From: a virus
Strand: one strand, 5' to 3'
IMG/VR virus record: IMGVR_UViG_3300037502_001706
Span: 1-34,843 of that record
DNA: 34,843 bases
Shown: piece after piece, positions 1 through 34,843 of the stretch
Position numbering within the stretch: position 1 is the first letter of the stretch
Layout: each line of letters starts with the position of its first letter
Notes under the pieces: model-generated
Told to the model about the DNA's origin: nothing
Databases searched by the model: none
What the model saw: only the letters and a program-made list of their open reading frames with translations
Program-made: the position numbers and the translations under genes

Positions 1-96
1 TCACGGCGGTTATCTCGACGGCCAATTGCTGGTCGCTTGCTCTGGAGCGACTCCCGCAACTAAACGCAGGGGGGTAGGCCGCCAACATTTGACAAC

Positions 97-113
97 GCCC
101 GCACATTGCGGGC
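97..113. repeat. Hairpin abutting first gene start
   Basis: GCCCGC, five bases (acatt), then GCGGGC make a perfect 6-bp inverted repeat ending one base before the ATG of the first gene. A TTGACA lies just upstream at 89-94, but no -10 box follows at the right spacing. It could be an operator, a translational control hairpin or a terminator remnant. The rest of 1-113 shows no gene. Confidence 0.4.
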
Positions 114-1094
114 ATGTCACTGTGCTGCGATTGCCAAACGCCAACTACGCGACGACACAAGAATGGTCCGCCACCTAGGAGATGCGCTGGGTGCCGCAAA
201 AAGTACGAGCAGGCACGCCGCGACCAAAACAAAACGCGGCACCGTCATGCGTGCGAGTATTGCGGTGTTGCGTTCTTCAGCGGCAAGAAGCGGCAGCGAT
301 GTTGCAGCGCAATCTGCCGCGCGGAATGGCGCAAGATTGACGGCAGGAGGCGACATCATTTGCAGACTGACGAGCCATGCGCAAATCCGTCGTGCTCAAA
401 CACAAGAAAGAAAGGGACGGACTATTGCTCAATGCAATGCCGCCACAGTCACATGCGGCTGCCTGAGTGCTTTTGCCAAAACCCAGCGTGCGGCAAGAAA
501 ATTGAAAGGCCAGCGCAGGGGCCACGCAAGACAGCGTTGGGGCAAGATAACAGAAAATATTGCTGCCGCGAATGTGCCTGGGATCACCGATGGGGCTCAA
601 GTAGGCCGCGCAAGACATGGAGCAGGCAGCACTTGGCGTCAGCATCTGCCGGGTCTTTGCAAACCTCGCTGCGGAAAAAATGCAAAATACTTAAAGTTCC
701 ATTCGACGAGCAATGCACGCGCCGGGCGGTGCTGGATCGTGACGGCTGGGTATGTCAGTTGTGCAACGTTGAGTGCAATCGCGAATACGTCATTGACAAA
801 AAGACGCGAAAGCCGGACCCAAAGAACGCAGAGCATGACCATATCGTTCCGCTTACAGCAGAAGACAGCCCCGGTAATGTCTTCCCTAACTCGCAGTGCC
901 TGTGCCGTAAATGCAACAATAAGAAGAGGGCCACCAGTAACGGCCAGCTTCGGCTTGATTTGGAAGGATCGGTGAAGCGATGGGAAAGCGGGGCCCGAGG
1001 CCGACGCCAACGAAACTCAAAATCCTCCGCGGCAACCCAGGCAATCGGCCCATCAACAAGAGCGAGCCGCAGCCGTCCACAGATGGCGTTGTGA
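114..1094 (+). CDS. HNH endonuclease with N-terminal zinc-cluster array
   Basis: This 326-residue protein is a probable phage HNH nuclease. The HNH core lies at about residues 204-272: CQLC at 214-217, EHDH at 240-243, then N259 and CRKC at 264-267 followed by NNK. Ahead of it, residues 1-160 hold many Cys pairs (C4/C7, C24/C27, C47/C50, C63/C68, C89/C94, C105/C109, C119/C126, C150/C154), suggesting several small zinc-binding knuckles, probably for DNA binding. HNH proteins next to terminases assist genome packaging in HK97-like phages (family knowledge). The Lys/Arg/Ser-rich C-terminus overlaps the terminase small subunit by 115 bases in another frame. No Shine-Dalgarno sequence precedes the ATG, so the start is less certain than the domain call. 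Confidence 0.8.
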   Translation: MSLCCDCQTPTTRRHKNGPPPRRCAGCRKKYEQARRDQNKTRHRHACEYCGVAFFSGKKRQRCCSAICRAEWRKIDGRRRHHLQTDEPCANPSCSNTRKKGTDYCSMQCRHSHMRLPECFCQNPACGKKIERPAQGPRKTALGQDNRKYCCRECAWDHRWGSSRPRKTWSRQHLASASAGSLQTSLRKKCKILKVPFDEQCTRRAVLDRDGWVCQLCNVECNREYVIDKKTRKPDPKNAEHDHIVPLTAEDSPGNVFPNSQCLCRKCNNKKRATSNGQLRLDLEGSVKRWESGARGRRQRNSKSSAATQAIGPSTRASRSRPQMAL

Positions 1095-1456
1095 TGCCGA
1101 CGCACTTGGGCGAGGTGGCCGCACTCAAATGGTCTGAGGTGCTGCCGCTTCTACAGTCGGTTCGCGTTATGACGCGGGCCGATGTTGAGGCGCTCGCCCG
1201 CTACTGCGACACCTACGAGTGGTGGCTTGCCACCCGTGCCAAACTCCGCAAGGAAGGCGACACCTACCCGATCTTGAACGACAAGGGAGAGGTGAAATAC
1301 ATCGCCCAGCGGCCAGAGGTTTCGATTGCCCACAAATTGGCAACTCAACTGCGGCAGCTTGAGCAGGATTTCGGCCTGAACCCCAGCGCTCGGACGGGGC
1401 TAAATATTGAGCCGCAGCAAGAAGAAACAGACGACGACGCCCAGATGTTTGCCTAA
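980..1456 (+). CDS. terS: Terminase small subunit, P27-like
   Basis: A 158-residue protein beginning MGKRGPRPTPTKLKILRGNP, the typical N-terminus of P27-family small terminases. It would recognise the packaging site on phage DNA and recruit the large subunit. The middle is helical and the C-terminus acidic (EETDDDA), as is common in the family. It sits between an HNH nuclease and the large terminase, the classical order. It overlaps both neighbours: the upstream gene by 115 bases and the downstream gene by about 50, in different frames. Identification rests on the N-terminal motif and context. Confidence 0.9.
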   Translation: MGKRGPRPTPTKLKILRGNPGNRPINKSEPQPSTDGVVMPTHLGEVAALKWSEVLPLLQSVRVMTRADVEALARYCDTYEWWLATRAKLRKEGDTYPILNDKGEVKYIAQRPEVSIAHKLATQLRQLEQDFGLNPSARTGLNIEPQQEETDDDAQMFA

Positions 1457-2975
1457 GCCGCCAGCCAACAAGGCGGCCGACCTGGCGGTGCGGTTCTTCC
1501 ACGAGAACCTGACGCACTCGAAGGGCGAGCTCGGTGGCAAGCCGTTCCTCTTGGAGCCATGGCAACAGGACTACATCCGGCGGCTGTTCGGCACGATGGA
1601 CGGCGAGGTGCGGCAGTACCGCACGAGCCTGCTGGCGATTCCTCGCAAGAACGGCAAGAGCACGCTGTGTGCTGGCATCGCCCTCAAGTTGCTCTTCGAC
1701 GGGGAGCCGGGGGCCGAGATCTACTCGTGCGCCGCCGACCGTGACCAAGCCCGGCTCGTCTTCGAGATGGCGAAGGTGTGCGTGGAGAACTCGCCGAAGT
1801 TGCGGCAGCGGCTGCAGGTGTATCGCAACTCGATCGTGCGGGCCGAGACGCACTCGACGTACAAGGCCCTGTCGGCCGAGGCGTTCACGAAGCACGGGCT
1901 GAACGCGCACGGGATTATCTTTGACGAGTTGCACGCCCAGCCCGACCGGGAACTGTGGGACGTGATGACGACGAGCACCGGCGCGCGGCGGCAGCCGTTG
2001 TGCGTGGCGATCACCACGGCGGGCTTTGACCGGAAGAGCATCTGCTGGGAGATCTGGCGTTACGCCCTGGCCGTGCGCGACGGGGCGATCAAAGACCCGA
2101 CGTTCCTTCCGGCGATCTACGCGGCGGATGCCGAAGACGATTGGACGAAGGAAGCCACTTGGCGGAAGGCGAACCCCAACCTCGGCGTGAGCGTGAAGCT
2201 CGAAGACCTGCGGGTGCGGTGCCAGCGGGCGCAGGACATGCCCAGCGAGGAGAACACGTTTCGGCGGCTGCATCTGAACCAGTGGACGGAGCAGGATACG
2301 CGGTGGCTTCGCATGGATCACTGGGCGCAGGGCGACCAAGCCTGCCCGGTGGACCTCACGGGCCGGGAGTGTTTCGCGGGCCTCGACATGGCCACGTCGT
2401 TCGACACCACCTGCCTGTGCCTACTGTTCGATATTGGCGACGGGAAGTTCTGGGCCGAGCCCGTTTTCTGGATTCCAGAAGAGAACATGCGGGAGCGGGT
2501 GAAGCGGGACCGCGTGCCGTATGACCTGTGGGCGAAGCAGGGCCACCTGCGGACGACGACGGGGAACGTGACCGACTACGACCAGGTGCGGGCCGACATC
2601 AACGCCCTGGCCAAGAAATACAACATTCGCCAGATCGCAATCGACCGCTGGAACGCGACCCAGTTGGCCACGCAACTGCAAGGCGATGGGCTCAATGTCT
2701 TAGGGTTTGGGCAGGGATACGGCTCGATGTCGTCTCCCGCCAAGCAGCTTGAGGGCTTGGTGGTGGCGGGCAAGTTGCTGCACCACTCGCCCGTGCTGGA
2801 CTGGCAGGCGTCGAACGTGGCGATCCAGAGCGATCACGCGGGAAACATCAAACCGAGTAAGGCGAAATCGACGGAACGCATTGACGGCATCGTCGCACTG
2901 ACGATGGCCCTCGGCATCCACGCCACATCAACGGCCGCACCGCCGCCGCAATCCTGGGACATCCTGACGCTATGA
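1407..2975 (+). CDS. terL: Terminase large subunit
   Basis: This 522-residue packaging motor has an N-terminal ATPase and a C-terminal nuclease. A Walker A variant, RKNGKST, lies at about 80-86. Walker B with its catalytic acid, IIFDE, lies at about 170-174. RNase H-like nuclease acids are seen in GLDMA (about D327), AIDRW (about D413) and near the end in ERIDGIVAL. This is the HK97-like (terminase_1) arrangement. The start is uncertain: TTG at 1407 gives a full N-terminus, while TTG at 1449 is also possible. No ATG is available before the conserved region. The stop overlaps the portal ATG (ATGA), so the two are likely translationally coupled. Confidence 0.95.
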   Translation: MSRSKKKQTTTPRCLPKPPANKAADLAVRFFHENLTHSKGELGGKPFLLEPWQQDYIRRLFGTMDGEVRQYRTSLLAIPRKNGKSTLCAGIALKLLFDGEPGAEIYSCAADRDQARLVFEMAKVCVENSPKLRQRLQVYRNSIVRAETHSTYKALSAEAFTKHGLNAHGIIFDELHAQPDRELWDVMTTSTGARRQPLCVAITTAGFDRKSICWEIWRYALAVRDGAIKDPTFLPAIYAADAEDDWTKEATWRKANPNLGVSVKLEDLRVRCQRAQDMPSEENTFRRLHLNQWTEQDTRWLRMDHWAQGDQACPVDLTGRECFAGLDMATSFDTTCLCLLFDIGDGKFWAEPVFWIPEENMRERVKRDRVPYDLWAKQGHLRTTTGNVTDYDQVRADINALAKKYNIRQIAIDRWNATQLATQLQGDGLNVLGFGQGYGSMSSPAKQLEGLVVAGKLLHHSPVLDWQASNVAIQSDHAGNIKPSKAKSTERIDGIVALTMALGIHATSTAAPPPQSWDILTL

Positions 2976-4270
2976 GCGAAAACGCCGCCGCCGACTTCCG
3001 CATGTTCGACCTGCGTGGCATCGACTGGACCGAGAGCACCAGCACGCGCACGCCGTCTGGCATCCGCGTCAACGCTGACAACTCGATGGCGTGCTCCGCC
3101 TACACGGCCTGCATCCGCGTGATCTCCGATGCCGTGTCGTCCCTGCCGCTGCACGTCTACGAGCGGATGGCGAACGGCGGCAAGGCGAAGGCGACCACGC
3201 ACCCGGTGTATCGCCTGCTCCATCAGCAGCCCAACCCGTGGCAGACGGCGCAGGAGTTCCGGGATTGGATGACTGGCATGTACCTCCACTACGGAGCGTC
3301 GTATGCCGAGATCCGCCCCGGTGCCCGTGGTGCGATCTCGGAACTGTGGCCTCTGCACTCGTCTCGCATGGAAGCCGAGCGGCTGGAGGACGGCACGGTG
3401 CGGTACAAGTACCGCGAGCCGAGCGGGCGAGTCACCGTGTATTCGCAGTCGCAGATCTTCGCCCTGCGGTTCACGACCGAGGACGGCATCAAGCCGATCC
3501 CGACGTTCAAGATTTTCCAGAACGCGATTGGGCTGGCCCAGGCTCTCGAAGCCCACGGCAGCACCTACTTCGGGAATGGTGCCCGGCCCGGCATCGTGCT
3601 GGAGAGTGACAACCCGATCCCGGTGGAGGCCGCCGAGCGGCTCCGTGAGCAGTGGGAGCGTATGCACCGGGGGCCGGATCGCGCCCACCGCACGGCCGTA
3701 TTGCCGAACGGCGTGAAGGCCCACGAACTCAGCGGCTCGAACGAGGCGGCCCAGTTCCTCGAAACGCGGCAGTACCAGGTGATCGAAATCTGCCGGGCGT
3801 TCCGCGTGCCGCCCCACATGATCCAAGATCTGACCAGATCGACCTACAGCAACATTGAAGTGCAGGGCACGGAGTTCGTGCAGCATTGCCTGCTGCCGCA
3901 CCTGAAGCGGTGGGAGGCGGCGATCTCCCGCGACCTCATCGTGGACGATGAGACCTACTTCGCGGAGCACAGCGTCTCGGGCCTGCTGCGTGGCGACCAC
4001 GCGAGCCGGTCAGCGTACTACGTCTCAGCCCTACAGAACGGGTGGATGACGATCAACGAGATTCGGGAACTGGAGAACCTCAACCCCATCGGGCCAGAGG
4101 GTGACAAGCACTTCGTGCAGTTGAACATGACCACTCTCGACAAGGTGGGCGAGGAGCCGCCGGCCCCGGCACCGGAGCCGATGCCCGCCCCTGCCGTCGA
4201 GGAAGAAGACAGCCCGGCCGACGACGCCGAGGACGAAGCCGAACAGGAGGATTCCACCAATGGAAATTGA
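2972..4270 (+). CDS. Portal protein, HK97-like
   Basis: A 432-residue portal protein, which forms the dodecameric ring at the capsid vertex through which DNA enters and leaves. It shows the usual course of the phage_portal family: an N-terminal region with MACSAYTACIRVISDAVSSL, a central stem region (PNGVKAHELS, then RQYQVIEICRAFRVPP and IQDLTRSTYSNIE), and a C-terminal DEIR-like segment (MTINEIRELENLNPI). The C-terminus is Pro/Glu/Asp-rich and probably disordered. It starts at ATGA overlapping the large terminase stop and ends just inside the prohead protease gene. Confidence 0.95.
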   Translation: MSENAAADFRMFDLRGIDWTESTSTRTPSGIRVNADNSMACSAYTACIRVISDAVSSLPLHVYERMANGGKAKATTHPVYRLLHQQPNPWQTAQEFRDWMTGMYLHYGASYAEIRPGARGAISELWPLHSSRMEAERLEDGTVRYKYREPSGRVTVYSQSQIFALRFTTEDGIKPIPTFKIFQNAIGLAQALEAHGSTYFGNGARPGIVLESDNPIPVEAAERLREQWERMHRGPDRAHRTAVLPNGVKAHELSGSNEAAQFLETRQYQVIEICRAFRVPPHMIQDLTRSTYSNIEVQGTEFVQHCLLPHLKRWEAAISRDLIVDDETYFAEHSVSGLLRGDHASRSAYYVSALQNGWMTINEIRELENLNPIGPEGDKHFVQLNMTTLDKVGEEPPAPAPEPMPAPAVEEEDSPADDAEDEAEQEDSTNGN

Positions 4271-4931
4271 ACGCCGCTGCCTGACAGTGGACGAAGCCCC
4301 GGAGTGCGAGCTTCAGATTGAAACCCGTACCAGCGGGCGCGAGGCGATTCGTGGGCTGGCGGTGCCGTACAACCGTCTCTCCCTCGACCTCGGTGGCTTT
4401 CGCGAGCGAATCCTGCCGGGTGCCTTCGACAAGGTGCTGAATCGCCAGCGTGGCAAAGGCGAAATCCTTTCGTACTACAACCACAACAGCGATATGCTGC
4501 TGGGCCGCGAGTCGGCTGGCACGCTTGAGATCATCAACGACGAGCGTGGCATCTCGTACGTCGTGGAGCCGCCAGACACCTCGGCGGGCCGTGACGTTCT
4601 CGCCCTCGTGCGTTCTCGGAATCTGCGCGGCAGTTCGTTCGCCTTCACGGTTTCGCAGAAGGGTGAGCGGTTCACGACCGACGAAGGCGGCAAGGCGATC
4701 CGAGAGATCGTCGAGGCTTCTGGCCTTTACGAGGTCGGCCCCGTGAACGTGCCTGCGTATGGCAGTGCCACCTCTGCGGTGGTGGCTCAGCGTTCGTACG
4801 AGGCGTGGCTGGCGGCCCAAGCTGCGGCCGTCGAGGCTGACGCCGACGCCGAGCCGGAAGTGAAGAAGGCTATGCGTTCCCTGGTCCGTGACGCCGCTGC
4901 GGCGTGGGCACTGAGGCTTCGCCGTGTCTGA
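4260..4931 (+). CDS. Prohead maturation protease (HK97 family, U35)
   Basis: A 223-residue serine protease that trims the capsid protein during head maturation. Family hallmarks are visible: RGLAVPYN near residue 31, FRERILPGAF near 47, the His of YYNHNSDMLLGR (about H75), and the Ser of RGSSFAFTV (about S125/S126), followed by a YEVGPVNVPAY strand. The last 45 residues are Ala/Glu-rich and helical, like a self-cleaved or scaffold tail. An AGGAGG-type ribosome site precedes the ATG. It lies between portal and capsid, as in HK97. The capsid has an N-terminal coiled segment that would be its substrate. Confidence 0.93.
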   Translation: MEIERRCLTVDEAPECELQIETRTSGREAIRGLAVPYNRLSLDLGGFRERILPGAFDKVLNRQRGKGEILSYYNHNSDMLLGRESAGTLEIINDERGISYVVEPPDTSAGRDVLALVRSRNLRGSSFAFTVSQKGERFTTDEGGKAIREIVEASGLYEVGPVNVPAYGSATSAVVAQRSYEAWLAAQAAAVEADADAEPEVKKAMRSLVRDAAAAWALRLRRV

Positions 4932-5094
4932 GGCACGCTGCACCTGTGGCGAGAAGCTGCGTTGCCGTTCCAGCCGCCCCTGCGGTGACGAGCGGCAGCG
5001 GTATCTGCGTTGCCCCCGGTGCGGGGCTCGGGCGGTGGCGTTTGTAAAAACAACACTTTCCGAAGTGCGCTTCTGCAAGAGGTCGGCCCGCTAA
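4924..5094 (+). CDS. 56-residue zinc-ribbon protein
   Basis: A short gene starting at GTG 4924, eight bases inside the end of the protease gene, and stopping at TAA 5092-5094. The product is rich in Cys and Arg: CTCG near residue 6, single Cys near 14 and 20, CPRCG near 30, and one near 51. The pattern suits one or two small zinc knuckles. Its small size, position between two conserved head genes and overlap with the stop codon suggest translational coupling. Function is unknown; it recalls the small Com-like zinc-finger proteins found in some phages, but no homology can be shown here. Confidence 0.6.
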   Translation: MSEARCTCGEKLRCRSSRPCGDERQRYLRCPRCGARAVAFVKTTLSEVRFCKRSAR

Positions 5095-5141
5095 CGGCAA
5101 GGTGAACTCCACGGCAATACCGCCGCCAGGAGATTCACACA

Positions 5142-6452
5142 GTGGACAACCTCAAGAAGCTTCAGGACGAGGCGGTGACCCTCGCCAACCGGATCGACGC
5201 CGTTCGTGCGATCGAGGGCGACGACGACAAGATTGCCGAGCGCGACCTCGAACTGGAAACGCTCAACAAGCGTGCCGGCGAGCTCGCCAAGAAGATCGAC
5301 TTCGAGAAGTCGGTCGTCGAGTCGGCCAAGAACCTCCGCAGCGTTGTTGACCGCTGCACCCCCGCCCCCGAGGTGCGTTCCGAAGAGCCCAAGGTTCGCA
5401 TCGAGGCTGTCCCCTTCTCGGGCCGCCTGCGTGCGTTCAAGAGCGTCGAGGACGCCTACAAGACCGGCATGTGGTTCAAGGCCAAGAGCGGCGACGCCGA
5501 GGCCCGCCGGTGGTGCCAGGATCACGGCGTCGAGGCCCGTGCCCAGGGTTCGACCGGTTCCACGACCGGATCGGCCTTCGTGCCCGACGTGCTCTCCTCG
5601 ACCGTCATCCGGCTCGTGGACCAGTATTCGGCCTTCGCTCAGAACGCCACCAACGTGGTGATGCCGAGCGACGTGCTGCTCTTTCCTCGCAGGACTGCGG
5701 GAGCAACGGCGTATTGGGTGGACGAAAATTCGGCCATCACGCCGAGCGACCCCACGAGCAACCAGGTCACGCTGACCGCGAAGAAGGTGACGGGCGCGGT
5801 GACGATTGCGAGCGAGTTGCTTCAAGACTCGATCGTGTCGATCGCCGACTGGATCGCTGCCGAGCTCTCGCTGACGCTCAGCAACGCCGTTGAAGCGGCT
5901 GCGTGGAGCGGCAACCCGAGCAACGCTCCCGGCGTCGCTGGCCTTGTGACCAGCCACACGGGCGGCCTGTTGCAGTCGTCCACCTACACGGCGTCGCTGG
6001 TGACCGCTGCCGGCGACACGCCCGACGAGGTGACCAAGGCCAACCTGCTCGCGATGATGGCTGCGGTTCCGCAGCACAGCCGGGCCGGTGCCAAGTGGTT
6101 CTGCTCGCCGTTCTTCTTCGCGTCCTGCATGCAGGCTCTCGACCTCGCCCAGGGCGGGTCGGTCGGCCTGTCGCAGGGCATGGGGCCGACCTTCTTGGGC
6201 TCGGAAGTGGTTCTCACCGACCGCCTGCCGGCCGGTGCGGATTCCACGGGTGTCATCATGGCGCTGTACGGCAACATGGCCAACAGCTCCTACTACGGCA
6301 TCCGCCAGGCCATCGAGATCGCGTCCAGCGATCAGGTGAACTTCCTGTCGGATCAGACGGTGATCCGTGCGGTGGCCCGCGTGGCGATCAACCACGCCAA
6401 CCTCGGCACCAACACGGTTGCCGGCCCGATGATCGGGCTCGTGGGTGCCTAA
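5142..6452 (+). CDS. Major capsid protein, HK97 fold
   Basis: A 436-residue capsid protein starting at GTG 5142 behind an AGGAG site. Residues 1-65 are a charged coiled coil (LKKLQDEAVTLANRIDAV onward), the delta domain that acts as internal scaffold and is removed by the prohead protease. The mature part has the family's features: STTGSAFVPDVLSSTVI, then YWVDENSAITPSDPT in the E-loop region, and a P-domain with LTAKKVTGAVTIASELLQDS. A strong hairpin follows the stop at 6483-6520, so this is probably the most abundant transcript end in the head module. Confidence 0.95.
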   Translation: MDNLKKLQDEAVTLANRIDAVRAIEGDDDKIAERDLELETLNKRAGELAKKIDFEKSVVESAKNLRSVVDRCTPAPEVRSEEPKVRIEAVPFSGRLRAFKSVEDAYKTGMWFKAKSGDAEARRWCQDHGVEARAQGSTGSTTGSAFVPDVLSSTVIRLVDQYSAFAQNATNVVMPSDVLLFPRRTAGATAYWVDENSAITPSDPTSNQVTLTAKKVTGAVTIASELLQDSIVSIADWIAAELSLTLSNAVEAAAWSGNPSNAPGVAGLVTSHTGGLLQSSTYTASLVTAAGDTPDEVTKANLLAMMAAVPQHSRAGAKWFCSPFFFASCMQALDLAQGGSVGLSQGMGPTFLGSEVVLTDRLPAGADSTGVIMALYGNMANSSYYGIRQAIEIASSDQVNFLSDQTVIRAVARVAINHANLGTNTVAGPMIGLVGA

Positions 6453-6482
6453 GCCCACCGCTTGACGCGATGTGCAAACTGG

Positions 6483-6520
6483 GCGGGCCGCTCCACAACG
6501 GGGCGGCCCGCTCTCGTTTT
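6483..6520 (+). terminator. Intrinsic terminator after capsid gene
   Basis: GCGGGCCGC (6483-6491) pairs with GCGGCCCGC (6503-6511). It extends inward by UCC/GGG-type pairs to a 12-bp stem with a 5-base loop, and is followed by ctctcgTTTT. The T tract is short and begins five bases after the stem, so termination may be partial and let downstream genes be read at a lower level. Confidence 0.75.
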
Positions 6521-6530
6521 GAGGTAGCAC

Positions 6531-7265
6531 ATGATCGTCAAGGTGGGTGGCACGGAAGCCGACATCCGCGTGGAAGCCATCCTGTCGATGCCCAGGCTGT
6601 CGTTCACGGCCAACCACTTCGCATGGGCACAGGCACTCATGCCGCTGGGGATTCGCCCCACGATGGGCACTGGTGCGTTCTGGTCGCAGGTGAACACCCG
6701 CGTGATGGAACAGTTCATCGACAAGGCGGAATACCTGCTGACCATCGACTACGACACGTTCTTCACGAAGTCAGACGTGGAGCACCTCTTCGCCCTGGCG
6801 ATGACGTTTCAGTGCGATGCGATCACCGGGCTGCAAACCAAGCGCGAGGACGGCCGCCCGATGCTGACGCTGCCGGGCACGCTCGACAACCCGCCCGAGG
6901 ACGGCAAGACGAGCCTGCCGATGTCGTGGTTCGCCGAGCCGGTGCAGGAGGTGGATACGGCCCACTTCGGGCTGACGGTCATCAGCACGGCTGCCTTGAA
7001 GCGGTGCAAAAAGCCTTGGTTCTGGAGCACGCCCGGCCCCGATGGCTCGTGGAACGACGGCCGCGTGGATGACGACATCTGGTTTTGGCGCAACTGGCGC
7101 GAGAGCGGGAACCGGGTTTTCGTGTCGCCTCGCGTCGTCTTGGGCCACGGCGAGTACGTCGTGACGTGGCCGGGCAAGGATCTCGGCAAGCCGGTTTTCC
7201 AATGGACGACCGAGTTCACCAACGGCGGAAAGAAGCCGGAAACTGCATGGAGTGTGCCCCAATGA
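6531..7265 (+). CDS. GT-A-fold glycosyltransferase-like protein in head module
   Basis: A 244-residue protein resembling GT-A (GT2-type) glycosyltransferases. It has an early segment with MPRLSFTANHFAWAQAL, then YLLTIDYDTFF with a DxD-like motif (about residues 73-80) that would bind metal and nucleotide sugar, then CDAITGLQTKR, and a late DDDIWFWRNWRESGNRVFV segment like the acceptor/ED motif. An open reading frame of this kind between capsid and connector genes is unusual. It may decorate a virion protein or be packaged. The sugar donor and acceptor are unknown. It follows the capsid terminator with a GAGG ribosome site. Confidence 0.65.
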   Translation: MIVKVGGTEADIRVEAILSMPRLSFTANHFAWAQALMPLGIRPTMGTGAFWSQVNTRVMEQFIDKAEYLLTIDYDTFFTKSDVEHLFALAMTFQCDAITGLQTKREDGRPMLTLPGTLDNPPEDGKTSLPMSWFAEPVQEVDTAHFGLTVISTAALKRCKKPWFWSTPGPDGSWNDGRVDDDIWFWRNWRESGNRVFVSPRVVLGHGEYVVTWPGKDLGKPVFQWTTEFTNGGKKPETAWSVPQ

Positions 7266-7498
7266 CGAAACTGAAGTTCGTTCGCTCGTGGCGGGCCTAC
7301 CGCAAGGGGCAGACAGCCGAGATCAACGGCGGCCTGGCCGTGCAGCTGATCGCCCAGCGGGTGGCCGTCGAGGACAACCAAGGCAGCCTGATTGAGACGG
7401 CGGCCGTCGAGCACGACGCCGAAACCGCCGACGCCACCCCGAGGAAACGACGCCGTGCAGTACCGCAGCCTGACCCGCCAGACCGCCCCCGCCGTTGA
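7262..7498 (+). CDS. Small hypothetical head-module protein
   Basis: 78 residues starting at ATG 7262, overlapping the stop of the glycosyltransferase-like gene. The first 45 residues (LKFVRSWRAYRKGQTAEINGGLAVQLIAQRVAV) read like a small beta-rich SH3-type domain, as seen in short phage proteins upstream of connectors. The tail is Arg/Pro-rich and disordered. The 3' end overlaps the next gene by about 44 bases. Function unknown. Confidence 0.65.
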   Translation: MTKLKFVRSWRAYRKGQTAEINGGLAVQLIAQRVAVEDNQGSLIETAAVEHDAETADATPRKRRRAVPQPDPPDRPRR

Positions 7499-8069
7499 GC
7501 CGGTGACGCTCGCCGAGGCGAAGGCGCACTGCCGCATCGACAGCACGGCGGACGATGCCTATGTGGCCTCGCTCATCACGGCGGCCCGTGAGTGGTGCGA
7601 GCAGTACCTGGACCGCACGCTGGTACACACCCAGTGGGTGATGCGGTTCGACACGTTCCCGCCGGATGGGACGCACGACATCGAACTGCCCCGCCCGCCG
7701 ATGGCATTGGCCGGCACGGCGACGGCGGTGGCCCTGACGTTCACGTTTGAAAACGGCACCACGTCCACCTACTCCACGGCGAGTTACCGCGTGGATCGCC
7801 ACAGCACGCCTGGCACGGTGAAGACGCTCTACGGCCAGACGTGGCCGCCGCACCTGCAAGACGACAACGCCATCAGCGTGACGTGGTGGGGCGGCTACGG
7901 GGCCAGCGGCACCGACGTGCCGGCCGCGATCCGCCACGCGATCCTGATGCTCGTGAGCCACTGGTACGAAACCCGTGGCGCGACCGTCTCCACCGGAGCA
8001 GTCCCGCAGGACGTGCCCTTCGGTGTGAGCAGCCTGCTTGATTCCATGAAGTGGGGCACCTACCGATGA
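7455..8069 (+). CDS. Head-tail connector, gp6-like
   Basis: A 204-residue protein starting at GTG 7455 behind GAGGAAA. Its N-terminal signature, EPVTLAEAKAHCRIDSTADDAYVASLITAAREWCEQYLDR, cited here only in part, is the helical core of the phage_gp6 / HK97 gp6 connector family that forms the ring below the portal. The middle section is a beta-rich insertion and the C-terminal helix carries AIRHAILMLVSHWYETR. It lies just upstream of a head-tail adaptor, which is the expected order. Confidence 0.85.
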   Translation: MQYRSLTRQTAPAVEPVTLAEAKAHCRIDSTADDAYVASLITAAREWCEQYLDRTLVHTQWVMRFDTFPPDGTHDIELPRPPMALAGTATAVALTFTFENGTTSTYSTASYRVDRHSTPGTVKTLYGQTWPPHLQDDNAISVTWWGGYGASGTDVPAAIRHAILMLVSHWYETRGATVSTGAVPQDVPFGVSSLLDSMKWGTYR

Positions 8070-8383
8070 TCGACCCCGGCAAGCTCCGCGAGCGTGTCAC
8101 CGTGCAGATCGCCAGCGGCACGACCAATGCCCTGGGCGAGACGGTGCTGGCGTGGAGCAATTCCTCGGCCGTGTGGGCGAGTGTGGAAGGCGTGAGCGCC
8201 CGCGAGGCGTTGCTGGCTGGGCAGCAGGAAACGAGCGTGACGCACAAGGTGCGGCTGCGGTATCTGCCGGGTCTCACGCAGCGTGACCGCTTTGCGTGGC
8301 GCGGCAGGACGCTGAACATCATCAGCCTGCTTGAGTACGACAATCGGACTGAACACGTCGCGGTGTGCGAAGAGGTTATCTGA
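8066..8383 (+). CDS. Head-tail adaptor (phage H-T joining family)
   Basis: 105 residues starting at ATG 8066, overlapping the previous stop. The opening MIDPGKLRERVTVQ and the later TVLAWSNSSAVWASVEGVSAREALLAGQQ segment, then VRLRYLPGLTQRDRFAWRGRTLNI, are typical of the SPP1 gp16-like adaptor family that plugs the connector to the tail. Length fits the family (about 100-115 residues). Confidence 0.88.
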   Translation: MIDPGKLRERVTVQIASGTTNALGETVLAWSNSSAVWASVEGVSAREALLAGQQETSVTHKVRLRYLPGLTQRDRFAWRGRTLNIISLLEYDNRTEHVAVCEEVI

Positions 8384-9111
8384 TGGCAAGCGGCATGGAC
8401 GTGAAGGTGGAGTTTCCAGAACTCCGCGAACTCCAGAAGGCGTTTCGTCAATTCCGGCCAAGCCTTGCCCGCAAGCACATGGGCGCGGCCATTCGCCGAA
8501 GCCTGAAGCCTGGGCTCACCGCTCTTCGTGGAAACGTCAGTAAGGGGCCAACGGGCAACCTTGCCCGTGCGATCACGAGCAAAGTCAAAACGTATGTGAG
8601 CGGCAACGCCGTTGGGCTTGTTGGCTTTACGGCAGCAGGCAGCGGAAAGTCGAATTCTGCCGGCGGCGGGTCCGTCAAGAAAGGCAAGGATCGCGCCTTT
8701 CACGCTGGCTTTCTGGAGTTTGGAACCAAAGAGCGAATTATCAAAACGTCATCCCGCCGGGGCGGCGCGTCCATCGCATCGAGCTTCAAGACGATGGGGC
8801 AGTTCAAAATTGCTCGCATCGCCAAACGCGGCAAGTTCGCCGGCGTCGCAAGGATCAACACGTCGCCGAAATACCCAAAGGCGTTTTTCAAGAAGGCACC
8901 ACGAGGCGAAATGCTGCGGATCCCTGAAATGCCCGTGGGCGGAAAGAAGGGGCGTCCGCCAGTCAAGACGGCCTACCAGGAATCGCTCGGAGCGATGCGC
9001 GGCCAGTTGGCGATTGAGATGACAAACGCACTGCTCAAAGCCCAAAAGGATCTTGCCGGAGACTTTCCGCCCAAACGCAACAACTCAGGTGTCGGGCCAA
9101 CGCCCTTCTGA
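8383..9111 (+). CDS. HK97 gp10-like tail completion protein
   Basis: 242 residues starting at ATG 8383 (a second ATG lies at 8395). The N-terminal part (MDVKVEFPELRELQKAFRQF, then RRSLKPGLTALRGNVSKGPTGNLARAI) fits the HK97 gp10 family, which links connector to tail tube. At 242 residues it is longer than the usual 120-150; the extra middle part (about residues 75-190) is Lys/Gly-rich. Base composition here is slightly less GC-rich than in the capsid genes. Confidence 0.72.
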   Translation: MASGMDVKVEFPELRELQKAFRQFRPSLARKHMGAAIRRSLKPGLTALRGNVSKGPTGNLARAITSKVKTYVSGNAVGLVGFTAAGSGKSNSAGGGSVKKGKDRAFHAGFLEFGTKERIIKTSSRRGGASIASSFKTMGQFKIARIAKRGKFAGVARINTSPKYPKAFFKKAPRGEMLRIPEMPVGGKKGRPPVKTAYQESLGAMRGQLAIEMTNALLKAQKDLAGDFPPKRNNSGVGPTPF

Positions 9112-9114
9112 ATC

Positions 9115-9531
9115 ATGCCGCTCAAATCACCGGAATCAGTCCTCCGCGCCGCCCTGGTCGGAAACACTGCTGTCAGTGCGCTTGTCGGCACGCGAATCTA
9201 TCCAGTGCTTGCCCCGGCGTCAGCTGCCCTGCCGTTCGTCACCTGGCGGCGATCTAGCATCGACCGCGAGCAGACGCTCGGTGGGCCGATGGGCATGCCT
9301 CGCGTCAGCGTGGAATACAGCATCTACGGCACGACCTACGAACAGGCCCGTGAGCTCGCCGACGCCATGCGGGTCGTTCTGGATGGGTACGGGGGCACGG
9401 CCGACAATACGGAGGTGAAGCAAACGTCGCTGGAGGACGAATCCGACGACTTTGCCCAACTGGCTGGAGCGGACCTCCCGCCGGTTTACCAAGTGACGCA
9501 GCGTTACGACGTTTGGTGGAACGAGGGATAA
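9115..9531 (+). CDS. Tail terminator/completion protein, DUF3168-like
   Basis: 138 residues, ATG 9115. The phrase SVLRAALVGNTAVSALVGTRIYPVLAP followed by ALPFVTWRR, and later VSVEYSIYGTTYEQARELADAMRVVLDGY, is the usual course of the DUF3168 / gp17-like tail completion family. The protein probably caps the tail tube at the head end. It sits between the gp10-like gene and the tail tube candidates, as expected. Confidence 0.82.
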   Translation: MPLKSPESVLRAALVGNTAVSALVGTRIYPVLAPASAALPFVTWRRSSIDREQTLGGPMGMPRVSVEYSIYGTTYEQARELADAMRVVLDGYGGTADNTEVKQTSLEDESDDFAQLAGADLPPVYQVTQRYDVWWNEG

Positions 9532-9534
9532 GGC

Positions 9535-9912
9535 ATGCCATACACGCCCCATGACAGCAGCGGCACGACGTTCGTTTTTGCTGGCACGACGTACACGGTG
9601 ACAAACATCACCTACAGCGTCACCGACCAGGCGGCCTCGGACCAGATCGACGTGTCGCACCTCGGCCAAACGGCTGGCAGCACCGTGCTGACGCTGGCAC
9701 GCCCGCTCAAGGGCTCGGCTGGCGACACCGGCAAGGAAGTCACCATTGAGTATCTGGCTGCCAACGGCACGCCGATCGCTCAAGGTGCGACCGGCACGCT
9801 TGCCATCACGGGCGGCATCACCCTGAGCGTTGGTGCCACCTGCAAGTCGTGCAGCCTGACGCTGACCGTGAACGATGCCGTGCGGGGCTCTGCTTCGTTC
9901 CAGGTGGCCTAA
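9535..9912 (+). CDS. Putative tail tube protein
   Basis: 125 residues, almost all beta-strand with Thr/Ser/Gly-rich repeats (TTYTVTNITYSVTD, then DQIDVSHLGQT and LTLARPLKGS). The DxxDVSxLG-type motif is common in small major tail proteins of siphophages. Position after the tail completion gene and before the tail chaperone also fits a tube protein. It could equally be an accessory tube or Ig-like decoration protein, because a second candidate follows directly. Confidence 0.6.
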   Translation: MPYTPHDSSGTTFVFAGTTYTVTNITYSVTDQAASDQIDVSHLGQTAGSTVLTLARPLKGSAGDTGKEVTIEYLAANGTPIAQGATGTLAITGGITLSVGATCKSCSLTLTVNDAVRGSASFQVA

Positions 9913-9930
9913 CCCCACGGAGGCCCGCCC

Positions 9931-10248
9931 GTGGCGAGTTATTCGCAAGGCGTCTCCGTCACTTGGAACGGCGTGGCGTTTCAGGAAGTCACAGGGCTGA
10001 CCTGGAACTACGGCGGCGAGTCACGCGGGCGATCTGTGCCGTGGACGCCTGACGCCGGTTCTGTCTCCGTCGAGTGCCTCGGCGGTAACAACACCGGCAC
10101 GAGCAACTTCGGCGTGCGCGCGGATGTCGTCATCTCTGGCGGCGGCCAATCCTTGACGAACAAGGCAGTATGGGAGTCTGTCAGCGTGGCGTCGGAAGTG
10201 AACGGCGTCACACGTTACACCGTCACGCTGAAACTCTTGGACAACTAG
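9931..10248 (+). CDS. Second tail tube-like protein
   Basis: 105 residues starting at GTG 9931 behind GGAGG. Beta-rich: VSVTWNGVAFQEVTGLTWNYGG, then a middle region around SVSVECLGG and a C-terminal NGVTRYTVTLKLLDN. The pattern recalls short tail tube proteins. Two tube-like genes in a row may mean one is the tube and the other a tip or decoration subunit. I cannot decide which. Confidence 0.55.
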   Translation: MASYSQGVSVTWNGVAFQEVTGLTWNYGGESRGRSVPWTPDAGSVSVECLGGNNTGTSNFGVRADVVISGGGQSLTNKAVWESVSVASEVNGVTRYTVTLKLLDN

Positions 10249-10251
10249 CAA

Positions 10252-10605
10252 ATGGGACTTAAAGAGCAGATCAAGGCCGCGAGCGTCCGCAAGCCGCTCA
10301 AGGTGCATGTGAAGGAGTGGGGCCTCGACGTGTATGTGCGCGTCATGACGGTTGGCGAGCGTGACGATTGGGAACTGGCGTGGCTCGACATCCGCAGTCG
10401 TGGCATGGAGAAGTTTCACAACTTCCGGGCCTTCTACCTGACGCGAACGCTCTGCGACGAGCATGGCGTGCGTGTGTTCCAAGACAACGAAATCGGCGAG
10501 GTGGCGGCACTCGATGGTGCCGTCATGGGCGAACTGTTCGATGTGGCGCAGCGCCACAACAAACTCACGGAGGCGGACGTAGTTGAACTAGCCGGGGAGC
10601 TTTAG
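10252..10605 (+). CDS. Tail assembly chaperone, gpG-like
   Basis: 117 residues, ATG 10252. Its position between tube and tape measure genes, small size and content (WGLDVYVRVMTVGERDDWELAW, a DUF-like tail chaperone region) fit the gpG role: binding the tape measure protein before tube polymerisation. The gene ends GCC GGG GAG CTT TAG C. The following frame reads openly into the gpT-like gene from 10604, so a +1 shift at CTT TAG would make a gpGT fusion of about 218 residues. Confidence 0.78.
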   Translation: MGLKEQIKAASVRKPLKVHVKEWGLDVYVRVMTVGERDDWELAWLDIRSRGMEKFHNFRAFYLTRTLCDEHGVRVFQDNEIGEVAALDGAVMGELFDVAQRHNKLTEADVVELAGEL

Positions 10606-10606
10606 C
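10592..10606 (+). promoter_or_regulatory. Candidate programmed +1 frameshift site (CTT TAG C)
   Basis: At the end of the gpG-like gene the mRNA reads CC GGG GAG CTT TAG C. CTT followed by a stop codon and C, with a G-rich anti-SD-binding run two to three bases upstream, is the arrangement of the prfB (RF2) +1 frameshift signal. The +1 frame is open from 10592 back to a TAG at 10589 and forward to 10909. No lambda-type -1 heptamer is seen. Mechanism is inferred, not shown. Confidence 0.65.
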
Positions 10607-10909
10607 GCCAGACCGTCGCGGCGGTTCCTGTTCATGCTGGCCGGTCACTTGAAGATGACGGTCGGCGAACTCGAGCAGCGGATGGACAGCCGGGAACTGA
10701 GCGAGTGGCTGGCGTTTGCCAGATACTTCCAGCCGCTCGACAACTCCTGGGCACAGACCGGCGTGATTGCCAGTGCGGCCTTGGCACCGTACTGCAAGCG
10801 AGGGTCGGCACCGCGGCCGGGAGATTTCGTGCCAACGGCCCAGCCGCCCCAGCACGAAACGCAGATGACAGACGTGCTCTTTCAAATGAAACAGGACTTG
10901 GGCAAGTGA
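10604..10909 (+). CDS. Tail assembly chaperone extension, gpT-like
   Basis: The +1 frame continues from 10604 as SARPSRRFLFMLAGHLKMTV. An internal ATG lies at 10634 and has no convincing ribosome site. The region RFLFMLAGHLKMTVGELEQR and then SRELSEWLAFARYFQP resembles the T domain of tail assembly chaperones, and that similarity begins upstream of the ATG. This supports expression as a fusion to the preceding gene. The part would be made only on frameshifted ribosomes, giving a low gpGT:gpG ratio. If translated alone, it would run 10634-10909 (91 residues). Confidence 0.72.
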   Translation, partial: SARPSRRFLFMLAGHLKMTVGELEQRMDSRELSEWLAFARYFQPLDNSWAQTGVIASAALAPYCKRGSAPRPGDFVPTAQPPQHETQMTDVLFQMKQDLGK

Positions 10910-10910
10910 C

Positions 10911-12254
10911 ATGAGCACCGCACTCGGCTTGGCGATGCAGATCAGTGCCAACACGGCCCAGCTTGCGCAGGCCGTGGCGGACGTGAACCAGAAACTCGAC
11001 TCGCTTGGCGAGGCGGGCAAGAAGGCATCTTCTGACCTTGGCACGCTCAAGAACATAGAGATTGGGAAGCTCGCCCTCGGTGGCATCCAGGCCGCTACCA
11101 GTGCGTTTATCAGCCTGAGCAGTGCGGTGACCGGGGCGGCCACGGGCGTGGCACAGTTTGCCCTGAGTGTCGGCGAGGAGTTGGACGCCCTCAACGACGT
11201 GGCTAACCGCACCGGCGTTGGCGTCGAGGCGTTGCAGGCGTATGCCCGAGCCGCCGCCGACACGGGCGTGAGCGTGGAGTCGTTTGCCAAGCAGATTCAA
11301 AAGCTCACCGTCATCATTGGCCAGGCGACGGTGGACGAGAAGGCCCAGAAGAAGTTTGAGGAACTGGGCATCGTCTTCGAGGAGCTCAAGGCGTCAACTC
11401 CTGAAAAGCAATTTGAGATGATCGTGGACGCCATTGCCGGGATTGCAGACCCGGCCGAGCGTGCCGCCACTGCCGTGAAGTTCTTCGGCAAGGGCGGCAT
11501 CGAGTTGGGCGAGTTGTTCACGCTTGGCCCCGGTGCGTTGACGCAGATGCGCGAGGAGGCGGTCTCGCTTGGCCAGGTTGTCAGCGAGGATGCGGTCAAA
11601 GCCATCGACAACATGAATGATTCCTTCGCGGCCGTGTGGGCGACCGTGAAGGGACTGGCTGGCTCAATCCTCGGCGAGCTTGCTGGCCCGATTAGCACGA
11701 TCGCCCAAGAGCTTCTTGGCGTGATCAAGCAGGCTGGCCCGCAGCAGATCGCCCAGCAGGTTGCCCAGGGGCTCTTGGACTTCATCCAGTTGGCGGGCAA
11801 TGCGTTCTTAGAACTGGCCAAGTTCATCGAGGCGTTTGTCAAAAAGTTCGCCCCGGTCTTGGGTCTGGACATTCGCAGCGAGACGGAGAAGGAACTCGAC
11901 AAACTTCGCTCAGACGCACAGGCTGCTGCCCAAGGCGCGGGCGCGACGCGGGACGGGTTTGGCGCGCCTGTGGCCAACGCTGCCGCGATCAAAGAAGAGA
12001 ACCGCAAGCGAGCTTCCCGGATCGCAGAGCTCGAAGCCCAAGTGGCCGCCGAGGCGTCCAGCGGTGTGCTCAACAGGTTTCAAGCCAACTTCAATGCGGC
12101 GCTCGACACTGCCCAGCAATCGCTCGCGCAGAGAATAAACGGTGGCGAAGGCGTCACGGTCGTTGGTCAAGAGGAGCAGATTGAAGAGCAGAAGAAGACC
12201 AACAGGCTGCTTGAGCAGCAAGCGTCCGGCACCGTGGACATCGTGGGGAATTAG
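10911..12254 (+). CDS. Tail tape measure protein (short)
   Basis: 447 residues with the helical, Ala/Gln-rich build of tape measure proteins: N-terminal coil (QLAQAVADVNQKLDSLGEAG), a hydrophobic region (LALGGIQAATSAFISLSSAV, then AATGVAQFALSVG), and a segment DALNDVANRTGVGVEAL with KFFGKGGIEL typical of TMP families. A second hydrophobic region lies near residues 245-300, and the C-terminus (from about 335) is a long coiled coil. By the usual 1.5 angstrom per residue rule the tail would be only about 65-70 nm. No lytic domain is visible. Confidence 0.85.
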   Translation: MSTALGLAMQISANTAQLAQAVADVNQKLDSLGEAGKKASSDLGTLKNIEIGKLALGGIQAATSAFISLSSAVTGAATGVAQFALSVGEELDALNDVANRTGVGVEALQAYARAAADTGVSVESFAKQIQKLTVIIGQATVDEKAQKKFEELGIVFEELKASTPEKQFEMIVDAIAGIADPAERAATAVKFFGKGGIELGELFTLGPGALTQMREEAVSLGQVVSEDAVKAIDNMNDSFAAVWATVKGLAGSILGELAGPISTIAQELLGVIKQAGPQQIAQQVAQGLLDFIQLAGNAFLELAKFIEAFVKKFAPVLGLDIRSETEKELDKLRSDAQAAAQGAGATRDGFGAPVANAAAIKEENRKRASRIAELEAQVAAEASSGVLNRFQANFNAALDTAQQSLAQRINGGEGVTVVGQEEQIEEQKKTNRLLEQQASGTVDIVGN

Positions 12255-12256
12255 GC

Positions 12257-13135
12257 ATGGCAATCGTCAACTACGTCGAGATTCTCCCCCGCACGTTCTC
12301 GCACAAGCTCGGGGAAAGCCCCACGGCGGAACGAAAGTATGCCGTCACGGTGGACGCCCCAGAATCGCACCAGACGATTCTGGATACCATCGGCATTTAC
12401 CACGGCTCGACGCATCCCGAGTTTGGGTATTTGCTCTGCACTGATGGCTCGATCAGCGAAACGGATCGCTTCCACGCCGAAGTGACGTATCGCTACGAAG
12501 TGCCGAAGCAGGAGGATTGGGATCCGAACCCGCTCTCGCGTCCTGACGTGTGGTCGTTCTCGACGGGTGGCGGCACCGTGCCGTTCCTGTCCTACTACCA
12601 CGGCGACGGAAATAGCGACGTTCGCCCGTTGGTCAACGCAGCGAACGACTACATCGAGGGGCTGACGGTGCTTGCCCCTGAAGTGAAGGCGACCATTTCC
12701 GGCAACCGTGCCAGTTTCCCGCTTTCGTTGGCCGCCGAGGTGACAAACGCCATCAACTCCTCGCCGTACCTTGGCGGCGCAGCGTTCACATGGCAATGCA
12801 CCGGCATCTCGGCGCAGCAGGCCGTGGAAGTGGTGAACGACATAAAGGTGTATTACTGGCAAGTGACGGCTGAACTTGCCTACCGGAAGGGCGGCTACAT
12901 CGAGAAGGTGCCGCACGTCGGGTTTCACTACGTCCAGGGCGGAAAGAAATACCGCGCATGGGTCTACTCGGGCAAAGAAGGCGACAGCGAGAAAGTGGAT
13001 GCCACAACGCCGCAGCCGCTCACGGAATCCGGTGACCTGAAATACCCAGGCGGCGACGGCCGACCCGATCAACTGAATCGCAGGCCGTATCCGGCAATCA
13101 ACTTTTCCAGCTACTTCGGCACACCGCCCTTCTAA
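12257..13135 (+). CDS. Tail protein of unknown family
   Basis: 292 residues, ATG 12257, directly after the tape measure gene. The place is that of distal tail or minor tail proteins. Nothing in the sequence is a recognised family motif. It is beta-rich with many Tyr/Trp (YVEILPRTFSHKLGESPTAE, then FHAEVTYRYEVPKQEDWDPN and VTAELAYRKGGYIEKVPHVG). No signal peptide or membrane segment is seen. The role as a structural tail component is inferred from position only. Confidence 0.6.
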   Translation: MAIVNYVEILPRTFSHKLGESPTAERKYAVTVDAPESHQTILDTIGIYHGSTHPEFGYLLCTDGSISETDRFHAEVTYRYEVPKQEDWDPNPLSRPDVWSFSTGGGTVPFLSYYHGDGNSDVRPLVNAANDYIEGLTVLAPEVKATISGNRASFPLSLAAEVTNAINSSPYLGGAAFTWQCTGISAQQAVEVVNDIKVYYWQVTAELAYRKGGYIEKVPHVGFHYVQGGKKYRAWVYSGKEGDSEKVDATTPQPLTESGDLKYPGGDGRPDQLNRRPYPAINFSSYFGTPPF

Positions 13136-13144
13136 GGAGTTCCC

Positions 13145-13660
13145 ATGTCTTTTTCATCTAGCGCAGGCAATTCGATTTCGTTTCGCCCTGCCACGCTGCA
13201 TATCAACTGGGACGGTGTTTCGGATGCCAAGGTGGCTGTGGCGTTGGACTGCTACGACTCGGCCGCGTCGTACTCAGTGACGGCGTACCCGGTTCACGAA
13301 TCATCTGGGTCGGCCACCTACGAGTCCCCATTGCAGCCGGAGGACGTGGACTACTGGGAGCCGGTGGTGCAGCGGTGGCAAAAGGGAGATCGGCTGGTGT
13401 CATTTACATTTGACGGAGTACAGCCGCCCGAGTATTACATCCACCCCGACATCAGCCTTCCGAGCACCGTTGCGTCTGGCACCGCGACCATTCAGTTTTC
13501 GTCAATCACGGCCGTCTATTTCACGCATGCGTGGCGGCTGACGGGCACGAAGGGCACCGTGACGCGAGTGATTCTGGCTGGCGGCGTTTTTGTTGATATG
13601 CCTGGGCCTTTCTCGCCGGGGTCGGTTGTCGGCGGGACCACAGCCAGCGGATGCTTCTAA
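13145..13660 (+). CDS. Hypothetical tail protein
   Basis: 171 residues, ATG 13145 with a perfect AAGGAG upstream. It is beta-rich (SISFRPATLHINWDG, then a central YSVTAYPVHESSGSATY segment) and ends in a Gly/Pro-rich stretch. It looks like a small virion beta protein, perhaps part of the tail tip. The family is not recognised. Confidence 0.6.
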   Translation: MSFSSSAGNSISFRPATLHINWDGVSDAKVAVALDCYDSAASYSVTAYPVHESSGSATYESPLQPEDVDYWEPVVQRWQKGDRLVSFTFDGVQPPEYYIHPDISLPSTVASGTATIQFSSITAVYFTHAWRLTGTKGTVTRVILAGGVFVDMPGPFSPGSVVGGTTASGCF

Positions 13661-13661
13661 G

Positions 13662-14153
13662 GTGGCGCAAAGGCCAGACGGCAAGCCAGCGAAGACGGAG
13701 CGCGTCGCGTTTACGCGGCCTGCGGCGGAGCGGATCGCGAAGGCGGTGCGCACCGTCGAGGCTGGCAACCGCGACTGCGGGCCGCTGACGTTTGGCGCTC
13801 GTCTCGATACGGTCGCGCCGAAGGCGTTTCGCATCTGCACGTTCACCGGCGCGTGGGCGATCGACTCGGATAAAACGGTGACGCTTCGCAATCAGACGAC
13901 CACGCCGAACACGGTGTCTGCGATGAACCTATTCGTGAACCTTCCCGATAACGGACAACGCAACTGCGCCATCGGGCGAGACGGCACGGCATGGTATCTG
14001 GCGCAGTGGCAGTGGGATGCCGCCGATGTTCTCAGCGGCGTCACGCTTAGCACTGCCGCGCTGGAGTTCACTCGCGTGAGCGGCGTGTCGCTCGGCACGG
14101 CTACGACCGTGCAGATTTCTATCACCACCTGCGCGACGGCCACGAGCTCCTGA
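13662..14153 (+). CDS. Hypothetical tail-module protein
   Basis: 163 residues starting at GTG 13662, one base after the previous stop codon. The N-terminus is basic (VAQRPDGKPAKTERVAFTRP, then ERIAKAVRTVE), followed by a beta-rich domain with TFGARLDTVAP and RICTFTGAWAIDSDKTVTLR, and ending in Thr/Ser-rich TTVQISITTCATATSS. It may be a tail tip or baseplate component. The family is not recognised. Its stop overlaps the start of the Cys-rich gene. Confidence 0.6.
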   Translation: MAQRPDGKPAKTERVAFTRPAAERIAKAVRTVEAGNRDCGPLTFGARLDTVAPKAFRICTFTGAWAIDSDKTVTLRNQTTTPNTVSAMNLFVNLPDNGQRNCAIGRDGTAWYLAQWQWDAADVLSGVTLSTAALEFTRVSGVSLGTATTVQISITTCATATSS

Positions 14154-14797
14154 TGGCACTGGTTGTCAAAAACGGCGCGCTGCTCCAGGAGGGCGACGGG
14201 CTCGCCAGCGGGCAGGAGTGTTGCTGCAAATCGCCGTGTTCCGGCCCGTGCGAAACGAGCGGCGACTGTGCGCCTGGCTGCGTGTGCGTGGATGGCGAGT
14301 GCGTCAAAGCCAACGCCTGCTGTTTCTGGTCGTGCGATTATGTCGCCGATATTTTTTGGCCTGAGATCGAAAACCCAGAGGACTTTCCAGACATCAGCGA
14401 AGCGATGACCGCCGCGGGCTGGGTTCTTGTCGGCGGGTGGTGGCGAAAAACAATCAAGGGTGAGGAAAACTGCAACGATCCAGAGGTGTATGGGCCAAAA
14501 GTCCTAGGGCTGGAAGCCGAAATCGACGGGATCGTGGGCGAACTAGGAGGAGGCTTCATTGTGAACATTGACGGGCAGCCCGGAATATCTGGCCCTGGCT
14601 GTATTGAATCTTTGACACAGCAAGCGTGCGAGGAGGTGTACCTCGGCACTTTCCACGATGGCAAACTATGCAGCGAGAACCCCTGCTGCTCCGGCGCGTG
14701 CGATGAGGAGAACCCGTGCAAAAACACCACCTCGACCGGGTGGGACTGCGACTGCGTGGAAGAAGAGTGCGTCCCAGCGGAGAACCCGCTGCCGTGA
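14153..14797 (+). CDS. Cysteine-rich tail-module protein
   Basis: 214 residues with 23 cysteines, about 11 percent. The first cluster, residues 23-62, holds ECCCKSPCSGPC, then GDCAPGCVCVDGEC and ACCFWSC; a second cluster near the C-terminus has ENPCCSGACDEENPC, then WDCDCVEEEC. The spacing recalls EGF- or disulfide-knot domains rather than zinc fingers. No signal peptide is visible, so disulfides would have to form after lysis or in the virion. It sits in the tail module and may be a tip or receptor-binding protein. The family is not recognised. Confidence 0.65.
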   Translation: MALVVKNGALLQEGDGLASGQECCCKSPCSGPCETSGDCAPGCVCVDGECVKANACCFWSCDYVADIFWPEIENPEDFPDISEAMTAAGWVLVGGWWRKTIKGEENCNDPEVYGPKVLGLEAEIDGIVGELGGGFIVNIDGQPGISGPGCIESLTQQACEEVYLGTFHDGKLCSENPCCSGACDEENPCKNTTSTGWDCDCVEEECVPAENPLP

Positions 14798-15258
14798 TCG
14801 TCTGCCACCGCAAGCACTTGGAGCAGCGATGCCGCCAGCGCGGCTACACGCTAAACGAAGTGCGGCCCTGCATCGTGAGCGAGGACGGCGACGCACTCAC
14901 GGTAGACGAGACGCACGCGGCCTACCCTCGCGAGCCAAAGGTTCTCAGGCAACGCCCGGCCGCCGGCCCCGGCACCGAGTTGAAAAAACTCCTCGCCCGT
15001 GTCGGCATCACGGCCACGCCCACCTGCTCCTGCAACGCCCGCGCTCGCACGATGGACGCGAACGGCTGCGAGTGGTGCGAGGCGAACATCGGCCAGATCG
15101 TCGGCTGGCTGCGGGAGGAGGCGACGAAGCGGGGGCTCCCGTTCGTTGACATGGCCGGTAGGGTGCTGGTGAAGCGGGCGATCAGCAACGCCCGCACAGC
15201 GGAGGCCCGCCGTGCCCAGGAAGCCGCCCAAGGCGAAGAAGTCGCCGAACCTCGCTGA
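14794..15258 (+). CDS. Hypothetical protein with Cys motifs
   Basis: 154 residues from GTG 14794, overlapping the preceding stop. The start VIVCHRKHLEQRCRQRGYTL and a later CSCNARARTMDANGCEWCEAN (cited in part) suggest a small zinc-binding or Fe-S-like fold near residues 88-108. The C-terminal helix is Ala/Arg/Glu-rich. Ribosome and tail genes give no clue to function. It overlaps the next small gene by 47 bases. Confidence 0.55.
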   Translation: MIVCHRKHLEQRCRQRGYTLNEVRPCIVSEDGDALTVDETHAAYPREPKVLRQRPAAGPGTELKKLLARVGITATPTCSCNARARTMDANGCEWCEANIGQIVGWLREEATKRGLPFVDMAGRVLVKRAISNARTAEARRAQEAAQGEEVAEPR

Positions 15259-15394
15259 ACTCGACTACGAGGACGAAGAGCCGAACGGGCTCGGCATCCT
15301 CGATGACGACGGCAACATGGTGCTACGGCGTGCCGCGAAGAAGCCCGCGAAAGGAGCCAAGCGTGGCAAAGGCAAAGACAAGCCTGCTCGATGA
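15212..15394 (+). CDS. Small basic hypothetical protein
   Basis: 60 residues from GTG 15212, with Lys-rich ends (MPRKPPKAKKSP and KKPAKGAKRGKGKDK) around an acidic middle (LAELDYEDEEPNGLGILDDDG). It looks disordered and could bind nucleic acid or act as a linker. It overlaps genes on both sides. Weak as a real gene, but it has no better alternative in this stretch. Confidence 0.45.
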   Translation: MPRKPPKAKKSPNLAELDYEDEEPNGLGILDDDGNMVLRRAAKKPAKGAKRGKGKDKPAR

Positions 15395-15617
15395 CGTGCT
15401 GGCGCGGACGAAGAACCACCGGCCCGGCTTCGCGACGTGGTTCCAGAAACTCCCGCCCGAGGCCCAGACGGAACTGGATCGTGTGCGGCAGGCGTTTGAC
15501 CACGCCAAGCACCAGAAGCGGGCCTACGCCAAGGCGATCATCGAAGCCGCCCGCGAGCGAGGCTGGCAGATCAGCGGACCACAGGGGGTAATCGCATGGC
15601 TCGAAGGAAGACGCTAG
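15363..15617 (+). CDS. Small helical hypothetical protein
   Basis: 84 residues starting at GTG 15363 behind a strong AAAGGAG ribosome site. It is helical with KAKTSLLDDVLARTKNHRPG, then WFQKLPPEAQTELDRVRQAF, AYAKAIIEAARERGWQISGP and QGVIAWLEGRR. The ending resembles a helix-turn-helix tail of small phage regulators, but no family is certain. It overlaps the start of the phosphoesterase gene by 22 bases. Confidence 0.6.
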   Translation: MAKAKTSLLDDVLARTKNHRPGFATWFQKLPPEAQTELDRVRQAFDHAKHQKRAYAKAIIEAARERGWQISGPQGVIAWLEGRR

Positions 15618-16678
15618 CCGAGGACGTGGCCGACTCGATGGCCAGCGCCAGCCAGTTGCAGACCGACGCCGAACTGGCGCGGCTGCGGGCCGAGGTGGCA
15701 ACGCTGAAGAGCCGCTACAAGGCAGCCCTCGGGCAGATCGACCGCGAGCGGGAACGGGCGAACGGCCTGGTCTCGCTGGCGAGCGTCAAGCCGGTGGCCT
15801 TGAACAAAGGCGTCAAGGGTCGCAAGCGGGTGCGGCACGACGCCACGGCCATCCTCATGCTCTCGGACGTTCACGCCGAAGAGCGGGTGCTGCCTGAAAC
15901 CGTGAACGGCGAAAACGACTACTCGCTCGAAGTGTGTCAGAAGCGGCTCGCTGAGTTAGAGGAGCGATTCCTCGACTGCCTTGAACACGAACGAAACCAA
16001 GCGGACGTTCGCCGAGTGCTCATCTGGTTGGGCGGCGACTTCATCACGGGGCACATCCACCCCGACTGCGTAGAGGTGGCACAGCTCTCGCCGATGAACG
16101 CCACCCGCTGGATTGCCGAGCGGCTACGCGGGCTCATCGACAGCGTGGCCAAGCACGCCGAGCAGGTGGTCATCTGCACGAACGCAGGCAACCACGGCCG
16201 CAGTAATGAGGGCAAGCCGAGGGTCGCAACAGAACTCGACCATTCGTGGGAGCAGCTGATGTACTTCACGCTCGCCCGCGAAGAGCGAAACAAAAACGTG
16301 CAGTGGCAGATTGCCGAGGGGCACCTGGGCTACGTCAACCTCGACGGGTTCCTCGTCCGCACGACCCATGGTCACTCAATTCGGTTCGCTGGGGGCGTCT
16401 ACGGTCTCGCGCTGCCAGCGAGCAAAGCAATCGCCCGATGGGATGCTGGCCGCAAAGCAGACCTGACGATCTTCGGCCACTACCACTCGTGGGGCTGGCT
16501 GCGTGGTGCGAGATACGTTGCGAACGGATCGGTAATTGGACATTCCCCATACGCTGATCGGGTCGCTTCTCCTGAGCGTCCATGCCAGGGCATGGCCATT
16601 GTCGATCACCGGCGCAACGAAGTGACGCGAGCGTATCCATTGTTCTGCGACCGTGATCTACGAAAGGGAAAGGAATGA
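15596..16678 (+). CDS. Calcineurin-like metallophosphoesterase
   Basis: 360 residues, ATG 15596. All five metallophosphoesterase motifs are present in order: DVH at 91-93, GGDF at 146-149, GNHGR at 198-202, HGH at 258-260 and GHYH at 294-297. These ligate two metals. The N-terminal 60 residues are a coiled coil (LQTDAELARLRAEVATLKSR). The substrate is unknown; phage members may act on nucleic acid ends or nucleotides. It lies upstream of a DUF1599/Nmad1-like gene and overlaps it by four bases, so they are probably co-expressed. Confidence 0.88.
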   Translation: MARRKTLAEDVADSMASASQLQTDAELARLRAEVATLKSRYKAALGQIDRERERANGLVSLASVKPVALNKGVKGRKRVRHDATAILMLSDVHAEERVLPETVNGENDYSLEVCQKRLAELEERFLDCLEHERNQADVRRVLIWLGGDFITGHIHPDCVEVAQLSPMNATRWIAERLRGLIDSVAKHAEQVVICTNAGNHGRSNEGKPRVATELDHSWEQLMYFTLAREERNKNVQWQIAEGHLGYVNLDGFLVRTTHGHSIRFAGGVYGLALPASKAIARWDAGRKADLTIFGHYHSWGWLRGARYVANGSVIGHSPYADRVASPERPCQGMAIVDHRRNEVTRAYPLFCDRDLRKGKE

Positions 16679-17025
16679 TTACTGTGGCCGACCGACTCAA
16701 TGGTGATGGCATCCTGACCGACAACCTGCGGCCCGGCTCGCGCGAGTTCCTCGACATCCTCGACGAGATCCGCGCGCTCCACCTTCGGAAGACAAAGGAT
16801 TACGGCGCAGACGAGGACGCCCTGGCGAACATTCGCAACTCCGCCGATGTCATCAACGTGCCGGCCTACGCGGGCTGCGTGCTCCGCATGAGCGACAAGA
16901 TGCACCGGCTGCGGTCGTTCTTTCGCCGTGGTGAAGTCGAGTTCGACGGCGTGGAAGACACGCTGCTGGACCTCGCGGCGTATTCGATCATCGCCCTGGT
17001 GCTGTACCGGGAGAGCGTGGAGTGA
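16675..17025 (+). CDS. DUF1599/Nmad1-like protein
   Basis: 116 residues, ATG 16675 overlapping the previous stop. The signature LHLRKTKDYGADEDALANIR and the later VLRMSDKMHRLRSFFRR with a helix EDTLLDLAAYSIIALVLY resemble DUF1599, also named nucleotide modification associated domain 1. Family knowledge links it to phage DNA or nucleotide modification, without a proven reaction; it shares a look with MazG-type nucleotide pyrophosphatases. The neighbour is a phosphoesterase. Confidence 0.7.
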   Translation: MITVADRLNGDGILTDNLRPGSREFLDILDEIRALHLRKTKDYGADEDALANIRNSADVINVPAYAGCVLRMSDKMHRLRSFFRRGEVEFDGVEDTLLDLAAYSIIALVLYRESVE

Positions 17026-17219
17026 TGCCCCGCGTGCCCTACACCGAAGACGAAGCCCAGGAAGCGTGGCTCTGGGTGAACCGACACGGGCCGAGCAACT
17101 CGTGGACGGCGACCAACGGCACGGCGGCACGCATGATCGGGCGACTGCTCGAAGAGCGAGAGCGACTGCTGGTGATGCTTGCGGCGAGGGATAACCTCGC
17201 ACGACCAGCGGAACAGTGA
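17025..17219 (+). CDS. Small hypothetical protein
   Basis: 64 residues from ATG 17025, overlapping the previous stop. It has SYNE-like aromatic start PYTEDEAQEAWLWVNRHGPS, then helix RMIGRLLEERERLLVMLAAR. No family is recognised. It is the last gene of the rightward late operon before a strong hairpin. Confidence 0.5.
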   Translation: MPRVPYTEDEAQEAWLWVNRHGPSNSWTATNGTAARMIGRLLEERERLLVMLAARDNLARPAEQ

Positions 17220-17233
17220 GCCGGGCGGCAGTT

Positions 17234-17272
17234 GAGCGGCGCGGGTTTTTCTTCCTTTCGCCCGCGCCGCTC
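17234..17272. terminator. Bidirectional hairpin between convergent operons
   Basis: GAGCGGCGCGGG (17234-17245) pairs perfectly with CCCGCGCCGCTC (17261-17272) across a 15-base T-rich loop. The rightward late operon ends at 17219 and the leftward integrase operon ends at 17281, so the hairpin sits between convergent genes. It lacks a classic T tract after the stem, though the strong stem is typical for high-GC terminators. Confidence 0.7.
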
Positions 17273-17280
17273 CTGCCTGC

Positions 17281-17673
17281 TCATTGCCCGCCAAAGAAGC
17301 CCCAGCCATAGCCAGCCTTGAACTTCCGCATGGCGTGGCCGATGACCTCATCGGGCACTTCAAGTTCTTGGCAGGCTGCGATCGCGTACGGGTCCAGCTC
17401 CGGCTCGTTGAGTTTGGCCAGGCCGCTGGCCTTGTAATGCATGCCAAGCGCATAGCCAGCCTGAAAGGCTGCCTTGACCTTTGGGTGTTCGAGATTGGCT
17501 TGCAATGCGTTTAGTCGTTCCTTGAATTCGGCCGCCTGTCGCTCTGCCTCTGGGCTCGGCGCATGGACTTTGCCACAGCCCATGATCTGGTAGGTGAAGG
17601 CGAAGAGCAGGCATGCCGTGACCCAAAGAATGCCAATTCCTCGCCAAGACATGTCGTGCCGATTGTCGCTCAT
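17281..17673 (-). CDS. Small putative lipoprotein downstream of integrase
   Basis: 130 residues on the minus strand, ATG at 17673 behind AAAGGAAC. The N-terminus has charges then a hydrophobic run (IGILWVTACLLFAFTYQIMG) and a lipobox-like IMGC, so it is probably a signal-anchored or lipidated outer protein facing the periplasm. The rest is helical (ERQAAEFKERLNALQANLEH) with Gly-rich ends. It lies 48 bases after the integrase stop and reads with it, so it may be expressed in the lysogen (a moron). Function unknown. Confidence 0.65.
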   Translation of the reverse strand: MSDNRHDMSWRGIGILWVTACLLFAFTYQIMGCGKVHAPSPEAERQAAEFKERLNALQANLEHPKVKAAFQAGYALGMHYKASGLAKLNEPELDPYAIAACQELEVPDEVIGHAMRKFKAGYGWGFFGGQ

Positions 17674-17721
17674 ATGCCGTTCCTTTCAACGCAAAACGCT
17701 ACTGGTGCGAAACTGTTTGGA

Positions 17722-18627
17722 TCAAGTGGATGGCTCGTCTTTGTCGCGTAGGTCGAGCGGCGGCAGGAAGTCGAGGGCCGTGTGCTTCGGCTTCGCAATC
17801 GTCTCGTCAACGTAGTGATCAATCGTAACTTTGGAATCCTTGTGGCCGCAGACGCTCGCGGCTTCCCCGACGCCGGCGGCGGCCGTCACATAACTGGCGT
17901 TACTCTTGCGGAGCGCGTGGAAGCCCCTCGGCTGCACCCCGGCGAGGTGGCAGATCTTGTTGAACTCGTACCACAGGCTCGTCGGATCGCGAGTCCACGG
18001 GAACACCAGATCATTCGGCCCGCGCTCCAGTTTGCGGAGCCATTCCGCCAGTTCCGGCGAGATCGCCCGCCGCAGATCCCGGTCACCGGTCTTGGTCGTC
18101 TCGGCCAGGAAGATCACCGAACGGCCTTCGAGGTCCACCTCGCCCCACCGCAGCTGCTTCACGGCCCCGATGCGGGATGCCGTCTCCCAGCACAGGCGGA
18201 TCATCGCGGCGAAGTAGAGGCCGCCAGGAAGCCCGCAGACGGTCGCGTTGATCTTCAGGGCCGTGCGGATCAATGCCGACACATCGGCCACCCTGTAGGC
18301 CCGTGGAAGCCTCGTAGGGGCTCGCACGGGGGCGACGGTAGGAAACTCTAGGAGTTGCCCGTCTGAGCGGCACCGGCGGACCTTGGCGCAGTAGGACCAC
18401 AGGCAGCACAGGTGGGTGCGATCCTTGCGGACGCTGGCGGCGGACACCTTGGTGCGGCGTGCCGACAGGAACGCCTGGACGACCAGCGGCTGCAGATCGT
18501 CTACGGTGGGATCGCGGCCGAGGGTTTCGCTCCACCGTGTGAGCGTGAGTTGGTATTGCCTCAACGCCTGCGGCTTCAGCGTCCGCAACGGGGCGTACTC
18601 GTTTTGCAGAACATCTCGAAGTAACAT
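17722..18627 (-). CDS. int: Tyrosine recombinase integrase
   Basis: 301 residues on the minus strand, ATG at 18627 behind AAGGAG. All catalytic residues of tyrosine recombinases are visible: R152 (TASRIGAV), K179 (TTKTGD), H237 and R240 (FHALRKSNASY), H262 (CGHKDSKVT) and the nucleophile Y272 (IDHYVD). Residues 1-90 form the core-binding domain. It would join attP and attB during lysogeny. It faces the divergent excisionase-like gene across 167 bases. An attP is likely near the gene, but I could not locate it. Confidence 0.93.
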   Translation of the reverse strand: MLLRDVLQNEYAPLRTLKPQALRQYQLTLTRWSETLGRDPTVDDLQPLVVQAFLSARRTKVSAASVRKDRTHLCCLWSYCAKVRRCRSDGQLLEFPTVAPVRAPTRLPRAYRVADVSALIRTALKINATVCGLPGGLYFAAMIRLCWETASRIGAVKQLRWGEVDLEGRSVIFLAETTKTGDRDLRRAISPELAEWLRKLERGPNDLVFPWTRDPTSLWYEFNKICHLAGVQPRGFHALRKSNASYVTAAAGVGEAASVCGHKDSKVTIDHYVDETIAKPKHTALDFLPPLDLRDKDEPST

Positions 18628-18650
18628 CGTCGTCTCCTTCCTGGGTGCGG

Positions 18651-18667
18651 CAGGTAGTATACACCTG
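18651..18667 (-). promoter_or_regulatory. Palindrome over probable integrase promoter
   Basis: CAGGT-AGTATAC-ACCTG is a 5-bp inverted repeat with seven bases between. It contains, on the minus strand, TATACT as a -10 box about 30 bases before the integrase ATG. A protein bound here would block integrase transcription. No clear -35 box is seen. Confidence 0.5.
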
Positions 18668-18716
18668 TATCCGTTCCCCTATCCTCCACTTGAATCCGTG
18701 ACGCAGGGAAGCCTAC

Positions 18717-18756
18717 GGGGGCCGAGCCCCCAGCGGCAACTGCCGGAAAATGCTGG
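18717..18756. repeat. Nested hairpins in the int-xis intergenic region
   Basis: GGGGGC-cga-GCCCCC (18717-18731) is a 6-bp stem with a 3-base loop. CCAGC (18730-18734) pairs with GCTGG (18752-18756) around an inner CGGC-AACT-GCCG. They lie between the divergent int and xis promoters, so may insulate them or form part of an attachment or excision site. Their role is undetermined. Confidence 0.45.
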
Positions 18757-18760
18757 CGGT

Positions 18761-18788
18761 TTGACGCCGGTTCCCCAATCGGTACTAT
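18761..18788 (+). promoter_or_regulatory. Promoter of excisionase-like gene with operator O1
   Basis: TTGACG (18761-18766), 16 bases, then TACTAT (18783-18788) is a good sigma70-type promoter. Operator O1 is GGTTCC-CCAATC-GGTACT at 18769-18786. It begins two bases after the -35 and ends inside the -10. Transcription would begin near 18795, which is the ATG itself, so the mRNA is predicted to be leaderless. Confidence 0.75.
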
Positions 18789-18794
18789 TGGGGC

Positions 18795-19031
18795 ATGATC
18801 GCGATGAAGAACGACCAGGGCCGGAAAATGCTTTCCTGCCGGGAAGCGGCCCAGAAATACGGCTGTTCCATGCGGTATATCCGCAAACTCGTGGAGGGCG
18901 GCAAGCTCGAACACGAGGTCGTGGGCGGCTCGTACATGGTGGCCGAGGCCGACGTGACCCGGCTGAAAGCCCAAGTGGCGAAGGGCCAGGGCCGCCACAA
19001 GCCCAAGGCCGAGCGGTTCAAGGAAGGCTGA
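18795..19031 (+). CDS. xis: Excisionase-like MerR/HTH_17 protein
   Basis: 78 residues, ATG 18795. Residues 14-48 (LSCREAAQKYGCSMRYIRKL and then GKLEHEVVGGSYMVAEADV) form a MerR-type winged helix, as in phage excisionases and small DNA-binding proteins (HTH_17). The C-terminus is basic (KAQVAKGQGRHKPKAERFKEG, cited in part). It is divergent from the integrase, the usual place for xis. No Shine-Dalgarno sequence is present; the promoter geometry predicts a leaderless start. It could also act as a regulator rather than an excisionase. Confidence 0.7.
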   Translation: MIAMKNDQGRKMLSCREAAQKYGCSMRYIRKLVEGGKLEHEVVGGSYMVAEADVTRLKAQVAKGQGRHKPKAERFKEG

Positions 19032-19067
19032 TTCCTAGCCTTCCCCTCCCAGAAAAGATTTTTTCTG
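19022..19067 (+). terminator. Tandem hairpin terminator after xis-like gene
   Basis: GGAAGGCT-gattcct-AGCCTTCC (19022-19044) is a perfect 8-bp stem that overlaps the stop codon. It is followed by CAGAAAA-gatt-TTTTCTG (19050-19067), which contains a run of six T. Together they probably end the xis message before the next promoter, which starts nine bases later. Confidence 0.65.
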
Positions 19068-19075
19068 AACTGCCC

Positions 19076-19103
19076 TTGCAATTGGTTCCGATATGGGTAC
19101 CAT
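19076..19103 (+). promoter_or_regulatory. Promoter of small peptide gene with operator O2
   Basis: TTGCAA (19076-19081), 16 bases, then TACCAT (19098-19103). Operator O2, GGTTCC-GATATG-GGTACC at 19084-19101, begins two bases after the -35 and covers the first four bases of the -10. This is the same geometry as O1 in the xis promoter. The start would be near 19110, giving a leader of about 25 bases. Confidence 0.75.
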
Positions 19104-19134
19104 GCTCGTCAGCAATGCCAAGGAGGGCAACGCA

Positions 19135-19206
19135 ATGAACTGGGAACTGATCGCCGAGTTGATTCTGGTGCTGGTTCGGCTCGTCGCCGCCGGCCAAATT
19201 GATTGA
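19135..19206 (+). CDS. 23-residue hydrophobic peptide, TisB-like in look
   Basis: ATG 19135 follows AAGGAGGG (19120-19127) by seven bases, an ideal ribosome site, and stops at TGA 19204-19206. The peptide starts MNWELIAELIL and continues with a Val/Leu-rich helix carrying a single Arg (residue 15), then ends near Ala-Gly-Gln-Ile-Asp. A single amphipathic or membrane-spanning helix is likely. By memory, E. coli TisB begins MNLVDIAILIL, so the first eleven residues look alike; homology is not claimed. It has its own operator-controlled promoter. It could be a toxin-like membrane peptide, a small holin-like or regulatory peptide. Confidence 0.6.
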   Translation: MNWELIAELILVLVRLVAAGQID

Positions 19207-19259
19207 CAAATGGTTCCGCTTTGGGAACCGCTTGACAGTTGTTCACTCATCAATACATT
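19203..19259 (+). promoter_or_regulatory. Operator O3 and early operon promoter
   Basis: Operator O3, GGTTCC-GCTTTG-GGAACC at 19212-19229, is a perfect palindrome in its 6-bp arms. Two bases later comes a strong promoter: TTGACA (19232-19237), 16 bases, TACATT (19254-19259). Another TTGACA (19203-19208) lies three bases before O3 but has no good -10. This promoter would drive the small gene at 19294 and the recT operon. Confidence 0.75.
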
Positions 19260-19293
19260 ACCGCCCCCACCCCCAAACGGAGCCACTAATCAA

Positions 19294-19518
19294 ATGTTCA
19301 CCACTGACCCCCATGAGAAGGAATACTTCGCCGCGGTGGCGGGGATGGACGATCACACGCCGAGCCCCGCCAGCCTGCCCGCCGAGGGCGACTTCGTGAG
19401 CGGGTGCAGTGGCGGCAAGCGTTGGAGCGGGCGCGTCGAGTGGATCGACGGCGACCGCATGACCATCGACGTGGGCGGCGGCTGGGTGGCCGTCAGCGTT
19501 CACGACATCACGCACTGA
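19294..19518 (+). CDS. Small early protein
   Basis: 75 residues from ATG 19294, behind a GGAG about eleven bases upstream. It begins FTTDPHEKEYFAAVAGMDDH, then a beta-rich part (GKRWSGRVEWIDGDRMTIDV, GGGWVAVSVHDITH). It looks like a small SH3- or OB-like fold. I prefer this start over an upstream GTG because the promoter -10 lies between them, so only the ATG is on the mRNA. First gene of the early operon. Function unknown. Confidence 0.6.
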   Translation: MFTTDPHEKEYFAAVAGMDDHTPSPASLPAEGDFVSGCSGGKRWSGRVEWIDGDRMTIDVGGGWVAVSVHDITH

Positions 19519-19529
19519 GAGACACGGAG

Positions 19530-19544
19530 CCCGGTGGAACCGGG
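19530..19544 (+). repeat. Hairpin between small early gene and recT
   Basis: CCCGGT-gga-ACCGGG is a perfect 6-bp stem with a 3-base loop, twelve bases after a stop codon. It lacks a T tract, so it may tune read-through or mRNA stability rather than end transcription. Confidence 0.4.
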
Positions 19545-19620
19545 TAAGCCACGGAAGGGAACCAACCGGCAAGGCAGGACGCGGAGCCGGTTTCACATCA
19601 CGCAACGAAAGGGACGCGAC

Positions 19621-20469
19621 ATGAGCACGGAAATCAGCACAAACACGGCACCAGCGAGAGGGTTGGCTCTCGCCTCGCAGGAGGAGCCATCTTTCGGTTC
19701 TCTCGTCAGCATGGGCGATGCCCTGCGTCGTACCGGCTTTTTGCCGAGCCACATCAAGGACGGCGTTTCGTTCGCTGCGATTGTCTTGATGGGCCGCGAG
19801 CTCGGCATGGGGACGATGGCTGCCTGCCGAAAGCTCCAAGTCATCAAAGGCACCGTTACGGAGCGGGCCGACTCGCAGTTGGCGCGGTTTAAGTCGTGCG
19901 GCGGACGGGCTCAGTTCAAGGAACTGACGGAGGCTAAGGCAGTCGTCTGGCTGCGGCACCCCAACGGCGACGAGCACGTCGAGACGTTCACGATGGAGGA
20001 CGCCAAGCGGGCTGGCCTGGCGTCGAATGACAACTACGCCAAGCACCCGAAGGCCATGCTTCGCAGCCGGGCGATAACGGCGGGGCTCAAGAGCCTCGGC
20101 TGGGAAGGTTCGGTTGGCATCTACGATCCAGACGAGATTTCGGACCAAACGCCCGAGCCGGCCCCAGCGGTCAAGGTGACGCAGCCCGAGCCCGTCGTTG
20201 TGCGTCCGAAGTTCAACGACACGCTCGCGACGGAGACGCCGCTGGGCAAGGCGAGGATCGCCGTCAGTCGTGCCACCACCGTCGAGCGGTTGGAGAAGCT
20301 CCGCACCACGGCAGACGAACGCCTCGCGGGCGGCACGTTCACGAAGGACGAGCACAAGAGCCTGTGCGATCTGATCCACGGGAAACTCGACATCCTGCTC
20401 AACGCCGAGGACAGCGGCACCGAGCACTTCGACTCGCAAGAGGTTGCGGCGGAGGCGCACGCCCGATGA
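19621..20469 (+). CDS. recT: RecT-family single-strand annealing protein
   Basis: 282 residues, ATG 19621 behind AAAGGGA. Family features: an early SMGDALRRTGFLPSHI, then SFAAIVLMGRELGMGTMAAC with LQVIKGTVTERADSQLARF, and the hallmark KHPKAMLRSRAITAGLKSLG followed by VGIYDPDEISD. It would anneal single strands during phage replication and recombination. No RecE or lambda-type exonuclease is seen nearby. A later RusA resolvase fits the same pathway. A longer form from GTG 19534 is possible but lacks the ribosome site and would break the N-terminal pattern. Confidence 0.88.
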   Translation: MSTEISTNTAPARGLALASQEEPSFGSLVSMGDALRRTGFLPSHIKDGVSFAAIVLMGRELGMGTMAACRKLQVIKGTVTERADSQLARFKSCGGRAQFKELTEAKAVVWLRHPNGDEHVETFTMEDAKRAGLASNDNYAKHPKAMLRSRAITAGLKSLGWEGSVGIYDPDEISDQTPEPAPAVKVTQPEPVVVRPKFNDTLATETPLGKARIAVSRATTVERLEKLRTTADERLAGGTFTKDEHKSLCDLIHGKLDILLNAEDSGTEHFDSQEVAAEAHAR

Positions 20470-20888
20470 GCCAGCCCATCACCACCTTCGCCTACATCGA
20501 GGAAGAGGCCCGGCACGAGGAGTCGGACATTCGCATGAGCGATCGTCCACCGATTCGGATGCCGGTCTGCGTTCGCGGCGGCGGCTTTCACCCGACGCCG
20601 ATGGCCACGCTCACGCCCGAGCAGGCGAGGGCTGCTGGTTGGGAACTCTACAAGGCACTCGTGGGGATCGACCAGGTGCTCGCCGAGCGCGGGCAACTGA
20701 CCGACGCCGTGATCGTCAACGTTTGGGGCAGCGCCAGGGCCGCCGTCAGACACGCAAGCAAGGCAACAACAGAGGAGCACACCGATGGCGTGGCACGACT
20801 CGTGGGCGCAGATGAAGCAGAAGAGGACAAGCCAGCCGCAGGCGGAAACCCGGCAGACGGGAGCGGTGGCGAAGCGGGAGACGCCTGA
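20466..20888 (+). CDS. Hypothetical early protein
   Basis: 140 residues from ATG 20466, overlapping the recT stop (ATGA). It has an acidic and Pro/Gly-rich C-terminus (DEAEEDKPAAGGNPADGSGG, cited in part) and a central helix MATLTPEQARAAGWELYKAL. It may bind RecT or single-stranded DNA. No family is recognised. A 98-base gap to the next gene holds a CTCGCC/GGCGAG inverted repeat at 20906-20934 with an A-rich loop. Confidence 0.55.
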   Translation: MSQPITTFAYIEEEARHEESDIRMSDRPPIRMPVCVRGGGFHPTPMATLTPEQARAAGWELYKALVGIDQVLAERGQLTDAVIVNVWGSARAAVRHASKATTEEHTDGVARLVGADEAEEDKPAAGGNPADGSGGEAGDA

Positions 20889-20986
20889 ATCCACCGCAGC
20901 GAAGGCTCGCCCAAACAAAAAAACTCCCGGCGAGTGACTTGGCCGGATGCCCCACGAGACGGGGCCAATACACGGAAAGGATTCCT

Positions 20987-21343
20987 ATGAGCGATTACTG
21001 GCCAGAAACGACCGACACGCTGCCGCTGTTCACGCAGCGAGCCCCCGCAGCACGCGGATCGATCACCTCGGCGCAGGCGGCCGACTCGCTCGGGCCGGCA
21101 ACGCTCAACGCCATGCAGCGGCGCGTTCTCGAACTGCTCCAGGCGACGCCCGAGGGGCTGACCGACGAGGAGATGCAGAAGCGGCTGGGGATGAACCCGA
21201 GCACGCAGAGGCCACGGCGGATCGAGCTCGCACGGCGCGGGCTGATCGTCACGAGCGGCACCAGAAAGACCGCGAGCGGGCGGAGTGCGGATGTGTGGAT
21301 GGTGGCGGATAAGGCGTTGGAAACGATTCAAGGAGGTGTGTGA
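20987..21343 (+). CDS. Winged-helix DNA-binding protein
   Basis: 118 residues, ATG 20987 behind GGAAAGGA. The segment TLNAMQRRVLELLQATPEGL and then TDEEMQKRLGMNPSTQRPRR with IELARRGLIVTSGTRKTASG is a classic winged helix: helix-turn-helix plus wing. Small proteins like this occur in replication modules of phages, as regulators or as accessory factors. It overlaps the next gene's ATG (TGATG). Confidence 0.75.
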   Translation: MSDYWPETTDTLPLFTQRAPAARGSITSAQAADSLGPATLNAMQRRVLELLQATPEGLTDEEMQKRLGMNPSTQRPRRIELARRGLIVTSGTRKTASGRSADVWMVADKALETIQGGV

Positions 21344-22275
21344 TGCGTTGGAAGAAGATGCCGGAAGGCAAAGAAAAATACTCGGCGTATCTGTGCAGCC
21401 GGGAGTGGTCAGTTCTCAAGGAGGCCGTGAAGGCCCGCAGCGGCGGCGTTTGCGAGCGCTGCGAAACAAACCCAATGGATCACGTTCACCACCTGACGTA
21501 CGAGCGGAAGTACGCAGAAAGACTTGAAGATCTGCAGGCGTGCTGCAGGCAGTGCCACGACTTTATCCACGCGAAGTCCGACAACGACCCAGCGGAAAAT
21601 CGCCCAATCGTACTTCCTTGGCGTGGCGAGAGCGTCAAGTCCTTTTATCTCGCCGGAAAGATTACGGGAACAACTTGGCGCGATGCGATCGTCCCGGATT
21701 GGTCTGAGGAGAATCATTCTTTTGCGTATTGCAGCGCATTCATTGACTACGAAGAATGCAAAACGTGGGCAACGGTGCCGAACGCATGCAGCGCTTGTGG
21801 CGTTAACCTTCATTACACGGGGCCGTGGTGGAGGGACACGAGAGGTGGCGCTGGTGGCCACGGCACGTCCAGCCAGTCGAGGCACCCGCACGGCTACTTT
21901 CTTGACATTGAGTCGCTAAACGATTTCGACCGCTTCTCCTTGTTACCTGACGGCTTTGATGTAAACGCGGCACGCGCCGAAGTATCACAGGCCGTGCGGT
22001 TTGCGGTGGAGGCCGCTGACCTGGTGTTTGCTTGGATCGATGGGCCGGACTGCTACGGGACGATCCTTGAGATTGGCTACGCCAGAGCCCTCGGCAAGGC
22101 CGTCGTCATTGCAATGAGCAATGAATTCGCCGCCACGAAGGCCGCTCACGAAATGTGGCTGGCGACCAAGTGGGGGTACTACATCGAAGCAAAGAGCCCA
22201 GCCGAAGCATGGTCCCACTTCTGGGACTTGGTGGCCGCTGAACAGGAGGCAACCAGTGCCGCACACGCAGGTTGA
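21343..22275 (+). CDS. HNH nuclease fused to nucleoside deoxyribosyltransferase-like domain
   Basis: 310 residues, ATG 21343 behind AAGGAGGTG. Residues 1-80 are an HNH-type domain: CERC at 37-40, DHVHH at 46-50 and CCRQCHDFIH at 67-76. Residues 99 to the end resemble nucleoside 2-deoxyribosyltransferases: FYLAGKIT at 102-109, then a CSAC at 149-152 in an inserted loop, and the catalytic-type glutamate in TILEIGYARALGK (about E243). The family cleaves N-glycosidic bonds in nucleosides, while relatives degrade nucleotides. A fused nuclease suggests work on phage or host DNA. The combination is rare to my knowledge. Confidence 0.75.
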   Translation: MRWKKMPEGKEKYSAYLCSREWSVLKEAVKARSGGVCERCETNPMDHVHHLTYERKYAERLEDLQACCRQCHDFIHAKSDNDPAENRPIVLPWRGESVKSFYLAGKITGTTWRDAIVPDWSEENHSFAYCSAFIDYEECKTWATVPNACSACGVNLHYTGPWWRDTRGGAGGHGTSSQSRHPHGYFLDIESLNDFDRFSLLPDGFDVNAARAEVSQAVRFAVEAADLVFAWIDGPDCYGTILEIGYARALGKAVVIAMSNEFAATKAAHEMWLATKWGYYIEAKSPAEAWSHFWDLVAAEQEATSAAHAG

Positions 22276-23143
22276 CCATTACATCCCGTTCTTCGGGCGA
22301 GACTTCTACGCCTCGACGGCCATGTGGACGGCTGCCGAAGTGGGCCACTACATCCGATTGTTGGTGATCCAGTGGGACAGCGGATTCTTACCGGCCGAGC
22401 TCGAGCGGCTGGAGCTCGTGTCGCCCGGCATCTCCTCCGTGTGGGAACTCCTACAGACGAAGTTCCCGACGTGCGATGACGGCCACCGGCGCAACGCGCG
22501 AATGGAGGAGCACCGCGCAAAGGCCCAAGAGTTGAAGGCCAAGCGGGCAGAGTCTGGCCGCAGCGGTGGAAGCAAAAGCCAAGCAAACCGCAAGCAAACA
22601 CCCAAGCAAACGGCAAGCAAAAGCCAAGCAAACGGTGAAGCAAACGGCCAAGCAAAAACGAAGCCTCCATCTCCATCTCCATCTTCTTCCCTTCGGGAAG
22701 AAGAACACACACACCGCACGCGAGACGCAAGCGAAGACTTCGGGCATCCCGGCTGGGCAGCCGATGAGTGGGACCGCTTTCTGGCTGTCTGGAACGCCAC
22801 TGAGCGGGCAGCCAAGTGGACGCCGCTCATGGCACCGGCTGGCTGGGTAGACCTCGCGGCGTCGCCAGGCTGGCTTGAGCGTGCTCGGCAGGCGATGGCC
22901 CGCCTGCCCGCCTGCAAGTTCTTCGAGAACCCGCTGGCCGTCACCAAGTTCTTCGAGTTCGTGGATCGGATCTTGGCTGGTGAGTTCGACAACGCCAAGA
23001 GGCAGCACGGACGAGAGGCTCCAGGCGAAAAGCCGCCCCCGAAGGTCTGGAAAGACCAGTACCGCCCAGCCCAATACAAGCGACCGCGTGAAGTCGCCGC
23101 TCTTGCCGAAGGATTGAAACTCAAGGACGAGGAACCACTATGA
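22256..23143 (+). CDS. DUF1376-type replication initiator-like protein
   Basis: 295 residues starting at GTG 22256 behind AGGAGG. Residues 5-70 (HYIPFFGRDFYASTAMWTAA, then GHYIRLLVIQWDSGFLPAEL) match the DUF1376 family of phage replication proteins. A Lys/Gln/Ser-rich linker at about 105-140 follows. The C-terminal domain (WAADEWDRFLAVWNATERAA, then WLERARQAMARLPACKFFEN) resembles initiator C-domains. It presumably opens the phage origin and recruits the host replisome. The linker DNA contains an iteron array, as in lambda O. An overlap of 20 bases with the HNH fusion gene implies coupling. Confidence 0.75.
   Translation: MPHTQVDHYIPFFGRDFYASTAMWTAAEVGHYIRLLVIQWDSGFLPAELERLELVSPGISSVWELLQTKFPTCDDGHRRNARMEEHRAKAQELKAKRAESGRSGGSKSQANRKQTPKQTASKSQANGEANGQAKTKPPSPSPSSSLREEEHTHRTRDASEDFGHPGWAADEWDRFLAVWNATERAAKWTPLMAPAGWVDLAASPGWLERARQAMARLPACKFFENPLAVTKFFEFVDRILAGEFDNAKRQHGREAPGEKPPPKVWKDQYRPAQYKRPREVAALAEGLKLKDEEPL
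22570..22657 (+). repeat. Iteron array inside initiator gene (origin candidate)
   Basis: Eight copies of AAGCAAA (A or C) start at 22570, 22581, 22592, 22604, 22615, 22626, 22638 and 22650. The spacings are 11, 11, 12, 11, 11, 12 and 12 bases, close to one helical turn. Because 11 is not a multiple of three, the copies fall in different codon frames, so selection acts on DNA rather than protein. This is the structure of a theta-type phage or plasmid origin. A degenerate ninth copy starts at 22661. Confidence 0.75.
22682..22704 (+). repeat. 10-bp perfect hairpin next to iterons
   Basis: TCTTCTTCCC (22682-22691) pairs with GGGAAGAAGA (22695-22704) around a 3-base loop (ttc). It follows three CTCCAT repeats at 22665-22682 and lies 25 bases after the last iteron. 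It is inside a coding region but unusually strong, so it may be part of the origin, for priming or unwinding. Confidence 0.55.
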
Positions 23144-23382
23144 CCACCGCAACCCAGCCCCAGCCCATTAGCGAATCCACCCGCCGCGTCTACGACGCGA
23201 TCGTGGCGTACATCGATAACAAGGGCTTTTCGCCCAGCGTCCGCGAGCTCTGCACGCTCACGGGCATCAGCAGCCCCAACGGCGTGAATGGCCACCTGCT
23301 GATTCTCGAAGGCCGTGGGTGGATCACCCGCATGCCGAAGGCCGCCCGCACGATCCGCATCAAGGAGGTGGCGAATGCCTGA
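23140..23382 (+). CDS. Stand-alone LexA-type DNA-binding domain
   Basis: 80 residues, ATG 23140 overlapping the initiator stop. The order TRRVYDAIVAYIDNKGFSPS, then VRELCTLTGISSPNGVNGHL and LILEGRGWITRMPKAARTIR is the LexA N-terminal winged helix. There is no C-terminal peptidase, so it cannot cleave itself. It is the only LexA-like candidate for binding the GTTC-N8-GAAC operators in this window. It may be a repressor, an antagonist of host LexA or a replication regulator. Binding to those sites is untested. Confidence 0.78.
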   Translation: MTTATQPQPISESTRRVYDAIVAYIDNKGFSPSVRELCTLTGISSPNGVNGHLLILEGRGWITRMPKAARTIRIKEVANA

Positions 23383-23620
23383 CAACCCGTACAAGGCACC
23401 CGCTCCGCTGATCGTCGCCGATCTGTGCGCCCAGGCCGCATGGCTGGACAGCATCGACGACGACTCCCGGCTGCGTCTGGAGTGGGCAGCCGACACGATC
23501 CGCGACCTGCACACCCGGCTCGTCAAGAACGCCGCCACGCTGGAGAAGACGGAATCCGACGCCCACCAGATGGCCGTCTACATCCGCTCGCTCCAGGGGC
23601 AGAAGGGTGGTGCGGCATGA
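23375..23620 (+). CDS. Small hypothetical protein
   Basis: 81 residues, ATG 23375 with AAGGAGGTG upstream. It is helical and acidic: LIVADLCAQAAWLDSIDDDS, then LEWAADTIRDLHTRLVKNAA and a C-terminal coil (ATLEKTESDAHQMAVYIRSL). The family is not recognised. Its start overlaps the LexA-like gene by eight bases and its stop overlaps the next ATG. Confidence 0.6.
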   Translation: MPDNPYKAPAPLIVADLCAQAAWLDSIDDDSRLRLEWAADTIRDLHTRLVKNAATLEKTESDAHQMAVYIRSLQGQKGGAA

Positions 23621-23895
23621 CGCTCTCGCAACTCACGCTCGTTTCGGCGGGCATTGTCGTCCAAGCCCTGACGTTCGCTCTGGGCATTGTGGTTGGTGTT
23701 TCTCTCACTCGAAAGGATTCAAAAGATGACCGCGACTATCGCACGGAAGCGCAAGAGTTCTGGCATAGCCATGCCAACCGACTTGCTGAAAAGAGCCCTG
23801 GCTGCGGTGCGGGCTGCCGTCCCAAACAGAAGCCCGAAGCCGATCCTGTCGAACGTTTTGCTTCACAACGGCGGGATCACCGCGACCGACCTTGA
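23617..23895 (+). CDS. Small membrane protein overlapping clamp gene
   Basis: 92 residues, ATG 23617 (ATGA with the previous stop). Residues 4-30 make one strong membrane helix (LTLVSAGIVVQALTFALGIV, then VGVSL). The C-terminal 60 residues are charged and cross the first 170 bases of the clamp gene in another frame. The hydrophobic start is convincing; the long overlap is unusual. The true gene might end by an indel or simply overlap. Small membrane proteins in replication modules may anchor replication or act in exclusion. Confidence 0.45.
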   Translation: MTLSQLTLVSAGIVVQALTFALGIVVGVSLTRKDSKDDRDYRTEAQEFWHSHANRLAEKSPGCGAGCRPKQKPEADPVERFASQRRDHRDRP

Positions 23896-24829
23896 GCTTC
23901 AGGTTTCGGCCGAGGTGCCGTACACCGACGCGCCCCTGCTGCTCCCGTTCGCTCGCCTCCAGGCGATCCTCGGGGCAGCGTCGGGCGACGAGGTGACGCT
24001 GACGCCGGGCGATGCGTCCTGCACCGTGAGCGTGGGCGGTGGCACCTGGACGTTGCCCACCGAGGACGCGGCGGAGTTCCCGTCGTGGCAGCCGGCGGGC
24101 GTGAAGCCCATCTGCCGGATCCCGGCGGACCAGTTCTGCCGGGCGGTGAAGGCTGTGGTCTACGCCTCGGATGACGAGAGCAGCCGGTTCGCCCTCGGGG
24201 CGGTGCTCGTCGAGGTGCAGGATGGCACGGTGACGCTCGTGGCCACGGACGGGCGGCGGCTGTCGAGTTACGAGATCGAGGTGGACCAGGCGGTGGACGA
24301 CTCCACCACGCTGATCCCGGCACGGGCGGTGCATACGTTTGCCAGCATCGCCGGCCACTCGGACGGGGCGGTGCAACTGGAGGCGACCGACCGCGAGGCG
24401 ATTGCCACCATCGACGGCACGGTGGTCACGGCCCGGCTCGTGGAGGGACGCTTTCCCCGGTGGCGTGACGTGATCCCCGAGCGGGAAGTGAAGGCGTCGC
24501 TCGTGAACGGTGCCGAACTCCTGGCGGCGACGAGGCAGGCGGCCATTGTGACGAGTGAGCAGTCGAAGGGCGTGACGTTCGCGTTCGTGGAGAACGGCAT
24601 CCACCTGACGGCCCAGAGTGCCGAGGCGGGGCAGTCGAGCGTTACGTGCGGGCTGCTCGAAGCGGGGCAGGCGGCGAGCGTGGCGCTCGATCCGACGTTC
24701 GTGGTGGACTTCCTGCGTGGCGTGGACGAAGCCGAGCCCGTCGAGGTTGAGGCGGTGGACACGCAGAGCGCCGTGGTGTTCCGGTGCGGCGACTGCACCG
24801 GCGTGGTGATGCCTTTGGCGAAGGACTGA
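23726..24829 (+). CDS. dnaN: DNA polymerase sliding clamp (DnaN-type)
   Basis: 367 residues from ATG 23726 behind AAAGGA. The start includes PTDLLKRALAAVRAAVPNRS, then PKPILSNVLLHNGGITATDL, which is the beta-clamp N-terminus, followed by the three-domain course (LLLPFARLQAILG, then SRFALGAVLVEVQDGTVTLV with ATDGRRLSSYEIEVD in domain 2). The C-terminal VVMPLAKD resembles the VMPMRL end of bacterial DnaN. E. coli DnaN has 366 residues. No DNA polymerase is visible in the window, so the clamp would work with the host enzyme or with a recombination partner. An earlier ORF start at 23687 lacks a ribosome site. Confidence 0.9.
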   Translation: MTATIARKRKSSGIAMPTDLLKRALAAVRAAVPNRSPKPILSNVLLHNGGITATDLELQVSAEVPYTDAPLLLPFARLQAILGAASGDEVTLTPGDASCTVSVGGGTWTLPTEDAAEFPSWQPAGVKPICRIPADQFCRAVKAVVYASDDESSRFALGAVLVEVQDGTVTLVATDGRRLSSYEIEVDQAVDDSTTLIPARAVHTFASIAGHSDGAVQLEATDREAIATIDGTVVTARLVEGRFPRWRDVIPEREVKASLVNGAELLAATRQAAIVTSEQSKGVTFAFVENGIHLTAQSAEAGQSSVTCGLLEAGQAASVALDPTFVVDFLRGVDEAEPVEVEAVDTQSAVVFRCGDCTGVVMPLAKD

Positions 24830-25065
24830 TGCTAGAGACGCTTCGCCAGATGTGGGATGCCGGGGTGCCCGCCGACGTGATCGCGGCGCACCTCGGCATC
24901 CGCCGTCAGCGGCTGCACGAACTGCGGCGCGAACACGGTATCCCTGATCGGGCATGCAAATACAGGAAAAGGATCGTGGACCCCACGCCCGACGAGATTG
25001 CCGAGCGGGCGCGGGAGTGTCGCGAGCGTCACTTCGCCTTGCGACGGGCCGAGCCTGACGCTTGA
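24829..25065 (+). CDS. Small HTH protein
   Basis: 78 residues, ATG 24829 overlapping the clamp stop. An HTH-like region MWDAGVPADVIAAHLGIRRQ, then RLHELRREHGIPD is followed by a basic, acidic helix (PTPDEIAERARECRERHFAL). It resembles small phage regulators like GcrA or sigma-region-4 helices, with no certain family. Probably binds DNA. Confidence 0.65.
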   Translation: MLETLRQMWDAGVPADVIAAHLGIRRQRLHELRREHGIPDRACKYRKRIVDPTPDEIAERARECRERHFALRRAEPDA

Positions 25066-25112
25066 CACGGTTGCCATCCTGCGGTGGTTCACTCACCCCC
25101 AGGAGCCCCGCC

Positions 25113-25406
25113 ATGCGCTTGTTGACCGCCCTGCTGATCGCCCTCGCCGCCACGCTCTGCCACGGGCAGACCATCGTGGTGCGTGGCCCTGCCGTGATCT
25201 CGGCCCAGGAGCACGCCACGATCATCGCCCGCCGTGGCACGCTCGTGCATAGCCAGTGCAGCCAGACCGAAGGCATCGGCATGGGCTCGACGCCCGAGCA
25301 GGCCCGCCGCAACTGCTGCTTCTTTGGCAAGAAGGTCATCGTCGAGGAAGGCGTGGCCTACTCGCCGGTGACCCGCCGCTGGTACGCCGTCATCCGCTAT
25401 CGGTGA
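25113..25406 (+). CDS. Small secreted protein
   Basis: 97 residues, ATG 25113 behind AGGAG. A signal peptide is clear: basic MRLL, then hydrophobic TALLIALAATLCHG and a cut near Gly-Gln. The mature part has two sets of cysteines (HSQCSQTE and RRNCCFFGKK) and ends VTRRWYAVIRYR. It would be exported, as an exclusion or host-surface protein. The family is not recognised. It is a probable moron between HTH and RusA genes. Confidence 0.6.
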   Translation: MRLLTALLIALAATLCHGQTIVVRGPAVISAQEHATIIARRGTLVHSQCSQTEGIGMGSTPEQARRNCCFFGKKVIVEEGVAYSPVTRRWYAVIRYR

Positions 25407-25409
25407 AGT

Positions 25410-25817
25410 GTGAAGCCCCTGACGTTCGAGGTGCCGGGCAATCCCGTCCCGCAGCCGAGGCCACGAGTCTCCACGCGGGGCGGTTTTGCACGGGCGTATG
25501 TGCCGGGAAAGCACCCGGTGCATGCGTACCGCCAAGCGATCGCAGCGGCGGCCCTGGAGGCCGGGGCCACGCCGACCACCACGGAGCCGCTCACGGTGAT
25601 CCTCGATCTCGTCTTCGCCCGCCCGGCGTCGCACCTGACGAAGAAGGGGCTCAGGAACGGTGCCCCGGTGTTGCCACGGTTCGACGTGGACAACTGCGCC
25701 AAGGCGTGCCTCGACGCCTTGAACGGCGTGGCGTTCGCGGATGACTCGCAGGTGGCGAAGCTCGTGGTGGAGAAGTCCTACGGCACGGAGGCACGGACGA
25801 CCGTGCGGATTCAATGA
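25410..25817 (+). CDS. rusA: RusA-type Holliday junction resolvase
   Basis: 135 residues from GTG 25410. The family hallmarks are clear: the opening LTFEVPGNPVPQPRPRVS, and the catalytic region FDVDNCAKACLDALNGVAFA followed by DDSQVAKL, with the aspartates that hold magnesium. RusA cleaves four-way junctions formed in recombination and replication. It would act together with RecT. The stop overlaps the next ATG (ATGA). Confidence 0.92.
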   Translation: MKPLTFEVPGNPVPQPRPRVSTRGGFARAYVPGKHPVHAYRQAIAAAALEAGATPTTTEPLTVILDLVFARPASHLTKKGLRNGAPVLPRFDVDNCAKACLDALNGVAFADDSQVAKLVVEKSYGTEARTTVRIQ

Positions 25818-26341
25818 GTAACCAGAGCCTTTACGACTTCCTCGCCGAGCACTGCCGCGAGCACACGGTGCGGTCGTACCTTGAGATTGGCACCCGTGAC
25901 GGCGGCTCGCTGCGTGTCGTCGTGGAAAACTCCCCGGCTCTGGAGTCGGTGGTGTGCGCCGACACCTGGGGCGGCGAATGGGGCGGCACCGACCGGGGCT
26001 CGCACGACCACATCGACCGGCTCCTGGCGGGGATGCTCTACACGGGCGACGTGCGTTACCTCGACGGAGACTCCAAGGAGACGATCCCGACGCTGACCGG
26101 GCAGTTCGACTTGATCCTCGTGGACGGCGACCACTCCTACGAGGGCGGCATGGCCGATCTGCGGAACGTGTGGCCGCTCTGCCCACCAGGCGGCTGCATC
26201 GCGTTTCACGACATTACACACCCCGCCCACCCGTATCTGCTCACGGCGTTCGACGAGTGGGTGGAGGAGCGGCGGGCCGAGCTCGCCGTCTGGCGTCAGG
26301 TGCTCGAGCCCTACGGCGTGGCCGTGGCGGTGAAGAAATGA
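25814..26341 (+). CDS. Class I SAM methyltransferase (Methyltransf_24-like)
   Basis: 175 residues, ATG 25814. A Rossmann-type SAM-binding start is visible (SYLEIGTRDGGSLRVVVENS, then VVCADTWGGEWGG), followed by FDLILVDGDHSYEGGMADL, the signature of Methyltransf_24 / cephalosporin hydroxylase-like methyltransferases. A late GGCIAFHDITHP adds a metal-ligand His/Asp pair. These enzymes often modify glycans or small molecules rather than DNA. It is directly coupled to a glycosyltransferase gene, so a sugar substrate is plausible. Confidence 0.8.
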   Translation: MSNQSLYDFLAEHCREHTVRSYLEIGTRDGGSLRVVVENSPALESVVCADTWGGEWGGTDRGSHDHIDRLLAGMLYTGDVRYLDGDSKETIPTLTGQFDLILVDGDHSYEGGMADLRNVWPLCPPGGCIAFHDITHPAHPYLLTAFDEWVEERRAELAVWRQVLEPYGVAVAVKK

Positions 26342-27240
26342 ACATCCCCGAGCATCTGGTTTATCCGACCGAGGAGTTTGCCGCATCATTCGTGCAACGG
26401 GCAAAGGCTGGCGAGTCATGCCTAGGAAAAAACTCCGTCGCCTTCGTGGGGCTGGCCCGCAATTGCGCGCCGCATCTGTCGCGGAACTTGGAGCGGCTGG
26501 CCGTTCTGGCCGATGGCTGCGCCGGGTGGCACTTCCGCTGCGAGACGAACGACAACGCCGACGACACCGCTGACGTGCTCGATGCGTTTGTGGATGCGTA
26601 CCCCGAGCACGCCAGCTACCGGAACCAAACGCTCGACCGTGAGCAGTACGGGGCCGAGTTTGCGGGCCGCCGCACGATCGCACTCGCCGAGTACCGCACG
26701 GCCTGCCAGGAGTGGGTCCGCGAGCACGCAGCCGACACGCTCTTCACGATCGTGATCGACCTCGATGCGTGGGGCGGATGGTCACATGCGGGCGTGCTCA
26801 ACGGCATCGGTTGGATGGCTGAAATGCCGGAAGCCTACGGCATGGCGAGCGTGTCGCTCTTGGAGCACCAGGCGTGGTCGCACGACGAAAGCGGGACTGC
26901 TTCGCTCAAGCCCGCGTGGCTGTCGTATGACGCCTGGGCGTTCCGATGGAATACATACCTCGACGCCTACACTCGCGGCGTGGGCGGGTGGTTCCACCAA
27001 TGGATTCCGTTCGTTGGCAGCGACCCGATCCGCGTGTGCTCGGCCTTCGGCGGCATGTGCATCTACCGCACCGAGGACTACCTGCAAGGCACCTACGACG
27101 GTGCGAACGATTGCGAGCACACGGCCTTCCATCGCTCGATCGCCGAGCGAACCGGGAAGCACCTGTTCTACAACCCATCGCAGCGGATGGTCATGCGTTG
27201 GATGGAGACGACCGATGGCGGGCGTGACGGCGACGATTGA
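26338..27240 (+). CDS. Glycosyltransferase, GT69/CAP59-like
   Basis: 300 residues, ATG 26338 overlapping the methyltransferase stop. It has SVAFVGLARNCAPHLSRNLE, then CETNDNADDTADVLDAFV and the DxD-type IVIDLDAWGGWSHAGVLNGI (about residue 140), followed by WAFRWNTYLDAY and a late FGGMCIYRTEDYL. This order recalls the CAP59 mannosyltransferase (GT69) family. Together with the methyltransferase it may make a methylated sugar on a host surface glycan or virion protein. The donor is unknown. Confidence 0.72.
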   Translation: MNIPEHLVYPTEEFAASFVQRAKAGESCLGKNSVAFVGLARNCAPHLSRNLERLAVLADGCAGWHFRCETNDNADDTADVLDAFVDAYPEHASYRNQTLDREQYGAEFAGRRTIALAEYRTACQEWVREHAADTLFTIVIDLDAWGGWSHAGVLNGIGWMAEMPEAYGMASVSLLEHQAWSHDESGTASLKPAWLSYDAWAFRWNTYLDAYTRGVGGWFHQWIPFVGSDPIRVCSAFGGMCIYRTEDYLQGTYDGANDCEHTAFHRSIAERTGKHLFYNPSQRMVMRWMETTDGGRDGDD

Positions 27241-27574
27241 CTTCCAGACGTTGCGGATTCAGTGGGCATCGCATTCGTCGATGTTCGCCATCTGCACGCA
27301 CTGGACGATCACAAAGGATCAGTTGATCCGCTTGAAGACCGTCGCCAATCTGCCGCCCCGCCACGACCGCCGGTTCCGCTTCAAGCCCAAGAGGAGCGAG
27401 TCACGCGACCCGACGCCCCGCGAGATTGCCCAGGCGTGCCGGGAGATCCAGGCCCGTTGGGACGCACGCACGCGAGAGGAGCGGACGGTCACGAAGACCG
27501 AGGGCGTGACCATCCGCTTCGTCGTGACGCCCGACCAGGCAGAGCACCTTGTGAGGGACGCCAACCGTGACTGA
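27215..27574 (+). CDS. Small DNA-binding-like protein
   Basis: 119 residues, ATG 27215, overlapping the glycosyltransferase 3' end by 26 bases. The N-terminus (FQTLRIQWASHSSMFAICTH, then WTITKDQLIRLKTVANLPPR and RHDRRFRFKPKR) suggests an HTH with a basic arm. The C-terminal part is helical and charged. The family is not recognised. Confidence 0.5.
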   Translation: MAGVTATIDFQTLRIQWASHSSMFAICTHWTITKDQLIRLKTVANLPPRHDRRFRFKPKRSESRDPTPREIAQACREIQARWDARTREERTVTKTEGVTIRFVVTPDQAEHLVRDANRD

Positions 27575-27806
27575 GCCTTTGTCTGACCCGATTCTCGGGA
27601 AGGTCGTCCTCGACTTCTCCCGCAAGTACGTCTCGATCTACCTGTGCGAAGGCGACGGGACAATCAAGGATTTTGAACACGTCCAATGGCCGTTCCGGCT
27701 CGACGTGAAGGAGACTCGGCAAGAGTGCCGGGACGCCTTTGATTTCATGTACCAGTGGGCGATCGACTCCCTACTGCAAGAGGATGGGGGTGAGGGCTCA
27801 GACTGA
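27567..27806 (+). CDS. Small hypothetical protein
   Basis: 79 residues from GTG 27567, overlapping the previous stop. It begins EPLSDPILGKVVLDFSRKYV, then LCEGDGTIKDFEHVQWPFRL and an acidic C-terminus. No motif or membrane segment is seen. It is the last gene before the lysis cassette. Function unknown. Confidence 0.5.
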   Translation: MTEPLSDPILGKVVLDFSRKYVSIYLCEGDGTIKDFEHVQWPFRLDVKETRQECRDAFDFMYQWAIDSLLQEDGGEGSD

Positions 27807-27825
27807 CGGCAGGAGGACCGCCGCC

Positions 27826-28125
27826 ATGTCGTTTGAGATGACGCCCGACGAAGCCGCCAAGTACGGCAACAGCCTCTCGATCTGGAAGCAGCTTGCGCTG
27901 CTCCAGGCTTGGGCTCCGCTGATTGGCTACGGCCAGCGGTTCGTCAACGAGTCCGACCCGTACCGCAAAGGGCTCGTGGTGAGCGACGCCGCCGAGTGGC
28001 TGGCGTCAAAGACCGACGCCCAAGCCGACGACCAACTCGTGCGGCTCCTCGCCGACATCTTGAAGACGCCACAGGGCGAGGCTCTCGTTCGGTGGTGCCT
28101 CTTGCAAGTGGAGGGGGCCAAGTGA
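27826..28125 (+). CDS. Small hypothetical protein, lysis cassette start
   Basis: 99 residues, ATG 27826 behind AGGAGG. Helical: MTPDEAAKYGNSLSIWKQLA, then LLQAWAPLIGYGQRFVNESD and LVRLLADILKTPQGEALVRW. One mildly hydrophobic stretch near residues 17-33 is too weak for a clear membrane helix. Position suggests a lysis or tail accessory role. Confidence 0.5.
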   Translation: MSFEMTPDEAAKYGNSLSIWKQLALLQAWAPLIGYGQRFVNESDPYRKGLVVSDAAEWLASKTDAQADDQLVRLLADILKTPQGEALVRWCLLQVEGAK

Positions 28126-28403
28126 GTGTCGATCTTGCCATTCGTCTCGTCGCCGCTCTGGCGGCAGTGGGTCTCGTCGCTGCTCCCGCGATTGCCGCCG
28201 TGGCTCGGAAAGCCCAAGCCGCATGGCAAGACCGTGCGGTGGAAGGCCCAAGTGAAACGGCCCCAAGCGTGACGGGGAAAGACCTGCACGTCGTGCTTGA
28301 CCTCGCGACGAGGCTGAAGGCTGCCGGGTGCGCAGAGGGCGTGGCGCTCTGCCAGCAGTTGATCGACGTGATGCTGGGCAACACACCAAAGGCGAAGAAA
28401 TGA
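28122..28403 (+). CDS. Small membrane protein, holin candidate
   Basis: 93 residues from GTG 28122, overlapping the previous stop. A single membrane helix at residues 3-30 (VDLAIRLVAALAAVGLVAAP, then AIAAVA), then a charged helical tail (ARKAQAAWQDRAVEGPSE, VVLDLATRLKAAGCAEGVAL). One helix near the N-terminus fits a holin or a pinholin-type protein, but two other candidates follow. Confidence 0.55.
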   Translation: MSVDLAIRLVAALAAVGLVAAPAIAAVARKAQAAWQDRAVEGPSETAPSVTGKDLHVVLDLATRLKAAGCAEGVALCQQLIDVMLGNTPKAKK

Positions 28404-28876
28404 CAACCGGCTGGCGTCTGGCGATCGCGTTTGCTCTCGGCTGCGTGGCGGCGTTTGGCGTGCCGCAGCCCAGGGTAACGCTGCCGACGTTCGTCGTCGA
28501 AGACGTGAGCGATGCCATGAAGACGAAGGTGGGCGACGTGGCCCGAGCCCTGCGATCGGCGAGCCCCGCCGAGCGGGCCATTTGGGCGAGCGTGTGGGAG
28601 AAGGCGGGCGTGGTCGTGAGTTCGCCCGAAGGCGAGCCCGTGATCTTCACCGACACCCGCTCGCTGCGGGGCTTCACCGTCCTGGCCCTCGACATCGCTT
28701 GGCGTCGGCTCGGTGGCGTGAAGGCGGGGCAATACCCCGGCCTGCGTGAAGGCGTGGAGAAGGCCCTCGGCGAGATCGTGGGCCTCGAAGTGAAGCCCGT
28801 CACGCCCGAGCTCAGGCGAGCCTACGCGGAGGCGTGCCGGGCGATTGCGTGGGCTGGCATCGGCAACGGAGGGTAA
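28400..28876 (+). CDS. Membrane-anchored hypothetical protein
   Basis: 158 residues, ATG 28400 overlapping the previous stop. It starts with TGWRLAIAFALGCVAAFGVP, a signal anchor or signal peptide. The rest is soluble and helical (VEDVSDAMKTKVGDVARALR, then AERAIWASVWEKAGVVVSSP and LRRAYAEACRAIAWAGIGNG). A periplasmic partner of the peptidase that follows is possible. Confidence 0.5.
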   Translation: MTTGWRLAIAFALGCVAAFGVPQPRVTLPTFVVEDVSDAMKTKVGDVARALRSASPAERAIWASVWEKAGVVVSSPEGEPVIFTDTRSLRGFTVLALDIAWRRLGGVKAGQYPGLREGVEKALGEIVGLEVKPVTPELRRAYAEACRAIAWAGIGNGG

Positions 28877-28879
28877 GCC

Positions 28880-29791
28880 GTGGCCGACTTCATTCCACTC
28901 ATGGGCTACCAGCCCGACCGCGCTGGCACCGATGCGTTCCTCTCGACGCTCGCCCGGCCGACGCTCGCCCAGGCTGGGCCGGACCTCATGCTCGACGAGA
29001 CGAAGGACGTGCTCCTCGGCTCGTACCTGCTCAAGTGCGATCCGGCGTGGAAGCGTGGGGCGCAGAAGATCGGGTCATGCGTCGGATGGGGCTGGGCACT
29101 GTCGTGCGACATCCTCGCCGCCTGCGACATCCTCCTGCGGAACGAGCGGGAGAGTTACGGCGGGCGCGTGCTCGAAGCCAGCGTCTATGCGTTCTCGCGC
29201 GTGGAGGTGCGCGGCGGACGCAACCTCGGGGGCGACGGCTCCTACGGCGGCGCGGCGGCGAAGGCCGTCACGAACTACGGCACCCTGCACTACGGCGTGA
29301 ACTACGACGGCGTGACTTTCACCGACAACTCGGGCCAGCGTGAGAAGGAATGGGGCCGCGACGGCGTGCCGGATCGGTTCGAGCCGTTCGCCGCGAAGCA
29401 CAAGGTGTCGAGCGTCGCCCTGGTGAAGACGTTCGAGGACGCCGCACGGGCGATCCAGAACGGCTACCCGGTGGCCGTCTGCTCCATGCGTGGCTTCTCC
29501 ATGACGCTCCGCGATGGCTACCTCACGCCGATGGGCCAGTGGGCTCACTGCATGATGTTTGCGGGCGTGCGGTGGAGCCCGAGGCCCGCCCTGCTCTGCG
29601 TGAACTCGTGGGGCGACTGCTACTCGGGCAGCGTAGACCCCAACCTGCCGCCCCAGTTCCAGAAGTCCGCCGGCTGGGTTGATGCCGCCACCTGCACTTC
29701 GATGCTCGCCGGCGAGGACTCCTTTGCCCTGAGCGGCTACGCAGGGTTCCCGCCCCGCACGCTCCCCGATTGGACCGGAGGCGTTCTATGA
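28880..29791 (+). CDS. Papain-like (C1-type) cysteine peptidase, endolysin candidate
   Basis: 303 residues from GTG 28880 behind GGAGGG. The papain residues appear in order: oxyanion Q62 and nucleophile C67 (QKIGSCVGWGWAL), H223 (GQWAHCMMFAGV) and N242 (LLCVNSWGDCY). The NSWG motif is diagnostic for C1 peptidases. It lies among small membrane proteins and a lipoprotein, and the window has no lysozyme, amidase or other wall enzyme. It may cut peptide cross-links of the host wall, or mature a virion protein. No signal peptide is seen, so it would need a holin. Confidence 0.72.
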   Translation: MADFIPLMGYQPDRAGTDAFLSTLARPTLAQAGPDLMLDETKDVLLGSYLLKCDPAWKRGAQKIGSCVGWGWALSCDILAACDILLRNERESYGGRVLEASVYAFSRVEVRGGRNLGGDGSYGGAAAKAVTNYGTLHYGVNYDGVTFTDNSGQREKEWGRDGVPDRFEPFAAKHKVSSVALVKTFEDAARAIQNGYPVAVCSMRGFSMTLRDGYLTPMGQWAHCMMFAGVRWSPRPALLCVNSWGDCYSGSVDPNLPPQFQKSAGWVDAATCTSMLAGEDSFALSGYAGFPPRTLPDWTGGVL

Positions 29792-30048
29792 AGACGGCGG
29801 CCCTCGTCACCGGCGTGATGCTGCTCGGGATGCCCGGCTGCGGCGACGTGCCGCAAGACCACCCCGAGATCGTGGCGGACCTCGCCTGCGAGACGGCCCG
29901 CATGGTGGAGAAGCTGAAGCAGGAGATGGCCCCCGCCCCGGCGTCAGACAAGTGCGACAACTGCGACGGCACCGGCAAGATCGGCGACGGCCGGATTGTG
30001 ATGACATGCCCCGTCTGCAAAGGCACCGGAAAGAAGGTGGCGAAGTGA
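29788..30048 (+). CDS. Lipoprotein with DnaJ-type zinc motif, spanin-like candidate
   Basis: 86 residues from ATG 29788. It starts KTAALVTGVMLLGMPGCGDV, a lipoprotein signal with a lipobox-like MPGC. Its mature part carries CDNCDGTGK and, after a short gap, CPVCKGTGKK, two CxxCxGxG repeats as in the DnaJ zinc domain. A small lipoprotein within a lysis cassette could be an outer-membrane spanin, but a zinc motif in a spanin is not known to me. Overlaps both neighbours by four bases. Confidence 0.6.
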   Translation: MKTAALVTGVMLLGMPGCGDVPQDHPEIVADLACETARMVEKLKQEMAPAPASDKCDNCDGTGKIGDGRIVMTCPVCKGTGKKVAK

Positions 30049-30386
30049 GCCTCGAAGACCTCGACGCCGCCGTGTGGGCCAGTCTCTCGGCTAGGAAGCA
30101 CCTCGCCGGGAAGGCCCTCGTGTCTCGCCTGGTGCGGCGCGTCGTCCGCAAGTGGCCCGCCGTGGCGATCTCGCAGGCCAAGCCCGAGGGCTACGGTGCG
30201 ATGCTCGAACAGATCTCCGCCAGCATCGAGCGGAGCGAGCGGCAGAACGTCCGCATGGGCATCATCCTATCGCTGATCCTCGGGGCTCTGATTCAAGAAA
30301 TCGTCAAAGCGATCCTGGCATGGTGGCTGAAATCTGCCAGCAATCGCATTGCGTTGGTAGGGTGGCAGACGGAGATGCGGCGATGA
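30045..30386 (+). CDS. Small membrane protein
   Basis: 113 residues from GTG 30045, overlapping the previous stop. The N-terminal 60 residues are basic (ARKHLAGKALVSRLVRRVVR, KWPAVAIS). One membrane helix lies at about residues 70-95 (VRMGIILSLILGALIQEIVK, then AILAWWL). Possible inner-membrane spanin partner or holin-related protein. Confidence 0.55.
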   Translation: MSLEDLDAAVWASLSARKHLAGKALVSRLVRRVVRKWPAVAISQAKPEGYGAMLEQISASIERSERQNVRMGIILSLILGALIQEIVKAILAWWLKSASNRIALVGWQTEMRR

Positions 30387-30643
30387 CCGACGAAGCGAAG
30401 AACACACTCTTTTCGATCATTGAGCGGTGGGGCTTCCCGACGCTCGTAGCCATCGCGTTCGGCTGGGTGCTTCGCCAGGACGTGCTCTTGCCGCTCGTCG
30501 CGGCGCACCAGGAGTTCGTCCAGCAGCTCGGCGAGACGCAGCGAGAGATCGGCAGTGCGATCAAGGAGCAGACCCGTCTGCTCTACGCCCTGCAGCCCAA
30601 GTCAGCCGCGACCAGCATGCCAGACACCGACCGGCACAACTGA
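30383..30643 (+). CDS. Small membrane protein, holin-like
   Basis: 86 residues from ATG 30383, overlapping the previous stop. It has one N-terminal membrane helix (FPTLVAIAFGWVLRQDVLLP), then a coiled coil (AHQEFVQQLGETQREIGSAI). This plan (one helix, then coil) is common in phage holins and in inner-membrane spanin-like partners. Confidence 0.55.
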   Translation: MTDEAKNTLFSIIERWGFPTLVAIAFGWVLRQDVLLPLVAAHQEFVQQLGETQREIGSAIKEQTRLLYALQPKSAATSMPDTDRHN

Positions 30644-30707
30644 GGCGAGCCCCGGCGTCTGCAAGTGAAACCCGCCGGCCAATACCCTAAAGACACAGGA
30701 GAAACCC

Positions 30708-31064
30708 ATGTCAGACGCAACCATCAGCCGCAAATGCCGCGATTTCGACATCACCCTGCACACGGCAACCAGCCTGGCCACGACGCTCGATATGCGGGAC
30801 GTGGCCGGTGCCATCATTTCGGTGGGCACGATCTCGACCAACGCCACTTCGCTGCAAATGTTCGTGGCGGCGAAGTCTGGCGACGAGTTCCGCCGGCTCT
30901 ACAAGGCGGACGGCTCGGCGGCTGACCTCACGCTGTCGCCTTCCACCACGGTGGGCCGTGCGTACTGCCTGCCTGACGAGGTGTTCGGCTGCGAATTCCT
31001 GAAGATCGTCTCGGCCACGACGAACAGCACGGGCACGACCGGCTTCGTGATGTTCAAGAGCTAA
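30708..31064 (+). CDS. 118-residue fibre-module protein, copy 1
   Basis: 118 residues, ATG 30708 with ACAGGAG upstream. It is mostly beta-rich, with a basic start TISRKCRDFDITLHTATSLA, then RDVAGAIISVGTISTN and the C-terminus FLKIVSATTNSTGTTGFVMF. It differs from the copy at 34008 by 11 of 118 residues, with no gaps. It lies upstream of the fibre-like gene and may be a virion decoration or fibre-base protein. The family is not recognised. Confidence 0.65.
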   Translation: MSDATISRKCRDFDITLHTATSLATTLDMRDVAGAIISVGTISTNATSLQMFVAAKSGDEFRRLYKADGSAADLTLSPSTTVGRAYCLPDEVFGCEFLKIVSATTNSTGTTGFVMFKS

Positions 31065-31103
31065 CGCTCGCCGCACTCTCTCACCACCAAGAGCGCACCT
31101 GCC

Positions 31104-31940
31104 ATGCCCATGTCGCCGCGTTTGTTGCGTCCCCGCACCGGCGGCTTTCATCCAGAAGCCTCCGACTGGCGTTCTCGCGTGATCGCCAATGGCGGCACGG
31201 TGAGCGGTTCGACGCTGACGGCGGTGAGCAACTTCTGCCGCAGCATCGACTCGGCGGGCATCCGCAACCGCTTCATACGGCTCAACCTCTTCTGCGGCAG
31301 CGATCTTTCGGCCTGCCTCGTCCCGCTCTATCGCGGGCCGTCGTTCGGTGGAACTCAGTACGGCAACACCACCGACACAAACAACAACTTCGTCTCGGGC
31401 GATTACGTTGAGACGGGGGCTGATGGCGGGCTCACCGGAAACGGAAGCACCAAGCACCTGCGAACTGGCGTCACGATGACGGACATCGGTGTGAATGACG
31501 GCCACGTTGCGTGGTACACATCGCGGGACACTTTCCCGGCGTCAAACATGACGGTTGCTGGGCAGACGCGAGGAACTGGCCGCGCGTGGGCGTACTACGG
31601 CACGACAGCGATCAATTTGCAATACGGCATCAATTCTATTGCCCCAGCAGTCACATCTGCCGTAAAGGGCTCGCACATCCTGCAGCGCGTTGTTGATGCC
31701 CTGAACAGAGCGAAAGCGTATGTGAACGGATCGCTCGTCGTCACCAGCGGAACATCGCAAACAGGGAGCGACTCGGGCGGTGACATTTGGGTGTTCGCGA
31801 CAAATCAAACTTCCGCGGCAAACCTCTACTCTGGCGATTTGCGGTGCTATAGCCTTGGCGTGTCGTTTACGGACGCGCAGGCACTGGCGTACCACAACGC
31901 GCTACAGGCGTTCCAAACAGCACTGGGGCGAAACCTGTGA
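31104..31940 (+). CDS. Putative tail fibre / receptor-binding protein
   Basis: 278 residues, ATG 31104 (a second ATG at 31110). The N-terminus has RLLRPRTGGFHPEASDWRSR, then a beta-rich body with many Gly/Thr/Ser/Asn (YGNTTDTNNNFVSGDYVETG). It closes with SFTDAQALAYHNALQAFQTA, a helix typical of concanavalin/LamG-like virion proteins that end in a family tail. Position after the lysis module and the duplicated protein suits a fibre. No catalytic motif is visible. Base use is less GC-rich between 31500 and 31900 than in neighbours. Confidence 0.6.
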   Translation: MPMSPRLLRPRTGGFHPEASDWRSRVIANGGTVSGSTLTAVSNFCRSIDSAGIRNRFIRLNLFCGSDLSACLVPLYRGPSFGGTQYGNTTDTNNNFVSGDYVETGADGGLTGNGSTKHLRTGVTMTDIGVNDGHVAWYTSRDTFPASNMTVAGQTRGTGRAWAYYGTTAINLQYGINSIAPAVTSAVKGSHILQRVVDALNRAKAYVNGSLVVTSGTSQTGSDSGGDIWVFATNQTSAANLYSGDLRCYSLGVSFTDAQALAYHNALQAFQTALGRNL

Positions 31941-32251
31941 CGCTCGCCGACCTCACGCTCCCGATCTCCTACGCCGACGCCAAGGGCTACGCGCTCGTTT
32001 TCACGGCGACGCTCGCGGCCCGTCTGGCGGAACTGCACGGGCAGCATGGCTCGCGCAACTGCGTGCCGGTGCCGCGAGTGCTGGCCGATGGGCGGCTCAT
32101 GCTCTCGGCCGATGTGCTGACCGAGATCGAACCCGGCGGGCTGCTCCATGCCATGTGGCAGGCTGCCGACCAGGCCGTGCTAGGGGCGAGCGTGGAAGTG
32201 ATGCCATGGGCGGACGCGGTGGCGATGTTGCCGCCGGATGAGCCGGGCTAG
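31937..32251 (+). CDS. Fibre-associated hypothetical protein
   Basis: 104 residues from GTG 31937, overlapping the fibre stop. It begins TLADLTLPISYADAKGYALV, then AARLAELHGQHGSRNCVPVP and ends near MPWADAVAMLPPDEPG. Small proteins after fibres are often chaperones for fibre folding. The family is not recognised. Confidence 0.5.
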   Translation: MTLADLTLPISYADAKGYALVFTATLAARLAELHGQHGSRNCVPVPRVLADGRLMLSADVLTEIEPGGLLHAMWQAADQAVLGASVEVMPWADAVAMLPPDEPG

Positions 32252-32414
32252 TTGCGCTAGGCCCACAAAAGACGGCAACTACCGAGCAATCTTCGGCAGT
32301 TGCGCTCTTCACCTTAGAGAGAGCCCAGCCGTCAAGCGATCCTTGACAGTTGCGCTACTGCACCAGAAGACGGACGGAAATCGTCTTGCCAGATTTTCTG
32401 CAGCCCGTAGGCTG
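32251..32414 (+). repeat. Hairpin array and GTTGCGCT repeats
   Basis: Four inverted repeats follow one another: GCAACT/AGTTGC (32275-32303, extended by CCGA/TCGG), GTCAAG/CTTGAC (32331-32347), AAGACG/CGTCTT (32367-32387) and CAGCC/GGCTG (32401-32414). The octamer GTTGCGCT appears at 32251-32258, 32299-32306 and 32349-32356, 48 and 50 bases apart. This 168-base gap holds no other gene. It could be a structured RNA leader or multi-site regulator. Confidence 0.6.
32386..32413 (+). promoter_or_regulatory. Leaderless-type promoter of gene 32420
   Basis: TTGCCA (32386-32391), 16 bases, then TAGGCT (32408-32413); the ATG follows after six bases. This is exactly the geometry of the xis promoter. Transcription would start at or beside the ATG, which fits the lack of a ribosome site. 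Confidence 0.6.
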
Positions 32415-32419
32415 AACGC

Positions 32420-32635
32420 ATGATCGCAACGCTACGATTCGACCTCTCCGACCCAGACGACGAGCGAGAGCATCGGTACGCGCTCGCGGGCCGCGAGGCT
32501 CTCATCGCGTTGGAGTTGATCGACAACAGATGCCGAGCGATCATCAAACACGGCGAGCCAAGCGAGGAAGCGGCGAGGATTCTGGAAGAAATTCGTAGGC
32601 TTATTCCTCACGAATTGACCGATCTTCTGGTCTAG
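32420..32635 (+). CDS. Small hypothetical protein (leaderless)
   Basis: 71 residues, ATG 32420. It starts IATLRFDLSDPDDEREHRYA, then helices LAGREALIALELIDNRCRAI and EEAARILEEIRRLIPHELTD. This plan resembles small phage nuclease-inhibitor or DUF proteins but no family is certain. It has no ribosome site; the promoter predicts a leaderless mRNA. It opens a run of small genes with moron character. Confidence 0.6.
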   Translation: MIATLRFDLSDPDDEREHRYALAGREALIALELIDNRCRAIIKHGEPSEEAARILEEIRRLIPHELTDLLV

Positions 32636-32682
32636 TTTTTTTGCGAAGAAACGTGACACTTCACGCCGCAGAGAGGGACGCT

Positions 32683-32919
32683 ATGGCGATGATCCACCAC
32701 GAACCGCACCCCAATTTCGACTCGCCAGCAACGCAGGTTTTTGCGCTGGAGGGCAGGCTATCTTCCTGCATGGCAGAGAACGCCGCCTTGCACGAACAGG
32801 TGATGCGGCTGCGGCTCACCGACGAGGAGCGGGCGGCTTTGCATTGGTTTGCCCACTACGGACTACCGGAACACCGCGCCGCCACGCTGCGGGCTTTGCT
32901 GGCACGAACGACGCTCTAG
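32683..32919 (+). CDS. Small hypothetical protein
   Basis: 78 residues, ATG 32683 behind GAGAGGGA. It has SPATQVFALEGRLSSCMAEN, then ALHEQVMRLRLTDEERAALH and AATLRALLARTTL, a short coiled coil with charged turn. A run of seven T precedes it at 32636-32642. Function unknown. Confidence 0.5.
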   Translation: MAMIHHEPHPNFDSPATQVFALEGRLSSCMAENAALHEQVMRLRLTDEERAALHWFAHYGLPEHRAATLRALLARTTL

Positions 32920-32934
32920 AGCGAATGGAGAGAC

Positions 32935-33327
32935 ATGATGCAGCTTGACGTTGCTTCGTACAGACGAGTAGCCGAGCGGTGGGCCAGCAAGGATGAGGAC
33001 ATCAACCCGTCGATGGCTGCCGTGCTGATGCTGCAAATGTGCGGCGAGATTGAGCGGCTGCAAAAGGCCGACTACGAGTTCCAAGAGAAGTTGGCCGACG
33101 GCATCACGAACGCTTTCCTCGAACGTCGCTGGATTCCGGTGAGCGAGTCTCTGCCGAAAGTAGGCGATCCTGTCCTGTGCTGTTGGTCACGCCAGAAGAT
33201 AGGCATGGGCGTAGCCATGCGGCGAGACTTGTGGGGCAAGGTCGCTTGGACGAATGTTGACCAGTGGGACGAGATCGATGAGCCGATAGCGTGGATGCCG
33301 CTGCCCGAACCGCCGGAGGTGAGGTGA
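32935..33327 (+). CDS. DUF551-containing protein
   Basis: 130 residues, ATG 32935 behind GGAGAG. The first 60 residues are helical (VASYRRVAERWASKDEDINP, then AAVLMLQMCGEIERLQKADY). The C-terminus carries the DUF551 pattern: WIPVSESLPKVGDPVLCCWS, then VDQWDEIDEPIAWMPLPEPP. DUF551 proteins are common in phages, with unknown function. A second DUF551-like gene lies at 33702. Confidence 0.7.
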   Translation: MMQLDVASYRRVAERWASKDEDINPSMAAVLMLQMCGEIERLQKADYEFQEKLADGITNAFLERRWIPVSESLPKVGDPVLCCWSRQKIGMGVAMRRDLWGKVAWTNVDQWDEIDEPIAWMPLPEPPEVR

Positions 33328-33560
33328 TGCTGAGCCGACGCCAAGCAATCGCCGCATCCTTCGGGGCAGCAGCGGCGGCAGTGTTACCGAAGCCAGCCAA
33401 GGCCGTGCCATTGGTTGTTGGCCCTCTGCTCTACAACCACGACGAATCGGCTTGGATCGACGCCGAGACGCTGCGAGTCGTCTTGCGGAACCAGAACTGC
33501 CGAATGGCAGTGCTGCCGCAAGGATGGAAGATGTACCGCCTGTCGCCGGAGGTGAAGTGA
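33327..33560 (+). CDS. Small protein with twin-arginine signal
   Basis: 77 residues, ATG 33327 overlapping the previous stop. It starts LSRRQAIAASFGAAAAAVLP, a twin-arginine (Tat) type signal (S-R-R-Q-A-I then Ala-rich run), with a cut probably near KAVP. The mature part is about 50 residues: LVVGPLLYNHDESAWIDAET, then LRVVLRNQNCRMAVLPQGWK. It would be exported folded, perhaps at the cell surface. Family not recognised. Confidence 0.55.
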   Translation: MLSRRQAIAASFGAAAAAVLPKPAKAVPLVVGPLLYNHDESAWIDAETLRVVLRNQNCRMAVLPQGWKMYRLSPEVK

Positions 33561-33697
33561 TGGAATGGACGCATCTAGCCTGCCTGCTTGCCGGTGGATT
33601 CGTCGGCGTGTTTCTGATGACCGTCTGGCGAAACGAGCGGCGGTATCGGCGTGAGCAGGAAGCCTTGCGGCTTGGGGCGATGAACCGCAGGAGGTGA
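33560..33697 (+). CDS. 45-residue membrane protein
   Basis: ATG 33560 overlaps the previous stop. Residues 5-23 form one membrane helix (HLACLLAGGFVGVFLMTVWR), followed by a basic tail (NERRYRREQEALRLGAMNRR). Small N-out single-span proteins like this occur in phage moron clusters. No function can be given. Confidence 0.5.
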   Translation: MEWTHLACLLAGGFVGVFLMTVWRNERRYRREQEALRLGAMNRRR

Positions 33698-33701
33698 AGC
33701 A

Positions 33702-33926
33702 TTGAGCGAATGGATTTCAGTGAGTGAGCGGAAGCCAGATTGCGACCGCGTGCTGCTGTCTGACGGCAAGAACGTCACGATCGCGACACGCTACGCGCCA
33801 GGGGTTTATGACGCTTGGGACGTGTGGGAGAAGATGCCAACTCACTGGATGCCAATTCCCGAGCCGCCGCTGCCCAGCCCGCCCGTGTCGCGACCGCCTG
33901 AGACTCGGAATTCCCTGCGGCGCTGA
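33702..33926 (+). CDS. Second DUF551-like protein
   Basis: 74 residues from TTG 33702 behind AGGAGGTG. The DUF551 pattern is almost the whole protein: EWISVSERKPDCDRVLLSDG, then YDAWDVWEKMPTHWMPIPEP, with a Pro-rich tail. It is a shorter relative of the protein at 32935. No ATG lies upstream in frame, and the good ribosome site supports TTG. Confidence 0.6.
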   Translation: MSEWISVSERKPDCDRVLLSDGKNVTIATRYAPGVYDAWDVWEKMPTHWMPIPEPPLPSPPVSRPPETRNSLRR

Positions 33927-33958
33927 AGTGCGCTATAGCCGTCAGAGACGGCGGCACT
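33927..33958 (+). repeat. Compound hairpin before duplicated gene
   Basis: AGTGC (33927-33931) pairs with GCACT (33954-33958). Inside, GCCGTC (33938-33943) pairs with GACGGC (33947-33952) around a 3-base loop. No T tract follows. It may end the moron messages or mark the duplication border. Confidence 0.45.
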
Positions 33959-34007
33959 GCAAGGATTCGCCCGCCCCGCCCTAGCCTAGAGGCACAGGAG
34001 ACCACAC

Positions 34008-34364
34008 ATGGCCGACGCCACCATTTCCCGCCGATACCGCGATCTCGACATCACCCTGCACACGGCCACCTCCCTGGCCACCACGCTCGACATGCGAGAC
34101 GTGGCCGGTGCCATGATCTCCCTCGGCACCATCAGCACCAACGCCACCAGCCTGCAAATGTTCGTGGCGGCCAAGCCAGGCGACGAGTTCCGCCGACTCT
34201 ACAAGGCGGACGGCTCTGCGGCTGACCTCACGCTTGCACCGTCCACCACAGTTGGCAGAGCGTACAGCCTGCCCGATGAGGTGTTCGGGGCTGAGTATCT
34301 GAAGATCGTGAGCGCCACGACCAACAGCACGGGCACGACGGGCTTCGTCATGTTCAAGAGCTAG
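34008..34364 (+). CDS. 118-residue fibre-module protein, copy 2
   Basis: 118 residues, ATG 34008 behind ACAGGAG. It matches the protein at 30708 over its full length with 11 substitutions, including loss of all three Cys (Cys10 to Tyr, Cys87 to Ser, Cys94 to Ala). Similarity extends about 50 bases upstream (CTGCAAG, a TAnCCT box, ACAGGAG), so the control region was copied too. It is followed at once by the terminal HNH gene. Confidence 0.65.
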   Translation: MADATISRRYRDLDITLHTATSLATTLDMRDVAGAMISLGTISTNATSLQMFVAAKPGDEFRRLYKADGSAADLTLAPSTTVGRAYSLPDEVFGAEYLKIVSATTNSTGTTGFVMFKS

Positions 34365-34382
34365 GGGCTTTTGCGGGAAACG

Positions 34383-34443
34383 CCCCCCCCCCTACGGCAA
34401 GCGGCACCCATGCCACAACGCATGCCTACATACCGCCCCCCCC
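34383..34443 (+). repeat. Two C9 homopolymer tracts
   Basis: Nine C in a row occur at 34383-34391 and again at 34435-34443, the second inside the first codons of the HNH gene. Such runs are prone to slippage in polymerases and sequencers, so reading frame here should be treated with care. Confidence 0.55.
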
Positions 34444-34817
34444 GCATTGCGTCGCAGCAACGGCGACGAGATGAAAGCGTGCGTGGCACAGCGCACCAGC
34501 GGGGCTACACGGACAAGGCACACAGGGCGTGGCGTCAAGCAGTGCTGGTGCGGGACGCCTGGGCGTGCCGTGCCTGCGGTCGCGTATGCAGCGACAAGCG
34601 AGAAGCCCACGCTGACCACATCGTGCCCATCAGCCAAGGTGGCGATCGGTACGACGTGACGAACGGCCAGACGCTGTGCGCTCGATGCCACGGCCAAAAA
34701 ACGCGAGCCGAGCAAAAAAATGCTGGTTCGCGGCCGAAAATGCAGGCAAAAACCGACGTTTTGCCGACCGATTGGCCACCGGAGGGTGGGCAAAATCACC
34801 CCACCTTTGCCCAATAA
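34410..34817 (+). CDS. HNH endonuclease near contig end
   Basis: 135 residues, from ATG 34410 (an upstream GTG 34371 has weaker support). The HNH core is complete: CRAC at 53-56, AHADHIVP with H67/D69/H70, N85 in VTNGQTL, and CARCH at 90-94. Its basic Pro-rich N-terminus is typical of phage HNH nucleases by terminases. If the molecule is circular, it would lie just upstream of the first HNH gene and terminase. A GGGCAAA/TTTGCCC hairpin spans 34788-34812 at its 3' end. Confidence 0.8.
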   Translation: MPQRMPTYRPPRIASQQRRRDESVRGTAHQRGYTDKAHRAWRQAVLVRDAWACRACGRVCSDKREAHADHIVPISQGGDRYDVTNGQTLCARCHGQKTRAEQKNAGSRPKMQAKTDVLPTDWPPEGGQNHPTFAQ

Positions 34818-34843
34818 AAACCCCGGTCGCTTCCTCTCCGGCC

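Follow-up and report, generated by a model that had tools for sequence, protein, structure and literature searches.

Gene content of the locus

The window analysed here is the whole of a 34,843-nucleotide stretch of viral DNA (IMG/VR record IMGVR_UViG_3300037502_001706), which encodes a terminase, an exonuclease, RecT, a LexA-type protein and a DnaN clamp. The gene under study encodes an initiator of the O-like or primosomal kind (Table 1), the exact start of which is a predicted one as the reading frame is open from 22121. The DnaN sliding clamp is encoded directly in the initiator operon with the LexA-type gene in between, and none of the window ORFs tested could be recognised as a helicase or helicase loader. 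The gene immediately before the initiator (21340-22275) is nucleoside 2-deoxyribosyltransferase-like, possibly for nucleotide modification or salvage, and a TylF/Methyltransf_24-type methyltransferase (25814-26341) is encoded within the early region.

Table 1. Features of the initiator gene and its surroundings in the window
Feature	Position	Strand	Basis or remark
RecT-like annealing protein (replication/recombination context)	19534..20469	+	Profile match
Initiator (O-like / primosomal) gene	22256..23143	+	GTG start, 295 aa (295 codons)
DUF1376-like N-domain, winged-helix-like, presumed DNA-binding domain	22277..22510	+	Pfam match, AlphaFold2 model
Segment encoding RAESGRSGG, directly before the array, candidate specificity element	22544..22570	+	Covaries with iteron sequence
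Eight AAGCAAA iterons, 11-12 bp apart	22570..22656	+	Direct count, Tandem Repeats Finder, shuffles, codon null
(CTCCAT)3.3, 6-bp tandem tract, candidate unwinding or loading element	22665..22684	+	Tandem Repeats Finder
Hairpin TCTTCTTCCC-TTC-GGGAAGAAGA, 10-bp arms, 3-nt loop, lineage-specific	22682..22704	+	10/10 pairs
C-terminal domain, residues 167-240, presumed helicase-machinery recruiter	22754..22975	+	Structured in AlphaFold2 model; kept in relatives
LexA-type DNA-binding domain gene, next in operon	23140..23382	+	Pfam match
Phage-encoded DnaN sliding clamp (replication context)	23726..24829	+	Profile match

The initiator protein

The protein runs from a DUF1376-like N-domain through a long helix ending in RAESGRSGG and a disordered linker to a C-domain; in the AlphaFold2 model pLDDT is ~90 at residues 20-80 and falls below 50 across linker residues 118-160. 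DUF1376 (PF07120) is its sole Pfam match, at E 2.8e-5 and 24.9 bits, under the Pfam gathering cut-off of 30.1, and the Phage_rep_O N-domain (PF04492) is absent. As relatives bridge to full matches in an iterated HMM, the protein is likely a divergent member of DUF1376. PHROGs 9327 and 3992 (phage primosomal / replication initiation) match the N-domain and linker with E values of 2.4e-12 and 7.8e-11, a search of annotated phages with the window protein gave no match, and a fold search with the model returned weak winged-helix matches and nothing better (Z 5.9 or less).

The C-domain is retained in relatives that have other N-domains and, by analogy with lambda O, is presumed to recruit the helicase machinery. 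Relatives L165-L171 have AAGCAAA arrays and a C-domain as in the window protein, with a different N-terminal domain (RGLLVDLLCILFEANEQGYAS...). A C-terminal tail, EKPPPKVWKDQYRPAPYRRPREVAALAEGLKLKDEE, is conserved in L172-L180 (compared with window residues 249-293 and 231-295) whilst the N-terminal parts and linkers differ, and this tail is a candidate binding peptide for the helicase or clamp.

In annotated phages the gene next after one of DUF1376 or Lin1244 type encodes a DnaC-like loader or a replicative helicase. The window gene is thus assigned as an initiator by the PHROG 'primosomal protein' profile, by a domain swap with lambda-O homologues that is described below, and by these DnaC/DnaB neighbours in annotated phages.

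The iteron array and the elements that follow it

The array is made of regularly spaced direct repeats within the linker coding sequence, between the N- and C-domains. The copies of AAGCAAA start at 22570, 22581, 22592, 22604, 22615, 22626, 22638 and 22650, with spacings of 11, 11, 12, 11, 11, 12 and 12 and codon phases of 2, 1, 0, 0, 2, 1, 1 and 1, so all three phases are used and the last three copies, 12 bp apart, share one frame. Tandem Repeats Finder reports a period of 11 and 7.6 copies. Across both strands of the whole window there are 12 copies of AAGCAAA against 2.8 ± 1.6 in dinucleotide shuffles (0/100 reach 12), and pairs at exact 11-bp spacing number 4 against 0.00. When compared with annotated phages, the array DNA gave two chance-level matches and no others. 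A sequence-only reading of the window had described eight such repeats in shifting frames within the gene, followed by CTCCAT repeats and a perfect 10-bp hairpin; the array is exact by its coordinates and by Tandem Repeats Finder, and both of the following elements were found.

A 6-bp period occupies the position corresponding to (CTCCAT)3.3 in 132 non-redundant arrays, where the DNA 3' of the last iteron has an identity of 0.515 at lag 6, 0.495 at lag 12 and 0.449 at lag 18, against ~0.31 at the remaining lags, 3 and 9 among them. The tract in the window is not AT-rich and many low-GC relatives have an AT-rich counterpart. In several DUF1376 genes chosen by Pfam, the 6-bp tract gives way to a repeat of 7 bp, AACCAAT for example (106 matches at lag 7 versus 20 expected, with 11 versus 17 in control ORFs), and as this version runs out of frame it argues that the tract acts as DNA; from its position we infer helix opening or helicase loading there. 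In L407, L414, L378, L380 and L404 the iterons are followed by such out-of-frame 7-bp tandem repeats, with units like AACCAAT or AACCCAT. The hairpin was rejected as a general origin element, with arms of at least 8 bp in just 11 of 146 arrays. Given this rarity and its retention in close relatives only, it is a lineage-specific addition; in one relative, L432, its bases have changed and the pairing is longer.

Selection on the array

The change of frame between copies had been offered as strong evidence that the DNA, not the peptide, is selected. Frame rotation alone is no proof of this, because a perfect 11-bp repeat also yields an 11-residue peptide repeat, and codon and comparative tests are needed. 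With the peptide fixed, redrawing synonymous codons by phage usage gave eight copies in 0/20,000 trials (maximum 5), and shuffling synonymous codons within the gene itself never gave more than 6 copies, again with 0/20,000 trials reaching 8. Codons that are rare in this 63% GC phage are used in the array (CAA 24%, GCA 12%, AAA 21%).

The comparative test drew on DUF1376 genes picked by Pfam HMM alone from ~840 whole genomes, of which 48 were tested for exact 6-mer matches at out-of-frame lags against a synonymous-permutation null, with 88 neighbouring ORFs, about equal in total length, as controls. The DUF1376 genes had 129 matches at lag 11 and 142 at lag 22, each versus 24 expected (z 14 and 15), and with the five strongest genes dropped z was still 7.0 and 6.5; the neighbouring ORFs had no excess at lag 11 (18 vs 16) or lag 22 (15 vs 14). 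Taken individually, 22 of the 48 genes have at least 3 lag-11/22 matches in the linker, therefore a clear exact array is not in every DUF1376 gene. The iteron sequence varies among these genes, for example L383 has AACGG eight times at exact 11-bp steps.

It might be argued that the peptide is what is selected, as a low-complexity basic linker with an 11-residue repeat (KQTxSKxQANx), with the repeat in the DNA arising as a side effect when the repeats expanded. The disorder of residues 118-160 in the model and the 11-residue peptide repeat displayed by many relatives would suit such an explanation, yet it is contradicted by the synonymous-codon null, by the excess of matches at lags 11 and 22, both out of frame, in the Pfam-selected sample and by the use of rare CAA, GCA and AAA codons. 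Furthermore the ATCGCAAA array of relative L152 keeps the spacing while the peptide it encodes (KPIAKVSQTDRKPIAKGIAN) is quite unlike that of the window. We regard selection on the peptide as most improbable.

The codon null, the out-of-frame periodicity across the family and the replacement of the array in L152 show that selection acts on the DNA of the array rather than on the peptide, and the sequence-only reading was right in this. It had also expected that among relatives the linker protein would drift while the repeats persisted; the peptide does drift and the 11-bp spacing does persist, but the heptamer itself is replaced by a new one. No relative compared had kept the peptide and lost the repeat spacing, the case that had been named as counting against an origin.

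Distribution of arrays among viruses

Viral contigs were searched with the pattern AAGCAAA-N4-AAGCAAA-N4-AAGCAAA, and matches were filtered for coding-strand ORFs of at least 150 aa. Three copies at 11-bp steps occur in at least 120 viral stretches on more than 100 viral contigs, and among the matches listed ~104 fall in such ORFs, where they occupy all three codon phases and lie nearly always in the mid-protein linker of an initiator- or helicase-loader-type protein. Pfam searches of 84 array-bearing proteins among the matches listed gave 55 with DUF6291, 9 with DUF1376, 4 with DnaB_2 and one each with Lin1244_N, Phg_2220_C and Phage_rep_org_N. The PHROG types among the same listed matches are primosomal, replisome-organizer, DnaD-like and O-like, and at 45% identity these listed proteins form ~20 clusters. 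A permuted heptamer, AACGAAA, gave 27 matches, many of which are also arrays in initiator-like linkers; it is not a clean negative control, many of its matches being another iteron family. A scan of bacterial genomes for three copies of AAGCAAA as a measure of breadth was dropped, with many matches outside initiators. A common design, in which the repeat sequences are exchangeable, is found across many unrelated phages, in initiators filed as of 'unknown function'.

Iteron switching and the motif before the array

Relative L152 is 78% identical to the window protein overall and ~92% identical in the DUF1376 domain (read from the alignment), and has seven copies of ATCGCAAA at 11-12 bp where the window has AAGCAAA, the whole array having been replaced in concert. 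Arrays of three TCGCAAA copies were found in 48 viral stretches. The motif GNxxRW lies directly before the array in 37 of 41 long TCGCAAA ORFs and, among the matches listed, before the array in 0/104 AAGCAAA ORFs, 14 of whose 20 clusters have GG (motif GxxGG) in that place.

In a tree built from DUF1376 N-domains, with the motif left out of the alignment, the iteron type switches 8 times (bootstrap range 7-8). Strongly supported branches require 3 of these switches, and the motif, GxxGG or GNxxRW, follows iteron type in step. Three rows of the tree were scored as motif-less through too short a search window, and their sequences read GNLARW or GNDARW. With so few supported pairs the sign test for covariation does not reach significance (median p 0.25), for which reason the covariation is strong pattern evidence, short of formal proof. 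Specificity may reside in this motif, which comes just after the DUF1376 domain.

The motif could also match the iteron type through physical linkage, as part of one recombining cassette in which it does not read DNA. That it is encoded within ~30 bp upstream of the array, and that the strongly supported branches carry just 3 switches, would fit with linkage; the finding of GxxGG before AAGCAAA in 14/20 clusters of otherwise dissimilar proteins (among the matches listed), and the 0/104 (likewise among those listed) versus 37/41 division of GNxxRW, speak against it. Linkage of this kind is quite possible, although we lean slightly away from it.

A broader proposal is of a modular origin cassette common to tailed phages, set within otherwise unrelated initiators and made of a DNA-reading basic motif, 11-bp iterons and a 6- or 7-bp opening tract, in which motif and iterons switch together. 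The pairs would be GxxGG with AAGCAAA and GNxxRW with TCGCAAA, and tentatively SAxARW with GCAATGCG and AGKASxxAR with GTTSAAC or CAACGG. Since motif and iterons would switch together, the specificity of an initiator would be predictable from its sequence. We consider this proposal evenly balanced between being right and wrong.

The array as a probable replication origin

We think it very probable that the array is the replication origin of the phage, placed inside its own initiator gene in the manner of lambda O, with the initiator binding the iterons, the tract opening and the C-domain delivering the helicase. The initiator, through its winged-helix N-domain and the basic motif that follows, would bind the eight AAGCAAA iterons, and its protomers would stack along the same side of the helix because the iterons lie one helical turn apart. 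The resulting complex would strain the adjacent 6-bp repeat tract until it opens, and the C-domain would then deliver the replicative helicase at the opened tract; initiator binding, tract opening and helicase loading are steps that we infer.

That the array is the phage origin had been proposed earlier, and this reading is supported by selection at the DNA level, the profile-based identity of the initiator, the domain swap, the helicase-gene neighbours in annotated phages and the DnaN and RecT genes of the window. Cumulative GC skew, suggested as a check, rises almost monotonically with no global extremum at the array; it gave no support for an origin and was rejected as an origin marker. Also counting against an origin are the absence of a recognised helicase or loader among the window ORFs tested, the DUF1376 score below the cut-off and the weakness of the fold matches.

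Repeated sites could also be bound by the initiator or by the neighbouring LexA-type regulator (23140) in another role, the array then being an intragenic operator for autoregulation or a repressor site, and not an origin. This is very unlikely, given that repeats at the matching position in lambda O, P22 and phage L form an origin, known or proposed, that a linked repeat tract comes next, and that in the tree of the initiator itself the array switches together with the motifs.

Intragenic iterons are already known, in lambda O and as 11-bp repeats in gene 18 of phage L, but the wide occurrence of the present arrays, their concerted switching and the motif that covaries with them seem undescribed before, and in the open-licence literature we found no description that links DUF1376 with iterons or replication. 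With an origin reading DUF1376, and probably DUF6291 and others, all filed as unknown, would gain a function, that of initiators which carry their own origin. It would also provide a rule by which origins could be located from sequence in thousands of uncultured phages, as well as a naturally occurring set of initiator-iteron pairs that differ at one peptide motif, whose recognition code would be open to bench test.

Comparison with known systems

The sequence-only reading had drawn on lambda for iterons within an initiator gene, and this precedent holds, the iterons of the lambda origin inside gene O being classical (PMC6022878) and phage L gene 18 having six imprecise 11-bp repeats that are its proposed origin (PMC8022706). 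As in the window, the lambda iterons lie in the linker between a DNA-binding N-domain and a helicase-recruiting C-domain, with the coding strand intact and a distinct tract just downstream. Lambda, however, has four 18-bp inverted-repeat iterons that lie ~two turns apart and are bound by dimers, whereas the window has eight 7-bp cores one turn apart, and the Phage_rep_O N-domain and 39-bp AT-rich stretch of lambda stand in place of the DUF1376 N-domain and 6-bp repeat tract.

Gene 18 of Salmonella phage L resembles the window gene in having 11-bp direct repeats within an initiator gene in changing codon phases, its TGTCCAACGGA repeats are annotated as a putative ori (rep_origin), and an origin is predicted there too; it differs in having no DUF1376 match, a different N-domain and another iteron sequence.

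YdaU, encoded by the E. coli Rac prophage, which has a known origin, oriJ (PMC3945230), shares with the window protein a DUF1376 N-domain and a basic motif (AGKASVQAR), and has TGTTCA repeats at 33 bp (3 x 11); ydaU adjoins the ATPase gene ydaV. Its repeats are few and degenerate, its motif is of another class and its C-domain, unlike that of the window protein, is of the Gifsy/lambda-O-homologue type, 47% identical to that of the Gifsy-1/2 lambda-gpO homologue. Gifsy-2 O, which has this C-domain in common with YdaU, also has iterons in the corresponding linker, but these are 22-bp-spaced ATCCCCGAAA iterons and the N-domain is Phage_rep_O. The comparison of YdaU with Gifsy-2 O thus indicates that exchange of the DNA-binding domain goes with exchange of the iterons at one place.
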